Shown one piece after another: positions 1 through 64,000 of a DNA stretch of 64,000 nt. Numbering within the stretch: position 1 is the stretch's first letter; every line of letters begins with the position of its first letter. The translations under genes and the position numbers were made by a program. Source of the stretch: Verrucomicrobiia bacterium. GTDB lineage: Bacteria; Verrucomicrobiota; Verrucomicrobiia; Verrucomicrobiales; DEV007. Where the stretch lies: assembly GCA_030425385.1 (NCBI GenBank), contig JAUIAH010000043.1:1-64000 (forward strand), given 5' to 3'. The notes below the pieces were generated by a model. The model saw only the letters and a list, made by a program, of their open reading frames with translations. It had not been told where the DNA came from and did no database searches.

Positions 1-125
1 CCATAGTTCCCTGGGGAATATGTCGCCCGAAAGTTATCTCAATCAGTACTTTCAAAACGAGAAGACACACCTAAACTAACAATGCGATCTGTTTGATTTG
101 TGTCCACTTTTTCGGGGGAATACCA
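1..125 (+). mobile_element. Right end of an IS3-family insertion sequence (partial, cut by window edge)
   Basis: The first 79 bases encode the tail of what looks like an IS3-type transposase. About 20 bases after its stop comes TGTCCACTTTTTCGGGGG (101-118), continuing to a terminal CCA at 123-125. IS3-family right ends, read outward from the transposase, have this look: TGTCCA-T-run-G-run ending in CA. The left end lies outside the window, so the inverted-repeat match and target duplication cannot be tested. This is inferred from sequence style only. Confidence 0.5.
2..79 (+). CDS. IS3-family transposase, C-terminal fragment (partial)
   Basis: The frame is open from the window edge to a TAA at 77-79. 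It translates to a tail beginning HSSLGNMSPESYL. The pattern H-S-S/A-L-G-x-x-S/T-P-x-x-[YF] is characteristic of the end of the DDE integrase core (rve) in IS3-family OrfB transposases. Only about 25 residues are visible and the catalytic residues lie off the window, so activity cannot be judged. An unrelated protein tail is possible but less likely given the terminal-repeat-like sequence just downstream. Confidence 0.55.
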   Translation, partial: HSSLGNMSPESYLNQYFQNEKTHLN

Positions 126-1222
126 GAGGGCTGCAAACCAAGTTTAAAATTGCGTTGTCAACTCATAGTCCAGGCCCTCATTCCGTCGTAATCGATCAGC
201 CAAATGATTTAGTGATCTCTGACTTTTCAGGCGCGCTCCAAAGTGATAAACAGATCTTAGTAACGAGCGAGAATGATGATCTCTTTCAAGGAGAGAGTGA
301 TGGCCCGGATGAGCAAGATTCTAACCTGAACAATGGTTTTAGAGGTGACCCTACGCATCGGATTTCATCACTTAAAGATACTATCAAGCTTGAAATATCA
401 TATGATGGCCAGCCCCTATCTGTTATTAATCGTCCAGTAATCCAAGACTGGAGCAAGGTTATGAAGGTAACGGCGAGAGCCGTCGTATTTAGATTAGAGG
501 CAGGCGGAACTCCTGCTGTTTCTAACCAATACGTTATGGACGACGTGTCTCGGGCCAATCGAAGGTTAGCGCAAGCAAACATTATGGTAGAGATTCCTGG
601 AATTAACGGGGTTGCCAATATTGAGCTTGTAGATCCAGAAGAGCCATTGATCAATGAAGGGCTAAGGCACTCAGCTTTGTTTAACAATACACTGATTAGA
701 CGAATACCAAGCCCATTCCGGCGCGTGATAACAGACTACACGACTAAAGATAAGGAAATGCTGGAACTATTTTATGTGAACCATATCTCGACGTTGAATG
801 CGGTCGGACAATGGGTTCCTTCAGATCAAATATATGCCGCAACTGTCACATCGTTTACGGTGAAAAGCGGGAGATTGCCGTTGGAGTCACGAGGTTGCGT
901 GATTCTTCCTAATCAGTCTTCCTATAACGGTCCAGATATTCATCCGAATGCACCTGCCACCATAGAGGACAGGTTCTCTATAGTAACTGCTCATGAAATT
1001 GGCCATGCGTTATCAGACCAGGGGCACTACAACGGAGATCCTCCTCCGATTCCAGGGCATGCTCAATGGGCAAGCCCTATTCAGGATGGGCACTTTCAAT
1101 GGAATAATCTAATGATGCGTGGTGCCATGGCCTTAGATGTCGGCGAAGCTCATGGTCCGAGACGGCTATGGGACCATCAAGTTGTATGGTTGCGCAATGG
1201 AGCTCTTACTCTATCTCCGTAA
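98..1222 (+). CDS. HExxH metalloprotease-like protein, probably 5'-truncated by the upstream IS
   Basis: This is an unrecognised protein with a zinc-protease-like C-terminal half. HEIGH at about residues 300-304 is followed seven residues later by another His (HEIGHALSDQGH), and further on by NNLMMR, which resembles the NLM 'Met-turn' of metzincins. The third His is one position off the canonical HExxHxxGxxH spacing, so a true metzincin fold is inference. The open frame begins at a TTG (98), but bases up to about 125 appear to belong to an IS end. No signal peptide or ribosome-binding site is visible, and the first in-frame ATG lies near 460. I therefore read it as a gene that lost its 5' end to an insertion. 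Codon use is AT-richer than in genes after 5 kb. A downstream unknown gene begins 36 bp after its stop. Confidence 0.6.
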   Translation: MCPLFRGNTRGLQTKFKIALSTHSPGPHSVVIDQPNDLVISDFSGALQSDKQILVTSENDDLFQGESDGPDEQDSNLNNGFRGDPTHRISSLKDTIKLEISYDGQPLSVINRPVIQDWSKVMKVTARAVVFRLEAGGTPAVSNQYVMDDVSRANRRLAQANIMVEIPGINGVANIELVDPEEPLINEGLRHSALFNNTLIRRIPSPFRRVITDYTTKDKEMLELFYVNHISTLNAVGQWVPSDQIYAATVTSFTVKSGRLPLESRGCVILPNQSSYNGPDIHPNAPATIEDRFSIVTAHEIGHALSDQGHYNGDPPPIPGHAQWASPIQDGHFQWNNLMMRGAMALDVGEAHGPRRLWDHQVVWLRNGALTLSP

Positions 1223-1258
1223 TGATATGTCTTTAGCCCACGCTTAAGGATTGAGAAT

Positions 1259-2365
1259 ATGCTGCCTTCGACAGCCAGACTTCGAATTCTATGTCTTACA
1301 GTGATGGATCTGATATATGGGCTATCCTGTTTGTCGTTTTCTCAGAATGGCGATCTGGTTGCGCTTAGTGATGTGCCAGATTCCTCTCCGCTTTGGAGAG
1401 AAACGTTTGAGAGTGTATATGCGACTGCAGATCAAGAGGGCTTGGTGTTGAAAGCCAAGGAGCTGTATTTTTCGGAACGCCTTCGGAGTAATCGACTCAT
1501 GTATGAACTAATGGCGCGCCGTGGAGATCTTTTCATCCGAGAAGACATCCGAAACGTACTCAATCAAGGGTGGCAAAACCGTAGAGAAGCAAATTTCTAT
1601 TATTGGTGTTTTCTTGCGAATTACTATGGGGAAGAAAGGGAGGCGGACCGCTTGATTCAAGTGATGCAAGAACAAGGTATCGCCCACTATTCTTGGAGCG
1701 CATTGCTTGAGACGGGGAATCGGAGTCACTTCGACATTGCCAGGGAATTGGTTGCTCAAGGGCGCTATGACGATGAGAATGGGCTTTTGCGAGGATGGAC
1801 GAAAGCGACTTTCTTTGAACAACTGGACAATGCTGAAGCTGTGATGGATGATCCCAGTCGCCTCTACCGCCTTAATCACGCACGTAATGCGGCACAACAC
1901 CTTTTGGTATGGCCGCCAAAGAATCGAGACACCTTTCATCGATCGATCAGTGGTAATCACAAGCTATTTCTAGAAACGCTGAATCAGTATCCTGGTGTGT
2001 TATTGGAGTTGATTGGGGACGATGTATATAATCCGTATATACTAGGCCAATTGATAACACAAGTAAGGGGCTACATTGAAGTCAACATGCTTCATGATAG
2101 GTTGTTAGCGCGTTATTTGGAGGAGCTCGATGCGAGGGGTGAAGATATTGTAGATCGGGTGGCATTAGCGCGGAGAGTATTGGCGAAAGATGTGGCTGTG
2201 CATCCGTCGCCGTTTCGTGATAGGCGCGGTGAATTGCAGGAAGTGCCTGATGTAAAGGCAAGCAAGGGAAGCCGTGTGATATGGAAGTGGCTGTTGGGAG
2301 TTTTAGTGGCAATGACTATTGGAGGCTACTTGATTTTTCTTTATCTGAAGAACCGTGGGTCGTGA
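1259..2365 (+). CDS. Hypothetical protein with signal peptide and C-terminal membrane anchor
   Basis: I do not recognise this family. The start is supported by TAAGGA about 9 bases upstream of the ATG. An N-terminal hydrophobic stretch (LCLTVMDLIYGLSCLSF) looks like a signal peptide. About 300 hydrophilic, probably helical residues follow, then a single membrane segment near the C-terminus (WLLGVLVAMTIGGYLIFLY) and a short basic tail (LKNRGS). The predicted topology is a large extracytoplasmic domain held by one helix. Two more genes downstream (2964 and 3823) have the same plan but no obvious sequence similarity. Base composition is AT-richer than the bulk of the window, suggesting acquisition. 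Function unknown. Confidence 0.75.
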   Translation: MLPSTARLRILCLTVMDLIYGLSCLSFSQNGDLVALSDVPDSSPLWRETFESVYATADQEGLVLKAKELYFSERLRSNRLMYELMARRGDLFIREDIRNVLNQGWQNRREANFYYWCFLANYYGEEREADRLIQVMQEQGIAHYSWSALLETGNRSHFDIARELVAQGRYDDENGLLRGWTKATFFEQLDNAEAVMDDPSRLYRLNHARNAAQHLLVWPPKNRDTFHRSISGNHKLFLETLNQYPGVLLELIGDDVYNPYILGQLITQVRGYIEVNMLHDRLLARYLEELDARGEDIVDRVALARRVLAKDVAVHPSPFRDRRGELQEVPDVKASKGSRVIWKWLLGVLVAMTIGGYLIFLYLKNRGS

Positions 2366-2445
2366 GTTAAAGCCCTATAGAACTTAGCGAGGCGCCTCCT
2401 ACCGTAAGAGGGTCCGATCCTATAGGCTGCTTCGAAAGGCTCACG

Positions 2446-2595
2446 CAACGCCGCAACGCTCGCAACGCTCGCAACGCTCGCAACGCTCGCAACGAAATGA
2501 CCAATGCGGAACTTGATTCAACCAAGCTTTCATCGCAGACCGCCACACTCCTTATGAGCCATTCTTCATCATGCTTTGCGAGCGTTGCGGCGTTG
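2446..2595. repeat. 20-bp perfect inverted repeat with 110-bp spacer
   Basis: The left arm CAACGCCGCAACGCTCGCAA (2446-2465), which includes the first tandem unit, is the exact reverse complement of 2576-2595. The spacer contains the rest of the tandem array. It could form a long stem in DNA or RNA. No transposase sits inside, so it is not a complete insertion sequence. Confidence 0.85.
2453..2494. repeat. Tandem repeat, 9-bp unit GCAACGCTC, about 4.7 copies
   Basis: Four perfect head-to-tail copies of GCAACGCTC (2453-2488) are followed by a partial copy GCAACG (2489-2494). The unit length is a multiple of three, but no gene with ribosome-binding context crosses it. Copy number could vary between strains by slippage. 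Confidence 0.9.
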
Positions 2596-2725
2596 AGTGC
2601 CATCTGCACTTCGTTACTCTTCTATTTGACAGTTTGCGTCGGTTAGATGATTGAACTGAGTCGGCCTTTGACTGATTGATTCGTTGAAATGACAGTGTTT
2701 GGTCACCAATGTGATGCATTCTGCC

Positions 2726-2795
2726 AGTGTCGTGGATCGCTCCTGCGATCCAACTTTCCGGGAGAACGCGTTGGATAGGAGCGATCCACGACACT
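2726..2795. repeat. 70-bp imperfect palindrome (long stem-loop)
   Basis: AGTGTCGTGGATCGCTCCT (2726-2744) is the exact reverse complement of 2777-2795. Further in, ATCCAAC (2748-2754) pairs with GTTGGAT (2770-2776). The left arm carries a 3-base GCG bulge, and the loop is about 15 bases. No T-run follows on either strand, so a simple terminator is unlikely. It resembles REP-type or miniature mobile palindromes, but I see no second copy in this window. Confidence 0.85.
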
Positions 2796-2963
2796 CAGCC
2801 AACGTTTCTTACAGCACTGTCTCCTTCTGTCAGAATTCTGCCATTGATGCGAATCGTTACGATTTCCTGCTAGTCGCTTCCACATGCAACTTTCTGACCA
2901 TCTGTTTGTTAAAGAAATCTGACTCTAGATTTGCGGTTTCTGATTGAGAATTAATAATACACA

Positions 2964-3770
2964 ATGAGAACTCTGTGGATATATCTCCCATTCATGGCTC
3001 TATTTTCAACAGGCTTAGCACAAGAGATCGACATTGAAAGAGTGGCGATGGAGTGCTCCTCGCGGCCGGCCCGCGAGGTCAAGAGGAATGATGTGCCTAT
3101 AGAGTTATTCGAAGGAGTGATTAACTATCTGCGCGATAATGGCTATGATCATCATCTGTTGCGTCTGGGCGATCCACAATCTGTGGCAAAGCTTGTTGGG
3201 GGTTATAGGGAATCAGAGGGCAAATCAAGAGGTGCGAAATTGCGTCTAAAGAAAACTTTTAGTCCTTGGGCGGCTGGAAAACTTGGGCCGAGTTTATTCG
3301 TTGATGAGAATGTGAATAACAGATTCTGGATCGATGGAGAGACCGCAGACATGGATCTAGGGGAATCTCATACAACTGCGAAACTCATCATCCATATTCT
3401 CATTGAAGCACCAGAGATTCCTAGGAATGTGAAACGATGGGTAAAAGAATTAGACGGTCGTAATCCAGTCGATTTGCTACAAGGTATGCGGCTATGGTGG
3501 AAAGAGAATGAGGCGCGGTTAGATTTGAAACGTTGGGAGAGATTAGAGCCACCAGAAGATTGGTCGGGAGCGTCTACTGGTATCCCGTTAAGAATAATGA
3601 ATACAAATCACAAGAGCAGCAGCAGTAAACCAAATGTTTCGGAGGAGCCTGAAACGGACACTGCTACAGAAAGGTATTCCGTGGCGTTGATGGCGTGCTT
3701 GGTGATCTTGTTTGTGGCATTTGCGTACATTCTGCATCAGCGATTGGGGAACCGTTCGACAGAAATCTAA
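2964..3770 (+). CDS. Hypothetical protein with signal peptide and C-terminal membrane anchor
   Basis: Family not recognised. The N-terminus is a clear signal peptide (YLPFMALFSTGLAQ, probable cleavage after AQ or STGLA). The ~215-residue exported part is rich in charged residues and includes a Trp-rich segment (MRLWWKENEARLDLKRW). A Ser/Asn/Lys-rich linker precedes one C-terminal membrane helix (SVALMACLVILFVAFAYIL) and a short basic tail. The plan matches the genes at 1259 and 3823, so the three may work together on the cell surface or in the periplasm, but no shared motif proves that. The next gene starts 52 bp downstream on the same strand, so co-transcription is plausible. Confidence 0.75.
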   Translation: MRTLWIYLPFMALFSTGLAQEIDIERVAMECSSRPAREVKRNDVPIELFEGVINYLRDNGYDHHLLRLGDPQSVAKLVGGYRESEGKSRGAKLRLKKTFSPWAAGKLGPSLFVDENVNNRFWIDGETADMDLGESHTTAKLIIHILIEAPEIPRNVKRWVKELDGRNPVDLLQGMRLWWKENEARLDLKRWERLEPPEDWSGASTGIPLRIMNTNHKSSSSKPNVSEEPETDTATERYSVALMACLVILFVAFAYILHQRLGNRSTEI

Positions 3771-3822
3771 GTCGGCAACGATCAGGATGGATTTTGGATT
3801 GTCAAACCAGTAAACCACGACC

Positions 3823-4923
3823 ATGAACATTTCGACGCTTTTCATGGGTTTGGCGATTGCACTGCTTTCCCTCACATCGGCCTTTGGGAAGATTCCAGAA
3901 GAGAGGCTTGCCGTTCTCCTTGATGCAATCGTCGATGAGGTGGAAGAATGGCCACTCTCTGAGATGGAACAACGCCTAAACGAATGCTTGCAAGCGCGTT
4001 CCAATGTGGAGTTGAGGTCCATTGAGGGTGATCCCCACATGCCAGAGATCATGTTTGCTGCGGAGCTTCATCTCGGAGAGGCTCTTTTGAAAGGGGTTCC
4101 AATTGAGAGTGAGCGAGAGTATCAGGAAGTGGTTCGCTTTGTGACTGGGTGGGATCGATTGGGGCGGGAAGCGCGAGAATCGACTTTGGCGGCTGAGGTC
4201 ATTCGATCGATCGTGGCGACGCGTGCACGCAACCACGAGAGGCGGCGCTATGACTTCTTCATTCTTGGAGCCGTGATTGATTGGACCGGGTCGGAAGCCG
4301 AGCATGTATCGCTGGGTGCGTGTTTTGGAGCAGATTCAGGTTTCGACTGGGATGAACTATACTCTAGTAAAAGTGTGTTTTATCAGTTGTTTGCCCTCCA
4401 GGTGTCCCCCGAGGTGATTGAGGATACGGATCGATTGGCAAGCATCGCCCACGAAGCGATTGACCGTGAGTATTCCTGTTTTGAGACCGCAGGCTATCGA
4501 ATCATTGCACAATCAGACATTTCAAATGATGAGAAGGTTGAGCACCTCAAGAATGCGATCAAGCGAAACGGTTGGCCAGTTGATGATGGTTCTCATTTCT
4601 CGGTACATCAAGGCTGGGATATCAATCAGGGGATTGCTGGAGGCTATTCGCCTGGGACGCAACTGACGAATTTGACAGGAGATCCGAGTTGGCGGGCGAA
4701 GGAGCCACAGACGGATTGGAGAGTGAAAGAGAGGCGAAAGGCGAAGCAATTGGACAGATTGTTGGGCGATCAGCGGAAGCGCCGTGTGACAAGAATGTTG
4801 TCTTGGATGGCCGTTGGTTTGACTCTCATGGTGTTTTGTTGGGTTGGCTACCGCCGCTTCGGCGTGAAACGGGGACAGGCCAGCGGCGTGGTAGGTGCTT
4901 CTACTGAGGGCGGATCAGCATAG
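3823..4923 (+). CDS. Hypothetical protein with signal peptide and C-terminal membrane anchor
   Basis: Family not recognised. A signal peptide (ISTLFMGLAIALLSLTSAFG) leads into about 290 mostly helical, acidic residues. A strongly basic stretch (VKERRKAKQLDRLLGDQRKRR) comes next, then a membrane helix (LSWMAVGLTLMVFCWVGY) and a cytoplasmic tail of about 20 residues. The basic residues before the helix could complicate the topology. It is the last gene of the AT-richer block, is convergent with dnaE2 (170 bp between stops), and no hairpin terminator is obvious there. Confidence 0.75.
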   Translation: MNISTLFMGLAIALLSLTSAFGKIPEERLAVLLDAIVDEVEEWPLSEMEQRLNECLQARSNVELRSIEGDPHMPEIMFAAELHLGEALLKGVPIESEREYQEVVRFVTGWDRLGREARESTLAAEVIRSIVATRARNHERRRYDFFILGAVIDWTGSEAEHVSLGACFGADSGFDWDELYSSKSVFYQLFALQVSPEVIEDTDRLASIAHEAIDREYSCFETAGYRIIAQSDISNDEKVEHLKNAIKRNGWPVDDGSHFSVHQGWDINQGIAGGYSPGTQLTNLTGDPSWRAKEPQTDWRVKERRKAKQLDRLLGDQRKRRVTRMLSWMAVGLTLMVFCWVGYRRFGVKRGQASGVVGASTEGGSA

Positions 4924-5092
4924 CCTCTTGCATCCCGCTGGGTTTGGCGAAAGTGAAGCACCGGATTGAGGATTCTCTCCTCTTCCATCTACATGCCCAC
5001 CCCACTTCGGGAAGCGACTATGACATGGTCGGGGCTCATGGGAATTCACGAAGAACGCGCATAGCATTCGGTAGATGGCCCGCTGACACGCC

Positions 5093-8000
5093 TCAATGGA
5101 AATTATGCGATTGCGTGGCGAGCGTTTGCTCGAAGAGGAGCGCTTCGATGTGGAGCGCGTAGATGGAAAGGACGTTGTCTTGATTCTGCAAACGCCCTTG
5201 GATCTTGAGAAAGGGTTCCTGATTCACGATGAGCCGATAGGCCTCGTAAGTCGGTGCGGGCACGAAGGCGTTGGCCACACCGGTTTCATCTTCGAGACTG
5301 ACAAAGACATGGCCTTTGGCAGTGCTAGGGCGTTGCCGACAGATGACGAGCCCACCAATGATGACGGTGATGCCATCCTGACCTCGACGCAGATCCGCGG
5401 CACGCCAGACCTGCCGGAGACCACGTTCCCGACGCAGCAAGGCCATGGGATGCGGCCCCACCGTGAGCCCCAAGCCAGCATAGTCCGCTTCGAGACGTTG
5501 CCGACGATCCATGGGCAGCAGCGGCGCAGTGATGTTATTGTGAGAAGGGTCGGTTATCTCCTCTTCGGTCTGCCTGGTTTCTCGCCAGTTGAAGAGATCA
5601 CGCTCGACCACTTTCTCTACATGCCAAAGCGCCTCTCGTCGATGCGCCACCAGACCGTTGAGCGCCCCGATCTTGGCCAGGGCCCGCGCCTCATCTTTCT
5701 TCAGGCCACTACGCAAGCGAAAGTCGTCGAGATTCCGCCAGGGAGCCTCTGTCCGTGCGTCTAACAAGCGTTCACGGCTTCGTCTAGAAAGGGCGCGCAC
5801 CTGATGCAGGCCTAACTGAATGGTGTGATCATTGAGGACGCGCGTGTGCCCTTGGGAATCGATGACTGAGACCGGCAAGACGCGGATGCCATGGGCCTTC
5901 GCATCCTTGACCAGCGTGGCGGGCGAATAGAACCCCATCGGTTGGTTGTTGAGCAAGCTGGCGTAGAACTCTGGCGCGCGATGCACCTTGAGCCACGCGC
6001 TGGCATAGGCTAACAACGCGAAACTGATGGCGTGTGATTCTGGAAATCCGTAGAGCGCAAAGGATTGGATGGAATCGACGATCTGATCCTGAATCTCACG
6101 GGAAACGCCTTTCTTCTCCATCGCACGCCGCAACTTGGTGAGCACCTGTTGCATGCGTTCTTCTGAGCGATGGAAGCTCATGGCGCGTCGCAATTCTTCC
6201 GCCTCCGACCCCGTGAAATCCGCGATGACCATCGCCATGCGCAGAATCTGTTCTTGAAAGAGCGGCACGCCTAACGTACGCTCAAGGACCGGCTTGAAAC
6301 ACTCCGCGATGTACGTGACGGGCTCCCTCCCATTGCGGCGATTGAGATAGGGATGAACGAGATTTCCCACAATGGGTCCCGGCCGAATGATGGCCACTTC
6401 CACCACTACATCGTAGAATTTCTCTGGACGCAGGCGCGGTAAGGTCGCCATCTGCGCGCGGCTCTCGATCTGGAAAACGCCAATGGTATCCGCCCGCTGC
6501 ATGAGCGCATACGTCGGCGCATCATCCTGAGGAATCTTGGCCAAATCCACCTCGCGGCCAGGCCCGCGCTGGCGACACAGGATGAGCGTGTCTTGAATGG
6601 CTGCCATCATGCCCAGACCTAACAAATCCACTTTAATGATCCCGAGATCCTCACAATCATCCTTATCCCACTGCACCACCACCCGTCCCGGCATGGCGGC
6701 ATTCTCCAAAGGCACCACCGTGTCCAGCCCACGATCCGAGATGATCATCCCTCCGGAATGTTGCCCCAAGTGACGGGGCAATCCATAGACACGATGATAG
6801 AGTCGCGTCAACGCTGGGAGCCGTGGATGCTCTGCCGCGAGGCCCGACTGACACACTTGCTCCGCAAAGGCCTCTGGATCCGAAGCCCCGCTGCGCCCAA
6901 AGAGATCGGAGAACCGTCCGAGAACATCTTCCGGTAAGTTCAGCACCTTGCCCATCTCTCGCATGGCACTGCGCCCGCGATAGGTGATCACATTCGCCGT
7001 CATGGCCGCCCCTCTCGGGGCATAGCGGCGATAGACCTCTTGGATGACTTGTTCCCGGCGATCTCCACTCGGCAAATCGAGGTCAATGTCAGGCCACGAA
7101 CGGCGTCCTTCGCTGAGGAAACGTTCAAAGAGCAGCTTGCCCGCTACCGGATCTGCATTGGTGATGCCGAGGGCATAACAAACCGCGCTGTTGGCCGCAC
7201 TCCCCCGCCCCTGCACCAAGATGTCTTCCCGCTTCGCGTAGGTAACGATCTCCCACACGATGAGGAAATAGCCACAAAAGCCTAACTTCTCGATGAGACG
7301 CAATTCGTGATCCAACTGCGCCTTCACCTTGGCCGAGAGCGGCTTCCCATAGCGCTGCTCGGCTCCTGCATAGGTCTCGCGACGCAGCACCGTGGCCATC
7401 GTTTCCCCCTCTGCCACGGCGTAGTTAGGAAAAGTGTAACCAAGATTCTCTAACGTGAACGCAATCCGATCCGCCAAGCGCTGCGTGTTTGTCAGGGCCT
7501 CTGGCAGATCGACGAAGAGCCCTTGCATCACCCGGCCCTGCTTGAGATACCGTTCGCTATTGCCTGCCAGCCGTTGGCCCGCTTCATCCAGATGCACGTG
7601 ATGCCGCAAGCAGGTGAAGGCATCGTAAAGCTCACGTTCCTCCGGCAAGGCCTGACAGACCCCATTGGTGGCCAGCAACGGCAAGCGCTGACTCGCCGCG
7701 AGATCCTGAAGGCAGCGATTCTCATAAACGTCACGCCGCCGCCGATGCCGCTGCACCTCGACATAGACATCCTCCGGCCCAAAGATCCGCACCAGGCGTT
7801 GCAAACGCTTCTCGGCCAGAGCCCGCTTCCCCCGTGCCAAGGCCTGCCGCAACGGCCCCTCCTCATCCCCTGTCAGACACACCAAGCCCTCCGCGTGCGA
7901 GGCCAATTCCTCCCAGGTAATCACGCTCCCTTCCTGCTTGGGAGCCCGCAACTTCGCCGTCGTCAGCAATCGACAGAGATTCTGATAGCCAGCACGCGTC

Positions 8001-8239
8001 CGCACGATCACGGGCAGCACCATCTCCCCGGCCATCGTCAATTCCGCCCCCACGATGGCCCGCACTCCCACCTCCCGCCCGGCATGATGCTGGCGCGCCG
8101 AACCATAGACCCCATCGCGATCACACAGCGCCAAGGCAGGCATCTCCAGCGCCGCCGCCTGCCGCATGAGCGCTTCCGGAGCCGACGCTCCCCGATGGAA
8201 ACTGAAGGCACTACGGGCATGAAACTCAACGTAACTCAT
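5093..8239 (-). CDS. dnaE2: Error-prone DNA polymerase III alpha subunit DnaE2
   Basis: The product is a C-family DNA polymerase used for translesion synthesis as part of the SOS response. At 1048 residues it has the usual DnaE2 length. The order is: an N-terminal PHP domain beginning SYVEFHARSAFSFHRGAS, the start typical of DnaE2; palm/thumb with WPDIDLDLPSGD near residue 385, corresponding to the catalytic Asp motif; a helix-hairpin region; and an OB-like domain near the C-terminus (VFVSLEDETGVANAF). The ATG at 8239 is set by this conserved N-terminus. No Shine-Dalgarno sequence is visible, and a LexA-type box ends only about 10 bp upstream, so the mRNA may be leaderless or nearly so. The usual partners imuA and imuB are not adjacent. 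Confidence 0.95.
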   Translation of the reverse strand: MSYVEFHARSAFSFHRGASAPEALMRQAAALEMPALALCDRDGVYGSARQHHAGREVGVRAIVGAELTMAGEMVLPVIVRTRAGYQNLCRLLTTAKLRAPKQEGSVITWEELASHAEGLVCLTGDEEGPLRQALARGKRALAEKRLQRLVRIFGPEDVYVEVQRHRRRRDVYENRCLQDLAASQRLPLLATNGVCQALPEERELYDAFTCLRHHVHLDEAGQRLAGNSERYLKQGRVMQGLFVDLPEALTNTQRLADRIAFTLENLGYTFPNYAVAEGETMATVLRRETYAGAEQRYGKPLSAKVKAQLDHELRLIEKLGFCGYFLIVWEIVTYAKREDILVQGRGSAANSAVCYALGITNADPVAGKLLFERFLSEGRRSWPDIDLDLPSGDRREQVIQEVYRRYAPRGAAMTANVITYRGRSAMREMGKVLNLPEDVLGRFSDLFGRSGASDPEAFAEQVCQSGLAAEHPRLPALTRLYHRVYGLPRHLGQHSGGMIISDRGLDTVVPLENAAMPGRVVVQWDKDDCEDLGIIKVDLLGLGMMAAIQDTLILCRQRGPGREVDLAKIPQDDAPTYALMQRADTIGVFQIESRAQMATLPRLRPEKFYDVVVEVAIIRPGPIVGNLVHPYLNRRNGREPVTYIAECFKPVLERTLGVPLFQEQILRMAMVIADFTGSEAEELRRAMSFHRSEERMQQVLTKLRRAMEKKGVSREIQDQIVDSIQSFALYGFPESHAISFALLAYASAWLKVHRAPEFYASLLNNQPMGFYSPATLVKDAKAHGIRVLPVSVIDSQGHTRVLNDHTIQLGLHQVRALSRRSRERLLDARTEAPWRNLDDFRLRSGLKKDEARALAKIGALNGLVAHRREALWHVEKVVERDLFNWRETRQTEEEITDPSHNNITAPLLPMDRRQRLEADYAGLGLTVGPHPMALLRRERGLRQVWRAADLRRGQDGITVIIGGLVICRQRPSTAKGHVFVSLEDETGVANAFVPAPTYEAYRLIVNQEPFLKIQGRLQNQDNVLSIYALHIEALLFEQTLATQSHNFH

Positions 8240-8249
8240 GATAGAATAC

Positions 8250-8263
8250 TGTTCATTTGAACA
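8250..8263. promoter_or_regulatory. LexA (SOS) operator upstream of dnaE2
   Basis: TGTTCATTTGAACA fits TGTTC-N4-GAACA, the LexA-binding motif described for Verrucomicrobia. It sits in a larger perfect palindrome, 12-bp arms at 8244-8255 and 8258-8269, 10 bp upstream of the dnaE2 ATG. The placement at an SOS gene makes a LexA site the natural reading. The site would cover the promoter or transcript start. Confidence 0.85.
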
Positions 8264-8292
8264 GTATTCTCGGATTCCACTTTGGCTACATT

Positions 8293-8315
8293 CGATTTGC
8301 CCAGATTCCTCACTT
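8293..8315. repeat. 23-bp direct repeat, left copy, flanking vapBC
   Basis: CGATTTGCCCAGATTCCTCACTT recurs at 9309-9331 with a single mismatch (T/C). The two copies bracket the toxin-antitoxin pair, about 1 kb apart. The similarity stops abruptly on both sides of the copies. Confidence 0.8.
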
Positions 8316-8419
8316 TCCCCAATCCATGGGAAACGCCGCCCTACCGGAGCCTGTGGGGTCGCGTTGACGTACCGACTGCAGAAGAAGATTCCGATTGGGA
8401 CAGATCAGCATCAGCACCC

Positions 8420-8854
8420 TCAATTGGCCGATAGAAGTTGCCACTTTAACCCGTGTGATTCGTAGCGCGCGAACCCCCGATCAAAGGAGATGAGCTGGTG
8501 GTTCCCGGCAATCGCAAAGGCTGCCAAGTAGGCGTCCGTCCACCGGTTCGGGCTGGAGGTTTCTCCCTCGCCGAGCCATGGGAAAAGCGGACGGATTCCG
8601 GCTGGATCCTGTGTGAAGACGATTCCCGGCTGTGATTGTAGGCAATGCAAAAGCACCACCGCGTCCGCATTGGCAAGCGCTTCGCCACCCATGATTGAGG
8701 GATTTGTTAGATGTCTCAACAACGCTAGCTGAGTCACACGGCAAAAGATGAGATCTTCTTGATTGCTTGCCGCCCACTGGCGTGCGGCACCGCTCGCCAA
8801 ATGGCCATCCCACACGAGTGGTAGCCAGACGTTAACGTCTAAAAACTGAGGCAT
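8420..8854 (-). CDS. vapC: VapC-type PIN-domain ribonuclease toxin
   Basis: This 144-residue PIN-domain protein is expected to cleave RNA (in VapCs often tRNA or rRNA) when freed from its antitoxin. Acidic metal-site residues are visible: FLDVNVWL near the start, RWTDAYLAAFA, and ISFDRGF near the end. The second position reads VTQLALLRHLTNP, typical of a PIN subfamily common in Mycobacterium and Verrucomicrobia. I chose the ATG at 8854 because AGGA lies about 7 bases upstream and the product then starts MPQFLDVN; a GTG at 8875 would add seven residues. It overlaps the antitoxin gene by 23 bp, the classical antitoxin-first arrangement. Confidence 0.88.
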   Translation of the reverse strand: MPQFLDVNVWLPLVWDGHLASGAARQWAASNQEDLIFCRVTQLALLRHLTNPSIMGGEALANADAVVLLHCLQSQPGIVFTQDPAGIRPLFPWLGEGETSSPNRWTDAYLAAFAIAGNHQLISFDRGFARYESHGLKWQLLSAN

Positions 8855-9134
8855 GGCGTTCCTGGTCTTCTTCACAATCAGCAGATTTCAGCATCTCCAC
8901 GTTCGCCATCGCTGTTCCCGGTTCAGGAGATTGAATGGTCGGAAAACGAAAGCGCCCACAGGATTCCACGGTGATTCGGTCAGGCAGCGGTGCCTCCTGC
9001 AAATCTGGCATCTCCAGCCCCAAGTAAAGCCGGAGCGCCTGATTGACCACATCCTGCATGCGAGCCCCATCCAATGCGGCGCGTGCTCGTGCCTGGCGAA
9101 GGAGCGGCTCATCGATATCGACAGTCGTTCTCAT
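8832..9134 (-). CDS. vapB: VapB-type ribbon-helix-helix antitoxin
   Basis: A 100-residue protein whose first 40 residues (MRTTVDIDEPLLRQARARAA, then QDVVNQALRLYLG) form a ribbon-helix-helix DNA-binding fold. The remaining acidic and hydrophobic tail would wrap around and neutralise the PIN toxin. Antitoxins of this type also repress their own operon as a toxin-antitoxin complex. The gene precedes vapC and overlaps it, so the pair is translationally coupled. The C-terminal 40 residues are not recognisable by eye. Confidence 0.85.
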   Translation of the reverse strand: MRTTVDIDEPLLRQARARAALDGARMQDVVNQALRLYLGLEMPDLQEAPLPDRITVESCGRFRFPTIQSPEPGTAMANVEMLKSADCEEDQERHASVFRR

Positions 9135-9144
9135 AGCCTCATCA

Positions 9145-9161
9145 TGATGCAGAATTCATCA
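9145..9161. promoter_or_regulatory. Candidate VapB operator (short inverted repeat)
   Basis: TGATGCAGAATTCATCA has 5-bp arms TGATG/CATCA around a GAATTC core and lies 10 bp upstream of the vapB ATG, where autoregulatory RHH operators usually sit. The repeat is short, so chance cannot be excluded. Confidence 0.3.
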
Positions 9162-9308
9162 AGATGCAAAGAATCTGCTAGTGTTTCCCCTACTATCCAG
9201 TTGAGGGGCTGCGAGCCTTCCAAATGATACACCGGCTACGGAACAGAAGTGGCTTTCACGTCGCTGGTGCCCTCTACTCTGGCGATACGCTTGGCGACCA
9301 ACGTTGCC

Positions 9309-9331
9309 CGATTTGCCCAGATTCCCCACTT
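9309..9331. repeat. 23-bp direct repeat, right copy, flanking vapBC
   Basis: Same orientation and 22 of 23 bases identical to 8293-8315. Together the copies delimit a segment that contains only vapBC and its control region. Confidence 0.8.
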
Positions 9332-9387
9332 GCAAAGCGTCTCGACATGCTTACGCTCGCCCTCCCAACACAAACTTCTTCGTCGTC

Positions 9388-9543
9388 ATGTCTCAGCATC
9401 GCAGTCTCAAATCTTCCGGTTCCGTGGGCGCCAAACGCAGTGTCCTCAAACGTTTCGAACGGATCGAGTTGCTCAAGAAGCGGGGCAAATGGGAAGAAGG
9501 CAAGAGCCCCATCGGCCTGCCCAAGACCCAGCCAGAGGCCTAA
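9388..9543 (+). CDS. Small basic protein of the Chlamydiae/Verrucomicrobia type
   Basis: This 51-residue, strongly basic protein (MSQHRSLKSSG...RSVLKRFERIELLKK, ending in GLPKTQPEA) matches the compact family conserved in Chlamydiae and Verrucomicrobia and catalogued as a ribosomal-protein-like small basic protein. The signature VLKRFERI-x-x-L and GLPKT are plain. Its role is not established; association with the ribosome or RNA is inferred from size and charge. It starts at the ATG at 9388, without a good Shine-Dalgarno sequence, and lies 35 bp before a pseudouridine synthase gene on the same strand, which fits a translation-related context. It is a strong phylum marker. Confidence 0.88.
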   Translation: MSQHRSLKSSGSVGAKRSVLKRFERIELLKKRGKWEEGKSPIGLPKTQPEA

Positions 9544-9578
9544 GCGCACAGCGCGTCCGCCTACCTGGCATTTCCCAC

Positions 9579-10277
9579 ATGAGGCTGAACCGCTTCCTGG
9601 CGAGTTGTGGCCTCGGCTCACGGCGTTCTTGTGAAACGCTGATCAAAGAAGGCCGTATCGCCATCAATGGTGAAGTGTGTACGAATCTTGGGCACCGTGT
9701 CTGTCCCGAGGAAGTCGTCACCTGCGACGACCGTAAACTCACCACCCGTCGCAAAGCCGTCGTCCTTCTCCACAAGCCGCCCGGTTACACATCCTCCACG
9801 CTCGATCAGGAGGGGCGGCAGACCATCTTCGACCTCCTCCCTGAAGAATGGCACCACCTCCGCCACGTGGGTCGGCTCGACCGCGAGAGCGAAGGCCTCC
9901 TCCTCCTGACCAACGACGGCGACCTCGCCCAGCGCATCGCCCACCCTCGCCACGGGCTGGAGAAGGAATACGAGGTCTACCTGGATAAGCCTTTCCTCCG
10001 AGAGAAGAAGAACGTCCTCCTCCGAGGATTTCCCCTCCTCGAAGGCTACGCCAAGATGGAATCCGTCCATTTCCATACCCGCCGCCACGCCACGGTGGTG
10101 CTCAAGCAGGGACTCAAACGGCAAATCCGCGAAATGTTTCTGACCATGGGCTGCCCCGTCAGGCGTCTCATTCGGACCCGCATCGGTCCCCTCACCATGA
10201 ATGACCTCCCTTCTGGTCGGTGGCGAGTCCTCAGCCCCTCCCAGATTGATGGGCTGGAAAAGCGCCTCGCATCCTAG
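9579..10277 (+). CDS. Pseudouridine synthase, RsuA/RluB/RluE/RluF family
   Basis: This enzyme isomerises uridine to pseudouridine in ribosomal RNA. The 232-residue product starts at MRLNRFLASCGLGSRR, an S4 RNA-binding domain over residues 1-55. The catalytic domain follows, with GRLDRESEGLLLLTNDG, where the Asp after RL is the catalytic nucleophile, and later KEYEV, the usual family landmark. The in-frame open stretch upstream of 9579 is not S4-like, so I start at the ATG. Family membership is certain; which rRNA position is modified cannot be told from sequence by eye. Confidence 0.93.
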   Translation: MRLNRFLASCGLGSRRSCETLIKEGRIAINGEVCTNLGHRVCPEEVVTCDDRKLTTRRKAVVLLHKPPGYTSSTLDQEGRQTIFDLLPEEWHHLRHVGRLDRESEGLLLLTNDGDLAQRIAHPRHGLEKEYEVYLDKPFLREKKNVLLRGFPLLEGYAKMESVHFHTRRHATVVLKQGLKRQIREMFLTMGCPVRRLIRTRIGPLTMNDLPSGRWRVLSPSQIDGLEKRLAS

Positions 10278-10361
10278 CAGCATTTCTTTCCTTTAGGCTG
10301 GCACAAATTGGATCCTCCGGCATGTTCTGACCCCTCACACCCATATCCAAACCCAATCATC

Positions 10362-10565
10362 ATGTCCGTAGCCAAAGTTACCGAAATCATCGCCTCTTCT
10401 AACAAAAGCTTCGACGACGCCATCGATGAAGGCGTCGCCCGCGCCTGCAAGACTCTTAAAAACGTACGCTCTGCCTGGGTCCAAGACCAGCAAGTCAGCA
10501 TTGAGGACGGCAAAGTCACCCAATACAGGGTCACGCTCAAACTCACTTTTGTGCTGGAGGACTAA
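10362..10565 (+). CDS. Dodecin family protein
   Basis: This 67-residue protein is very close to the dodecin pattern: MSVAKVTEIIASSNKSFDDA, TLKNVRSAWV, and the closing YRVTLKLTFVLED. Dodecins form hollow 12-mers that bind flavins (or CoA in some bacteria) and are thought to store or buffer them. The Trp in SAWV is the residue that stacks on the isoalloxazine ring. The ATG is at 10362. The gene stands alone between the pseudouridine synthase and a strong terminator hairpin. Confidence 0.95.
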   Translation: MSVAKVTEIIASSNKSFDDAIDEGVARACKTLKNVRSAWVQDQQVSIEDGKVTQYRVTLKLTFVLED

Positions 10566-10595
10566 GACTACCCAACGCAGCACCAACACTTTCTC

Positions 10596-10624
10596 AAAAG
10601 GCAGGCACTTCGTGCCTGCCTTTT
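10596..10624. terminator. Rho-independent terminator after the dodecin gene
   Basis: AAAAGGCAGGCAC (10596-10608) pairs perfectly with GTGCCTGCCTTTT (10612-10624) around a three-base loop. The A-run on one side and T-run on the other make it able to work in both directions. It lies about 30 bp after the dodecin stop. Confidence 0.85.
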
Positions 10625-10760
10625 GCCGTACTGAAGTCCCATTGCCGCCATGCGACCATCGAGAAAGCGTGTCTGAAGTATTTCGCCGTGAAAGGTGATC
10701 ATCCCGCTGATTTAAAAGCTGGATTGCTCCGGCTGCATTCCCCAGCATGTTGCCGATTCC

Positions 10761-13700
10761 ATGAAAGTTCTGACTCGTTCACTTGCCCTTCTCTGCCTCC
10801 TGGCGACGCCCCTCGTGGCGGCCCCGAAGAAGATTGTCTTCATTTCCCACCTGAGTTCCCATGGCAATGGCCAGCACGAGTACGCTGCAGGTTGCCAACT
10901 GATTGGGAAGTGGTTGGTGGAGGCCTACGGCGAGGATCAGGTGAGCTACGAGCATCATTTGATCTGGCCGGAAGACCCTGAAGCGGCGTTCAACGATGCC
11001 GCTACGGTGGTCTTCTTCTGCACAGGCGGAAATGGGCACCTAGTCAACAAACACGTTCGCGAATTCGATGCCGTGATGAAACGCGGGGTTGGATTGGCGT
11101 GTCTCCACTACGGCGTCGAAGTGCCGATCGGGCCTCCAGGCAAGGGCATGCTGAACTGGATGGGCGGCTATTTCGAGACCCACTGGTCCGTGAACCCCCA
11201 TTGGGTGGCAGACTTCGACACCTTCACCGACCACCCAGCAGCCAATGGTCTCACACCCTTCGAATCCAATGACGAATGGTACTTCCACATGCGATTCCGC
11301 GGCGACATGGAAGGCATCACCCCCATTCTTTCTGCCAAGGCTCCCGAAGCCACCATGAAACGCCCTGATGGCCCCCATAGCGGCAATCCTAACGTTCGCA
11401 AAGCAGTTGCTGCTGGCGAACCGCAACACGTGGCCTGGACCTACCAGAGAGGCACCGACTATGGTAATGGACGCGGCTTTGGCTTCACAGGCTTGCATTA
11501 TCACAAGAACTTCATCAATGATTCCTTCCGCAAGACCGTGCTAAACGGCATCGCCTGGACTGCCCATTTGGCCATTCCCGAAGGAGGGATCGATTCCGAA
11601 ACGCCTTCTGAGGAATCCCTTCAGCAATCGATCGTCGACACGGCCAAGCTTTTCGGGAAGGAGATCAAGCCACGCCCCAAGCGTGCTCGCGCGGGGAAAG
11701 GCAACGACAAGCAGGCGGAAGCGAAGAAGAAACAGGCTTCCGTCGTGAAGCCCGTCTTCTCATCGGAACCCGTGACCACGCGCACGCCAGGGCATGCGGT
11801 TCCCATCGAGGCCGACATCACGGGGAGCCGCAACCTTTACCTCGTGGTCACGGACGCTGGCAACGGCTTCAGCTGCGATTGGGCGAACTGGGTGGAGCCG
11901 CGATTGGTAGGTCCCAAAGGTGAGAAGAAACTGACTACCTTGCCATGGACGAAAGCTGAGACTGATTGGGGCCGCACGCGAGTGAATCAGAACGTCTCTG
12001 GAGGGGTGCTTCGCGTGGCGGGCAAGCCCCTTGCGGATGGGATCGGCACCCATGCCTTCAGTTTGATTGCCTATCAGATTCCTGACGGATACACCACCTT
12101 TCGAGCGTCGGGAGCGCTCGACGACGGAGGATCTCGCCAAGGCGACGCCGCAAGCGTCGCCTTTCATGTTTTTACACAGGACCCTGACAGGTTTCTTCAA
12201 GAGCAACGGCAGCGATCCCGTCAGGTTGCCGGAGGTGCCGATGCTTCTCAGCGCCTTCCAGAGAATGCCCTAGCGGCTTTGGACACCCATCCCGATCTCG
12301 AAGCCAGCCTATTCGCTGCGGAACCGATGCTCATGAGCCCTAGCAGTATCGACATTGATCATCGTGGCCGTGTGTGGGTCTGTGAGGTGGTGAATTACCG
12401 CCGACACCAGGGCAGACGCCCACAAGGTGATCGCATCCTCATCCTCGAAGACACGGATGCTGATGGCAAGGCAGACGTCTCCAAGGTCTTCTATCAAGGA
12501 AACGACATCGACTCCGCCCATGGCATCTGTGTGTTAGGCAATCGCGTCCTCGTTTCCGCCAACAACGAGGTCTTCTCCCTCTATGATGATGACGGTGACG
12601 ACAAGGCCGACCGCAAGGAGGTGCTGTTCACTAACATTGGTGGAAGCCAACACGACCACGGCATCCACGCCTTGATGTTCGGACCCGACGGTCGGCTCTA
12701 TTTCAACTTCGGCAATGCGGCCAAACGGCTCTGTGATCGAGACGGGAATATCATCACCGACCTCGCAGGCAATCCTGTGGTGGCGGAGCGCAAGCCTTAC
12801 CAGGAAGGCATGATCTTCCGCTGCGCGCTGGACGGCACTCAAGTCGAAACGTTGGCATGGAATTTCCGCAACAACTGGGAAGTGGCTGTCGACTCCTACG
12901 GCGCGCTCTGGCAGAGCGACAACGACGATGATGGCAATCGCGGCGTGCGGATCAATTTCGTCATGGAGTACGGCAACTACGGCTATCGTGACGAAATCAC
13001 CGGAGCCGGCTGGCGCGCTGATCGCCTTGGCAAGCACACGGAGATTCCGCTCATGCACTGGCATTTGCGCGATCCCGGCGTGGTTCCGAACCTTTTGCAA
13101 ACGGGGGCTGGGTCGCCCACAGGCATCACCATTTACGAAGGCGAGCGGCTACCTTCCGTCTTCCATGGACAGATTCTCCACTGCGACGCCGGTCCCAACG
13201 TATGCCGCGCTTATCCGGTCACCAACGATGGCGCTGGCTACCGGGCAGAAATCGTCTCCATTCTCAGCAGTACGCAAGACCGCTGGTATCGCCCTTCCGA
13301 CGTGGCTGTGGCTCCTGACGGATCGCTTATCATCGCCGACTGGTATGACCCCGGTGTGGGCGGCCACGGCATGGGTGATCTTGAACGTGGTCGTCTTTAC
13401 CGAGTCACCCCTAAGGGAAACGCCGCCTTTAAGATGCCGACGATCGATGTCTCCAGCACTGAAGGTGCCATCGCGGCTCTCAAGAGCCCGAACAACGCCG
13501 CTCGCTACCTGGGTTGGCAAGCGCTATGTGAGGATGCTGAGGGTCGCCGCGCCGCTCGCACGCTCTTTCGTGATACCGAGGCAGCTCCCTATCATCGCGC
13601 TCGCGCCCTCTTCCTCCTCGGATGGCATCGCAAGGCTTGGGTGCCCGCGGCCCTCAACGACAACGATCCTAACATCCGCATGGCCGGCTTGCGGTTGGCC

Positions 13701-15137
13701 CGCCAGTTCGACAGCAATGTGCTTGAGAGCATCGAACGCCTCGTCCATGATCCCGATCCCCAGGTGCGCCGTGAATGCGCAATCGCGCTCCGTTTCCTCT
13801 CAGGCCCCAAGGCTGATGCCCTCTGGGCGCAGCTCGCACGCCAACACGATGGCAAGGATCGTTGGTATTTGGAAGCGCTGGGAATCGGTGCCGACCTTCA
13901 TTGGGACAGCCGACTCGCGGCCCTCGGCGATGAACTCACCACAGCCATCCTCTGGCGAAGCCGCGGCCGGGAAACCGCCCACAAACTCGTCGCGGCCACT
14001 CTCGCCGCCGAAACCGATGTCGAGGTGGAGCGCTTCCTCCGGGCGTTCCATTTCCAGCCTGACAGCGATGCGAAACAAGATGCCCTGTTAGAACTCTTCA
14101 CGAAAGGCTCCGAGAACGTCGCTGTGCCCGTAGCCTTCATGATCGATCCTCGGCGAATCAGTGACGACACTTCCCTGGCAGCTAAAGCGCAGCGCCTCGT
14201 GGAATCCCTAGCGGGATATCCAGCTGCGCTGATACCACTCGTCGCCCGCTTGGGCCTTGAGAACGCGGACGATCACTTTCATCAGCACATTCTCTCTCGC
14301 GAGCATCCCGATCAGGAGAGCATCCTCGCTGCCAAGGCACTCCTGCGTGACCCGCGAGCCGTTAAGGCAACGATGAGCACACTGACGGGCGAATCCTTCG
14401 CTCGTTTCGGGCGCGCCCTCGGAGCCACCGGCGAAGCCAGGGGCGTGAACGCATTGTTAGGCGAATTGCAGAACGACGACCGCGACCTGGGTAGCCGCCA
14501 GGCGCTTGTCGGTTCCCTCACGCTATCCTCTCGTGGCGAGAAACGCCTCCTCACAGAGGCAGAAGCTGGCAGGCTGCCAACCGATCTCCATTTCACGGCA
14601 GCTGCGGTGCTCGGCCGCTCTCGTGATCAACGCGTCCGTGAGAGCATCGCCAAGGCGCTCGATCTCCCACCCACGCCGGGCGCCGAGAAGTTTCCCCCGA
14701 TTCCCCAACTGGTGCAGGTTCACGGAAACCCATCGCAGGGTGCGGCCGCTTTCATCAAAGCCACCTGCGCCACCTGCCACGTCGTCGACGGCAAGGGAAT
14801 CGACTTTGGGCCCGACCTCAGCGAAATCGGTGACAAGCTCTCTGTGGAAGGCCTCTACGAAGCCATCCTTTATCCTAACAATGCCATCTCTCATGGCTTC
14901 CAAGGCATCATTCTCACCGTCGACGACGGCAGTCAATTTGGTGGGTATCTAGTGAGCGAGACCGATGATGAAACGGCCCTCCGCATGCCTGGGGGCATCA
15001 CGCAAACGATTGAGAAGGCCACCATTTCCAAACGGCACCCAATGGACCAAAGCCTCATGCCTCCCGGGCTCGCCGCCACCCTTTCGACACAAGAACTCGC
15101 GGATCTAGTAGCCTATTTGGTCACTTTAAAGAACTAA
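10761..15137 (+). CDS. Secreted ThuA / dehydrogenase-type propeller / HEAT / cytochrome c fusion protein
   Basis: This 1458-residue exported protein has a signal peptide (LLCLLATPLVAAP). The domains in order are: a ThuA-like domain (about 25-270), often tied to carbohydrate metabolism; a linker; an NPCBM-like module (about 350-460, LYLVVTDAGNGFSCDW); a seven-bladed-propeller 'putative membrane-bound dehydrogenase' domain (about 500-910, with Asp-rich DTDADGKADV and DDDGDDKADR loops that look Ca-binding); HEAT-like repeats (about 950-1300); and a C-terminal PVC-type cytochrome c domain with CATCH haem attachment and a late Met ligand candidate. Such fusions are common in Verrucomicrobia and Planctomycetes, and their substrate is unknown. 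A periplasmic sugar oxidation role with electron transfer through the haem is inference. The gene is monocistronic, with a hairpin between it and the convergent neighbour. Confidence 0.9.
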   Translation: MKVLTRSLALLCLLATPLVAAPKKIVFISHLSSHGNGQHEYAAGCQLIGKWLVEAYGEDQVSYEHHLIWPEDPEAAFNDAATVVFFCTGGNGHLVNKHVREFDAVMKRGVGLACLHYGVEVPIGPPGKGMLNWMGGYFETHWSVNPHWVADFDTFTDHPAANGLTPFESNDEWYFHMRFRGDMEGITPILSAKAPEATMKRPDGPHSGNPNVRKAVAAGEPQHVAWTYQRGTDYGNGRGFGFTGLHYHKNFINDSFRKTVLNGIAWTAHLAIPEGGIDSETPSEESLQQSIVDTAKLFGKEIKPRPKRARAGKGNDKQAEAKKKQASVVKPVFSSEPVTTRTPGHAVPIEADITGSRNLYLVVTDAGNGFSCDWANWVEPRLVGPKGEKKLTTLPWTKAETDWGRTRVNQNVSGGVLRVAGKPLADGIGTHAFSLIAYQIPDGYTTFRASGALDDGGSRQGDAASVAFHVFTQDPDRFLQEQRQRSRQVAGGADASQRLPENALAALDTHPDLEASLFAAEPMLMSPSSIDIDHRGRVWVCEVVNYRRHQGRRPQGDRILILEDTDADGKADVSKVFYQGNDIDSAHGICVLGNRVLVSANNEVFSLYDDDGDDKADRKEVLFTNIGGSQHDHGIHALMFGPDGRLYFNFGNAAKRLCDRDGNIITDLAGNPVVAERKPYQEGMIFRCALDGTQVETLAWNFRNNWEVAVDSYGALWQSDNDDDGNRGVRINFVMEYGNYGYRDEITGAGWRADRLGKHTEIPLMHWHLRDPGVVPNLLQTGAGSPTGITIYEGERLPSVFHGQILHCDAGPNVCRAYPVTNDGAGYRAEIVSILSSTQDRWYRPSDVAVAPDGSLIIADWYDPGVGGHGMGDLERGRLYRVTPKGNAAFKMPTIDVSSTEGAIAALKSPNNAARYLGWQALCEDAEGRRAARTLFRDTEAAPYHRARALFLLGWHRKAWVPAALNDNDPNIRMAGLRLARQFDSNVLESIERLVHDPDPQVRRECAIALRFLSGPKADALWAQLARQHDGKDRWYLEALGIGADLHWDSRLAALGDELTTAILWRSRGRETAHKLVAATLAAETDVEVERFLRAFHFQPDSDAKQDALLELFTKGSENVAVPVAFMIDPRRISDDTSLAAKAQRLVESLAGYPAALIPLVARLGLENADDHFHQHILSREHPDQESILAAKALLRDPRAVKATMSTLTGESFARFGRALGATGEARGVNALLGELQNDDRDLGSRQALVGSLTLSSRGEKRLLTEAEAGRLPTDLHFTAAAVLGRSRDQRVRESIAKALDLPPTPGAEKFPPIPQLVQVHGNPSQGAAAFIKATCATCHVVDGKGIDFGPDLSEIGDKLSVEGLYEAILYPNNAISHGFQGIILTVDDGSQFGGYLVSETDDETALRMPGGITQTIEKATISKRHPMDQSLMPPGLAATLSTQELADLVAYLVTLKN

Positions 15138-15169
15138 CGAAACCACCGTCCAGACAGGCTGCGATCAAC

Positions 15170-15199
15170 CACGACAGCAGGAGGCGACTGGCTGTCGTG
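15170..15199. terminator. Hairpin between convergent genes, probable bidirectional terminator
   Basis: CACGACAGC (15170-15178) pairs with GCTGTCGTG (15191-15199) over a 12-base loop. It lies in the 64-bp gap between two convergent stop codons. No T-run is present, so the evidence is position plus stem. Confidence 0.4.
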
Positions 15200-15201
15200 C
15201 C

Positions 15202-16251
15202 TCAAGGGCAGGGATTCGGATAGCGTTCTTGGATCTTGTTTAGCTGGTGGAGGCAGTCCTCGCTGAGGGACGTCAGGCCAGCTTGGAGATTCTCTCGCAA
15301 TTGGTCGACGGTGCGAGCTCCGAGGAGCAGACTTCCGACGAGGGGTTGCTGCCGAACGAATCCCAAGCTGAGTTGAGTCAGTGTTAGCCCTGCCTGCTTG
15401 GCTAACTTGGCATAGGCTTGGAGTGCTGGACCGACGCTCGGTTTGTCGTAGCGATTGAAGCGCGGGAACCGAACGAGTCGAGCTTCCGTTGGGCGTGCGC
15501 CGTGTAGGTATTTGCCTGTCAATTTCCCAAAAGCCAGAGGCGAATAGGCGATAAGAGGGATTCCCTCATGGTGACACACTTCGGCGAGACCTTCTTCAAA
15601 GGAGCGATTCAGCAAGTGATAGGGATTCTGGATAGAAACAGGGGGCTGCCACCCCTGCGATTCCGCTAGGCTTTGAGCCGTCATGACGCCCCAAGGAGTG
15701 TCGTTGCACAATCCAAGTTGCCGAATCTTCCCCTCTTGGCGCAAGGTCTCGAGCGCTTGAAGAGTTTCTCCTATTGGGGTGATTTCCATTGCCTCGGCAT
15801 TCCCATCGGGTTGGAAGGCTCGCCGGCCGAAGTTGGTTGTCTGGCGCTCTGGCCAGTGAATTTGATAGAGATCCACGCGATCCGTCTTCAGCCGCTTGAG
15901 GCTCCCTTCCAGAGCGCGTCGTAGATTTGTCAGGGTGAGACTGAGATTTCCTTCGCGAATATGGCGCAAACCATGTCCTGGGGCAGTCACCTTGGTTGCG
16001 AGAATCCACTCATCGCGGCATCCACGGGCGTGCAACCAATCACCGATCATGGATTCGGCAGTCCCTTGTGTGGCTTCACATGGCGGGACGGGATACATTT
16101 CCGCAGTGTCTAGCAGATTCACTCCCGCGTCTCGCGCCAGGTCCATCTGCATGAATGCCTCTTCCCGAGATGTTTGTTCCCCAAAAGTCATCGTGCCCAG
16201 GCCCAGGACACTCACTTCCATCCCCGCACGTGACCATCGCCGCCATTCCAC
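15202..16251 (-). CDS. Aldo/keto reductase (Tas-like)
   Basis: This is a 349-residue NADP(H)-dependent oxidoreductase of the aldo/keto reductase superfamily. The catalytic tetrad is visible: Asp and Tyr in LLDTAEMYPVPP, Lys in ILATKV and His in YQIHWPER. The insertion after the Tyr (VPPCEATQGTAE) and the FGRR region resemble the Tas/YghZ-like subgroup. I use the GTG at 16251 because it gives the family's normal start (EWRRWSRAGMEVSVLGLGTM) and lies 4 bp after the upstream stop, implying coupling. An open extension to 16353 would overlap the upstream gene and lacks homology-like content. The physiological substrate is unknown. Confidence 0.88.
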   Translation of the reverse strand: MEWRRWSRAGMEVSVLGLGTMTFGEQTSREEAFMQMDLARDAGVNLLDTAEMYPVPPCEATQGTAESMIGDWLHARGCRDEWILATKVTAPGHGLRHIREGNLSLTLTNLRRALEGSLKRLKTDRVDLYQIHWPERQTTNFGRRAFQPDGNAEAMEITPIGETLQALETLRQEGKIRQLGLCNDTPWGVMTAQSLAESQGWQPPVSIQNPYHLLNRSFEEGLAEVCHHEGIPLIAYSPLAFGKLTGKYLHGARPTEARLVRFPRFNRYDKPSVGPALQAYAKLAKQAGLTLTQLSLGFVRQQPLVGSLLLGARTVDQLRENLQAGLTSLSEDCLHQLNKIQERYPNPCP

Positions 16252-16255
16252 GCGC

Positions 16256-17113
16256 TTACCAGTCGATTCGGATGACTTCCTCGTCGCGGCCAATGGCCGA
16301 CGGTTGATAACTGGTCGGGATACGCTGTTCGTCGCCACCGACGGTATCGCCATCGCCGATCACATCTCCGTGACCCACCAAATAATGGCTGAGCCCCACA
16401 ATGAGATTCATCACCTCCTCAAAAGGCTGCCGAGTCTCCACGATCTCCACTTCCTTGGCCCCAAAGAACTCCAAGCCATCCGTGTAGCAATCCATGGTGG
16501 TATCCTCATTTCTCGACAGCAAGAACCCCACCCAGAGGGTGATGGGAAGATTCTCCAATTCCAGATCCGCGCCCTCCAACTGCTTGGCATAGTAATCGAG
16601 CGGGTAGGCCATGGATCCATGCCCCCAATAGATGCCAAGGGCTCTCTGTGCTTCCGCTAGGGCGATGAGGCATCTGGAAAGTGCCAAGGCGCCCGCGACT
16701 TGTGACGGGTAGGTGCCTAAAGCGGTGACAATGAGATGGGCCTGTTGAGGCTGCAATTGATCCCAGGCATTCTCCCAATAAAGCTCGCCATTATTCGCAG
16801 CATAGCGCAAATCCTCCTCAGGGATGGGCGCATTCATGAGAACGGCCATGTAGCACTGTCCCTCAATCTCGAAAACGATCGAGGCACTTTCTTCACTATC
16901 AGAAACCTCAAGGTTCTTCACATCCACTGGTGATGAAAGGCCAAACCAGTGCGTCAAGCGATCCCGAACCTCCTGTTCAGAAGCGATCCCGGTATCTTCC
17001 AAGCAAATGAAGGCGAAAAGGGGTTCCGGCCCCTCTCCCACGGCATCGCCGCCCTCCATGGCAGAAGAACCATCATTCTGGCCACGAGAAAAGAGTTTGG
17101 AAAAGAATCCCAT
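16256..17113 (-). CDS. DUF4261 domain protein
   Basis: A 285-residue soluble, acidic protein without signal peptide. Its middle and end (VTALGTYPSQVAGALALSRC, then IYWGHGSMAYPLDYY and ITLWVGFLLSRNED) match what I know of the DUF4261 family, which has no assigned function. Start at the ATG at 17113 (MGFFSKLFSRGQND), a basic, aromatic N-terminus that could lie along a membrane. An upstream in-frame ATG at 17149 is possible but unneeded. Immediately followed by the aldo/keto reductase gene. Confidence 0.75.
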   Translation of the reverse strand: MGFFSKLFSRGQNDGSSAMEGGDAVGEGPEPLFAFICLEDTGIASEQEVRDRLTHWFGLSSPVDVKNLEVSDSEESASIVFEIEGQCYMAVLMNAPIPEEDLRYAANNGELYWENAWDQLQPQQAHLIVTALGTYPSQVAGALALSRCLIALAEAQRALGIYWGHGSMAYPLDYYAKQLEGADLELENLPITLWVGFLLSRNEDTTMDCYTDGLEFFGAKEVEIVETRQPFEEVMNLIVGLSHYLVGHGDVIGDGDTVGGDEQRIPTSYQPSAIGRDEEVIRIDW

Positions 17114-17152
17114 GGTGCCAGCGTAGCGCCCTAGTGGCGCCATGGCCAATCC

Positions 17153-18106
17153 CTATTCTGCAACGAATGCTTCAACGGCGTCGCGATCAGCGATTCCCGC
17201 ATAGCCACCACGTGCGGTCACTGATAGAGCCCCTACAGCGCAGGCCCAGCCCCCTGCCTCACGGACGGACAACCCCTTCTCAAGCCCAGTCAACAGGCCG
17301 GCCAGGAAACTATCGCCAGCGCCGATGGTGTCGACGATGGGCCCGGGAGGCACCCTCGCAGGAAGGCGAAGATACCCTTCAGCAGGATGGTGGAGAAGCG
17401 CCCCTTCCGCTCCCAGTTTCACTCCGAGGATGCCCTCACATTGATACTGACGAAAGAAGCGGATCATGTGCTCGGGATCCGTTTCTCCCGTGAGCTGCCG
17501 CGCCTCCGCCTCTGACGGCACGTAGACATCGAGATGGGGAAGAATGCGCTTCAGGTGATCGGGATCACCCTCCTGCCCGGCGCCGTCCATCACTGTCTGA
17601 CAGCCGGTGCGCCGGATCTCCGTGAGCAACTCCGGCAAATCAGGCTCCAACAAGGGCATGCGCCCGTAGTAGCCAAAGATGAAATAGCGCGCGGAGCTGA
17701 TCCAGGAAAGTTGCTCGCGAACGAATGCCGCATCGATCGACTTGGTCGCCGTTTTCTCATTGGGCGTGAGAAAGCTGCGATGGCCTTCATTGTCTACGAG
17801 AGCGACCACTGCCGTTGTCGGCGCATGCGGATGGCGACGCAGTCCCTCTGTGTTGATCTGTTCTTTCTCTAGCAGATCCCGAAGCATGCCTCCCCAGACA
17901 TCGCGACCCACCATGGACAGGATGCCGACGGAAAGTCCTAGGCGTCGTAAGGTGATGCCGGTATTGCAGGTGATCCCTCCTCCCATGGGCTCAATGGGAG
18001 CGATCGCGTGGATATGATTCGTCCCGAGGGGTTCGTCGAGAGGAACCGTGAGGCATGGCAGGTCGATCACGCACGACCCGCAAACAATCGCGTCTACAGA
18101 AGTCAC
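17153..18106 (-). CDS. Carbohydrate kinase, PfkB/ribokinase family
   Basis: An ATP-dependent sugar or nucleoside kinase of 317 residues. The N-terminal substrate-binding part has the glycine-rich MGGGITCNTGITLRRLG, and the C-terminal ATP site has DTIGAGDSFLAGL with the catalytic Asp. The sugar cannot be told. The GTG start overlaps the stop of the PEP-CTERM gene (GTGA), so its translation is probably coupled to that gene. Same-strand genes for a DUF4261 protein and an aldo/keto reductase follow within 40 bp, so the four may be one transcript. Confidence 0.92.
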   Translation of the reverse strand: MTSVDAIVCGSCVIDLPCLTVPLDEPLGTNHIHAIAPIEPMGGGITCNTGITLRRLGLSVGILSMVGRDVWGGMLRDLLEKEQINTEGLRRHPHAPTTAVVALVDNEGHRSFLTPNEKTATKSIDAAFVREQLSWISSARYFIFGYYGRMPLLEPDLPELLTEIRRTGCQTVMDGAGQEGDPDHLKRILPHLDVYVPSEAEARQLTGETDPEHMIRFFRQYQCEGILGVKLGAEGALLHHPAEGYLRLPARVPPGPIVDTIGAGDSFLAGLLTGLEKGLSVREAGGWACAVGALSVTARGGYAGIADRDAVEAFVAE

Positions 18107-18723
18107 CGACGGCGACGACGCAGACCGATCATCGATCCGCCAAGGAGAAGGAGGAGAGCTGAGCTGGGCTCAGGAATCGGAGAGAACGTGGACAAATACG
18201 CATCATCGACCACGAGCCCGGTCCCGGCAACCTCTGACCGTTTCACAAAGGCAACGGCATCAATGTTGTAATCCACTCCACCGAGACTTCGAAGGGTGAA
18301 ACTCTGAGGCGTGTTTGCCGTTGGGGTCACATCCACGCCCGGAAGGTGCACCCATTGAAAGTCGAACGAAGGGGCGACGTAGAGGCTTGCACTTTGGATT
18401 GAGGAATCGAACTCTACCTGTAGCGTGGGTGTGGTGGGTCCGTTCTCGCGGTAGCGCACGTAGACGGTGTAGTCGAGATTGTCCGAGAACTGCACCTCAT
18501 AGCTGACCTCACTGGGAGATGACTGAGCGATGAGCAAGGGACCCATGGAATTGGCATCAGGCCCCATCAGATCGAACTTCGATCCATTGGTCATCCCATC
18601 ATCCAGTGTCCCGATCTCGGCTTGAAATGCCAGATAACGGTTATCCGTCTGCACAATGGCTGCGAAACAAGATGTCGAAGCAGCGAGCAGGCCTGCGGTG
18701 ATAAGGGGTAACATCACTTTCAT
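18103..18723 (-). CDS. PEP-CTERM sorting-domain protein
   Basis: A 206-residue exported protein. A signal peptide (LITAGLLAASTSCFAA) is followed by a beta-rich, carbohydrate-binding-module-like domain with Trp and Tyr-rich strands. A canonical PEP-CTERM tail closes it: PEPSSALLLLLGGSMIGLRRRRR-type, that is PEP motif, hydrophobic helix and poly-Arg. In other bacteria exosortase cleaves and anchors such tails, and the proteins go to the surface or exopolysaccharide matrix. Upstream sequence is AT-rich (about 18780-18810) and may hold the promoter. Oddly, its stop overlaps a sugar-kinase start. Confidence 0.9.
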   Translation of the reverse strand: MKVMLPLITAGLLAASTSCFAAIVQTDNRYLAFQAEIGTLDDGMTNGSKFDLMGPDANSMGPLLIAQSSPSEVSYEVQFSDNLDYTVYVRYRENGPTTPTLQVEFDSSIQSASLYVAPSFDFQWVHLPGVDVTPTANTPQSFTLRSLGGVDYNIDAVAFVKRSEVAGTGLVVDDAYLSTFSPIPEPSSALLLLLGGSMIGLRRRRR

Positions 18724-18834
18724 AAACTGAGACCTTTGATTGACCTCAAGGTATCGAGACCTCCTCTGACGGCAAAGCCTCTCTTAAAATTTATGAAATT
18801 TTTATCAAGGGTGCGAAGAAATCTTCTGGTGGCT

Positions 18835-19623
18835 CTAGTCAGCCTGAGGAGCAGGATGCGAAGGCCCCTCTTCGGGAGCCAGTTCGACTGGTGGTTGGAG
18901 AGGCAAACGGAATTCCCAGCGGCCTTCTCGCACCAATGCCACCTGATTCACGCGGTCTCGGAATGATGTGGGAATCTCCTTGATGCTCCGGATGGCTCCT
19001 GAGAAGACGACGCCACCGGGATCCCGCACCTCCAGAAAAGCTCGCTGCTCTCGATTCGTGATCGCGATGGTATGCGGGCCGGACTCTGATTCGGAATAGA
19101 TCCTCACCACACGATCGGTCACGCGAAAGCTGCCCGGTGAATCTTCGGGAACGGGTGGCATCACTTCAGGAGCGGCATCTAACTTGACGACCACAATGCT
19201 CGCCTCTTCTCCCGGATGGCGTCGACGTGTGAGGGTGATCTCTTGCCCAATCGCGCTCCCCCGCACGAGGATCTCTAATTGCCGTGGCACAGTGAGGAGC
19301 TGGTCATTGAATTGGGTGAGGATATCACCGGCCTCAATGCCTGCCCGGGCAGCAGGCCCATCCTCGACGACGAAATCGACAACCAAGCCAAACTCAGGCT
19401 TCAGCTGGAAAGCCTCTGTTTCGTGCGGCACGAGAACGCGCACCGCTACCCCAAGCCGGGCCACCGGACCGCGCCTCACGGAATCGCTGCCCGCGGGGAT
19501 GGCGGCCGGTTGCACCGCCGGGATGGGGCCGGGGGCGACCGGAGGTACCGGTTGTTCATCCTGCCCGCGCAATCCCTCAGCCCCGCACAAGCACGTCAAG
19601 CTGAAGAGAATCGATGCTTTCAT
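18835..19623 (-). CDS. Exported PDZ-domain protein
   Basis: A 262-residue protein starting at MKASILFSLTCLCGAEG, a probable signal peptide, then a Pro/Ala/Val-rich linker. One PDZ domain lies at about residues 75-160 (LGVAVRVL..., GPAARAGIEAGDILTQFN, the usual carboxylate-binding and GD-I loop). The C-terminal third is not recognised. No protease triad is present, so it is not a DegP enzyme. It is the last gene of the sigma/anti-sigma block; the preceding stop and its ATG are separated by one base (TAACATG). A role in sensing envelope state with the sigma pair is inference from position. Confidence 0.82.
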   Translation of the reverse strand: MKASILFSLTCLCGAEGLRGQDEQPVPPVAPGPIPAVQPAAIPAGSDSVRRGPVARLGVAVRVLVPHETEAFQLKPEFGLVVDFVVEDGPAARAGIEAGDILTQFNDQLLTVPRQLEILVRGSAIGQEITLTRRRHPGEEASIVVVKLDAAPEVMPPVPEDSPGSFRVTDRVVRIYSESESGPHTIAITNREQRAFLEVRDPGGVVFSGAIRSIKEIPTSFRDRVNQVALVREGRWEFRLPLQPPVELAPEEGPSHPAPQAD

Positions 19624-19624
19624 G

Positions 19625-20275
19625 TTAGAATGTCCGCAAGCGTTTGAGAACCGTGCCCTCACGTTGCACCTCATCTTCCACCCGCACGCCGTCCAAGTGA
19701 TAGAGCCAGCGGTCTTTCCGCCGTTGACGCTCCGTCTCATACACGCCGTCATCACTTCGCGTGATCCCCTCACGTTCTTGCCAAAGAATCGTCCCCCGTT
19801 GGCTGACGGGGCGAATGGCCTCTGGATCCAGATTCCCAGCGGAAGCCACAGGCACCACGCCCGCCGGTTCTAACGAGGCCTCTGCCACTGGCGCGCGTTC
19901 ATCCTTCGACCCATTCCAGGCCGAAATGGCTAACACTCCTGCCGCGACAACGGCTGCTGCTTTGAAGATAGGCGTGAAATCACGCCACTGCGGGACGGTT
20001 ACCACCCGTTCATCCGTCTCGGAAACGGTGGGCGTGGTTCCCATCTTGGAAGCAATCCCCTCCCACACCGAATCCGGCACTTTGCTAGGAGACAACCGTT
20101 GGGCAAGCCCACTTTCTAACAAAGCCATGTCGATCCCATCCTCTTCATGGGCAAGCGGCTCCAGGATTTCCTCACACAATCCTGTGCGGACAGCGCGCGG
20201 ACGCATCTTGGCCAAGGATTCCTCCAGAGCGGCAAGCTCCGGGGGCAAAGGGTCATTGTAGGGGTCGTGTCTCAT
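19625..20275 (-). CDS. Putative anti-sigma factor (single-pass membrane protein)
   Basis: A 216-residue protein directly downstream of the ECF sigma gene (TAAC-ATG junction). About 100 cytoplasmic, acidic residues are followed by one membrane helix (IFKAAAVVAAGVLAISAW) and a periplasmic tail of roughly 90 residues. This is the layout of membrane-bound anti-sigma factors, which hold the sigma factor until an envelope signal triggers release. No zinc-anti-sigma HxxxCxxC motif is visible, so the assignment rests on neighbour and topology rather than homology. Confidence 0.65.
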   Translation of the reverse strand: MRHDPYNDPLPPELAALEESLAKMRPRAVRTGLCEEILEPLAHEEDGIDMALLESGLAQRLSPSKVPDSVWEGIASKMGTTPTVSETDERVVTVPQWRDFTPIFKAAAVVAAGVLAISAWNGSKDERAPVAEASLEPAGVVPVASAGNLDPEAIRPVSQRGTILWQEREGITRSDDGVYETERQRRKDRWLYHLDGVRVEDEVQREGTVLKRLRTF

Positions 20276-20276
20276 G

Positions 20277-20888
20277 TTAGGGGGAGAAATAGGGGCTGAC
20301 TTCCAACTCACGCCGCAGCCCTGCCAAGGCATAGCGATACCGAGAGGCCACCGTGTTTATTGAAATGCCCTGAATATCGGCGATCCCTTGAAACGTTTGA
20401 TCACCCCAAATCTTGAGCATCAGCACTTCCTGATACTTGGGGGGCAATTTCTTCATCGCTGCCTCGAGCGCGGCATTGCGTTCATCATCCTCAATCCGGT
20501 AATCGAACCATTGCACATCATCGCGATCCTCAAGGGCGATCTCCTCCCGGGCCGTGCGCCGCTGGTTCTTTCGGGCGAGATCGATGGCGCACCGACGGAC
20601 AGAGGTGTAGGCAAACGGCAGGTTGGGTAGGTCCAGTGCTGGCTCTTTCTGCGCTGTGTTCCACATACGGATGAACGCCTCTTGAAGCACGTCTTCAGCA
20701 TCCGCTTCCGTGCGGGTTTGCTGGCGGGCGTACAAGAGCAGTCGGGCCGCATTCTCGTCAAACCAGGCTTTCCATTCTTGGGCGTCGAGATCCGGCATGC
20801 GTTGGGGCTGGCGGAGAGGCTCCACGCTGTCTAAGCGTCCCTCGCCTTCGTCCTTGTCTAAATCGCCTCCGAAATTTGCATCCTTCAT
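20277..20888 (-). CDS. ECF-type RNA polymerase sigma factor
   Basis: A 203-residue sigma-70 family factor of the extracytoplasmic-function type. Region 2 is recognisable (LLYARQQTRTEADAEDVLQ, AFIRMWN), as is region 4 (LPPKYQEVLMLKIWGDQTF, then ISINTVASRYRYALAGLRRE). An N-terminal acidic extension of about 45 residues is unusual and may be regulatory. I use the ATG at 20888, which overlaps the stop of the propeller gene (ATGA). The downstream single-pass membrane protein is the natural anti-sigma partner. Target promoters cannot be read from this window. Confidence 0.93.
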   Translation of the reverse strand: MKDANFGGDLDKDEGEGRLDSVEPLRQPQRMPDLDAQEWKAWFDENAARLLLYARQQTRTEADAEDVLQEAFIRMWNTAQKEPALDLPNLPFAYTSVRRCAIDLARKNQRRTAREEIALEDRDDVQWFDYRIEDDERNAALEAAMKKLPPKYQEVLMLKIWGDQTFQGIADIQGISINTVASRYRYALAGLRRELEVSPYFSP

Positions 20889-22138
20889 GCTTCCGGCCGC
20901 TCCACAAAGCATAGGAGCTTCTCATCCGTCCTGACAAAGAGCTTCCCATCGGCCACGGCGGGCGTCGTGTTCACCCCTGCGCTCAATTCGCCCTCCGCGA
21001 GGACCTCAAATGTATCGGCGGCACGGTAAACCTTGTAATCGCCATCGCGGCCAAAGGCATAGATGCGGTCCCCTATCGCGATGGGCGAGGCGAAACACTT
21101 GCCCACCAAACGTGACCGCCAAACGAGCTCCCCTGATGCGGGATCGACACAGGTCGCCACCCCGCCATCGCTCACCAGAAAGAGCTTTCCATCGATCCCC
21201 AAGCCAGTGGGGACATAGGGGATGGTCTTCGTCAGCCGATGGCGCTCGATCACCTGCTTGGAACCCGGGGCCACTTCTAACACCACACTATCCTTGCCGC
21301 CGCCACCTCCCCCGGCACAGACAAAGAGGTGATCGCCACAGGCCACGGGTGACGCTACAATACGGTGCTCAAACGCGGGATTAAATTTCCAACGCACCTC
21401 GCCAGATTTCGGGTCTAATGCGAGGATACCTTCCTCTGTTGAAGCCACGATCGCTTCGGAGCCGCCACCAGGGAGCGCGCGGATCAGAGGACTCACATAG
21501 GAGGTCTTGGCTGTTTCCCGGATCGGCGTTCGCCATAGCACTTTCCCTGTCGCAGGGTCAAGACCACCGACAAAGCTCGACTCATTGAGATTCACCTTCT
21601 GCACGAGCAAGACTCCATCCACCAATACTAACGAACTCCCACTACCATGCGCAGACTCGAACGGGCCCAGGTCCTGCTTCCACACCGGCTCTCCCGCATG
21701 ACCGAGTGCAAAGACTTCCGCGCCGTCACCATCATTCCACCACAAGTAGACGCGTTCCGCATCCACAGTGGGCGACGAGGAGGTGGGACTATTAAACTGA
21801 TGAAGCTTGTAGTTGGCAAACGCCTCACTCTTTCGCCAAATCTCTTTCCCATCCTCCGTAGACACACACACCAAAGCACGAGTGCCTGGCTTCTCTTCAG
21901 GAGACACCGTGTAGAAGAGCTTCTTCCCGACAATGACGGGCGCTGATTGCCCCGTCCCCTTAAGAGGAATCTGCCAGAGCGCCTTCGCCTCATCCAATTG
22001 CAAGGGGATGCTAGCCACTTTCTCACACACCCCATGACCACCCGCGCCGCGAAAGCGGAGCCAATCATCGGCCTGTACGAGGGCTGGACTTGAAGTGGCA
22101 ACGACGATGGCTAACAACGTGCGAGGGATGTGATTCAT
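20885..22138 (-). CDS. PQQ-like beta-propeller repeat protein (exported)
   Basis: A 417-residue exported protein: signal peptide (LLAIVVATSSPALVQA) followed by repeated blades of the PQQ/BamB-like kind (WLRFRGAGGHG, TEDGKEIWRK, DPATGKVLWRT, DPKSGEVRWKFN, DPASGELVWRS). These propellers bind proteins or, in dehydrogenases, the PQQ cofactor; no dehydrogenase catalytic residues are evident. The opening 'WLRFRG' is common in Verrucomicrobia and Planctomycetes. The ATG at 22138 overlaps the menE stop (ATGA), and the sigma gene follows with another ATGA overlap, so it is embedded in the operon. Confidence 0.88.
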   Translation of the reverse strand: MNHIPRTLLAIVVATSSPALVQADDWLRFRGAGGHGVCEKVASIPLQLDEAKALWQIPLKGTGQSAPVIVGKKLFYTVSPEEKPGTRALVCVSTEDGKEIWRKSEAFANYKLHQFNSPTSSSPTVDAERVYLWWNDGDGAEVFALGHAGEPVWKQDLGPFESAHGSGSSLVLVDGVLLVQKVNLNESSFVGGLDPATGKVLWRTPIRETAKTSYVSPLIRALPGGGSEAIVASTEEGILALDPKSGEVRWKFNPAFEHRIVASPVACGDHLFVCAGGGGGGKDSVVLEVAPGSKQVIERHRLTKTIPYVPTGLGIDGKLFLVSDGGVATCVDPASGELVWRSRLVGKCFASPIAIGDRIYAFGRDGDYKVYRAADTFEVLAEGELSAGVNTTPAVADGKLFVRTDEKLLCFVERPEA

Positions 22139-23277
22139 GAGAGTGACCATGACAGGATGTCGCCCGCCGTCAATGCATCGACGAGCCGATGCAAGCGGAC
22201 CTCGTCCACCTTACCCAGCGCCGTCCGGGGAATGGTCGGCACCTCAATCCACTGCTTCACTCGCAGCAAACCAGGGACACGCGCGTGGTAGGCTTCCTGA
22301 ATGCGCTTCGCGTCCGCCCCACGACTGACGACCAGAATCAAGGCGTGCTCGTCCCGATCGTGAGGACGGGCAATGATGGTCGCGTCTTCGCCCTCGCCAC
22401 CACACGAGCGGACGGCCTCTTCTAACGGCTCGCGAACCGCCATCAACTGGATCAACTCCCCTTTGATCTTCACACCGTGATCCACGCGCCCGTGAAAGAC
22501 CAGGCAGCCATCTGTCACTGTCGCGCGATCAGAGGTCTCAAACCATCCCCTCTCGTCAATGGGGCGATCAAAGACAAAGCGCCCTTCTTTCTCCCTCACA
22601 TAGCCACTGAAGAGAGCACGCCCTTTCACCATGAGCACACCCTCAGGCCCTCGCCTGGTTTCCCATCCAGGCAAGACTCGTAGAGGATCGCCCATCCCTG
22701 CGCCAAGCGCTTGTGTGGCCACTTGCGACGCGGTTTCCGTCATACCGTAGGTCTTGAGAATCGGCCATCCCAAGCGACGGCCCTCCCCTTCCAGGTGCTC
22801 TGACAAATGGCCTCCTCCAATCAAGACGGCTCGCAGATGTTCAGGAGCTCGCTGCTTTGCCCTGACAAGATCATAGAGCTGCGTAGGAACCAACGCTGTC
22901 AGCGTGGTGGCCTGCGCCCGTGCCAAATGCTCAAAGCGCTCTGGATCCCAACGCCCTTCCAACCGCACCCAGACTGAATCGGACAGCGCAGCCCTCACAA
23001 GCACGCCAACCCCTCCCACATGCGACGTCGGCAAGGCCAAGAGCCACCGATCCCTCTGAGTCGCCTCAAGGTGAGCATTGACGGCTTCAGCCGAAGCCCG
23101 GAGCGCAGCTTTCGAAAGACAGACGTGTTTCGCAGCGCCAGTGGACCCGGACGTTCTGAAGAATACATGGCCACGAAGCGGAGTCTGCTCCTGGGCCCAG
23201 CTGGCGAGGGGCGGATCCGATGCGAGGATCACAGGCGTCTCACCACGCCAGAAGGCCGAATCGATCACGGGTTCCAT
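22135..23277 (-). CDS. menE: o-Succinylbenzoate-CoA ligase (MenE-like AMP-binding enzyme)
   Basis: An adenylate-forming enzyme that activates o-succinylbenzoate with CoA in menaquinone synthesis. It is short for the family (380 residues). It has the AMP-binding P-loop (FFRTSGSTGAAKH), the YGMTETAS motif, GWFETSDRA with the ribose-binding Asp, and a C-terminal Lys (RTALGKVDE) that catalyses adenylation. The MenE role is supported by overlap with menC upstream. I start at the ATG at 23277; a GTG at 23286 is equally open. Its stop overlaps the start of the propeller gene. Confidence 0.9.
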   Translation of the reverse strand: MEPVIDSAFWRGETPVILASDPPLASWAQEQTPLRGHVFFRTSGSTGAAKHVCLSKAALRASAEAVNAHLEATQRDRWLLALPTSHVGGVGVLVRAALSDSVWVRLEGRWDPERFEHLARAQATTLTALVPTQLYDLVRAKQRAPEHLRAVLIGGGHLSEHLEGEGRRLGWPILKTYGMTETASQVATQALGAGMGDPLRVLPGWETRRGPEGVLMVKGRALFSGYVREKEGRFVFDRPIDERGWFETSDRATVTDGCLVFHGRVDHGVKIKGELIQLMAVREPLEEAVRSCGGEGEDATIIARPHDRDEHALILVVSRGADAKRIQEAYHARVPGLLRVKQWIEVPTIPRTALGKVDEVRLHRLVDALTAGDILSWSLS

Positions 23278-24215
23278 GTCCGCCACTCAAGCGACTCCAA
23301 CGCCTCGCTCAAGCCCAACCCTGCCCCATCAGGATACTGAAGGAACGGACCGGATCCTAACTGGTCACTCAACGGGCACGATTCAAAGAGGAGATGGGTG
23401 CACAAGCCGTGTGACAGCGCCCAGTCAGGATACTGCTGCGTCAGCCGCTCCGCTTGAAATGCCGCATGCAATTGGCCCAATGGATGATCCATGTAGGAGG
23501 TCACCAGAAATCGCACTCCATCGTCTTCGATCATCGGCTCCATGCGGTCCCAGGCATCGACAGCTGGTTTTACCACCACGATATCAAAGCCCGAGGTCGC
23601 CTCAGCCGATGCGCGGTCCACTGCCAATGCCCATCCTGTCGCCGTCCTGAGCCGCTCCCAAATGATTGCCTCATACGGACACGGATCCTCGATGAATTCC
23701 ACTTGCGCCCAGGCGCGCTCCGACAAGCCATCGCACCATTCTACGAAAGTCTCCGCACAGAGCGATTCATTGAAATCAACACGCACGGGCACCGGACTCG
23801 ACTCTAACAATTCCGCTAATTCTTTCAACCGATCGAAAGAGCCCTTCACTTTCACCGCCTCAAACCCTTGTTCGACCGCCGCCTCCACGGCTTTGCGAGA
23901 TACATCTAACAATGTCGCATGACTCTTCACCGGCAGGCAATGCTCAAACAACGAGACCTTCCGTTTGCGTGCGGTCCCATCCAACACCACCGCTTCCAGG
24001 GTGGCCGCACTGAGCCTCGTCATGCCGCCCGCCACCAAGGCCTCCATTTCTTCTTTCAATGATAAATCGCCCAATTCGGGCCAGGGATGGACGCATCCAA
24101 ATCCTTCATGATGCCGCACCAAGGCTCCCTCATAATCGCGCCGACGTGTCCGCGCGTTCAAGGGCAGACGGGTTGTCAGCGTATACGGAACCCAGTACCA
24201 TGTGTCCTTGCGCAC
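23265..24215 (-). CDS. menC: o-Succinylbenzoate synthase (enolase superfamily)
   Basis: It dehydrates SHCHC to o-succinylbenzoate in menaquinone biosynthesis. About 316 residues. The enolase-superfamily residues are visible: the KxK-type motif in AVKVKGSFD, the metal ligands in VRVDFNES and IEDPCP, and AVDRAS, and the second catalytic Lys in IVVVKPAV. The N-terminal cap starts WYWVPYTLTTRLPLNARTRR. I suggest the GTG at 24215, since the frame upstream lacks family-like sequence, but no clear ribosome-binding site supports it. menE follows with an overlap. The other men genes are not in the window. Confidence 0.87.
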   Translation of the reverse strand: MRKDTWYWVPYTLTTRLPLNARTRRRDYEGALVRHHEGFGCVHPWPELGDLSLKEEMEALVAGGMTRLSAATLEAVVLDGTARKRKVSLFEHCLPVKSHATLLDVSRKAVEAAVEQGFEAVKVKGSFDRLKELAELLESSPVPVRVDFNESLCAETFVEWCDGLSERAWAQVEFIEDPCPYEAIIWERLRTATGWALAVDRASAEATSGFDIVVVKPAVDAWDRMEPMIEDDGVRFLVTSYMDHPLGQLHAAFQAERLTQQYPDWALSHGLCTHLLFESCPLSDQLGSGPFLQYPDGAGLGLSEALESLEWRTWNP

Positions 24216-24336
24216 GTCGGAAGAGTTTCGGAAGTCTGATGATGAAGCGTTTACACGAGGCGAGGCGGCACGAGAATCCACAGTCACCCGTATCATACGA
24301 ACAGGGATTCCCCTTTCTTTCAATACGCACGTTCGG

Positions 24337-25791
24337 TTACGCGAGCACCTCGCGTACCACCCGTCCGTGCACATCCGTCAGGCGAAAGTGCCGTCCCTGG
24401 AAGAAATAGGTCAACCGTTCATGATCGATCCCCAATTGATGGAGCATGGTGGCATGCAGGTCGTGCACGTGCACGGGATTCTCAGTGATATTGTAGCAGA
24501 AATCATCCGTAGCGCCATGGATGTGGCCTGGTCGGACGCCGCCTCCCGTCATCCAAATGGAGAAACAGCGCGGGTGATGATCGCGCCCGTAGTTAGCACG
24601 CGTCAGCTTCCCCTGACAATACGACGTTCGCCCAAACTCCCCTCCCCAAACCACGAGCGTATCGTCCAACAAGCCTCGCTGTTTCAAATCCTTCACCAAG
24701 GCAGCCGAGGGTTGGTCGGTATCCTTACATTGTCCCGAAAGCTGATTCGGCAGATTGAAATGCTGATCCCATCCCATGTGATACAATTGGATAAAGCGCA
24801 CATCGCGTTCGGCCATGCGCCGCGCCAAGAGGCAGTTGTAGGCGTAAGTTCCCCGCGTGCGCACATCGGGCCCATACATGTCGAGGATGTGGTCGGGCTC
24901 ATCGGAGATATCCGTGAGATCAGGCACGGACGTTTGCATGCGGAAAGCCATCTCATAGGCACCAATGCGCGTGCTGATCTCGGGATCGCCAAACGCCGCC
25001 AAGGTCTGCCCATTAATCTCCGCCACCATGTCTAACATCTTGCGACGCGCACGCGGATCAAAGCCAGCGGGATTGGTCAAATAAAGCACGGGGTCCCCCA
25101 CGCTCATGAACTTCACACCCGCATGCTTCGTCGGCAGGAACCCGCTCCCCCAGAGCCGATCGTAGAGCGGTTGGCAATTCGGCCGCCCCGTCCCACGAGA
25201 GACCATGGCGATAAAGCATGGCAAATCATCATTGGCCGATCCCAGCCCGTAGGAAAGCCATGCCCCCATGCTTGGTCGACCCGCCAATTGATGGCCGGTT
25301 TGAAAGAAAGTGATGGCTGGGTCGTGATTGATCGCCTCCGTATGCATGGAGCGGATCAAGCACAAGTCATCGACGATCCCGGCCGTGTGAGGCAGCAACT
25401 CGCTGATCTCCATCCCGCAAACACCCCGATTGGCAAATGTGTATTTCGTTCCCGCCAAAGGAAAGGACTTCTGACCCGCTGTCATCCCAGTGACCCGCTG
25501 CGTCATCTCGAAATGGTCCCGCATGTCCTCGCCAAAGTGCTTTTGTAAGAGAGGCTTGTGGTCGAAGAGGTCTTGCTGGGACGGTGCCCCACTCTGATGC
25601 AGATAGATCACCCGCTTTGCCTTCGGCGGGCGGTGATATCCATTCATCGCAGCGTCAGTAATGGAGCCATTCCCATGATCTAGCAAGGACCACAATGCGG
25701 CCACGCCGACGCCCGTCGCGGATCGGCCAAAGAAATGGCGCCGATTGAGGAGCAATTGGTGATCTAGGATGGGGTTTGTGTTATCACTCAT
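24337..25791 (-). CDS. DUF1501 family secreted protein
   Basis: A 484-residue protein of the DUF1501 family, which belongs to the alkaline-phosphatase/sulfatase-like fold and is greatly expanded in Planctomycetes and Verrucomicrobia. An N-terminal twin-arginine-like signal ([18 protein letters not shown]) suggests Tat export. Typical blocks are present: [46 protein letters not shown] and [17 protein letters not shown]. Its reaction is unproven. Its ATG overlaps the sulfatase stop, so the PSD1, sulfatase and DUF1501 genes form one coupled operon. Confidence 0.92.
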
Positions 25792-27341
25792 GATGGGTCA
25801 CGATTGGGATTCTGCCAGGGCAACGGGTTCCAATACACCTTCCCGTCATGATTCTTCTGGCGCGGCCCCGGAGTACTTCTCCCCTGCTCCACGTAGCGCC
25901 GCAGGATACTCCGAAAGTCCTCGACGATCTCGGGATGTTCTGCGGATAGATTCTGGGTTTCCTTCGGGTCCGATTCGAGATCATAGAGCTGCACTGGAGG
26001 AAGACCTTGCTCCTTGGCAATGGCTTCCCTGGGAGCACTCCAGCCGCCGGACCCACGGCAGAAGAGCACCTTCCATTTCCCTCGCCGCACCATGAAGTGC
26101 CCCGAGATCGATTGGCCAATAATCGCTTCATGAAGAGGCTCTTCGCGCTGCTGCCCCAGTAGGAGTGGTGCTAGACTCACACTATCCTCAGCAGCCTCTA
26201 ACGGAATCTCATACCCGATGATCTCGGCCACTGTGGCCATGATATCTACTAACGAAACCACTTCGTCACTGCGCACGTTTGCCGCAATCTTCTGAGGCCA
26301 TCGGAAGATCAACGGCACGCGATGCCCGCCTTCGTAGGCATCCGCTTTATGGCCACGCCAATGCGCCGTGAGGTTGACACCCTTTGCCTGGAGGGCCCCA
26401 AATTGTGCTTTGGGCGACGTCCCATTATCCGTTGAGAAGATCACGAGCGTATCCTTCGCTTGATCAGAGTCGTCCAACGCTTGCAGCAGCTCGCCAATCG
26501 CCCAGTCCGTTTCTAACAAGAAATCCGCATAGTCACTGATTCCACTCTTTCCCTTCCATTGCGCATCAGGGACTATCGGTGTGTGCGGCGAGGGCATGGA
26601 AAAGTAGAGAAAGAACGGCTTCTCCGCCTCTTGCTGACTGTGAATGAAGGTCGCACATCGCTCCGCATATTCCGGCAGCACGGCCTGCAGACGCCAATCG
26701 GCCACTGCCGGGCCGTCCCCCACCCCCGTGTAAGCCGTCAGCCCCAATTCGGCGGCCGTCGTCGTGAGCGAGCCTAACAAGTAGTCATTCTCTCGCCACG
26801 CATACGGCGGCCAGTTGGGCACATCATCTCCGAACCAGTATTCAAATCCCCGATGATTGGGACCTCCGGTGATGGCCTCACCGAAGTCAATCTCATCCCG
26901 TTTCTCGGTGGTCCCGCCGCCTTTCTTGGGCCAGTGAAAGCCCAGATGCCATTTCCCGATCATGTGAGTATGATAGCCTTTCTCGCGGAGCATCTCGGGC
27001 AATGTCAGGCGCCCCTTCTCGATCAAGGGTCGTTCCCAGACACCCACGATTCCTCGTTTGAGACGCGATCGCCATTGATAGCGCCCGGTGAGCAATCCAT
27101 AACGCGAAGGGCTGCACACTCCCGACGTCGTATGCGCATCCATGAACGCAAAGCCCTCTGCCGCCAGGCGATCAAGGTGAGGGGTTTCCAAGCCTAACTG
27201 ATCATTGAATGCGCTCACACTATCGATGCCCATGTCATCGGCAAAGATGAGGACCACATTGGGAGGCTCGCTTGAGCACGTCAGCAGGGAAGACACCAGA
27301 TACCCGATGGCAACAAGCGTCTTGGAGGGAAGGATCGTCAT
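25788..27341 (-). CDS. Sulfatase (arylsulfatase family)
   Basis: A 517-residue formylglycine-dependent sulfatase that should cleave sulfate esters, probably from polysaccharides. It has a secretion signal with a possible lipobox (SLLTCSS). The metal-binding FADDMG follows, then the sulfatase signature [12 protein letters not shown], whose Cys is converted to formylglycine, and later FSTDNG with further metal ligands. The exact substrate cannot be told by eye. It sits between PSD1 (6-bp gap) and DUF1501 (4-bp overlap), a recurrent trio in this phylum. Confidence 0.94.
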
Positions 27342-27347
27342 CGTGTC

Positions 27348-30300
27348 TTACTGGACGGTGATGGTCTCATCGAGGTTGAGAAGCACGTGCGCCACCGCCG
27401 CCCACGCCGCGTGCTCGGCTACGGGCAGAGCGTCATTTCGAGGCGAATCACCTGCCGACAAGAAGGCGGAAGCCGCCTCACGTTCATGCGTGAAATGCTT
27501 GCGAAACCAGGTGAGCGACTCCTGCAAACTAGCGAGCCTTTCCGCATCCACCGACAATGCGGTGGCGCGGCGGTACATTCGGCTAAGACGCTCGTTGTCC
27601 TCATAGTCGCCTTCTAACAATGCCACCTCGGCCATCTGCCGCGCCGCTTCCACAAAAGTGACATCGTTCATGAGGACGAGCGCATGGAGGGGGGTGTTCG
27701 TTCGGCGTGCGGCCACGTTGCAAACCTCGCGCCCGCTTGCATCGAAGATGATCTGGCGGGGCGGATTGACCCCGCGCTTCCAGTAGGTGTAGAGGCTCTT
27801 GCGATAGAGATCAGATCCCTTCGCAGGCACATAACGGAAATTGGCGTTGTTCGCGACCGCGTTCCAAAGCCCGTCCGGCTGATAGGGCTTCACCGGTGGG
27901 CCACCGAGCCTTGGATTCAAGAGGTCCGCAGCTTGCAGGGCGACATCGCGAATAGCGAAGCCATCTAATCGAAAGCGTGGTCCTCGCGTGATCAGACGAT
28001 TGTGAGGATCCACTCGCAGCAGGATGGCATCCACACGCGACTCCTGCTGATAGGCCGCGCTCGTGACGATCAGACGATGCAAGGCTTTCACATCCCAGCC
28101 GCTTTCGATAAACTCAACCGCTAACCAATCGAGCAGGTTTCGCAGACGTGGTAATTCTCCCTGCACTCCAAAGTCCTCCGTCGTCTTGACCAATCCTGTG
28201 CCGAAATGAGACTGCCAGATCCGATTCACCACCACGCGTGCCGTGAGCGGATTGTCGCGGGACACCAACCAACGGGCCAACGCTAACCGATTTCTTGGCT
28301 GTTCTGAGAGAGCCCCAGCAAAGAGGGCTTTGGGCAACGCGCGCGGCAACGCCTCCGAGGTGTCCGGCGCATCGTACTGACCACGATTCAATAAATATGC
28401 AGGAGTGGCGTTCCCTTCCTTCTCTTGCATCACCATGACGGGCACCCGCTGAGCACCGTGTGCGGCAAGCTTCTTCTCCAATCTCTTGCGCCGTTTCTCG
28501 ATCGCTGCTTGCACCTCGTCCACCGAGCGAAAGTGTTTGGTAAGGGTCTGACGCTGCTCGGCTGACCTCGCCGAGGCAGGCGTGTTCACAGCAGCGCGAA
28601 CCTCCTCTGGAAGATCACTCGCAAGCGGCACCTTTGGAGACACGGTGAGACGGAATTTGCCAATGTGATGATTTCGAAATGCGGAATCGTGGTGCATTTC
28701 AATATGGAAGATTTCTCCAGGGGTAGTTGTATACGGTTTCTCAAGCACGAAGACAGCCCTAACAGATTTCGAAGAATCCTTCTGACCAGCAATCGCCCAA
28801 CCAGTGTTCGACTTTCTATCGATGGTGTTGCCGATGGGGTAATTCGCCTGCTCGAAGGTAGCAGTGGCTCGGGATATAGGCAGAACCTCACCCCTACTCG
28901 AGATCACTTTGAATTCTGTCAGGACGAAATTTCCGTTCACACTGTCAGCCAGTTTGTTAGGGGCCCCGAAGGAATCATCGGGCAACGCCTCCAGACGAAT
29001 GGCCGCCACTGATCTCCCATCACCATGGATCCCCAATCGATAGCTTAACTGACCAACGTCCCTGCCTTCAAAGCGCCAGGCATTGGCTTCCTCCCGGACC
29101 AACACGCCCACGTCCGGGCGCACTTCCGCTTTCCCATGCTGGGCCATGCGCCAAGGCACTTGCTCCTGTGCGGCTGCCCGACTAATCCAGGATGCCAAGC
29201 GATTGGAAAAGCCCGCCTTGGCTGCTTCCTCCTCTCGCCGCAGGTGCTCAAGCGACGCCTGCAAATCCTCTGGCACTTTCACGAGAGGAGATGACAACGC
29301 CTTGACGGGATTCGCAGAAACACCTTTGCCAATCCCGCGCTCGCCGATGTTGTTGAAGTAAGCGAATAACTGATAGAATTCGCGTTGCGAGATGGGATCG
29401 TATTTGTGATCGTGACAGCGAGCGCAGCCAACGGTGAGGCCTAACCAAACCGTAGAGGTGGTCTCCACCCGGTCGATCACATTCTCCACGTAGAATTCCG
29501 GAGCCAACGCTCCCCCTTCGCCATTCTGGCGATGATTCCGATTGAAGGCCGTCGCCAAGAGTTGCGCTTCACTCGCCTCCGGCAAGAGATCGCCCGCGAG
29601 CTGTTCGACCGTGAATTGATCGAAGGGCATGTTATCATGATAGGCTTGTATCACCCAATCACGCCACGGCCAATTCTTGCGTTCACTATCATTCTGATAG
29701 CCATCCGTGTCTGCGTAGCGCGCCGCATCCATCCACTGCAAAGCTTGGCGCTCCGCGTAGTCAGTCGACCCTAACAGTTGATCCACCGCCCAGGCATAAC
29801 CGCCTCCAGCGGTCCCTCGCACCAACGCCTCGTCCATGAGTTCCAGAGGCGGAAGCAAGCCAGTGAGGGTCAGGGCTGCCCGTCGGATGCGTTGCTCAAG
29901 AGTGGCTTGTGGCGCCAATGCCCGCATGTGCCCCTCCCGTTCTTCTTCGATCAATTGATCAATGGGATGCCTATCATTTCCCTCTGGCAGGGACGCTCGT
30001 TGAGGGCGCTGGAACGCCCAGTGCGGCTCGTATTCGGCTCCAGCGGTGATCCAGGCTGTCATGAGATCTTTCTCACGCGCTGAAAGCACACGATTGGCAT
30101 CCGGAGGTGGCATCATTTCATCGGGATCTTTCGAAAGGATCCGCTGCAGGACGGCACTCTCTCCTGGCTTGCCCGGGACTATGCCCGCGTATCCGCCCAG
30201 GTCGCGCGTGGCTTCTTCGAAGGAATCGATGCGGAAATCGGACGTCTGATTGGAAGCATCGGGGCCGTGACAATGATAGCATTTGTCCGAAAGAATCGTA

Positions 30301-30398
30301 CGGATGTCGCGGTTGAAATCGATCGACTCTACCGCCAGCAACGACACGAGGGATCCCCAGGAGAGGAAGAGAATGATCGCAGCGGGGAGGATCGGCAT
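27348..30398 (-). CDS. PSD1 / planctomycete cytochrome c domain protein (DUF1549, DUF1553)
   Basis: A large exported protein (1016 residues from the ATG at 30398, with signal sequence PILPAAIILFLSWGSLVSLL). Order: PSCyt1-type cytochrome domain with CYHCHGPD haem motif (about 45-130); DUF1549 (about 150-360, including WMDAARYADTDGYQ and VGCARCHDHKYDPIS, a second CxxCH-like site); a middle beta-rich, F5/8C-like stretch (about 480-620); and DUF1553 (about 690-980, including RVVVNRIWQSHFGTG and EDFGVQG). Function is unknown; the haem motifs imply redox activity, and the neighbours imply polysaccharide breakdown. An upstream in-frame start at 30476 exists but adds no signal-like sequence. Confidence 0.92.
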   Translation of the reverse strand: MPILPAAIILFLSWGSLVSLLAVESIDFNRDIRTILSDKCYHCHGPDASNQTSDFRIDSFEEATRDLGGYAGIVPGKPGESAVLQRILSKDPDEMMPPPDANRVLSAREKDLMTAWITAGAEYEPHWAFQRPQRASLPEGNDRHPIDQLIEEEREGHMRALAPQATLEQRIRRAALTLTGLLPPLELMDEALVRGTAGGGYAWAVDQLLGSTDYAERQALQWMDAARYADTDGYQNDSERKNWPWRDWVIQAYHDNMPFDQFTVEQLAGDLLPEASEAQLLATAFNRNHRQNGEGGALAPEFYVENVIDRVETTSTVWLGLTVGCARCHDHKYDPISQREFYQLFAYFNNIGERGIGKGVSANPVKALSSPLVKVPEDLQASLEHLRREEEAAKAGFSNRLASWISRAAAQEQVPWRMAQHGKAEVRPDVGVLVREEANAWRFEGRDVGQLSYRLGIHGDGRSVAAIRLEALPDDSFGAPNKLADSVNGNFVLTEFKVISSRGEVLPISRATATFEQANYPIGNTIDRKSNTGWAIAGQKDSSKSVRAVFVLEKPYTTTPGEIFHIEMHHDSAFRNHHIGKFRLTVSPKVPLASDLPEEVRAAVNTPASARSAEQRQTLTKHFRSVDEVQAAIEKRRKRLEKKLAAHGAQRVPVMVMQEKEGNATPAYLLNRGQYDAPDTSEALPRALPKALFAGALSEQPRNRLALARWLVSRDNPLTARVVVNRIWQSHFGTGLVKTTEDFGVQGELPRLRNLLDWLAVEFIESGWDVKALHRLIVTSAAYQQESRVDAILLRVDPHNRLITRGPRFRLDGFAIRDVALQAADLLNPRLGGPPVKPYQPDGLWNAVANNANFRYVPAKGSDLYRKSLYTYWKRGVNPPRQIIFDASGREVCNVAARRTNTPLHALVLMNDVTFVEAARQMAEVALLEGDYEDNERLSRMYRRATALSVDAERLASLQESLTWFRKHFTHEREAASAFLSAGDSPRNDALPVAEHAAWAAVAHVLLNLDETITVQ

Positions 30399-30472
30399 GA
30401 AAGGGAACACGGTTATCAGAGAACGAATACCGGAACGACACAATCGTCGCGTTGCAATCGCCCCAAACGCAA

Positions 30473-30502
30473 ACAAGGCGACTGGTTTCCCAGCCGCCTT
30501 GT
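30473..30502 (-). terminator. Hairpin terminator after the beta-barrel gene
   Basis: Thirteen-base arms (30473-30485 and 30490-30502, one mismatch) enclose a 4-base loop read GAAA on the minus strand, a stable GNRA loop. It lies about 30 bp past the minus-strand gene at 30534-31145 and before the PSD1 gene. A modest T-rich stretch follows (TTGCGTTT). Confidence 0.65.
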
Positions 30503-30533
30503 GGTGCTAACAACTTAATCAGAGGCTACTATT

Positions 30534-31145
30534 CTAGAAGTAGAAGCGCATGCCGATGAGGAAACGCGTCGCGGCGTCCTTCAGCTCATCGTCGACCGCG
30601 TAGAGCTCATCTGGAGACCAGTTGAACTGGATCGAAGTCGAGATCGCGATGTTCGGGCGGAAGAAGTATTTGATGCCCAATTCACCACCAAAGACAATCG
30701 AGTCGACAGAGTCATCGAGATCTGAAATCGCATCGTCAATGTCTCCGAAGTCGCCCAGTCCATACTCGGCAGAAGCGCCGATGAACGGCACCCACTGGCT
30801 GTCGCGGTTGAAGTTGTACTCCGTGAAGATACCTGCGGTGATGTTGCGAACATCATTCTGATCAGAGAAGGATCCGGTCAGACCGAATTCCCATCCGTCA
30901 GCGATGAACCAACCATAGGATACCTGGAGGTTGTATTCGAGGTCCTCGAAGTCTTCCCAATCGATGACACCACCGATGGAGAATTCTTTCGTGCCTTTCT
31001 GCAGGAGGGGCACCCAGTTGCCATCGCTCAAGCTGATGGGAGCATCCGAGGTCAAGCTCGTGGAAGGAGCCATCGAATACTCACCAGCGGTCGCGGGCAG
31101 AACCAAGAGCCCTACAGTTGTGGTTATAGTAAGGAGGAGTTTCAT
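30534..31145 (-). CDS. Outer-membrane beta-barrel protein
   Basis: A 203-residue protein with a signal peptide (LLTITTTVGLLVLPATAG). Alternating strands of the porin/OmpW-like kind follow (EFSIGGVIDWEDFEDLEYNL, GWEFGLTGSFSD, WVPFIGASAEYGLGDFG, IKYFFRPNIAISTSIQFN), closing with MRFYF, whose terminal Phe is the usual BAM insertion signal. Asp-rich loops (DIDDAISDLDDS) would face outward or the periplasm. No specific function is visible. It has its own transcription unit, with a divergent DedA gene 240 bp away. Confidence 0.85.
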   Translation of the reverse strand: MKLLLTITTTVGLLVLPATAGEYSMAPSTSLTSDAPISLSDGNWVPLLQKGTKEFSIGGVIDWEDFEDLEYNLQVSYGWFIADGWEFGLTGSFSDQNDVRNITAGIFTEYNFNRDSQWVPFIGASAEYGLGDFGDIDDAISDLDDSVDSIVFGGELGIKYFFRPNIAISTSIQFNWSPDELYAVDDELKDAATRFLIGMRFYF

Positions 31146-31386
31146 ATCGAGAGTGCCTGATGGAAATCTACAATTGCAAATACAGCAAGCAGTTTTGCGA
31201 AATTATGTCATTCCCGAGTGGAGACATCACCGCAGGTAGGATTCTACGAGTTAGGCCATGCGTATTCTTTCGGGGCGAGGCCAATCACCATCTCAGAAAT
31301 TTCCAGTAACTCATGGGCCTGACCATCTGTATTCCCACTGTTTCCGCTGGGAATAGGCACGCCGGTGGGGCATCACTTCTCCGATC

Positions 31387-32097
31387 ATGTCCAACCCGCT
31401 CGAACCCAAGCCGTCTCCAGGATCCAAGGGACCTCCCTGGGCCAAATTGGCTACCATCGCCCTGATCATCATGAGCGCGGTCACGGCCTTCAAGACCCTT
31501 CCCCTGAGCTCATGGATGCAGTCGGTGACTGCCTGGGTTGAGTCGCTCGGGGTGTGGGCACCCATCGCGTTCGTCACTCTCTATATCTGCTCCACCGTCT
31601 GCTTTCTCCCGGCGGTGCCCCTCACGGCATTCGCAGGGGCCTTCTTCGGACTTGCCTGGGGATCGCTCTACGTTTCATTAGGATCCACCCTCGGAGCCGC
31701 TGCAGCTTTTCTCGTGGGACGCTTCCTCATCCGAGACCGGCTGGAAAAGCGTCTCGCCGATCGCCAAACCTTCAAGGCGATCAATCACGCGGTGTCCGAC
31801 GACGGCTGGAAGATCGTCGGTCTCACCCGCCTGTCGCCCGTCTTCCCATTCACCTTGCTCAACTATGCATACGGTCTCACGCGCGTCCGATTCAGCCACT
31901 ACGTGCTGGCCTCCTGGATCGGAATGATTCCTGGCACCATTCTCTACGTCTATATCGGCTCATTGGGGAAAGCCGCCTCTGAAGGCCGCTCTCCGGGAGA
32001 ATGGGCACTCTACGCCGTGGGCCTCATCGCGACCATCCTTGTCACCATCTCCATCACCAAGAAAGCCAAAGCAGCCCTCCGATCCAAGATATCCTAG
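31387..32097 (+). CDS. TVP38/TMEM64 (DedA/VTT-domain) membrane protein
   Basis: A 236-residue membrane protein of the VTT/DedA superfamily, whose members are linked to lipid scrambling or transport across the inner membrane. Around six hydrophobic helices are seen, with the family's central motif: FAGAFFGLAWGSLYVSLGST, then AAAAFLVGRFLIRD, and LTRLSPVFPFTLLNYAYGLT. The cytoplasmic N-terminus is Pro/Ser-rich. First gene of a tight three-gene operon with DUF547 (7-bp gap) and a flavin disulfide reductase (1-bp gap), an association seen widely. The 240 bp upstream holds a short TATTCCCA/TGGGAATA hairpin (31330-31355) of unknown role. Confidence 0.9.
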   Translation: MSNPLEPKPSPGSKGPPWAKLATIALIIMSAVTAFKTLPLSSWMQSVTAWVESLGVWAPIAFVTLYICSTVCFLPAVPLTAFAGAFFGLAWGSLYVSLGSTLGAAAAFLVGRFLIRDRLEKRLADRQTFKAINHAVSDDGWKIVGLTRLSPVFPFTLLNYAYGLTRVRFSHYVLASWIGMIPGTILYVYIGSLGKAASEGRSPGEWALYAVGLIATILVTISITKKAKAALRSKIS

Positions 32098-32104
32098 CAT
32101 TGCC

Positions 32105-32854
32105 ATGAAACTTATCCTCACATTGCTCCTAGCCGCCTGCGCCGCGGTGGCTACAGGCGAAGACGCTCCTCCATCGAAAGCTACCTGGGTGGATCGCTAT
32201 GAAGCGCTCTTACAGAAGTACGTCACACCGACAGGCGTTCGCTACCGCGCTTGGCATCAGAGTCCGACGGATCGCAAAGAACTAACATCCATCATCACCG
32301 CCATTGGCAACGAGAAGCTCGCGAAGAAGAAGCGCCACGAGAAGCTCGCATTCTATCTCAATGCCTACAATGCCAACATTCTCGACCGCATACTCAAGGA
32401 CTATCCTACCAAAGGCCCCGGCGGTGGTGGGCTCTTTGGGAGAAACCGATTCTTCAAACGGCAAGACCTGTGGATCGCCGGTCAATCGCTGAGCTTCGAT
32501 CAACTGGAGAATGCGATCATCCGCCCGCAGTTTAACGAACCTCGCATCCACTTTGCACTCAATTGCGCCAGTAGCAGCTGCCCTCCCTTGCACCCGAAGG
32601 CTTTCCGCGCCGCCTCCCTCAATCAGACCCTCGATACCCTGACCAAAGCCTTTGTGAACCAGAACGCATCGGGTGTGCATGCCTCCGGTCAGAAGGCTAT
32701 TGCCGTTTCGAAGATCTTCGATTGGTATGAAGAGGACTTCAAACCCGCGGGAGGGGTGCTCGCCTACATCAATCAGTATCGCACGTCTCCCTTTCCTGAA
32801 GATACCAAAGTGTCCTATCAGAAATACCATTGGACCTTGAACGAGGCCAAGTGA
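32105..32854 (+). CDS. DUF547 domain protein (exported)
   Basis: A 249-residue protein with a signal peptide (LILTLLLAACAAVATG). The DUF547 landmarks are present: KLAFYLNAYNANILDRIL, then DQLENAIIRPQFNEPRIHFA and NCASSSCPPLHPKAF. The conserved Cys and His residues suggest a papain-like or transglutaminase-like fold, but no activity is established for the family. Starts at the ATG at 32105. Its place between a VTT membrane protein and a disulfide reductase suggests a shared envelope or redox role, which is inference. Confidence 0.92.
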   Translation: MKLILTLLLAACAAVATGEDAPPSKATWVDRYEALLQKYVTPTGVRYRAWHQSPTDRKELTSIITAIGNEKLAKKKRHEKLAFYLNAYNANILDRILKDYPTKGPGGGGLFGRNRFFKRQDLWIAGQSLSFDQLENAIIRPQFNEPRIHFALNCASSSCPPLHPKAFRAASLNQTLDTLTKAFVNQNASGVHASGQKAIAVSKIFDWYEEDFKPAGGVLAYINQYRTSPFPEDTKVSYQKYHWTLNEAK

Positions 32855-32855
32855 T

Positions 32856-34370
32856 ATGCTTCCTCAGCTCGAGCCTCTCGACACGCACAATCGAAAGCTC
32901 CAGTCCCACGTACACCCAGAGGACTGGCAGAATCCGACACCTGATGGCCCATACAATATCGTCGTCATCGGAGGCGGCACGGCCGGACTGGTGACGGCGG
33001 CTGGCGCGGCCGGTTTAGGCGCCAAAGTCGCTCTCATCGAGAGAGATTTGTTAGGAGGCGATTGCCTCAATGTAGGCTGTGTGCCCTCAAAGGCTCTCAT
33101 CGCCTCCGCCCGCCGTGCCGCCCAGGTACGCGAGGCGGCCGCCTTTGTGATTCACCGTCCATCAGACGTTGCGATTGATTTCCCTCACGTGATGGAGCGC
33201 TTGCGGCGACTCCGGGCCGACATCAGTCCGCATGATTCCGCCCAACGCTTCCGCGACCTCGGTATCGATGTCTTTCTCGGAGGCGGTCGATTCATCGATG
33301 CTCACACCGTCGCTGTGGGTGACCAACGACTCCCCTTCAAGAAGGCCTGCATTGCCACCGGAGCTCGCGCTTCCGCTCCCCCGATCAAGGGCCTTGATTC
33401 GATCCATTATCTGACGAACGAAACGCTATTCTCCCTTACCGACTTGCCTCAACGCCTAGGTATCGTCGGCGCAGGCCCTATCGGCTGCGAGATGGCGCAG
33501 AGCTTCGCCAGATTAGGTGCGGAAGTCTTTCTCATCGAATCCTCTGCTGGGGTGCTCCCGCGAGAAGACCCCAAGGCCGCGTCCCTCATCCAATCGGCGT
33601 TGGAACGTGACGGCGTCCATCTCCTCTGCTGCGGACGCGAGCTTGTCGTGAGCCCAGCCGAAGGCGATCGCGTCCGGCTGCGTGTCGATGTTAGGGGAAA
33701 GAGATACGACGAAGTGGTCGATGAGCTCCTCGTCGCGGTGGGGCGCGCCCCCAATGTCGAAGGGCTCGGTCTTGAAGCGATTGGGATCGACCACAGCGCA
33801 AAGGGGATCATCGTCAATCCCAAGCAACAGACCTCAGTGCCTCACATTTATGCGGCAGGCGATGTCTGTTCTCCCTATCAGTTCACGCATGCTGCCGATT
33901 TCATGGCTCGCAACGTCATCCGCAACGCACTTTTCATGGGCCGAGCGAAATCCGATGCCCTTATCATTCCCTGGTGCACCTACACGGAACCCGAGCTCGC
34001 CCACGTGGGCCTGACAGCGAAACAGGCTCAGGCGGACGGCATCGCCATCGATACCTTCACCCAACCGCTCTCTGGCGTGGACCGTGCGATTCTGTCAGAG
34101 GAGACCGAGGGCTTTGTCACGGTGCATGTGCGTAAAGGGAAAGATCGCATTGTGGGAGCCACCATCGTCGCCCCGCACGCAGGCGACATGATCGGCGAGA
34201 TTGTTCTCGCCATGAATCACAACATTGGCCTGGGCCAGATCGCCAACACCATTCATCCCTACCCCACCATCGGCGAAGCCATCCGGAAAGTCGGCGATCT
34301 CTATAACAAGACGCGCCTCACGCCAACCGTGGCCAAGCTCATGGCCAAGTGGCTCCAATGGAGTCGGTGA
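32856..34370 (+). CDS. FAD-dependent pyridine nucleotide-disulfide oxidoreductase (mercuric-reductase-like)
   Basis: A 504-residue flavoenzyme of the dihydrolipoamide/mercuric reductase family. It has the FAD-binding GGGTAGLVTAAG, the redox-active disulfide CLNVGCVPSK, a second nucleotide-binding GAGPIGCEMAQ, AAGDV and the C-terminal dimer interface with HPYPTIGEA, where His-x-x-Pro-Thr aids catalysis. It lacks both the N-terminal heavy-metal-associated domain and the C-terminal Cys pair of true MerA, so mercury reduction is unlikely; the substrate is unknown. It is the last gene of the DedA-DUF547 operon. Confidence 0.92.
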   Translation: MLPQLEPLDTHNRKLQSHVHPEDWQNPTPDGPYNIVVIGGGTAGLVTAAGAAGLGAKVALIERDLLGGDCLNVGCVPSKALIASARRAAQVREAAAFVIHRPSDVAIDFPHVMERLRRLRADISPHDSAQRFRDLGIDVFLGGGRFIDAHTVAVGDQRLPFKKACIATGARASAPPIKGLDSIHYLTNETLFSLTDLPQRLGIVGAGPIGCEMAQSFARLGAEVFLIESSAGVLPREDPKAASLIQSALERDGVHLLCCGRELVVSPAEGDRVRLRVDVRGKRYDEVVDELLVAVGRAPNVEGLGLEAIGIDHSAKGIIVNPKQQTSVPHIYAAGDVCSPYQFTHAADFMARNVIRNALFMGRAKSDALIIPWCTYTEPELAHVGLTAKQAQADGIAIDTFTQPLSGVDRAILSEETEGFVTVHVRKGKDRIVGATIVAPHAGDMIGEIVLAMNHNIGLGQIANTIHPYPTIGEAIRKVGDLYNKTRLTPTVAKLMAKWLQWSR

Positions 34371-34449
34371 TCGTCGGGATGGATGGAAACGCTGAACAAC
34401 CTTCTCGCGACCCTTCAGGCCGCGAATGTGCACGCCCGCCGGGATGCAG

Positions 34450-34549
34450 GGGGGCTGAAGGCCCCAGAGAGCTTAGCCCAAGGCTTCAGCCTTGGGGCCC
34501 ATCGGGTGCCCAAGATTGGCGGCCTGAAAGGTCGCGAGAATCGTTCTGA
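34450..34549. repeat. 100-bp interspersed repeat, copy A
   Basis: About 95% identical to 34825-34924 (five mismatches, all within 34505-34512). It contains a GGGGCTGAAGGCCCC hairpin and a 20-bp near-perfect palindrome CCCAAGGCTTCAGCCTTGGG (34477-34496), and ends with GGCCTGAAAGGTCGCGAG. Confidence 0.9.
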
Positions 34550-34629
34550 GCTTCTAGACGCATGGCCATTGCCGTTCCCTTCCATTCTGGGATACCCCTC
34601 GCGACCCTTCAGGCCGCATTCTTCCTCTC

Positions 34630-34773
34630 CATCGTATCCCAAGGCTGAAGCCTTGGGCTTGACTCTTGCGACCCTTCAGGCCGCGAAGGGCGCGCTGACC
34701 TGCAATCAATCTTCCCCCAACCGCATCCCAAGGCTGAAGTGGGCTTGGCTATTGCGATCCTTCAGGCCGCGAA
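34630..34773. repeat. Two degenerate copies of a related unit, opposite orientation
   Basis: Two units run 34638-34687 and 34727-34773. Each begins CCCAAGGCTGAAG and ends with CCTTCAGGCCGCGAAGG. The first keeps the full 20-bp palindrome (34638-34657); the second has lost a few bases of its right arm. The end core also occurs at 34404-34426 and 34598-34617. It is the reverse complement of the end of copies A and B. Confidence 0.8.
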
Positions 34774-34824
34774 GGGCGCACGCTCGCCGGGATGTGGATG
34801 CGATCGGAGGGGTTTCCAACAGGC

Positions 34825-34924
34825 GGGGGCTGAAGGCCCCAGAGAGCTTAGCCCAAGGCTTCAGCCTTGGGGCCCATCGGACGTCCCGGATTGGCGGCCT
34901 GAAAGGTCGCGAGAATCGTTCTGA
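34825..34924. repeat. 100-bp interspersed repeat, copy B
   Basis: Same orientation as copy A, offset exactly 375 bp. The palindrome lies at 34852-34871. Flanking bases just upstream (GCACGCTCGCCGGGATG) also resemble those upstream of copy A, so the duplicated module is longer than 100 bp. Confidence 0.9.
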
Positions 34925-35111
34925 CGCTCTGATTGGTTGGCGTTCTGGCCATCCTACGCGCTCTGTTAGGCCGATCACTACCGGACGTTCAACTTCAACC
35001 CACGACTCCTTCGGAAAAGGCTTGCCTCGCCAGAGCACCCGCCAGATCCTCCCCGGGGCCATTGTTCTTGAAATTTAAAGTTTTTATGATCCCGATATTA
35101 AATCTCTCTAA

Positions 35112-37928
35112 ATGAAGACCCATCCATCACCCAATCGTCTCGCGCTGGTGAGTCTCGCCGCCTGTGGCGCCCTCCTCGCTCCCGCTTCTGGCCAAGCGCC
35201 GCCTGCTTCTGCGGCCAAGAAATCGCCATTCCCTCCGCCTGCCGAGGTCTTGAAGGATCACCAGAAGGTGGTCTCCACCATGGACGGCAAGAGCCTCTAC
35301 AATCTCTATATCGAGCCGAAGACCCATCAGATGTTGGCAGAGCTGCCCAAGGACTTCGCCAATCAGAAGCACTTCATTGCGCTGACGATTGCAAGCGGCG
35401 AGGACTACGCAGGCTTGCAGGCCGGTGACGTTTACGTCCGGTGGCAAGTCTACAATCAAAAGCGCCTCGCCCTCATCCAGCCACAATTGGAAACACGCTC
35501 CACGGGCGATGAGGAGTCGAAGAATTCGGTCAAACGGCTCTTCACCGACAAGGTCATTCTCGATGTGCCGATTCTGACGTATCAGAACAAAGGCGGCCCG
35601 ATCATCGACCTCGACGCCCTTCTCCTTGGAAACGCGACCAAGTTCTTTGGCAATGCCGTTTCTGGCCTCAACAATCGTCTCTTCAAGGTGAAACAGCTGA
35701 AAGCGTTTCCCGAGAATGTCGAGATCGCGCTGGAAGTGCCCATTCGCGGCCAACTCAAAGTCTTGCATTATTCCATCAAACTCATCACACCTAACAAGGA
35801 GTATAAGCCGCGCTTGGCGGACGAACGGGTGGGCTATTTCACGACCAATTATCGCGACTTCGGGAAATTTGAACCTGGAGAAACGCGGACGCGCTACATC
35901 AATCGCTGGCATTTGCAGAAGGCCGATCCCAATCTGGAACTAAGCCCGCCGAAGAAACCGATCGTGTTCTATATCGAACACACCACACCCATCCGCTATC
36001 GCCGTTGGGTTGCTCAAGGCGTGCAAGCATGGAATGCAGCTTTTGAGAAGGTCGGCATCGTCAATGCGATCGAGGTCCGTTTCCAAGATGCCAAGTCGAG
36101 ACAGTACATGGACCTCGATCCAGAGGATGCCCGCTATAACTTTGTGCGCTGGCTCAACAATGGCGTGGGCACGGCTATCGGACCCAGCCGGGTCAATCCT
36201 GAGACGGGAGAAATCCTCGATGCTGACATTATCCTCACGGATGGTTGGATCCGGCATTGGTGGACGCAATACAAAGAAATCTTACCGCAAGTCGCCATGG
36301 AAGGCTACACGCCCGAGACCCTGGCGTGGTTGGAACGCAATCCCCGTTGGGACCCACGGGTGCGCCTCGCCAGCCCCACGAAACGCGAGGAAATCCTGCG
36401 TCAGCGGGCCGAGCAAGGAGCTACCCCCATGGGCGGCCATCCTATCGCCAAGGTGGATCACACCCTTATTGGCGACCAAGAATTTGATGGTCTCGCCGGA
36501 CGAATCAGTCAGGTGAATGGCCTCTGCATGGCGGCCAATTGCAAGACTCATGGCCTCGCCGATATGCACATGTTGTCAACAATTCTCGCCAGCGAATCAG
36601 CCGATAACGATGACAATGGCGATGATGACGATGATAAGAAAGAGGAAGACAAGCCGAAGGAACAAATGCTCGATGGCATCCCCGAGTCGTTCATCGGACC
36701 TTTGTTAGTCGATCTCGTCGCGCATGAAGTTGGTCACACGCTTGGATTGCGCCACAACTTCAAGGCGAGCGCCATCTATGACTATGATGAAATCAATTCG
36801 GAAGCATTGAAAGGTAAGAAACCCTTCGCCAGCTCCGTGATGGATTACATCCCCGTCAATATGCGAGTGAAGGGCGGTGAGGTGCAGGGCGACTATGGCA
36901 TGATCGGCGTGGGTCCCTACGACGAATGGGCGATCGAGTATGGCTACACTTTCGCCAAGGATTTGAAGCCCATTCTCAAGCGCGCCGGAGAACCCCTCCT
37001 GCAATACGCCACCGATGAAGATACCTTCGGACCCGATCCCCTCGCCCGCCGCTACGACTTTGGCAAAGATCCCTTGGATTATGCCAAAGATCAGGTTGCC
37101 CTGGCCGAGGAGAATCGCAGCAAGATCCTCGACAAATTCGTCAAGGATGGTCAGAGCTGGTCGCACGCACGTCGTGGCTACCTTCTCACCCTCCGCGCGC
37201 AAATGCGCGCCGTCAGCATGATGGCTAACTGGATTGGGGGTGCCCACGTTTCCCGTGCTAAGAAGGGCGACTCTGACAAAGCGCCCTTGGAAGTCGTCTC
37301 CGCAGAGAAGCAACGTAAGGCCCTCCAGTTCGTCATCGACCACGCCTTCGACTCCGAATCTTTCGGCCTGTCTCCAAAGTTGCTCAGCCACATGACCCTC
37401 GACAAATGGTATGGCGAGCCTTCCTACGCGGAAGATCCTACCTGGCCAGTGCACGATGAGATTCTCGGCATCCAGGCGAGCGCCCTGACGTCTCTGATGA
37501 ATCCCTCCACGCTCATGCGCCTCTACGACAACGAGTTCCGCGTGCCCGCGAGTGAAGACGCCTTGACCCTACCAGAGTTGTTATCAACGCTTACCAAGTC
37601 CATTTGGAAACAATTGGACGATATCGATGAGGATGCGGAATACACCGCACGCAAGCCTCTCATTGGAAGCCTCGATCGCAATCTCCAGCGAGAGTATGTC
37701 CTGCGGCTTACCGATCTCATCAGTCCCGATGCTGGATTCACGGCTGCGCACAAGCCGATCTATGACCTCGCAAGCGCCGAACTCCGCAGCTTGGCGAAAC
37801 AGTTAGAAGAGCTCCACGAGCTGGACAACCTGGATCCTTACACCAAGGCGCACACCTGCGAGACGCAGCGCCTCATTGAGAAGTCTCTCGATGCCAATGT
37901 GATCCTGGAAGTGAAGAGCGGCCTCTAA
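35112..37928 (+). CDS. Secreted zinc-dependent metalloprotease (metzincin-like, DUF5117 type)
   Basis: A 938-residue exported protease. After the signal peptide (LVSLAACGALLAPASG) come beta-rich N-terminal domains of the DUF5118/DUF5117 kind (FIALTIASGEDYAGLQAGDV, FTTNYRDFG). The catalytic domain contains HEVGHTLGLRHN near residues 537-548, a full metzincin zinc site with the catalytic Glu, and SVMDYIP as Met-turn. A C-terminal helical domain follows. Just before the zinc site is an insert of almost only Asp, Asn, Glu and Lys (about residues 495-518), perhaps a calcium-dependent or flexible loop. It stands alone after the repeat zone, and a bidirectional terminator follows it. Confidence 0.92.
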   Translation: MKTHPSPNRLALVSLAACGALLAPASGQAPPASAAKKSPFPPPAEVLKDHQKVVSTMDGKSLYNLYIEPKTHQMLAELPKDFANQKHFIALTIASGEDYAGLQAGDVYVRWQVYNQKRLALIQPQLETRSTGDEESKNSVKRLFTDKVILDVPILTYQNKGGPIIDLDALLLGNATKFFGNAVSGLNNRLFKVKQLKAFPENVEIALEVPIRGQLKVLHYSIKLITPNKEYKPRLADERVGYFTTNYRDFGKFEPGETRTRYINRWHLQKADPNLELSPPKKPIVFYIEHTTPIRYRRWVAQGVQAWNAAFEKVGIVNAIEVRFQDAKSRQYMDLDPEDARYNFVRWLNNGVGTAIGPSRVNPETGEILDADIILTDGWIRHWWTQYKEILPQVAMEGYTPETLAWLERNPRWDPRVRLASPTKREEILRQRAEQGATPMGGHPIAKVDHTLIGDQEFDGLAGRISQVNGLCMAANCKTHGLADMHMLSTILASESADNDDNGDDDDDKKEEDKPKEQMLDGIPESFIGPLLVDLVAHEVGHTLGLRHNFKASAIYDYDEINSEALKGKKPFASSVMDYIPVNMRVKGGEVQGDYGMIGVGPYDEWAIEYGYTFAKDLKPILKRAGEPLLQYATDEDTFGPDPLARRYDFGKDPLDYAKDQVALAEENRSKILDKFVKDGQSWSHARRGYLLTLRAQMRAVSMMANWIGGAHVSRAKKGDSDKAPLEVVSAEKQRKALQFVIDHAFDSESFGLSPKLLSHMTLDKWYGEPSYAEDPTWPVHDEILGIQASALTSLMNPSTLMRLYDNEFRVPASEDALTLPELLSTLTKSIWKQLDDIDEDAEYTARKPLIGSLDRNLQREYVLRLTDLISPDAGFTAAHKPIYDLASAELRSLAKQLEELHELDNLDPYTKAHTCETQRLIEKSLDANVILEVKSGL

Positions 37929-37953
37929 CAGAAGGCCCTCTTTTAATCAATTC

Positions 37954-37985
37954 AAAGGGCGATGGTGGCAACATCATCGCCCTTT
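37954..37985. terminator. Bidirectional terminator between convergent genes
   Basis: AAAGGGCGATG (37954-37964) pairs perfectly with CATCGCCCTTT (37975-37985) over a 10-base loop, between the protease stop and the convergent stop at 38007. Short A and T runs border the stem. Confidence 0.75.
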
Positions 37986-38006
37986 CTCATGTCCTCTCAT
38001 CTCAGC

Positions 38007-38750
38007 CTACTCAGCAGCGGCAAAGACTGGCCATTTCGCAGACACATTCAATGCTTTGGGAGGGGCCACAGGAAGATCTGAGCGATCAACATAAGTCAGT
38101 GAAACGGCCGTCACACAGAGTCGGTCCTGAGTCAGGTGCGCGAGATGAAGAATGGTCGCGAGATCTCCAGCCTTGAAGAGCTTCAGCGTATCCCCCGGCT
38201 TGTAAGGATTCTCAAACGCAGCGTCCATCGGAATGAGATATTCAAGGATCACGTTAGGGAATTGTTTCGACCGCGCTTCCAATGCGAGCCCGGGAAAGAA
38301 GTCATCGGACCCCAGCAAGCGCGTTCGCACCACTTCGAAATCGCCCATGATGTATCCCCGATTCTCACCATCGGCATAGTTCTGAATGTAAAGGCGCTTT
38401 TGCAGATCGTTGAGCACCGCCAATTGGTCATCGGGACGCCCCGATTCATCATTGTATAGTTCACTCGCCGTGTAGAATTTCCCGCGCGACCCCGCCGGGG
38501 GATCGGTCGCCGTGAACGCTTTCAATTCCTCCAATTTACCCAATTGCTGCAGCAAGGAGTAATTGAACGGAATGTGAGGATTGCGAAAGACGTAGGCGGG
38601 AAAGAGCCACGAGAAGATCGCCATCGCCGAAAGAAAGACAATGATCAGCAGCCAGGCGAGCGGCCCCGCCGCGGGCCCAGCATTCGGTGTCCCTTCACGC
38701 GAATAGCCGTAGGGAGCGCGGGAGCGAGTTCCTCGAATGTATTCCCCCAC
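38007..38750 (-). CDS. Hypothetical single-pass membrane protein
   Basis: A 247-residue protein I do not recognise. A basic, Gly/Pro-rich cytoplasmic N-terminus of about 30 residues is followed by a membrane helix (LAWLLIIVFLSAMAIFSWLF) and a soluble domain of about 195 residues that would be periplasmic. Fragments such as RNPHIPFNYSLLQQLGKL, FEVVRTRLLGSDDFFPG and LLAxxL-like segments look conserved but suggest no activity. The upstream Fe-S carrier gene ends 12 bp before its start, so the two are probably co-transcribed. Confidence 0.75.
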   Translation of the reverse strand: MGEYIRGTRSRAPYGYSREGTPNAGPAAGPLAWLLIIVFLSAMAIFSWLFPAYVFRNPHIPFNYSLLQQLGKLEELKAFTATDPPAGSRGKFYTASELYNDESGRPDDQLAVLNDLQKRLYIQNYADGENRGYIMGDFEVVRTRLLGSDDFFPGLALEARSKQFPNVILEYLIPMDAAFENPYKPGDTLKLFKAGDLATILHLAHLTQDRLCVTAVSLTYVDRSDLPVAPPKALNVSAKWPVFAAAE

Positions 38751-38762
38751 GATGGACGCTTG

Positions 38763-39167
38763 TTAGGATTGGATCGCAGCCTCTTCCTCCGCTTCATCGC
38801 CTCCACAGACGGAGCCATCCTGAGACGCATCGTAACTCGGCGTCTCGCCTTCCACTTCCGGCTCGAATGACGTGCCACACCCGCAGCTCCGCGCCGCATT
38901 CGGATTGGTGATCTTGAACCCGGAATCCGTGAGCGCGTCTGAGAAATCCACCACTGACCCATCGAGCAAGGTCATGCTCTCAGGATCCACCACCACACGC
39001 CCACCAGACGTCTCGATCACGGTATCGTCCGCCGCCGGATCGTCCAGTTTCATGGCATACTGATGGCCCGCGCAGCCACCCTTTTGAATGAAGAGGCGCA
39101 GGGCCTGCCCACTATCACCCACGAGTTGCTTCAACTCGGCCGCAGCCTGTTCCGTCACTTGAATCAT
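38763..39167 (-). CDS. A-type iron-sulfur cluster carrier (IscA/ErpA/SufA family)
   Basis: A 134-residue protein that accepts and delivers Fe-S clusters to apo-enzymes. The three ligand cysteines are in GGCAGHQYAM (first) and SCGCGTSF (last two), with NPNAARSCGCG matching the family signature. A 30-residue acidic tail containing one more Cys (DGSVCGGDEAEEE) is an unusual extension. Neither isc nor suf genes are next to it. The membrane protein gene follows on the same strand. Confidence 0.93.
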   Translation of the reverse strand: MIQVTEQAAAELKQLVGDSGQALRLFIQKGGCAGHQYAMKLDDPAADDTVIETSGGRVVVDPESMTLLDGSVVDFSDALTDSGFKITNPNAARSCGCGTSFEPEVEGETPSYDASQDGSVCGGDEAEEEAAIQS

Positions 39168-39274
39168 CCTGGAAGCGTAGGGCGGCTGCGCGAACGGTCA
39201 ACTCACGGCATGGGAATCGTGACCAAGCCGATCGTTGCGTTTCTCTGGAGCCCCCCTAAGCTCTGCCCCTTCCA

Positions 39275-40585
39275 ATGAATCCACCCACTGCCATCCCGAA
39301 GACAACGGACCTATACGAGAACTACGTGGCCCCCACCTACGGCCGTTTCCGCGTGGCTCCCGTCCGTGGCCAGGGCTGTTGGCTTTGGGATGAGGATGGC
39401 AAGAAATACCTCGACTTTGGAGGCGGCATCGCCGTGTGCTCGCTCGGCCACGCCCACCCACGAATGGCAGGAGCCTTGCACGCTCAGGCACTGTCCCTCA
39501 TTCATTGTTCCAATCTCTACCAGTTCCCCGCGCAGGGAAAACTGGCCCAACTGCTCGTCGAGAAAGTCATGGGCATCCCGGGGAAGATCTTCTTTGCCAA
39601 TAGCGGCGCCGAAGCCAATGAAGCCCTCTACAAACTCGCCCGGCGCTATGGCGCGCAGCGCCCCAAAGCCAACGGCGATGCCCGGACAGAGATGCTCACC
39701 TTCGGCAGTTCCTTCCACGGACGAACCCTAGCTGGCATCGCCGCCACCGGTCAGGAGAAGGTCAAGGCCGGCTTCGGCCCATTGGTTCCCGGGTTCCGAC
39801 ACCTTCCTTACAATGACACCGCGGCCCTCGAAGCAGCCATCACCGAGGACACCGTTGCCATTCTGCTAGAGCCCGTGCAGGGCGAAGGCGGCATCCACGT
39901 GGCCACCCCCGACTTTCTCAAGACAGCGCACGCGCTCTGTCAAAAGCACGATTGCCTCCTCCTCCTCGATGAGATCCAATGCGGCATCGGTCGGACCGGT
40001 CACCTGCGCGGATGGGAAACAGCGCTCGGCGAGGATCCCACTCTCGCAGGCATCGTCCCGGATGGCGTCAGCTGGGCCAAAGGCATCGGTGGCGGCTTTC
40101 CCTTCGGCGCTGTCTGGCTCAATGCCCATCACCGCAAGACGGAGGCCCCCATTGCCGACTTGTTAGGCGCTGGTTCCCACGGCACTACGTACGGCGGCTC
40201 TCCCCTCGCGTGCGCCGTCGTCACCGCTGTTCTGGAAGAGATCTTGGAGAAGGGTCTCCCCGAGCATGCCGCCGCCATGGGTGCGTATGTCAGGGAGAAG
40301 CTAGCCGAAGCCGAGATCCCCTTTCTCAAAGATATCCGCGGACTAGGCCTCATGTTAGGGCTTGTCCTCGATGCCGAAGCTGTGAGCGCCCTCCCCGCCT
40401 GCCAGGCTGCGGGACAATCGCCCGCTATCTTCGTGGTCAACGCCCTCAACAAGGCCAAGCTTCTCACCGTGCCCGCTGGCGCGGACGTCGTGCGCCTCCT
40501 CCCTGCCCTCAACGTCACGGAAGCCGAGATCGATACCGCCGTCTTCATGTTGAAGGCCACTCTCGAACGGCTGGCAGCCGCCTAA
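39275..40585 (+). CDS. argD: Acetylornithine aminotransferase
   Basis: A 436-residue class-III PLP-dependent aminotransferase that converts N-acetylglutamate semialdehyde to N-acetylornithine in arginine synthesis. Landmarks: WLWDEDGKKYLDFGGGIAVC, IFFANSGAEANEAL, FGSSFHGRT, PVQGEGG, LLLDEIQCGIGRTG and the PLP Lys in SWAKGIGGGFPFGA. The next gene is argF, starting 24 bp later, which supports ArgD over related aminotransferases (ornithine or GABA type). Divergent from the Fe-S carrier gene. Confidence 0.93.
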   Translation: MNPPTAIPKTTDLYENYVAPTYGRFRVAPVRGQGCWLWDEDGKKYLDFGGGIAVCSLGHAHPRMAGALHAQALSLIHCSNLYQFPAQGKLAQLLVEKVMGIPGKIFFANSGAEANEALYKLARRYGAQRPKANGDARTEMLTFGSSFHGRTLAGIAATGQEKVKAGFGPLVPGFRHLPYNDTAALEAAITEDTVAILLEPVQGEGGIHVATPDFLKTAHALCQKHDCLLLLDEIQCGIGRTGHLRGWETALGEDPTLAGIVPDGVSWAKGIGGGFPFGAVWLNAHHRKTEAPIADLLGAGSHGTTYGGSPLACAVVTAVLEEILEKGLPEHAAAMGAYVREKLAEAEIPFLKDIRGLGLMLGLVLDAEAVSALPACQAAGQSPAIFVVNALNKAKLLTVPAGADVVRLLPALNVTEAEIDTAVFMLKATLERLAAA

Positions 40586-40609
40586 CGCTTGCATCTCTTT
40601 CTGTTTGTG

Positions 40610-41530
40610 ATGAAACACCTCCTATCCATCGAAGAACTCTCGTCAGAACAACTCACGGACCTCGTCAACTTGGGCGCGGAATTGAAGAGCAAGCGCCGGG
40701 TGAATGTGGGCAAGTATCTCCCGCTCAATCACCAGTGCTGGGGACTCATCTTCACCAAGTCCTCCACCCGCACTCGCGTCAGCTTCGAAACGGGTGTGCG
40801 CGAACTCGGGGGCTCCATCATGTTCCTCTCGGATCGCGACCTTCAACTCGGCCGTGGCGAGCCCATCGAAGACACTGCCCGCGTTCTTGGGCGGATGCTC
40901 GACGGGTGTGTCATCCGCACCCACGACCACGCCGACATCGTGCGCTTCGCGGAATACAGTCGCATCCCAACCATCAACGCCCTCGACGACGACGAACACC
41001 CTTGCCAGATTCTCGCCGACCTCCTCACCATGCAGGAGAACCTCGGCGGCTGGGAAGGCCGCAAAGTGGTCTTCGCCGGCGACATCGACTGCAATGTCGC
41101 CCGCTCCTGGATGTGGGCTGCCGAACGCCTGGGATTCCAACTCGTCCTCGCTGGACCCGCCGATTTCCAGCCTCCCCAGGCGTTTCTGAAGCAATTCCAG
41201 TCGGGCAATGTCCAGATCGAGGAGGACCTTCAGGCCGCCGCCAAAGGTGCCGATGTGCTCTACACCGATGTCTGGGTCAGCATGGGCAAGGAGGAAGAAG
41301 CCTCCAACCGCTTCGAAACCCTCAAGCCCTATCAGATCAACCAAAGCATCGTCGACCTGGCCAAGGCCAATGCACTCGTCATGCACTGTCTCCCGGCCTA
41401 CCGTGGCAAGGAGATCACCGCCGACGTCCTCGAAGCCCACGCCGACACCATCTTTCAGGAAGCTGAGAATCGTCTCCACGCTCAGAAAGCCGTCCTCGTC
41501 CGTCTAGCCGAAGCACGGCTCCACGGATGA
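40610..41530 (+). CDS. argF: Ornithine carbamoyltransferase
   Basis: A 306-residue enzyme that joins carbamoyl phosphate and ornithine to citrulline. The carbamoyl phosphate site FTKSSTRTRVSFE, the DDEHPCQILADLLT block and the ornithine-binding HCLPAYRGKE are all intact. I choose the ATG at 40610 (MKHLLSIEELSS), since the upstream in-frame leucine-rich stretch is not family-like. Co-directional with argD at 24 bp, so the two form an arginine operon. A CAU tRNA gene follows 71 bp downstream. Confidence 0.96.
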   Translation: MKHLLSIEELSSEQLTDLVNLGAELKSKRRVNVGKYLPLNHQCWGLIFTKSSTRTRVSFETGVRELGGSIMFLSDRDLQLGRGEPIEDTARVLGRMLDGCVIRTHDHADIVRFAEYSRIPTINALDDDEHPCQILADLLTMQENLGGWEGRKVVFAGDIDCNVARSWMWAAERLGFQLVLAGPADFQPPQAFLKQFQSGNVQIEEDLQAAAKGADVLYTDVWVSMGKEEEASNRFETLKPYQINQSIVDLAKANALVMHCLPAYRGKEITADVLEAHADTIFQEAENRLHAQKAVLVRLAEARLHG

Positions 41531-41601
41531 GCACAGGGGCAATGGGACAAGGAAAGAGGTTGCACCCTCCCTTTCCTGACGTTAAGAAACCTGCCCGCGA
41601 A

Positions 41602-41676
<75 letters not shown>

Positions 41677-41721
41677 TATTTCTCCTTCTCAACGACTCTC
41701 GTCATTCGCTATGGTCGCCCC

Positions 41722-42513
41722 ATGAAATGGCTCTCTTGGAAGGCGCTGGATGGTTTGTTGCGTGGAGCGACGAAGGGTGATTCTTCTCAGTCTCAGCTGG
41801 ATTTTAGGGCGTTGTTGGCTTGGCAGGTCTTGTTGGCGGCCGTGTATGGACTTTGCCTGGGATTCTTCGCTCTTTCCGCTCGGGAATCGCCCGATGCACG
41901 GTTTCTGTTAGGCGCAGCCGCGAAATTGCCGGTGTTGATCCTGGGAGCGACCTTGGTGACCTTCCCTTCTCTCTATGTGTTTCTGGCGCTCTTTGATGTG
42001 CCTTTGAGTTTCCGTCAGGTTCTGGGTGGAATGCTGGCGGCGAACACGGTCTTTGCCACAGTGATTGCATCGCTAGGGCCCATCGTCGGGTTCTTCAGCC
42101 TGTCCTCACAGTCCTACGCTTTCATCCTTCTACTCAACGTCGCGATCTGCGGTTTGGGCGGTTTCTTGGCGATGCGGTTGGTGGTGAAAGCACTCGCCGA
42201 TAAGCCGAAAGCCGAGAGTGCGCCAGCGCGTGTGAATGCGCCTCCGCTCCCAACGGAATCCACGGGAGAAACGGCGGCTTCGGCAAGCGATTCGATTTCG
42301 AAAACCTCCCCGCTTCCACAACCTTCTGGGCGGGTGGGAATCCTTGGAGTGTGGATGGTTCTTTATGCCTTTGTCGGCACGCAATTGGCCTGGATCTTGC
42401 GCCCCTTCATTGGCCATCCCGAAGCGCCGTTTGTGTGGTTTCGCGGAAAGTCGGGAAGTTTTGTGGACACGGTGCTGCGCGCGTTGGGCGAGTATTTGGG
42501 AATCTCCCGTTAG
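41722..42513 (+). CDS. Hypothetical polytopic membrane protein, paralogue of the next gene
   Basis: A 263-residue membrane protein with about five hydrophobic helices and a Pro/Ser/Ala-rich loop of about 45 residues (around 170-215). I know of no function. The C-terminal helix motif [18 protein letters not shown] recurs almost unchanged in the protein encoded directly downstream (LYAFIGIQMAWTLRPFIG), and the earlier helices also align loosely. The two are therefore tandem paralogues. Starts at the ATG at 41722, 45 bp after the tRNA. Confidence 0.78.
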
Positions 42514-43173
42514 TTGAAACAGATCGATTCATTCCTGCGGCGGAAAGAACCGGGCTTGCACGGTCGGGAGGCATTCGTCGTCTTTCTGTTATGCGGAGGA
42601 TTCTATGGTGCCGTGATGGCGACCTTTGCTTTCGAACCCGCTCGCACGCCCTTGATGCTCTATGGGATGGTGAAGGTGCCGCTTCTCTTTGGCGCCACCA
42701 TGCTATTGGCGATCCCGGCGTTCTATGTGCTCAACGCCCTCCGTGGGGTGGGTCAGGATTTCCCCCGCGTGCTGCGCCTCCTGACCGATTATCAATTGGT
42801 CGTCGCCGTCTTACTGGCGGCCCTGGCTCCTGTCACCGCCTTGGTCAATCTCACGACCGCGGCATCCGGGTATCAGGCGGTGCAGCTGTGGAATAGCATC
42901 ATCTTTCTGCTGGCAGCGATCATTGCGCAGCAGCGCTTCACCCGTCAGGCACGCGCGTTGATCGCCGTCGATGGGCGACACCGTCTCCTCCTGCGATTCT
43001 GGACGGTGCTCTATGCCTTCATTGGGATTCAAATGGCTTGGACCCTGCGCCCCTTCATTGGCTCTCCCGATCAATCCATCCACTTCCTCCGGCCGGGCCC
43101 CCTGGACAATGCTTACGTGAAGATCTTTGAAATCTTCGCCGACCTGGGAGGACGCGTTCTTGGAAACCCGTGA
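42514..43173 (+). CDS. Hypothetical polytopic membrane protein, paralogue of the previous gene
   Basis: A 219-residue membrane protein with about five helices. The start is a TTG immediately after the upstream TAG, which points to translational coupling; no other start gives a sensible N-terminus (KQIDSFLRRKEPGLHGREAF). It shares with its neighbour the conserved ending LYAFIGIQMAWTLRPFIG and the motif of aliphatic helices with Pro at similar points (KVPLLFGATMLLAIPAFYVL versus [20 protein letters not shown]). The Pro/Ser-rich loop of the neighbour is absent. Function unknown. Confidence 0.72.
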   Translation: MKQIDSFLRRKEPGLHGREAFVVFLLCGGFYGAVMATFAFEPARTPLMLYGMVKVPLLFGATMLLAIPAFYVLNALRGVGQDFPRVLRLLTDYQLVVAVLLAALAPVTALVNLTTAASGYQAVQLWNSIIFLLAAIIAQQRFTRQARALIAVDGRHRLLLRFWTVLYAFIGIQMAWTLRPFIGSPDQSIHFLRPGPLDNAYVKIFEIFADLGGRVLGNP

Positions 43174-43298
43174 TCGGGCGATCTTTGCTTGTGACAACTT
43201 GGCACCATTGCGGATGTGAACAAATCGAGAAGCGTTGCGTCTAGGAAGTGGGGACCAGTTGCATCTTGGCCTGCGACCGTTACCCTAAGCCATTCGGA

Positions 43299-44159
43299 AT
43301 GAAATTCTTTCGCCTCTTCTTTCTCCTCCTCATCAGCCTGGGATCGGTCCAGACCGGCCTTGGGCAGGAGGTGTCGGACACCGCCTCTGGCGATGCGTCG
43401 TCGTTTCTTGAGATCCTGGAATCTGCAGGAATGATGCTCTATCCACTGGCTGCGCTGAGTATCGCCGCCGTGTTTCTGGTCTTCTTCTATCTACTGACCA
43501 TCCGGCAGGGAGCGGTGGTGAGCGACAAATTCATGGGATCGGCTGATGCCTTGATCCGCAAACAAGACTACTTGGGTTTGCTCTCGGTGTGCAATCGCCA
43601 TAACGAAGCAATCGCGCGCGTGACCGAGAAGACGCTCGATTTCGCGACGAAGAATCCAACGGCTACCTACGAAGAAGTGCGCGAAGTGACGGAAGCTGAG
43701 GGCACCCGCCAAGCCAGCCTCATGGATCAACGGATCATGTATCTGGCGGATATTGGTGCCATTGCGCCCATGGTTGGTCTGTTAGGAACGGTGATTGGGA
43801 TGATCAAGTCGTTTCGTGACATTGGGAGTATCGCTGTCATGGGAGACAAACAGAACGTCCTCGCCACGGGGGTTTCGGAAGCGCTGCTCACCACGGCGGG
43901 CGGTCTCGTCATTGGCATCCCTGCGATGATCTTCTACTCGATCTTTCGTGGGCGCGTGCAGCGTTTGGTAGCTGAGTTAGAGGCTGCGGCCACGCATTTG
44001 TCAGCCTTGCTCGCGGCGCAGTACAAACGAAATGCCACGTCCTCGCCGGGAGTTCCCACCGCGGCCACCTATGCACCTCCGCAAGGGCATTCTCTGGAGC
44101 CGGACTACTTCTCAGAGTATTCGGCGCATGACCGCACGATCGATCCACAAGGCTTGTAG
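43299..44159 (+). CDS. exbB: MotA/TolQ/ExbB proton channel family protein
   Basis: A 286-residue inner-membrane protein that, with ExbD, forms a proton-driven motor complex. It starts at the ATG at 43299 and begins with a signal-like helix (FFRLFFLLLISLGSVQTGLG). A membrane helix at about 50-70 follows, and then the conserved channel block (IGAIAPMVGLLGTVIGMIKSF, and LLTTAGGLVIGIPAMIFYSIF). The extra N-terminal signal sequence and a Pro-rich C-terminal tail are common in Verrucomicrobia and Planctomycetes. The exbD gene starts 5 bp later. No tonB gene is nearby. Confidence 0.92.
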   Translation: MKFFRLFFLLLISLGSVQTGLGQEVSDTASGDASSFLEILESAGMMLYPLAALSIAAVFLVFFYLLTIRQGAVVSDKFMGSADALIRKQDYLGLLSVCNRHNEAIARVTEKTLDFATKNPTATYEEVREVTEAEGTRQASLMDQRIMYLADIGAIAPMVGLLGTVIGMIKSFRDIGSIAVMGDKQNVLATGVSEALLTTAGGLVIGIPAMIFYSIFRGRVQRLVAELEAAATHLSALLAAQYKRNATSSPGVPTAATYAPPQGHSLEPDYFSEYSAHDRTIDPQGL

Positions 44160-44164
44160 TCGCC

Positions 44165-44578
44165 ATGAATTTCCACCGTCGTCGCGCAAGCATCCAGCCC
44201 GCCCTGCAATTGGCACCCATGATCGATGTGGTGTTTCTGCTATTGATCTTCTTCCTGGTGACGTGGAGCTACGCACGTTTTGAAAACGAATTGGATATCA
44301 GCGTGCCCAAGGCGGATGAAAGCCAGGATCCACGCCGCCGCTTTGGAGAACAGATCATCAACGTGACCAAAGACGGGACAGTCATCGTCAATTCCGTCGA
44401 GATGGGCGATGCGGAATTGTTAGACGCTCTCAACGCTGTGGCAGAGATTCGCCCTGACCAATCCATCATCTTGCGAGGCGATGCCTCTGCCGATTACGAA
44501 CACATTGTCCGCGTCCTTAACATTTGCCACAAAGCCAAGATCTACAATGTGGCCTTTGCTTCCGTCAAGGAATCCTAA
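44165..44578 (+). CDS. exbD: ExbD/TolR family biopolymer transport protein
   Basis: A 137-residue protein with a short basic cytoplasmic N-terminus, one membrane helix (QLAPMIDVVFLLLIFFLVTW) whose Asp in PMIDVVF is the proton-carrying residue, and a periplasmic domain (INVTKDGTVIVNS, then ILRGDASADYEHIVRVLNIC). Exact neighbour of exbB. In TonB systems it couples proton flow to outer-membrane transport; here the linked TPR protein may be the partner, which is inference. Confidence 0.93.
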   Translation: MNFHRRRASIQPALQLAPMIDVVFLLLIFFLVTWSYARFENELDISVPKADESQDPRRRFGEQIINVTKDGTVIVNSVEMGDAELLDALNAVAEIRPDQSIILRGDASADYEHIVRVLNICHKAKIYNVAFASVKES

Positions 44579-44582
44579 CACC

Positions 44583-47228
44583 ATGAACCGATCCGTTCTT
44601 CACGCACTCCTTCTCTTCCTCCTTGGGCTCTCCCTGGCATGGGGGCAAACAGAGACGCCAACAGTGGATGACAGTTCTGAGGCGCCCCTCACCCAACCCG
44701 AAGATCCCACGGAAGGCGACCCGCGTCCCGATGCTTTAGGTGACGAAACTCCGGAGGAGGAAACCACTCCTAGCGAAAGCACCGAGGAGGAAGGAACGCC
44801 TACGGAAGAAGAAGAGACGCAGGAGGATGATTCCGATAGCGGAGCCATCAAGTTCGATCCCTCCAAGACAGTGGTGAAGCCCGCCAAGGTCAAAGAAGAT
44901 CCGAAACCAACGGCCGTTCCCCCGCCCCCCAAGCATTCTGCCAACCCAGAAGCGGACCTTTTCGAACATGCGGAACTCGTGGCCAAGTATGAGCTTTGGC
45001 CGCAGGCAGAACGTCAATATCGCGTCTACGTCGAAACTTACCCTAACAAACCCAATGCGCAGGCGGCCTATTATGGTCTCGCGGAAGCCCGTCTCAAGTT
45101 GGGCAAAGTGGCCGAGGCGGAAGCCACCTACCGCGCCCTCTTGCGGAAGTTCAGCCGCGGAGAACACGTCGGTGCGGCCGCCTATCGCCTCGCCAACATG
45201 CACTACCGTCGGCAAGAGTTCAAAGAAGCGGTGACCTTCTTCGAACAAGCCAGCCGTCTGGCGTCGAAAGATTTGGTGCGGAAATCCGCCGCCTTCTTCC
45301 GTGGCCGCTGCTTGCAAGAGCTCGGCAGCACACGCACAGCCGAGCCGATCTTCAAGAAGCTGGCTTACGATGTGAATGATCATCAATACCGCGATGCATC
45401 CGCTCTGATCCTCGCCCGGATGAATGTGGATCGCGGTCAGCATCAGAATGCCTACGACCTCTTCATCAAGCTAGCAGAACCACCAACTGCTCCCAACATC
45501 CGCGCGGAAGCGATCACCAAAGCAGGCCTCATGGCGGCGAAGTTAGGCAAACGCGATGAAGCCCAGAAATACTACGAACAAGTGCTAGACGTCGATACCA
45601 AGGACGCGCGCCCCTGGCATCCCAAGGCGTTCTGGGGCCTTCTCCATCTCTTCTATGAGCAAGGCAAGTATCAGGATCTCATCGATCAGTATCAGCGCCG
45701 CAGCATCACCTACAACCAGGCCGATACGGATCGCAGTCAGGCACCGGTCATGATCATGGTGGCGCACGCCTTTCGTCGCTTGGAAAAGTATCGGCAAGCA
45801 GCCTCTCTCTATGATCGCGCTGTTCGCTTGGCCCCCGAAGCTCCCGAGTCTCGCGAGGCCGGGTATCGTCATCTCTACTGCCTGTATAAGGATGATAGTC
45901 CATTCCTCATTGCCAAGACGCAAGACTATCTCAACCGCCAACGCAAGCTTGGCAGCGATCACCAATACTACCATCTCGCCTTACTTCTCAAGGCAGAGAA
46001 GTTGTTTGGGCAAAAGCAGAAGACGAGCAAGACCTATGCCGAAGCTGCCGAAGCTTACGATGCGATCGAGTTGAGCAAAGTGCCAGAGAAATATCACCCG
46101 CTGATCACTTACAAGTCTGGCTGGGCGCATGTGGAGGCGGAGAGTTACGATAAAGGCGTGACGGCGTTCACGGAGTTCCTGCTGAAGTATCGTGAAACAC
46201 ATCCCGAGCTTGTGCCCAAGATCCTCGCCAAGCGTGGGGAGGCCTATCGCAAGGTGCGTCATTATCCGAATGCGCTTCGTGATTTCAATGAGCTCATCTC
46301 CATGGAATCGAGCGATGACCTCACTTACCTCGCCATGCAGCAGAAGGCGCTCATGCAGGTGGAACGTGAGAACCGCAAGGAAACGATCACAGCCTTTCAG
46401 GAACTGTTAGAACGCTTTCCCAATGGTCAAGGAAGTGCCGAAGCGCATTACTTCATCGGAGATGCCCACTATCGGATGGCCGAGTTTGAAGATTCCATCG
46501 CTCCGCTTAAGAAAGCACGAGACTTGAACAAAGAAGTGTATGTAGAGCCCGCCACGCAGCGAGTCATCATCGCGCATTGGCGTCTTGGCAATCTCGATGG
46601 CGCTGCCGAGGAGGTGGATCTGCTATTAGCACACGATCCCAAGACGAATCTCATTCCTCCCAAGCTTTGGCTATGGTTAGGAACCCGTTCCTTCCAACAA
46701 GACCGCTTCGAAGCCGCGGCTCGCTATTTGAGGCAAGTCGCTAATCCTGACAAACCCACCGAAACCTGGCCTCTCGCCTGGAGTTTCCTCGGACGCGCCT
46801 ATCTCCAGTCAGGGAAGTATGAAGAATCGATCGCTCCCTTCGATCACTACCTCGCCTCGGATCCGGCACCGGACGAGAGGGCTCGCGCCCTGCTGCACAA
46901 GGCGACCTCCCTGAGCCAGACTGGCAAGTTGAAAGAAGCCCGCGCCACCGCCGAGGAAGTGCATCGCATCCTGCAGCAAGGACGGACCTACGGCCAAGCC
47001 TGGATCCTCCTGGGCGACATCGCCATGGCGCAGAAGGATTTCGAGGAAGCGTCGAAATATTACGTGGTCCCGAGCCGCCTTTTCAAAGATCCCTTGGTCA
47101 CGCCGGTGGCTTTGGAGAAAGCCGCGATTGCTTTTGAGAAGTTGGGCGAGTCTCAGCGCGGCGCGGATTTGCGTCGTCAATTGCGGGACGAATGGCCATC
47201 CTATCAGAGCGGTAAGACGGAGGGCTGA
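44583..47228 (+). CDS. Large exported tetratricopeptide-repeat protein
   Basis: An 881-residue protein starting 4 bp after exbD. A signal peptide (LLFLLGLSLAWG) is followed by an extremely Glu/Pro/Thr-rich stretch to about residue 85 and a Pro/Lys-rich linker to about 115. The remainder is TPR units, for example AQAAYYGLAEARLKLGKVAE, AKRGEAYRKVRHYPNALRDF, and LGRAYLQSGKYEESIAPF, perhaps 15 or more repeats in total. TPRs mediate protein-protein contacts, and linkage to ExbBD suggests a periplasmic adaptor for the motor complex, as in other TPR-ExbBD operons. The acidic region could span the periplasm. No enzymatic domain is apparent. Confidence 0.9.
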   Translation: MNRSVLHALLLFLLGLSLAWGQTETPTVDDSSEAPLTQPEDPTEGDPRPDALGDETPEEETTPSESTEEEGTPTEEEETQEDDSDSGAIKFDPSKTVVKPAKVKEDPKPTAVPPPPKHSANPEADLFEHAELVAKYELWPQAERQYRVYVETYPNKPNAQAAYYGLAEARLKLGKVAEAEATYRALLRKFSRGEHVGAAAYRLANMHYRRQEFKEAVTFFEQASRLASKDLVRKSAAFFRGRCLQELGSTRTAEPIFKKLAYDVNDHQYRDASALILARMNVDRGQHQNAYDLFIKLAEPPTAPNIRAEAITKAGLMAAKLGKRDEAQKYYEQVLDVDTKDARPWHPKAFWGLLHLFYEQGKYQDLIDQYQRRSITYNQADTDRSQAPVMIMVAHAFRRLEKYRQAASLYDRAVRLAPEAPESREAGYRHLYCLYKDDSPFLIAKTQDYLNRQRKLGSDHQYYHLALLLKAEKLFGQKQKTSKTYAEAAEAYDAIELSKVPEKYHPLITYKSGWAHVEAESYDKGVTAFTEFLLKYRETHPELVPKILAKRGEAYRKVRHYPNALRDFNELISMESSDDLTYLAMQQKALMQVERENRKETITAFQELLERFPNGQGSAEAHYFIGDAHYRMAEFEDSIAPLKKARDLNKEVYVEPATQRVIIAHWRLGNLDGAAEEVDLLLAHDPKTNLIPPKLWLWLGTRSFQQDRFEAAARYLRQVANPDKPTETWPLAWSFLGRAYLQSGKYEESIAPFDHYLASDPAPDERARALLHKATSLSQTGKLKEARATAEEVHRILQQGRTYGQAWILLGDIAMAQKDFEEASKYYVVPSRLFKDPLVTPVALEKAAIAFEKLGESQRGADLRRQLRDEWPSYQSGKTEG

Positions 47229-47274
47229 GTCCCCATCAGTTGACCATTCTCCCGTCCGTCTCCATAGTGGCGGG

Positions 47275-48759
47275 ATGAACAAGTGGCTCCTTCTTCTGGT
47301 CACCGCCCTCGTGGGAGGCATCGGCGGCTATCTTATCGGTCAGACAGGCGGACGCGATGCCGCGGAAACCAGCTCTACGCAATCGGGTTCTGCCTCTGGT
47401 CCGGGACTTCTTGGGGGAACGTCTGCCGAGGGTGCTGGGAGCAGCGACGCCTCGGGATGGGCACGCGGTGGCCGTGCTCCAGGTGGGATGAATGTGAACG
47501 TGCTCCGACGCGAGTTGGAAACGATCAAGCGCGATCCCAATCCCATCAAGCGTTTCGCAAGTTTAACGCAATTGCTAGGCAAGCTTGATCCCGACACGCT
47601 GCCAGATATTCTCCAAGCCTTCGATGAGATTCCAATGCGCCAGGAGCACCGGGAAGAGTATCAGATGCTCATGTATGCGTGGGCCTCGTTTGATCCCGAA
47701 GGTGCCCTGAAGTTTGTGGACGAGAATGCCAATAGTCGCAGCCTCCAACGTGGAGCGTTGTTGAAGCCTATCCTGTCTTCGTGGGCCAGCAATGATCCTG
47801 ACAAAGCCCTCGAATGGATGGATTCCCTCCCAGAAAGCGAACGCGGCGAGCATCTCTCAGGATTGATCGAGGGCTGGGCGACCAAAGACGCGTACGCAGC
47901 CGCCAGTTACCTCCAGGAAAAGGTCGAACCTGGCCAGCAACGCGAAGCTCTCGCTGGGGATATTGCGAGTCACCTCTTCAAACAAGATCCCATGGGAGCG
48001 GCGCGCTGGGCCGAGGCGCAGGAAGACCCGCAATTCCGTTCGGAGGCCTTCGAGGAGTTGGCGGAAGATTGGGCCAGCGTGGATCCCAAGGGATTGGCTG
48101 ATTGGTTAGGGCAGCACATGGATGAGGAATACAGCTTGGAGGCGGTTGAGGATCTTGCCAGAGCTTGGGTGAGTCAGGATCCCGATGCCGCCACAGGCTA
48201 CTTCGAGAGCCTTGAAGACGGTGCTGCCAAGGAGCGCGGCATTTATGAAATGGCCCGGACATGGGGCAAAGACGATTTGACTGCGTTAGGCGAGTGGCTC
48301 AACGGCCTGGGCGATTCCGATGTCACCGATCTCGGAGTGAAGGCTTACGTGGAACGGCTCGCTGGCCAGTCGCCGGAAGCGGCCATCACCTCTGCCATGT
48401 CCATTGGTACCGATGCGATGCGCGATGAGGCCGTGCAGAACGTGGGCCGTCAGTGGTTCCGTCAGGACCCTGAAGCGGCCACCGCGTGGGCGCAGGCGAA
48501 CAATGTTCCCGTGGAATCCTTTCACCAGCCGACGCGCAGGACAGTGGACGGTGCCATCTTTCAGGCCGAGGGCGGACTGAGCGGCGCTGCGGTCGGCGGC
48601 ATCCTTGGAGCTGAAATCTCCAACGGTGGTGCCATTGACCTGCCTGCCGAGGTGCATGAGCGGATGCTTCAGCGCGCCATTGACAGTGGGGACATGTCGG
48701 CGGAAGCAGCCGAACTCCTGGAGCAGCATCTCCACAACCAAGTCCCTCCAGCCGAGTAG
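47275..48759 (+). CDS. WxxxDPxxA-repeat protein (exported or membrane-anchored)
   Basis: A 494-residue protein starting at the ATG at 47275 with an N-terminal helix (WLLLLVTALVGGIGGYLIG) and a Gly/Ser/Ala-rich linker. The body contains about eight repeats of 30-40 residues centred on W-A-x-x-D-P-x-x-A, such as WASFDPEGALKFV, WASNDPDKALEWM, WASVDPKGLADWL, WVSQDPDAATGYF, and WFRQDPEAATAWA. Such helical solenoid repeats are known from many verrucomicrobial proteins and presumably bind other proteins. The C-terminal 70 residues are Gly-rich and then helical. Downstream of the ExbBD/TPR genes on the same strand with a 46-bp gap. Confidence 0.82.
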   Translation: MNKWLLLLVTALVGGIGGYLIGQTGGRDAAETSSTQSGSASGPGLLGGTSAEGAGSSDASGWARGGRAPGGMNVNVLRRELETIKRDPNPIKRFASLTQLLGKLDPDTLPDILQAFDEIPMRQEHREEYQMLMYAWASFDPEGALKFVDENANSRSLQRGALLKPILSSWASNDPDKALEWMDSLPESERGEHLSGLIEGWATKDAYAAASYLQEKVEPGQQREALAGDIASHLFKQDPMGAARWAEAQEDPQFRSEAFEELAEDWASVDPKGLADWLGQHMDEEYSLEAVEDLARAWVSQDPDAATGYFESLEDGAAKERGIYEMARTWGKDDLTALGEWLNGLGDSDVTDLGVKAYVERLAGQSPEAAITSAMSIGTDAMRDEAVQNVGRQWFRQDPEAATAWAQANNVPVESFHQPTRRTVDGAIFQAEGGLSGAAVGGILGAEISNGGAIDLPAEVHERMLQRAIDSGDMSAEAAELLEQHLHNQVPPAE

Positions 48760-48778
48760 GCGCGCCTCATCCATCTTC

Positions 48779-49051
48779 ATGCTCACTCAGATCCTCCTGG
48801 CGATTGTCCTTCTGGCAAATTTGATAGGGTTTGCGGCGATTGGCTATGACAAGTGGCGCGCCAAGACGGACGGCTGGCGCGTCAGCGAATTTGCGCTGGT
48901 GGTTCCTGCAGCCTTGGGAGGCTGGCTCGGCGTCCTCGCCGGGATGCGCACTTTTCGCCATAAGACTCAGAAGCGCAGCTTTCACGTGAAGCTCGGCATT
49001 GGCATGGCCCTATCCCTGGCATTGACCTATCTTATCATGCCGCACCTATAG
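48779..49051 (+). CDS. DUF1294 family small membrane protein
   Basis: A 90-residue protein with two or three hydrophobic segments and the DUF1294 landmarks: FAAIGYDKWRAK, then RVSEFALVVPAALGGWLGVL, and MRTFRHKTQKRSFHVK. The family is widespread without known function. The ATG at 48779 lies 20 bp after the stop of the repeat-protein gene; an open frame further upstream overlaps that gene and is ignored. Confidence 0.9.
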   Translation: MLTQILLAIVLLANLIGFAAIGYDKWRAKTDGWRVSEFALVVPAALGGWLGVLAGMRTFRHKTQKRSFHVKLGIGMALSLALTYLIMPHL

Positions 49052-49096
49052 CCTCTCCTTGCTGGAAACTGCCAGGACCGCTATCGTGTGCGAACC

Positions 49097-49318
49097 ATGC
49101 CCCACGCCACCCCGTCTGCCTACGCGGAGGCCCGCGAAGCGCTCCCAGCGCCCGAGAAGCCTGTGAATCCACACGCGACCGATGCGGCCAAATTCTTCAT
49201 GTTGGGCGTGATTCTCATCGTTCTCATAGGTCTCCTGGCATTCATCTTGCGTCTTCGTCACCTGTCCAAGCATCCTCGCCGCGAGGTGAGTGATTTGGAA
49301 CAGTTGACGAAAGAGTAA
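49097..49318 (+). CDS. Small single-pass membrane protein, unknown
   Basis: A 73-residue protein with a hydrophilic N-terminus (HATPSAYAEAREALPAPEKP), one strong membrane helix (FFMLGVILIVLIGLLAFIL) and a basic then acidic cytoplasmic tail. No family recognised. The start could be the ATG at 49097 or a GTG nine bases earlier. It lies in a run of same-strand genes, which favours it being real. Confidence 0.6.
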   Translation: MPHATPSAYAEAREALPAPEKPVNPHATDAAKFFMLGVILIVLIGLLAFILRLRHLSKHPRREVSDLEQLTKE

Positions 49319-49445
49319 CCTGAACGCCCTCCCGACCATGCCTACCCCATCTCACGATTCAGAAAGTTCTTCGAAATGTGAAATAATAGGGGCTTTCCGA
49401 CAGTCTCACCATGCGAATCGATGGAAGCTCTTGAGTGAAGAGCAG

Positions 49446-50300
49446 ATGCCTGATCAACTATCGGAAACCATGCTGAGTCCCTCTGAATTTGAGTCGCTTG
49501 TCCGACTGTTGGATGATGATTCCGACACCGTGCGGAACGCCGTGGGGCGTCGACTCCTGGATTACGAGGAGGCCCTGCCGGAGTATGTCTCGAACCTCGA
49601 TCCCCTGCCATCGTCCGAGACATTTGCACTCATGAATCGAGTGATTCGAGAGGCCAAGTGCGAGACGCTCACGGATCATTGGGAAGATGTCTTAACCGAG
49701 TTGGACCCTCACACGCGCCTGGAGCATGCGCTCGGATTGGTGTCCGACTACCTTGATCGCACTTCCCTACGCTCGGGACGCCTGACCCGAGCGCTTGATG
49801 AGCTTGCCGACGAGCTGCGCGGAACCGCTCCGACGCCTATTGCCCTGAGCCAGGCACTGTTTGGCGATGGCCGATTCGCGGGCAATCGGGCAGACTATTA
49901 CGCTCCCGAGAACAGCAGCATCCTCACCGTGATCGAGTCAGGTGAGGGCAATCCCATCTCACTCGCCTGTCTCTTTATCCTCGTCGGAAAACGACTCGGG
50001 CACGAAATCGGTGGCTGCAACTTTCCAGGCCATTTCCTCTCCGTCATCCCGCGAGGCGACGCGCCTATCCTCGTCGATTGCTTCAATGCGGGTCGTCTGG
50101 TAGCTCCAGATGATCTCGTGGACACCTCAGTGTCGCCTGTGGATGCCGACTTCGATCTATTCGAACCGGCCAGCACCGAGGTGATTCTTCTCCGAGTTCT
50201 TCGAAATCTGGAGCGCGCCTTCCATCAGCTAGACGAAGAGCGTGAGCGCTCGGTGATCGAGCACCTGATTGAGCGGATGCTGGTGTCCGGCTCTGTTTGA
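49446..50300 (+). CDS. SirB1-like transglutaminase-related protein
   Basis: The C-terminal half is clearly of the SirB1/transglutaminase-like kind: NPISLACLFILVGKRLGHEI, GCNFPGHFLSVI, then LVDCFNAGRLV. The N-terminal half has helical, HEAT-like sequence (FESLVRLLDDDSDTVRNAVG), and a helical C-terminus follows. Family members are often paired with a TPR region; the enzymatic function is untested. I prefer the ATG at 49446 (284 residues), which has GAAGAG upstream; an earlier ATG at 49338 would add a poorly conserved stretch of 36 residues. Monocistronic as far as seen. Confidence 0.82.
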   Translation: MPDQLSETMLSPSEFESLVRLLDDDSDTVRNAVGRRLLDYEEALPEYVSNLDPLPSSETFALMNRVIREAKCETLTDHWEDVLTELDPHTRLEHALGLVSDYLDRTSLRSGRLTRALDELADELRGTAPTPIALSQALFGDGRFAGNRADYYAPENSSILTVIESGEGNPISLACLFILVGKRLGHEIGGCNFPGHFLSVIPRGDAPILVDCFNAGRLVAPDDLVDTSVSPVDADFDLFEPASTEVILLRVLRNLERAFHQLDEERERSVIEHLIERMLVSGSV

Positions 50301-50338
50301 GGTAGAAACCTCTCGCGCCCCGCGTGGTTCAATGCGGG

Positions 50339-53300
50339 ATGCGTCTCGTTGCTCTCCTTCTGCTGTGGTTAACGGCGGCCCCCATGCATGGTGCGCCTGC
50401 CCTTGAGGGGGTGGAATTCTTCGAATCGCGGATTCGGCCACTCCTGGTTCAGGATTGCTACGAATGTCATGCGACTCACGGCAAGCAGAAAGGAGGCCTG
50501 GTCCTCGATCATCGCGAGGCGCTCCTGAAGGGAGGCGAATCTGGGCCAGCTCTGGTGCCGGGCGCCCCGGAGAAGAGCCTGCTCCTCCGCTTGATCCGAC
50601 ATGAGGAACCCGGTCTCGAGATGCCGAAATCAGGTCCCCAGTGGGAGGAATCTATCCTGACCGACTTCGAGGCGTGGATTGCCATGGGGGCACCCGATCC
50701 ACGAAAGGATCCGCCGGACGCTGAATCTTCTGCTGAGGCCAATCAAGATTGGGATGCGGTGATGGAACGCCGGAAACAATGGTGGAGCTTCCAGCCAGTC
50801 CGCGCGGTCGCTCCGCCAGAGGGAGAGGGTCATCCTGTCGACCGCTTCATCGATCAGAGACTCATAGAGGAGGGGCTGGAGCGGAATCCCAGGGCCGACC
50901 CTGAGACCTTGCTTCGGCGACTGAGTTTCGTCGTGCGCGGGTTGCCTCCATCTCCGGCCGAAGTCCGCGCCTTCACAGCAGACCCGAGTGACACCGCCTT
51001 CGCATCCATGGGGGAGGCATTCCTGGACTCCCCTCGCTTTGGAGAACGCTGGGCTAGGCACTGGATGGACTGGGTCCGCTACGCCGATTCCCACGGGAGC
51101 GAGGGTGATCCCATGATTCCCTATTCGTGGCGTTATCGAGACTATTTGATTGAATCAATCAACGCAGATATCCCTTACAATCAATTGGTTAAAGAGCATA
51201 TTGCTGGAGATCTCTTAAAAACTCCTAGGATCGATGCGAAGGGTTGCAATGCCTCTGCCATCGGTCCGGCACATCTCCGAATGGTCTTTCACGGCTTCGC
51301 GCCCACCGATGCCTTGGAAGAGCAACTGCGCTTCACGGATGACCAGATCAACGTCGTCTCGAAGGCGTTCATGGGACTCACCGTTTCCTGCGCCCGCTGC
51401 CACAACCACAAATTTGACGCCATCTCACAGAACGACTTCTACCGATGGTATGGCATCTTTGCCTCTTGCCCGCCTGGCACACGCACGGTGGACGGGCCGT
51501 CCAACGAGGTGGACGCGAAGCGTGCCCAACTGGCTTCTCTCAAAGAGGCGATCCGGCACAAACTCGCGGACCACTGGCTCAAGGAGATCGCGGCACTCTC
51601 AGATCGCCTCCGAGAGGACCCTCTGAATGCTCGCATTGCGGAAGCCAAGGATCCCAATCATCTTCTCTACCCGTTCTCCCTTTCAGCGCAGAACAAGGCG
51701 CAGAGTGTTCTTTGGCATCGGTGGAGCTCAGGTCCAGCAGAGCCGAATCCACCTCTCGATTGGGCGCATCGTGATGGCCCTAGCGTCGCGCCATCGGAAG
51801 CCGGCGCCTTCGCGATTGCCCTTCAAGGCGAGCATGTTCTCCTTGGCATCTACCCTTCTGGCACCTACTCGCATCTCATCAGCAGCAAGGATCGTGGCGT
51901 GATCTTGACACCGCGCATTCTTCTGGACCAGCCCTACGACCTGTGGCTGAACGTGATCGGCGATGGAGGGGCATTCGCTCGCTATGCGGTGCAGGGCTAT
52001 CCGCGAAGCGGTACTGTCTATCCCGTCAAGCGGATCAATGGAAACGCCTGGCGATGGGAACGCTTCGATCTTTCCTACTGGGAAGGTGATCACATCCACG
52101 TCGAACTGACAACAGCGGCGGATCAGCCGGTTCTCGCGGACACGGGCGCCGAACGTTCCTGGTTTGGATTACGTCGTGCAGTCCTCACTCCGAAGGGCCA
52201 ATCTCCTCCCCCTCAAGGCGTCGCCTATCAACGCCTGCTGGCCTCTAGCCAGGCGGAGGCAACCGTAGATCGCTACAAAGAAACGCTCTCCGAAGCCGTC
52301 ATGCGATGGAAGCGCGGAACGGTCACCGACCACGAGGCCGCCCTCCTCGATGCCTCTATTCACAACCAACTCCTGAGCAATCAATTGAGTGCTATTTCCA
52401 CGGTGGAACCTTTGGTGAGGAACTACCGCGAAATTGAAGAATCTTTGCCCGTCCCTACCCGTGTTCCGGCTGTCTTAGAAAAGGATTCGTTTGATCAGCC
52501 CTTCTATGTCCGCGGAGATCACAAGCAGCCGGGCCAACCAGTCTCGCGAGGATTCCTTGATGCCTTCGATGCCACTCCTTACGAAGTCCAGGACAGCGGT
52601 CGACTCGCTCTCGCTGAGGACTTGGTGCGGGAGGACAATCCCCTCGCCCGCCGCGTCATCGTCAATCGCGTTTGGCACCACCTCTTTGGCGAAGGCTTGG
52701 TCCGCACTCCCGACAACTTTGGCCGTTTGGGCGAACGCCCTTCCCATCCTGAGTTGCTCGACTATTTGGCCAAGTGGTTCTCCGAGCACGATCAGTCCAT
52801 CAAAGCGCTCATTGGATTCCTCATTCGTTCAGAGACCTGGAAAGCGTCTTCGAGCCCCTCGCTCAGAGCCAGTCAGCGCGACCCCGATAACCGCCTCCTC
52901 AGCCACGCGCATGTCCGACGATTGGAAGCTGAGGCGCTTCGGGACAGCCTGTTCGCCGTGGCTGGGTCGCTCGATACCCAATCGATGCATGGCCCCCCAG
53001 TCACGGGCGATGCCCCTCGGCGATCGGTCTACCTCCGCGTGAAGCGCAATGATCTCGACCCCTTCCTCTCCACCTTCGATGCCCCCGTTCCCGCCAGCTC
53101 GAAAGGGCGACGCGAGGTGACCAATGTCCCAGGGCAGTCGCTCACCCTGCTCAATGACCGCATGGTGATCGCCCAGGCGCGCGCATGGGCCAGGGCCCAC
53201 GAGGGCACTCCCGATGCCATCGGCACCATGATACTAGAGGCCTTCGGTCGGGCAGCCACGACGAGTGAAATTTCTGATGCGGAAGCTTACGTGACCGCTT

Positions 53301-54265
53301 CGACGGCCTTCGCGGACGACTTCCGCGAAGAAGAAGGCAAGCTTGAGCAACGCGTCGACGCCCTTCAGGAGAAACTCGATGCCTTGGAGGCCATCGCGAC
53401 TCAACGCGTCATCACCACCCGCGACGCTCAGCCTGGGAGCACCGATGCCCCTATCGAGGCTCCCATAGCCAGGTGGGACTTTTCAAAGAGCCTCAACGAT
53501 GAAGAGGGCTCGCTACCGGTGACGGCACACGGCAAGGCGCGCCTCTCCGAAGGCGCTCTTCAGTTCGACGGCCGCGCGGGCAGCCACGGGAGCACGCCTC
53601 CACTTGCGATAGATCTCCGGGCCAAGACCCTTGCGGCCACCGTTCGGCTGAACGCGCTCGATCAACGCGGTGGTGGCGTGATCACCGTTCAAACTCTGGA
53701 CGGAGCCGTCTTTGATTCCATCGTGATTGGTGAGCAGCAAGCCGGCCATTGGATTGCCGGAAGCAATGTCTTTGCGCGGACCAAGGATTTCGGCGGTCCC
53801 AAGGAAATTGCCAATGAGTGGGTGCATCTGGCCATCGTCTATCGCGAAGACGGCGATATCCTCGCGTATCGGAACGGCGCCCCTTATGGCAAGAGCTATC
53901 GGAGCGACGGCCCCGTAATCTTTCGGGCAGGCCAATCCCAGGTCTTGTTTGGAAATCGCCATGGCCCGCCTCAAGGCAACCGACTCCTACAGGGCACGAT
54001 TCGGTCGGCAGCACTTTTCGATCGCGCCCTGAGTGCTGAGGAGGTGGGCGCCATTGCCAGAGGTGATCGCTCCTTCGTGACGCAGAAAGCGCGGCTCGCG
54101 GCTATGACAACGCACGAACTGGCCCGGCGAGCCGATCTCTTGAAAGCGCTCGCCGAAGCTACCTCGGCCCTCAACGCGCACCAAGCGCACCAGCCTGCCT
54201 TGTCCGGTTTGGCGGACTTTGCGCACGCCCTCTTCAACGCCAAGGAATTCCTCTATCTCCGATGA
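50339..54265 (+). CDS. PSD1-type protein with DUF1549, DUF1553 and C-terminal LamG-like domain
   Basis: A 1308-residue exported protein. Signal peptide ([19 protein letters not shown]), then the PSCyt1-type domain with CYECH haem motif (about 45-130), DUF1549 (about 160-370, with [12 protein letters not shown] and [15 protein letters not shown], a second CxxCH-like motif), DUF1553 (about 780-1000, [16 protein letters not shown]), a coiled-coil stretch and a LamG/concanavalin-like domain (about 1050-1250, [15 protein letters not shown] and [14 protein letters not shown]). Larger than the 27348 copy by the last domain. Overlaps the DUF1501 gene by 4 bp (ATGA). A patch at 51121-51240 is unusually AT-rich. 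Confidence 0.92.
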
Positions 54266-55668
54266 TGCCGTCTCCACTCTCTCGCCGTGCCATGCTCAGT
54301 CAAAGCTCGACCGGCTTCGGTCTCCTCGCGCTTTCGAGCTTGCTGCAACGCGCCCGCAGCGCGCCCCTTCCCCACGCGCGCCCCAAAGCTAAGAATGTCA
54401 TCTTCTGCTACATGTCCGGCGGCGTTTCTCACATCGACTCGTTCGATCCGAAGCCCAGTTTGGACGCGCTTCATGGAGAACCGATGCCCGTCAAGGTCGA
54501 GCGGACTCAGTTTAATAATAACGGGAATATATTTGCTAGCCCCTTTACATTTAGGAAGTTCGGACAAAGCGGCCTTGAGGTCAGCTCCATGTTTCCCAAG
54601 CTTGCCGAGTGGTGCGCCGATGACTTGGCGGTCATTCGGTCGATGACCTCGGCGGTGAATGAGCATGCCCAGGGAAACTACGTCATGCACACTGGTTTTC
54701 CCTTCATCGGTCATCCCAGTGCAGGTGCCTGGATCAATTATGGGCTGGGCACCGAGAATCACGATGTGCCTGGTTTCGTCGTGCTCCAAAGTGGCGGTGC
54801 GATTGTGCCGCACGGCGGCGTGGGCCTCTTCAGCAGTGGCTTTCTCCCCGCGCAGCATCAGGCCTCCGTCATTCAAACGGATGCCGCCGAAGCCGTTCGC
54901 AACATCCTCCCCCGCGAGCCCGATGGGGTGCAACAGCGGCGCTTGCGGTTTGTGCGCCAACTCGACGAGGAGTTTACGAGGCGAACAGGTGGTCACAAGC
55001 AAGTGGAGGCGGCCATTCGTCACTATGAGACGGCCTATCGGATGCAGGCGGCCGTCCCCGAGCTGGTCGATCTTTCGGGGGAATCAGAAGCGACCAAGGA
55101 GCGCTATGGCCTAAACAGTGATCACCAGCAGAAAGCCGCCTACGGACGCCAATGTCTCCTCGCTCGCCGCCTGGTTGAGCGCGGGGTGCGTTTTGTAGAA
55201 CTCAGTTGCCTGACGGAAGGCATCGGTGCGGGCGGAGCAGCGAATCCTTGGGATCAGCATGGCGATCTTGAGCGTGGCCATGGCGCCATGGGCGACCAGG
55301 TAGATCAACCGATCGCCGCGCTCATCGTGGACCTGAAACAGCGCGGGCTACTAGACGAGACCATTGTCATTTGGGCTGGTGAGTTCGGGCGGACTCCCTT
55401 TTCCCAGGGAAGCAATGGCCGTGATCACAATCCCTACGGTTTCTCCGTCTGGCTCGCTGGAGGCGGCTTCAAAGGCGGCACGACCTACGGGGCCACCGAT
55501 GAATTGGGTTATCACGTCACGGAGAAACCAACCACCGTGTATGATCTCTGGGCCACGGTTCTCCATCAGTTGGGACTGGACCACGAAGACCTCACCTACC
55601 TCTATGCGGGGCGCCACGTGCGGCTAACCGACGTCCATGGGAACGTGCTGCACGAACTCATAGGATGA
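54262..55668 (+). CDS. DUF1501 family secreted protein (second copy)
   Basis: A 468-residue member of the same family as the gene at 24337, with a twin-arginine-like signal ([20 protein letters not shown]). The landmarks are intact: [48 protein letters not shown] and [18 protein letters not shown], plus the terminal [13 protein letters not shown]. It shares its start with the end of the PSD1 gene. No sulfatase lies between them here, unlike the first locus. Residues about 83-100 are encoded by AT-rich, rare-codon sequence (54508-54565). Confidence 0.93.
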
Positions 55669-55768
55669 GACCCTAACCAGATCCAATACAATCACCACAA
55701 TAAACACAACCAATTGACCGCGTAAAGTGGTTGTCGGCTGGCTGTTTGTATAAGAACGGTGCCGTCCT

Positions 55769-56182
55769 ATGTTACGACGCACGTTTATCCCCTCCATCAT
55801 CGTTGCCGTTCTTGCGGCATTCACCTTCAACTCATGTGATAAGGTCGCCATTCCGAAGGAAGTGACCGGCCTGGCAGACGTCTTGAAAGGCGCGACGTCA
55901 TCCCTGCAAGGTATTGCGGATGTGGACCCTTCTGAGGCTGTCGCCAAGGCAAAGGAAGCGCTTCCGCAGCTGCAGAACACCGGCGAGCAACTCAGCGCCG
56001 TCAATGGCCTCATGGACAAGCTGCCTGGCCCCGCGAAAGACATGGTCACCAAAGCCCTTGAGCAATTTGGCCCCAAGATCCAGGAGCTGATCGGTAAGAT
56101 CTCCGGAATCCCTGGTGTGAGCGGCGCGATCCAGCCTGCTCTCGACAAGATCACCTCAAGTCTTTCGGCCCTGAAAGGCTAA
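55769..56182 (+). CDS. Small lipoprotein, unknown
   Basis: A 137-residue protein with a probable lipoprotein signal (IIVAVLAAFTFNSC, with the Cys as lipid attachment site). The rest is a single amphipathic helical region, rich in Ala, Lys, Gln and Gly, that ends in KITSSLSALKG. No family recognised; a structural or spacer role in the envelope is possible. Preceded by an AT-rich region (55680-55760) containing TATAAG, a possible -10 element. A strong terminator follows, so it is transcribed alone. Confidence 0.75.
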   Translation: MLRRTFIPSIIVAVLAAFTFNSCDKVAIPKEVTGLADVLKGATSSLQGIADVDPSEAVAKAKEALPQLQNTGEQLSAVNGLMDKLPGPAKDMVTKALEQFGPKIQELIGKISGIPGVSGAIQPALDKITSSLSALKG

Positions 56183-56202
56183 GCTCGATCGACAAACTTC
56201 TC

Positions 56203-56245
56203 GAAACGCCACCTTCGGTCTCGACTGGAGGTGGCGTTTCTTTTG
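56203..56245 (+). terminator. Rho-independent terminator after the lipoprotein gene
   Basis: GAAACGCCACCT (56203-56214) pairs perfectly with AGGTGGCGTTTC (56229-56240) over a 14-base loop, followed by TTTTG. It lies about 20 bp after the lipoprotein stop and before the E1 alpha gene. Confidence 0.85.
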
Positions 56246-56268
56246 AGACGTGCTAGCTGACCACAAGC

Positions 56269-57273
56269 ATGTCCCCGGTGACAGCCGAGAAATTCATCAC
56301 TACTTACCGCTGGATGCTCCTGGCGCGCATCCTCGAAGATCGAATCGCGAGCTTGTATCGCGCGGGAGGCGCTATAGTCGGTGGCGTCTACCTGGGCCGC
56401 GGCCAGGAAGCGTTTAGTGCCGCCCTTGGCGTGCATCTTTCGCGCGAGCGCGGCGATGTCTTCGGTGGGCTCATTCGCGACATGGCGGGACGTTTGGCCT
56501 TCGGCGAACCTCTCCTCGATCCCGCACGGAGTTACCTGGGCTCTGCCAAAGGCCCGATGCGAGGGCGCGATGGCAACATTCATCGCGGCCGTCCTACGGA
56601 AGGGTTGCCAGCTATGATCAGCCACCTCGGCAGCCTTGTCTCGGTCGTTTCCGGTATGTTGCTAGCCAAGCGATTGAAGGGCGATCCTCCCTGCGTCGGC
56701 GCTTCATGCGTGGGAGATGGCGCGACCTCGACGGGCGCATTCCACGAGGCGATGAACACTGCAGCAATCGAACGCCTACCGCTCGTCGTGGCGGTTGCTA
56801 ACAATCAGTATGCCTATTCCACGCCCACGAGTCGCCAATACGCTTGCGAGAACCTGGTGGATCGCGCCAAGGGCTACGGCGTTACCGGACACGTGGTGGA
56901 TGGCACCGACCTTGAGGCCTGTCTAGACATCTTTGAACGCGCCGTCACCGCCGCTCTCGAAACACAGACTCCGCAAATGGTCGTGGGAAAACTCCTTCGA
57001 CTATCCGGGCACGGCGAGCATGACGATGCCTTCTATGTGGATCCCCATTTGCGCGAGGAATCGTCCGGTCGCGATCCCTTGACCGTGGCGGAGACACATC
57101 TGTTAGAGAAGGGTTGGGGAACGCCATCAGACGTGGACGCATGGACTGCTGATGCGGTCGAACGCGTCCGCGAAGCTATGACCCAAGCGCAGCGCGAAGG
57201 CGGGCCGGATGCTGCGGTTGAAACCTGGGAAGCTCTCGCCAGCCGGCATCTTGTGGAAGGAGGCAACGCATGA
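56269..57273 (+). CDS. Thiamine-dependent 2-oxoacid dehydrogenase E1, alpha subunit
   Basis: A 334-residue alpha subunit of the pyruvate/branched-chain 2-oxoacid/acetoin dehydrogenase family. The TPP-binding motif GDGATSTGAFHEAMN ending in VAVANN is intact, as is the catalytic HGEHDD region. The N-terminus (YRWMLLARILEDRIASLYR) and GGVYLGRGQEAFSAALG match the family. The substrate (pyruvate, branched-chain oxoacid or acetoin) cannot be set by eye. The beta gene overlaps by 4 bp. E2 and E3 genes are absent from the neighbourhood. Confidence 0.93.
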   Translation: MSPVTAEKFITTYRWMLLARILEDRIASLYRAGGAIVGGVYLGRGQEAFSAALGVHLSRERGDVFGGLIRDMAGRLAFGEPLLDPARSYLGSAKGPMRGRDGNIHRGRPTEGLPAMISHLGSLVSVVSGMLLAKRLKGDPPCVGASCVGDGATSTGAFHEAMNTAAIERLPLVVAVANNQYAYSTPTSRQYACENLVDRAKGYGVTGHVVDGTDLEACLDIFERAVTAALETQTPQMVVGKLLRLSGHGEHDDAFYVDPHLREESSGRDPLTVAETHLLEKGWGTPSDVDAWTADAVERVREAMTQAQREGGPDAAVETWEALASRHLVEGGNA

Positions 57274-58235
57274 GCATCACCTACCTGGCAGCCATCCGGG
57301 AAGCCCAAGCCAAGGCCCTCGCCGACGATCCCCGCGTCTTCATCTACGGGCAAGATGTGGCTACCTTTGGGGGCGCCTTCAAGGCGACCAAGGGGCTATC
57401 GGAAGCGTTTCCCGGCCGCGTGATGGATGCGCCCATCAGCGAAGACGCGATGGTTGGCATGGCGATCGGTGCCGCGATCGAAGGCATGCGGCCCATTGTT
57501 GAGATGCAATTTGCCGATTTCTCCTCGATTGCCTTCAACCAGATCGTGAATCAAGCCGCCACACTTTACTGGCGGACAGGAACGCCGTGCCCCATCACTG
57601 TGCGGCTGCCTTCTGGCGGCACGGCTGGCAGTGGGCCTTTCCACAGCCAGTCCATGGAGGCCCTCTACGCCCATTACCCTGGCCTCGTCGTGCTCACCCC
57701 AGCGACTGTCGAAGATGCCTATTCGATGCTGCTGGAAGCCATCGCCCTGCCGGACCCTGTGATCTTCTGTGAGCACAAATTGCTCTATTACCATCTGAAA
57801 GCCGAGTCCCTCCCGGTGGAGAATCTGCCGATTGGAGAAGCCCGAGTCGTCCGCTCCGGCCAACACGCTACCATTGTGACCTATTCCGCCATGGTACACG
57901 AATCGCTCAAGGCCGCAGGTATGATGGCTGAGGATGGCTACCACATTGAGGTAGTCGATCTCCGCAGCGTGAAACCCATTGATACCGACACAGTGCTTGC
58001 TTCGGTGGCCCGCACGGGACGGTTGCTCGCCGTGGGAGAGGCCTTTCCATGGGGGGGCGTCACTTCGGAAGTGATTGCTCGGGTGGCCGCCGAGGGCTTC
58101 GATTTGCTCGATTGCCCTCCACGTCGGCTCAATGCGCGTGACACGCCCATACCTTATCATCCCAATCTTTGGAAAGCGCATCGCCCCACTGCCGACACGA
58201 TCTATAGTGCCCTCACAAATCTGGTGCGATTGTGA
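57270..58235 (+). CDS. Thiamine-dependent 2-oxoacid dehydrogenase E1, beta subunit
   Basis: A 321-residue beta subunit of the same heterotetramer. Landmarks: VFIYGQDVATFGGAFKATKG, then MDAPISEDAMVGMAIGAAI with the catalytic Glu region, VEMQFADFSSIAFNQIVNQA, and VVDLRSVKPIDTDTVLASV. The ATG overlaps the alpha-subunit stop (ATGA), giving stoichiometric expression. A third gene on the same strand follows with 72 bp between, and is unrelated. Confidence 0.94.
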   Translation: MSITYLAAIREAQAKALADDPRVFIYGQDVATFGGAFKATKGLSEAFPGRVMDAPISEDAMVGMAIGAAIEGMRPIVEMQFADFSSIAFNQIVNQAATLYWRTGTPCPITVRLPSGGTAGSGPFHSQSMEALYAHYPGLVVLTPATVEDAYSMLLEAIALPDPVIFCEHKLLYYHLKAESLPVENLPIGEARVVRSGQHATIVTYSAMVHESLKAAGMMAEDGYHIEVVDLRSVKPIDTDTVLASVARTGRLLAVGEAFPWGGVTSEVIARVAAEGFDLLDCPPRRLNARDTPIPYHPNLWKAHRPTADTIYSALTNLVRL

Positions 58236-58307
58236 GCACATCCCTTGACACAACTTTCACCTCGCTCTGGTTTTATCTCGATTAGTCTTTTGTCACTTGA
58301 ACGTCCT

Positions 58308-59036
58308 ATGAAGTCCTTCCTAACCTCCTTCTCCCTGAGCCTGGCTCTTCTCTCCCCCATGACGGCGATGGAGAACAATCGCCTCACCCGAGAGGAGCGC
58401 GATCGCGTCGGGCATCTATACGCACGGGTCATGAGAGACAATGAAGTGCGCGAGGCACGGAAAGCCCATGAAGAAGCCTTGAATCGTTATCACGAAGCGC
58501 TCCGTAACGCGATGACGAAGCGGGATCCCAAGATCAAGCCTGCGCTCGATAAGATTCAAATGAATCCTGCCCTCTTGGCCGAAGCCATCTGGGAGAAGCG
58601 TAGTGATGATGTGATGGACAATCTCCACCTTCCGGTGCGCCGGTTAGAGAAAGAGGAGCGGCAACGCTGGAACGCAGGCATGCAGAAATTGCGAAGCACC
58701 GAACTCAGCGCCGCGTTTGGAAAGCGCATTGAGGAGAACTACAAGAAACAAGTGCGTCTTCGCAAAGAGCACACGAACATCGTCCGCGAATTCAAGAATG
58801 CCGCGCGCCGCAAGCTGATGGCTATTGACCAAGGGCTCAAGCCCATTATGGAGAAGCTGGAACAGCCTAGCGGTGACCCGGTCACAGCCAAAGCTGCTCA
58901 GACTCAAGTCGAAGAGGTGCTCCCTCCAGAAGCTGGCGATGTTGTCGCTCCCGAAACCAAGGAAGCTGACGCAGAATCAGAGCGTATTCCCGCCATGCCC
59001 ATGCCCATGCCCGGCACAGGCGAGGAGGAATGCTAG
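58308..59036 (+). CDS. Hypothetical exported helical protein
   Basis: A 242-residue protein with a signal peptide (FLTSFSLSLALLSPMTAM). The next ~170 residues are charged, with long helical stretches rich in Arg, Lys and Glu (RLTREERDRVGHLYARVMR, KKQVRLRKEHTNIVREFKN) likely to form a coiled coil. The last 40 residues are acidic and end in MPMPMPGTGEEEC, whose terminal Cys is unusual. I do not recognise a family. Starts at the ATG at 58308; in-frame upstream codons are not signal-like. Confidence 0.72.
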   Translation: MKSFLTSFSLSLALLSPMTAMENNRLTREERDRVGHLYARVMRDNEVREARKAHEEALNRYHEALRNAMTKRDPKIKPALDKIQMNPALLAEAIWEKRSDDVMDNLHLPVRRLEKEERQRWNAGMQKLRSTELSAAFGKRIEENYKKQVRLRKEHTNIVREFKNAARRKLMAIDQGLKPIMEKLEQPSGDPVTAKAAQTQVEEVLPPEAGDVVAPETKEADAESERIPAMPMPMPGTGEEEC

Positions 59037-59080
59037 AAGCAGGGCTTCGGAGGGCTTGATAGTTAAGAAACTCTAACAAG

Positions 59081-60322
59081 ATGTTCCCTGTGGAACATTT
59101 TTATAAAATTTATTCACGCTGGGTCGGCCTGTGGCTAGCGGGTGCCTGGCTGATGGGTGTTGGCTGGGCAGAGAACACGAACACCCGTCATGAGCAGGCT
59201 CTCCATGAGGCGCTCGCGAATGGGATTTCGATTGGCATTCCAGGAATCTCCGTCGCGTTGGGCGATGGTGATGCCATCGTTTGGACGGGCACCGCAGGCT
59301 GGAGCGACCTCCACAGTCAGCGCCCAGTCGGGCCCCACGACCTGTTTGGGATCGGTAGTATCACCAAGTCGTTCGTCGCCGCGATCATCCTTCAACTCGC
59401 CGAAGAAGGCGAAATCGATCTCCACCAGCCTGTCACGGCCTACCTCAAGCAGCCGATCGTTTCGAAGATTCCTAATGCGCCCACGGCTCCTCTTCGAACC
59501 CTTCTCAACCACCAAAGTGGGATCCCTACCTGGGAGTTCGATTCTGAATGGATCCGCAAGGGCCGGGGCGACCACATGACCCTTAATCACCTCTGGGGAA
59601 AGACGGAGACTCTCCCTTACGTAGCTCGGGAAGACTCGCAGCCGGACTTCGAACCTGAGACCCGCTACGCCTACTCGAACACGAATTACACCCTCCTGGG
59701 ATTGGTGATCGAGGCCGTCACGGGTAACACGCTCTCCGCGGAAATCCGCCGGCGCTTCCTCGATCCCCTTGGCATGGATCACACCTATCTCGATTCCTTT
59801 GAACCTCGACGCGAGGGATTCGTGCGTCATTACCATTACGCCACACCTGCTTTCAAAGAGCGCGCTGGCATTCATGACGCCTTCGTCAACGTGGCACCAC
59901 ATCTGATCGAAACTTCTCCCGCCAATCTTTCTCCCGAATGGGCGGCTGGCGGGCTCGTCTCGTCCGCGTCCGACCTCACACGGTGGGCCCAGGCTCTCCA
60001 CTCAGGAAACGTGATCGGTCCTTCCATACGCGACGCGCTGCAAGCCTACACCGCACCGAAAGAAGGGGGGCGTCCAGGCTTTGCCTACATGCAGGGACTC
60101 TGCAGGATCGAGAACTATGGGGAAAGTGGTCGCGTGCTCATCGGGCACTCTGGAGGCACCCTTGGGTTCACGTGTATGATGTATTGGATCGAAGGCACCG
60201 ACCATACGATCGTTTGTCTCACCAACGCAGGGACCATGCACACGGAGCTCCAGCTCTCTCCTCCCGACGCCTTCTTTTCCAAAGTCCTCCTGCCAGCCGC
60301 TCTCCGCTATTTCGAGGAATAG
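59081..60322 (+). CDS. Serine hydrolase, beta-lactamase (class C) / penicillin-binding family
   Basis: A 413-residue exported hydrolase. The serine nucleophile motif SxxK is SITKSF (about residue 104), the second motif YxN is YSN (in YAYSNTNYTLLG) and the third is HSGG. This places it with AmpC-like beta-lactamase and D-alanyl-D-alanine peptidase/esterase relatives; resistance is not implied. The N-terminus (FPVEHFYKIYSRWVGLWLAG) has a long basic leader before a hydrophobic signal helix. The first bases are AT-rich and contain a 16-bp palindrome overlapping the start. Confidence 0.92.
   Translation: MFPVEHFYKIYSRWVGLWLAGAWLMGVGWAENTNTRHEQALHEALANGISIGIPGISVALGDGDAIVWTGTAGWSDLHSQRPVGPHDLFGIGSITKSFVAAIILQLAEEGEIDLHQPVTAYLKQPIVSKIPNAPTAPLRTLLNHQSGIPTWEFDSEWIRKGRGDHMTLNHLWGKTETLPYVAREDSQPDFEPETRYAYSNTNYTLLGLVIEAVTGNTLSAEIRRRFLDPLGMDHTYLDSFEPRREGFVRHYHYATPAFKERAGIHDAFVNVAPHLIETSPANLSPEWAAGGLVSSASDLTRWAQALHSGNVIGPSIRDALQAYTAPKEGGRPGFAYMQGLCRIENYGESGRVLIGHSGGTLGFTCMMYWIEGTDHTIVCLTNAGTMHTELQLSPPDAFFSKVLLPAALRYFEE
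59082..59097. promoter_or_regulatory. 16-bp palindrome overlapping the hydrolase start codon
   Basis: TGTTCCCTGTGGAACA has perfect 6-bp arms around CTGT and begins one base after the A of the ATG at 59081. It resembles a LexA box but has spacing N6 between TGTTC and GAACA instead of N4. It may be an operator, or the true start may lie further in. Low confidence. Confidence 0.3.
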
Positions 60323-60402
60323 GAGTCTTGTCCTTCCGCCCTTTCCGGTTGGACATCAGCGCCAGAATTCCGTCCACTCGACGGTGCCATTCACCCCTTG
60401 CC

Positions 60403-63400
60403 ATGAAGACTTCCCTTCGCGCCCTCATCATCCTAACATTCACCTCATCGATCTCATTTGCCCAAGTCATCATCTCTGAGCTCTCAACAGACAATAGCGC
60501 TTACGATGATGAGGATACGGACTCTCCCGATTGGTTTGAGCTTCGCAACGTGAGTGACGCTACGGTGGACTTGGACGGCTGGGAATTGAGCACGCGTGAA
60601 GATGGTGACGGGGAATGGACGATCCAATCCCTGACATTGGCACCAGGCGACGTCCGCTTGTTCTTTGCCTCCGGGAAAGATCGGCCGGGCACCGCTGAGA
60701 CCAACGACACTTACCGCCCTCACACAGCGTTCACTTTAGAGAATGCGGGCGGGTATCTTGGATTGCGACGACCTGATGGGTCTGAAGCGCATGCGCTCAC
60801 CTACCCTCCCCTGCAGAAGGATGTGAGCTATGGAGTCAATGCCGCTTCGGAGGGACACTTCTTTCCTGCCTCGCCTAATGCGGTCAATGATAGTAAGCCT
60901 GCTCCCAATGGCCTCACGCCAAGGGTTTCATTCTCTCATGCCGGGGGTGTGTTAAACGGGGTGATCGCACTCACCTTGTCCGTGCCAGACCATCCCGAGG
61001 CGAAGATCCGTTACGCTCTTGATGGGGCTGAACCTTCTCTCTTCACTCCGAGTTACTCAGGTCCAATCGTGATCGATCGCACACAAACGATCACCGCTGT
61101 CGCCACGCTTCCCGACCACCTGCCCAGCCGATTGCAAACGTGTAGCTATATTCTTCTGGGAGACGACATGACCTCCTTCGCCGAGACAGGCAAAGCGTTT
61201 GAGTCTAATCTGCCTATCATTGTCATCGATGGCATGGGCAATAACCTCGATGCCTCGCGAGAATTTCGTTCATCAGCCGTGGCGGTCATTTCTCCTGACA
61301 AAGACACCGGTCGCGCCATTCTCGGTGAGACCGCCCCAGAATATGCTGGACCATGTGGCGTGCACCTGCGCGGCGAGAGCTCCGCTGGCTTTGGCCAGAA
61401 GAGTTATGCGCTCGAACTCCAAGACCCTTATGGGGAAGATCAGGATGCGAGCCTCCTCGGGATGCCTGCCGAATCCGACTGGGCGCTCTACGGCCCTTGG
61501 AGTGAGAAATCACTCATGCGAAACAAATTGATCTTTGATTGGATGCGCGCCCTCCGCGGTGCGGATGGCACGTCGATGCGATCAGAGTTCTGCGAAGTCT
61601 TCATTGATCAGGGAGCCCGTGACGAGGCCCTCAGCTACGGCAGCTATCAGGGTATCTATTTGCTGATGGAGAAGATCAAGGGTGGTCGCAACCGCGTTCC
61701 CATCGAGAACATCAATGAGCACACCACGGATCCTCACATGATCACCGGTGGCTATATCATTCGCCGAGACAAGGTCGATAGCGGCAAGGACAGCTGGTCC
61801 ACCAGCCTCAATCAACCACTCCAGAGCTTTGATCCCGACCGTTTCAGTGCTGTGCAGTTGGCCTACGTCAAAGCTTATATCAATAACTTTGAGCGCGCCC
61901 TTCGCAGCGATAACTTCACAGACCCCACCAAAGGCTATCGGAAATACATCGATCCGAGCACCTTCATCGATGCCCAATGGTTCGTCGAGATTTCTCGCCA
62001 GGTGGATGGCTATGTCTTCAGCACCTATTGGCACAAAGATCGCCATGGCCTCCTACGCGCCGGTCCTCTTTGGGATTTCAATATTTCGTTAGGGAATGCC
62101 GACTATGCCACAGGTGATCGACCCGAAGGCTGGCTCTATGACAACCGCAATGGGCACGGTCAGATCTGGTATCCCGATCTGCACAAGGATCCCGAATATC
62201 ACATGGCTCATTGGGATCGCTACTGGCACATGCGACACGGCATGCTCTCCGACGACGCGGTGATCGCAACCATCGATGGCCACATGCATCGGCTCCTCGA
62301 CGGGTACACCGAGCCCATTGGGAATCGGGAACCCGAAAGCGTACAGAATCCGGTGGCACGCCATTTCCGCAAGTATCCTTTCATCGGCACACGCCAATGG
62401 CCCAACCCGCCTGCCGAATCTCGCATCCGCACGTATCAAGGTGAGATCGATTATCTCAAGGATTGGTTGCTGGAAAGGCTCGCGTGGATCGATGATCAGA
62501 GCTTTGTCGTGGACAACAAGATCCATCGCGCGCCGAAAGTCAGTCACCCGGCCGGAGCCCTCGATGATCCCACAGACATTGAGATCATTCCCCACAAAGG
62601 GAGCTTGTTCACGGCCAGCAAATTCCCTCAAGAGACGATCTATTACACGACCGACGGCACGGACCCACGCCTTCCCGGTGGTGACCTGAATCCCTCTGCC
62701 GTCATTTATGATGGGCCCATCGCTATTGGTGAAACCACGACGATTGAGACGCGATTGCTCAATGGCACTACCTGGTCGCCCAAGACTTCTGCGACCTATC
62801 TTCTGCATCATGCCCCCGCCTCCTCTAACAATCTCATCATCTCTGAGATCATGTATCACCCGACGGACCCTACGAGCTTGGAAGCCTTCTCGGGTCTGAA
62901 CGAAAGCCATCTCTTTGAGTATCTGGAATTGACCAATACCAGCAATCGCATCGTCGACCTCAGCGGCACCGCGTTCACCAATGGCATTCACTTCCAATTC
63001 GATTCCCTCACCCCCCAAGAACGCCTACTTCAGCCCGGTCAAACCGTTCTTCTGGTCAGCCATCTCCCTGGATTTCAGCGGCGCCACGGTGATGTCGATC
63101 TCTCCCTCGTTTTAGGCGAATACAAGGGCAAGCTCAGCAACGACGGTGAAGGGATCACCTTGAGTGACGCCAGTGGAGATCCTATCATCGATCTCAACTA
63201 CAACGATGGCCAAGCCTGGCCAGCCGAAGCAGACGGCCTTGGCAAAAGCCTCGTGTGGGCGAATCAGGCCGATGCCCAAGAGGCCGACGCTTGGCTCGCC
63301 TCGACCATTGACGGAGGCACACCAGGAACCCACCCGCTCGATGCCTCAGGAGAGCCGACGGGCGATTCCGATCGCGACGGCGTTCTAGATACGGTCGAAA

Positions 63401-63672
63401 TGGTCTTCGGCTCGGATCCTCAAGATCCGCAATCGGTCTTCCTGCCACAACTCACGCAGGACGCGGACGGCAATTGGACACTAGAACAACGACACCGCTC
63501 GGGGCTCGAATCTTCCCTCTCCATCCAAGGCTCTCACAATCTCACTGATTGGGCTGCATCCTCGCTAGGGGCCCCCACGACAGCGACTCTTGGCAACGAT
63601 GTCAGCCTCACTCGCTGGCCACTAGTGGACCTCACTGAATCACCTCGATTTCTCCGCGTGATTTCTCAATAG
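60403..63672 (+). CDS. CotH kinase-like protein with lamin-tail and chitobiase-like domains
   Basis: A 1089-residue exported protein starting at the ATG at 60403 (signal LRALIILTFTSSISFA). Order: lamin-tail domain (about 20-135, IISELSTDNSAYDDEDTDSP); a chitobiase/hexosaminidase C-terminal-like beta domain (about 150-245); the CotH kinase-like domain (about 265-620, with HLRGESSAGFGQKSYALEL, KSLMRNKLIFDWM, YLLMEKIKGGRNRVP, GGYIIRRDKVD, GPLWDFNISLGNAD); a second chitobiase-like domain (about 725-800); a second lamin-tail (about 810-970); and a C-terminal region with Ca-binding-like DSDRDGVLDTVE. CotH proteins phosphorylate proteins in spore coats; in this phylum their targets are unknown. Confidence 0.92.
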   Translation: MKTSLRALIILTFTSSISFAQVIISELSTDNSAYDDEDTDSPDWFELRNVSDATVDLDGWELSTREDGDGEWTIQSLTLAPGDVRLFFASGKDRPGTAETNDTYRPHTAFTLENAGGYLGLRRPDGSEAHALTYPPLQKDVSYGVNAASEGHFFPASPNAVNDSKPAPNGLTPRVSFSHAGGVLNGVIALTLSVPDHPEAKIRYALDGAEPSLFTPSYSGPIVIDRTQTITAVATLPDHLPSRLQTCSYILLGDDMTSFAETGKAFESNLPIIVIDGMGNNLDASREFRSSAVAVISPDKDTGRAILGETAPEYAGPCGVHLRGESSAGFGQKSYALELQDPYGEDQDASLLGMPAESDWALYGPWSEKSLMRNKLIFDWMRALRGADGTSMRSEFCEVFIDQGARDEALSYGSYQGIYLLMEKIKGGRNRVPIENINEHTTDPHMITGGYIIRRDKVDSGKDSWSTSLNQPLQSFDPDRFSAVQLAYVKAYINNFERALRSDNFTDPTKGYRKYIDPSTFIDAQWFVEISRQVDGYVFSTYWHKDRHGLLRAGPLWDFNISLGNADYATGDRPEGWLYDNRNGHGQIWYPDLHKDPEYHMAHWDRYWHMRHGMLSDDAVIATIDGHMHRLLDGYTEPIGNREPESVQNPVARHFRKYPFIGTRQWPNPPAESRIRTYQGEIDYLKDWLLERLAWIDDQSFVVDNKIHRAPKVSHPAGALDDPTDIEIIPHKGSLFTASKFPQETIYYTTDGTDPRLPGGDLNPSAVIYDGPIAIGETTTIETRLLNGTTWSPKTSATYLLHHAPASSNNLIISEIMYHPTDPTSLEAFSGLNESHLFEYLELTNTSNRIVDLSGTAFTNGIHFQFDSLTPQERLLQPGQTVLLVSHLPGFQRRHGDVDLSLVLGEYKGKLSNDGEGITLSDASGDPIIDLNYNDGQAWPAEADGLGKSLVWANQADAQEADAWLASTIDGGTPGTHPLDASGEPTGDSDRDGVLDTVEMVFGSDPQDPQSVFLPQLTQDADGNWTLEQRHRSGLESSLSIQGSHNLTDWAASSLGAPTTATLGNDVSLTRWPLVDLTESPRFLRVISQ

Positions 63673-63696
63673 ACCTCGCCCACCCATTCTTATCCG

Positions 63697-64000
63697 ATGC
63701 CACGCCCATTCCATCCACTTCTTGCTGCCGCTTTCGTCCTGCTCAGCCTTACGTTGGGACGAGCTCAGCCTAACGTCATCATTATCTACACGGACGATCA
63801 AGGCTCCCTCGATCTCGGGTGCTACGGTTCGGATGATTTGCAAACCCCTCATCTCGACGCGCTTGCCCAGCGCGGGGTCCGCTTCACGCAAATGTATGCG
63901 CCCTCAGCCATTTGCTCTGCCTCTCGCGCAGGATTGCTCACGGGACGCCTGCCAGCACGTGCTGGCGTTCCGGGAAATGTGTCCTCTTACCAAGGCAAAG
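63697..64000 (+). CDS. Sulfatase, N-terminal part (cut by window end)
   Basis: The first 101 residues of a sulfatase: signal peptide (LLAAAFVLLSLTLGRA), the metal-binding NVIIIYTDDQG, the conserved LGCYGSDDLQTPHLDALAQRG, and the signature CSASRAGLLTGR, whose Cys should be converted to formylglycine. Here the third position is Ala rather than the usual Pro (C-x-A-x-R), which is accepted in some sulfatases. It starts 24 bp after the CotH gene on the same strand, so the two are probably co-transcribed. The rest lies outside the window. Confidence 0.9.
   Translation, partial: MPRPFHPLLAAAFVLLSLTLGRAQPNVIIIYTDDQGSLDLGCYGSDDLQTPHLDALAQRGVRFTQMYAPSAICSASRAGLLTGRLPARAGVPGNVSSYQGK

Follow-up and report, generated by a model that had tools for sequence, protein, structure and literature searches.

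In REPtrons, hairpins of the REP, BIME and REPIN kinds are dispersed through intergenic DNA, form inverted pairs and clusters, and surround a single Y1 transposase gene, that of TnpA-REP (RAYT), with NTAG at the hairpin foot (PMC2817692, PMC3116915, PMC8266576). In REPs the guide is a GTAG that stands on the 5' side, where the hairpin begins (PMC8266576). The REPtrons studied so far have a class 2 TnpA with the motif Y-xx-NP. TIRtrons (Di Nocera et al. 2013, PMC3733652) consist of Y1 genes between inverted repeats, some of which are double palindromes; these repeats may also form dispersed families, in part in Acidobacteria. Their marks include the TIRYT protein group and GGGGWSAS-bearing repeats, and that work does not connect them with Acido-Lenti-1. 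In the IS200/IS605 elements (ISHp608, ISDra2), the hairpins of the left and right ends lie on one and the same strand, and the tnpA unit is multi-copy and mobile. A survey of TnpA-Y1 proteins described a subclass 1.2 of low copy number, mostly from Cyanobacteria and Bacteroidetes, for which no REP was listed and which generally lacks IS200-type terminal structures (Quentin et al. 2018, PMC6006769). Finally, Rfam RF01687 (Acido-Lenti-1) has its entry as an sRNA found in Acidobacteria and Lentisphaerae; the 2010 survey called it a probable RNA that is not cis-regulatory (Weinberg et al. 2010, PMC2864571).

The locus described here has the two-hairpin unit of Acido-Lenti-1, which behaves here like a repeated DNA element that is tied to a transposase and occurs in more phyla. 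It shares with REPtrons the dispersed intergenic hairpins, the inverted pairs and clusters and the single Y1 gene among them, and an NTAG seen beside the first hairpin in part of the loci recalls the REP guide; its TnpA, in contrast, is of class 1 (Y-xxx-Q-xx-HH), and each unit has two hairpins. The terminal inverted repeats typical of TIRtrons were found, by a model-free search, in 38 of 69 loci. With IS200/IS605 it shares the TnpA fold family and the HUH and Tyr motifs, but the copies on the two sides of tnpA are mainly inverted and point outward, and its own genome has a single tnpA and many solo elements, although paralogous units exist in some genomes. With subclass 1.2 it shares DHVH, WQ, Y-xxx-Q-xx-HH, a length of about 150 aa and low copy number; here, however, elements are present, and the hosts are PVC bacteria, Acidobacteria and others.

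The repeat cluster in the window

The window is a stretch of 64,000 nt from a Verrucomicrobiia bacterium (contig JAUIAH010000043.1). Repeats fill 34402 to about 34924 of a gap between two co-directional genes, the first ending at 34370 and the second starting at 35112. The first-pass annotation had extended the cluster over 740 bp; the repeats do lie in this gap, but 34925-35111 carries no repeats. The description as palindromic repeats in both orientations was borne out: we located four 47-nt double hairpins, in both orientations, and two lone second hairpins between 34402 and 34916 (Table 1). The basic unit consists of a first hairpin with an 8-bp stem (SL1, CCCAAGGC-TGAA-GCCTTGGG), a linker of about 10-12 nt starting with CT and a second hairpin with a 5-bp stem (SL2, GCGACC-NTTCA-GGCCGC). 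A reading of SL2 as a UUCG RNA tetraloop was rejected because its register disrupts the stem.

Table 1. Features of the repeat cluster and its neighbours (window positions)
Feature	Position	Strand	Basis
Upstream neighbour, pyridine nucleotide-disulphide oxidoreductase gene (outside the element)	32856..34370	+	
Core copies	34393-34432, 34587-34626, 34654-34693, 34740-34779		Repeat comparison
Lone SL2 hairpin, GCGACCCTTCAGGCCGC	34407..34423	+	Sequence comparison, fold
100-nt unit, copy 1: double hairpin 34450-34496, then a further SL2 (about 34519-34538)	34450..34549	-	RF01687 35.2 bits; R1 57 bits (this sequence belongs to the R1 model itself)
Lone SL2 hairpin	34598..34617	+	Repeat comparison
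Complete double-hairpin element, SL1-linker-SL2	34638..34684	+	RF01687 35.8 bits, R1, fold
Element with damaged SL1	34727..34770	+	R1 31.6 bits
100-nt unit, copy 2: double hairpin 34825-34871 and a further SL2	34825..34924	-	95% identity to copy 1; RF01687, R1
Downstream neighbour, DUF5117/DUF4953 met-zincin gene (outside the element)	35112..37928	+	

Two of the four double hairpins lie within 100-nt units. These are the two copies of a 100-bp element noticed earlier; they are direct copies of each other, and the shorter relatives said to be inverted are indeed the elements on the other strand. The SL2 at 34402 and the stretch 34515-34540 form a 26-nt inverted repeat (92% complementary) that encloses a 139-nt REPIN-like unit. 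The repeated cores are present in four copies, but the exact 18-mer CGACCCTTCAGGCCGCGA occurs in two of them (near 34408 and 34668) and is altered in the other two. What had been taken for a 20-bp palindrome present three times does recur, but proved to be a hairpin, CCCAAGGCTTCAGCCTTGGG, whose 8-bp stem closes a 4-nt loop. It is found at 34477 and 34852; the copy at 34638 is its reverse complement, and in the one at 34727 an arm is partly missing.

The repeats of the window are beyond chance: the 741 bp match 79 places in the bacterium's own genome, the DNA fold of 34402-34541 has a z of -7.5 and the RNA fold of the whole gap a z of -8.1. Neither terminator-like nor promoter-like sites were found in the window repeats, for which a possible action on the two adjacent genes as RNA stems had been suggested, and a plasmid search gave no match. 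The zone had been described as lacking any gene, and the ORFs of 231 and 118 aa across it are made up of repeat. These ORFs could be taken as traces of a degraded gene or of a simple local duplication with no wider meaning. The genome-wide matches already refute this; covariation and recurrence next to tnpA across phyla (below) also speak against it, and the explanation is extremely improbable. Long spurious ORFs arise from the repeats at window:34383-35078 (+), L024:2927-3493 (-) and L024:1783-2607 (-); they hold recurring peptides such as GLKGREN and QGFSLG, and gene callers may call them proteins.

The element matches RF01687. Window copies scored 35.2-35.8 bits (E 7e-6 to 1e-5), slightly below the gathering score of 37 bits, and 13 other copies in the same genome exceed this cut-off, with a maximum of 49.5 bits. 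The suggestion that the family may be new is half right: it is not supported for the sequence, which is already catalogued; what appears to be new is the nature of the element and its partner enzyme. Full-text searches of papers available without subscription brought up none whose listing ties Acido-Lenti-1 to a transposase.

Dispersed copies and a likely partner transposase

Using R1, a covariance model built from own and related copies, we found 58 elements in the 8.0-Mb genome, arranged as inverted pairs and head-to-tail arrays. At C59:28710-29106 (L026:1711-2107), six near-identical elements stand head-to-tail at 70-bp spacing; the arrangement in the window is inverted instead. None of the 19 element clusters that were checked overlaps a predicted gene (simple hexamer gene predictor). 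Where both neighbouring genes were called (14 clusters), they were convergent in eight cases, tandem in six and divergent in none. Against a convergent background of 14%, taken from a small sample of 35 gene pairs, this gives p 2e-4 and is suggestive of a preference for convergent gene pairs, or gene 3' ends.

The best Y1_Tnp match of the genome is a 150-aa protein encoded at C25:70967-71419, with the motifs DHVH, WQ and YIRNQAEHH. It is the sole copy of its kind, and its gene lies inside the densest cluster: 11 of the 58 elements surround it, on either side and no more than about 0.5 kb away. Its scores (PF01797 96 bits and NF033573 69.7 bits, both above the cut-offs; PDB 2a6m E 8e-8) identify it, at the level of sequence, as a Y1/HUH enzyme and a relative of ISHp608 TnpA. 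A transposase of the RAYT/IS200 kind had been anticipated in the first-pass annotation. The expectation of a palindromic element with such a partner proved largely right: the IS200 part held, with the gene embedded in the elements; the RAYT part did not, as YIRNQAEHH is a class 1 motif and the class 2 motif Y-xx-NP is absent. Y-xx-NQ-xx-HH was found in 64 of 75 TnpA relatives, and the motifs DH[IV]H, WQ and Y-xxx-Q-xx-HH agree with subclass 1.2, an assignment made by motif and not by a tree. The genome (G000, e.g. L011-L023) also encodes an expanded family of more than 30 further Y1_Tnp proteins, mostly of about 345 aa, that match domain positions 7-68 only. We rejected these as partners of the element, having found no element around the 14 loci tested.

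To extend these observations, 80 TnpA relatives and their flanks were taken from one-per-species genomes. The unmodified RF01687 model, at its own cut-off, gave a match less than 500 bp from tnpA at 16 loci spread over several phyla, in a set whose last 20 sources had been picked partly for having R1 matches. The isolates Rhodopirellula europaea (L089) and planctomycete CA13 (L080), an acidobacterium (L090, 59 bits) and a member of the Bacteroidales (L096) are among them. Across the 80 loci, R1 matches became about 240-fold sparser away from tnpA: their density per kb was 3.19 at 0-150 bp, then 1.42, 0.75, 0.19 and 0.046 in successive intervals, and 0.013 at 2-5 kb. An element lay at most 500 bp from tnpA in 57/80 loci; part of these loci had been used in R1 training, and outside the training set the count was 48/71. 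The remaining 23 of the 80 had no R1 match within 500 bp. Elements flanked tnpA on both sides in 29 loci, and 59 of the 74 R1 matches within 150 bp were in outward-inverted orientation. In a second set, drawn from the bacterium's own family, elements were near tnpA in 18/29 loci. As a control, R1 was applied to 101 kb from 14 loci of other Y1 genes and 16 unrelated ones, and gave no match. The two-hairpin unit Acido-Lenti-1 is dispersed intergenically in the own genome and, in several phyla, flanks Y-xxx-Q-xx-HH TnpA genes.

In the model-free search, the inverted repeats bracketing tnpA had scores of at least 40. Control placements reached 40 at L058, L100 and L101 only, and 31 of the 69 TnpA loci had no strong inverted repeat. 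Several R1-negative loci (L087, L068, L094, L059 and others) have diverged double hairpins at the same place. In L059 and L068, the double hairpin that flanks tnpA (4001-4447) is a diverged one (GGCCCGCGGGCGATGCCCGCGGCTACGATGG...) missed by R1; at these two loci, the transposase and its element appear to have diverged in parallel.

Element and TnpA co-occur among 50 genomes of the family (Fisher p 0.0095, phylogeny uncontrolled), and all eight genomes with at least 10 RF01687 matches carry TnpA. Conversely, TnpA went unmatched in 7 of 27 element-carrying genomes, and RF01687 in 8 of the 28 genomes with TnpA, mismatches that may be explained in part by draft genomes and the strict model. Because many of the compared genomes are MAGs, some phylum labels may be wrong. 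The family genome G058 (6.4 Mb) has 71 RF01687 matches and six TnpA matches; many of its elements score an identical 41.6 bits, suggesting that they spread recently in a burst.

Differences between close genomes were found outside the window. Among related Roseiflexaceae, arrays around tnpA vary. In addition, one array directly follows a stop codon in G061 and G063 and is absent in G064, and the contig of G062 ends there. This quartet gave presence and absence; exact element ends and the target were not obtained. In two Planctomyces MAGs (L050:2650-3900, L051:2680-3880), the elements upstream of tnpA have multiplied into tandem units of roughly 400 bp, and the order of the unit copies differs between the two. 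L161/L164 was rejected as a moved unit: the flanks are homologous too, and the locus is therefore orthologous. For the window cluster, no clean empty site was found in genomes G002 and G003 of the same genus, because the flanking genes are on separate contigs and the DNA shares only some 70% identity.

An element pair with tnpA might also be an ordinary IS200/IS605 insertion sequence, the scattered elements being its remnants or MITE derivatives. The TnpA scores above the PF01797 and NF033573 cut-offs fit such a reading, as do two TnpA copies in G041 that are similar solely within the element-bounded unit, and the near-identical copies L109 and L112 within one genome. Against it stand the ratio of one tnpA to 58 elements in the own genome, flanking copies in inverted orientation, where left and right ends of one strand would be expected, and a subclass described without IS properties in the 2018 survey (PMC6006769). 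We consider it unlikely. The position of the elements beside one kind of small single-strand-DNA transposase in many bacterial phyla makes it most probable that they are short pieces of mobile DNA.

Hairpins of DNA or RNA

Both helices covary, with two-sided changes in 10 of 13 pairs (MAFFT alignment) and in 12 of 13 in a second set, whose alignment was fitted to the model. The changes are nearly always from one Watson-Crick pair to another; G-T cells numbered 2/413, 8/1755 and 5/615 in three alignments. Structured RNAs usually have far more G-U pairs. A-C mismatches, equivalent to G-T in the opposite strand, outnumbered G-T by 24 to 7 in alignment A2 (by locus and position); the ratio in alignment A3 was 9 to 4, which is not significant.

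The complementary strand gave the better DNA fold in 69 of 75 loci, a difference driven in large part by loop terms. On this strand, NTAG precedes SL1 in 41/59 loci (GTAG in 16, ATAG in 19), at the spot where REPs have their GTAG guide (PMC8266576); in the own genome the tetranucleotide by SL1 is often NNAG instead. SL2 has a C-GNA-G triloop, a loop known from very stable DNA mini-hairpins, in 31/59 loci on the same strand. As judged from the alignments, the scarcity of G-T, the strand preference of the fold, NTAG and the GNA triloop agree with one another, short of proof.

These data bear on the possibility that the element is a true structured ncRNA, either an sRNA or an mRNA 3'-end stem, only incidentally associated with a transposase. 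The RF01687 entry and the 2010 call of a probable RNA (PMC2864571) speak for an RNA, and so do the two-sided covariation, the preference for gene 3' ends and the strong RNA fold of the region. A DNA hairpin, however, yields identical covariation, and the near absence of G-U pairs speaks mildly against an RNA. The steep concentration of copies beside one transposase, repeated over many phyla, their occurrence in both orientations and in arrays, and a window copy without promoter or terminator signals argue in the same direction, and we regard an RNA gene as quite improbable.

A probable REPtron-like element of a class 1 TnpA

The cluster in the window is most likely a BIME-like group, made up of copies of a non-autonomous DNA element that resembles REPs and BIMEs and belongs to a class 1 (subclass 1.2) TnpA. 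The claim of a dispersed palindromic family was upheld by 58 intergenic elements and by copies in relatives and other phyla. Confinement to a single locus with absence from relatives, or descent from a degraded gene, had been named as outcomes that would tell against it; neither was found, copies being dispersed and present in relatives. The element probably acts like a REPtron and, because of its TnpA class, lies outside the classical RAYT REPtrons. We further lean towards Acido-Lenti-1 being a single-stranded DNA substrate, and not an RNA gene, of a distinct cross-phylum REPtron class, marked by a subclass 1.2 TnpA, two-hairpin outward inverted pairs, activity on the strand opposite to that of Rfam, an (N)TAG guide and, in the second hairpin, a GNA triloop.

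In the mechanism that we propose, the element would fold in a single-stranded stage, e.g. at the replication fork, and TnpA would recognise, in one of the strands, the hairpin together with its neighbouring (N)TAG. The tyrosine of TnpA would then cut and rejoin the element, as with TnpA-REP. Elements copied or moved in trans into intergenic DNA could accumulate there as tandem and inverted arrays, and any influence on neighbouring mRNA ends would be secondary.

For annotation, there is a warning in that such repeats may be recorded as sRNA genes or spurious proteins. The predicted biochemistry is testable with short oligonucleotides. An unexplained Rfam 'RNA' gains a likely identity as mobile DNA and a partner enzyme, and a Y1 subclass described without IS ends or REPs gains a likely substrate. 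The REPtron principle would thereby take in class 1 TnpA enzymes and reach many phyla, among them PVC bacteria, Acidobacteria and Bacteroidota.
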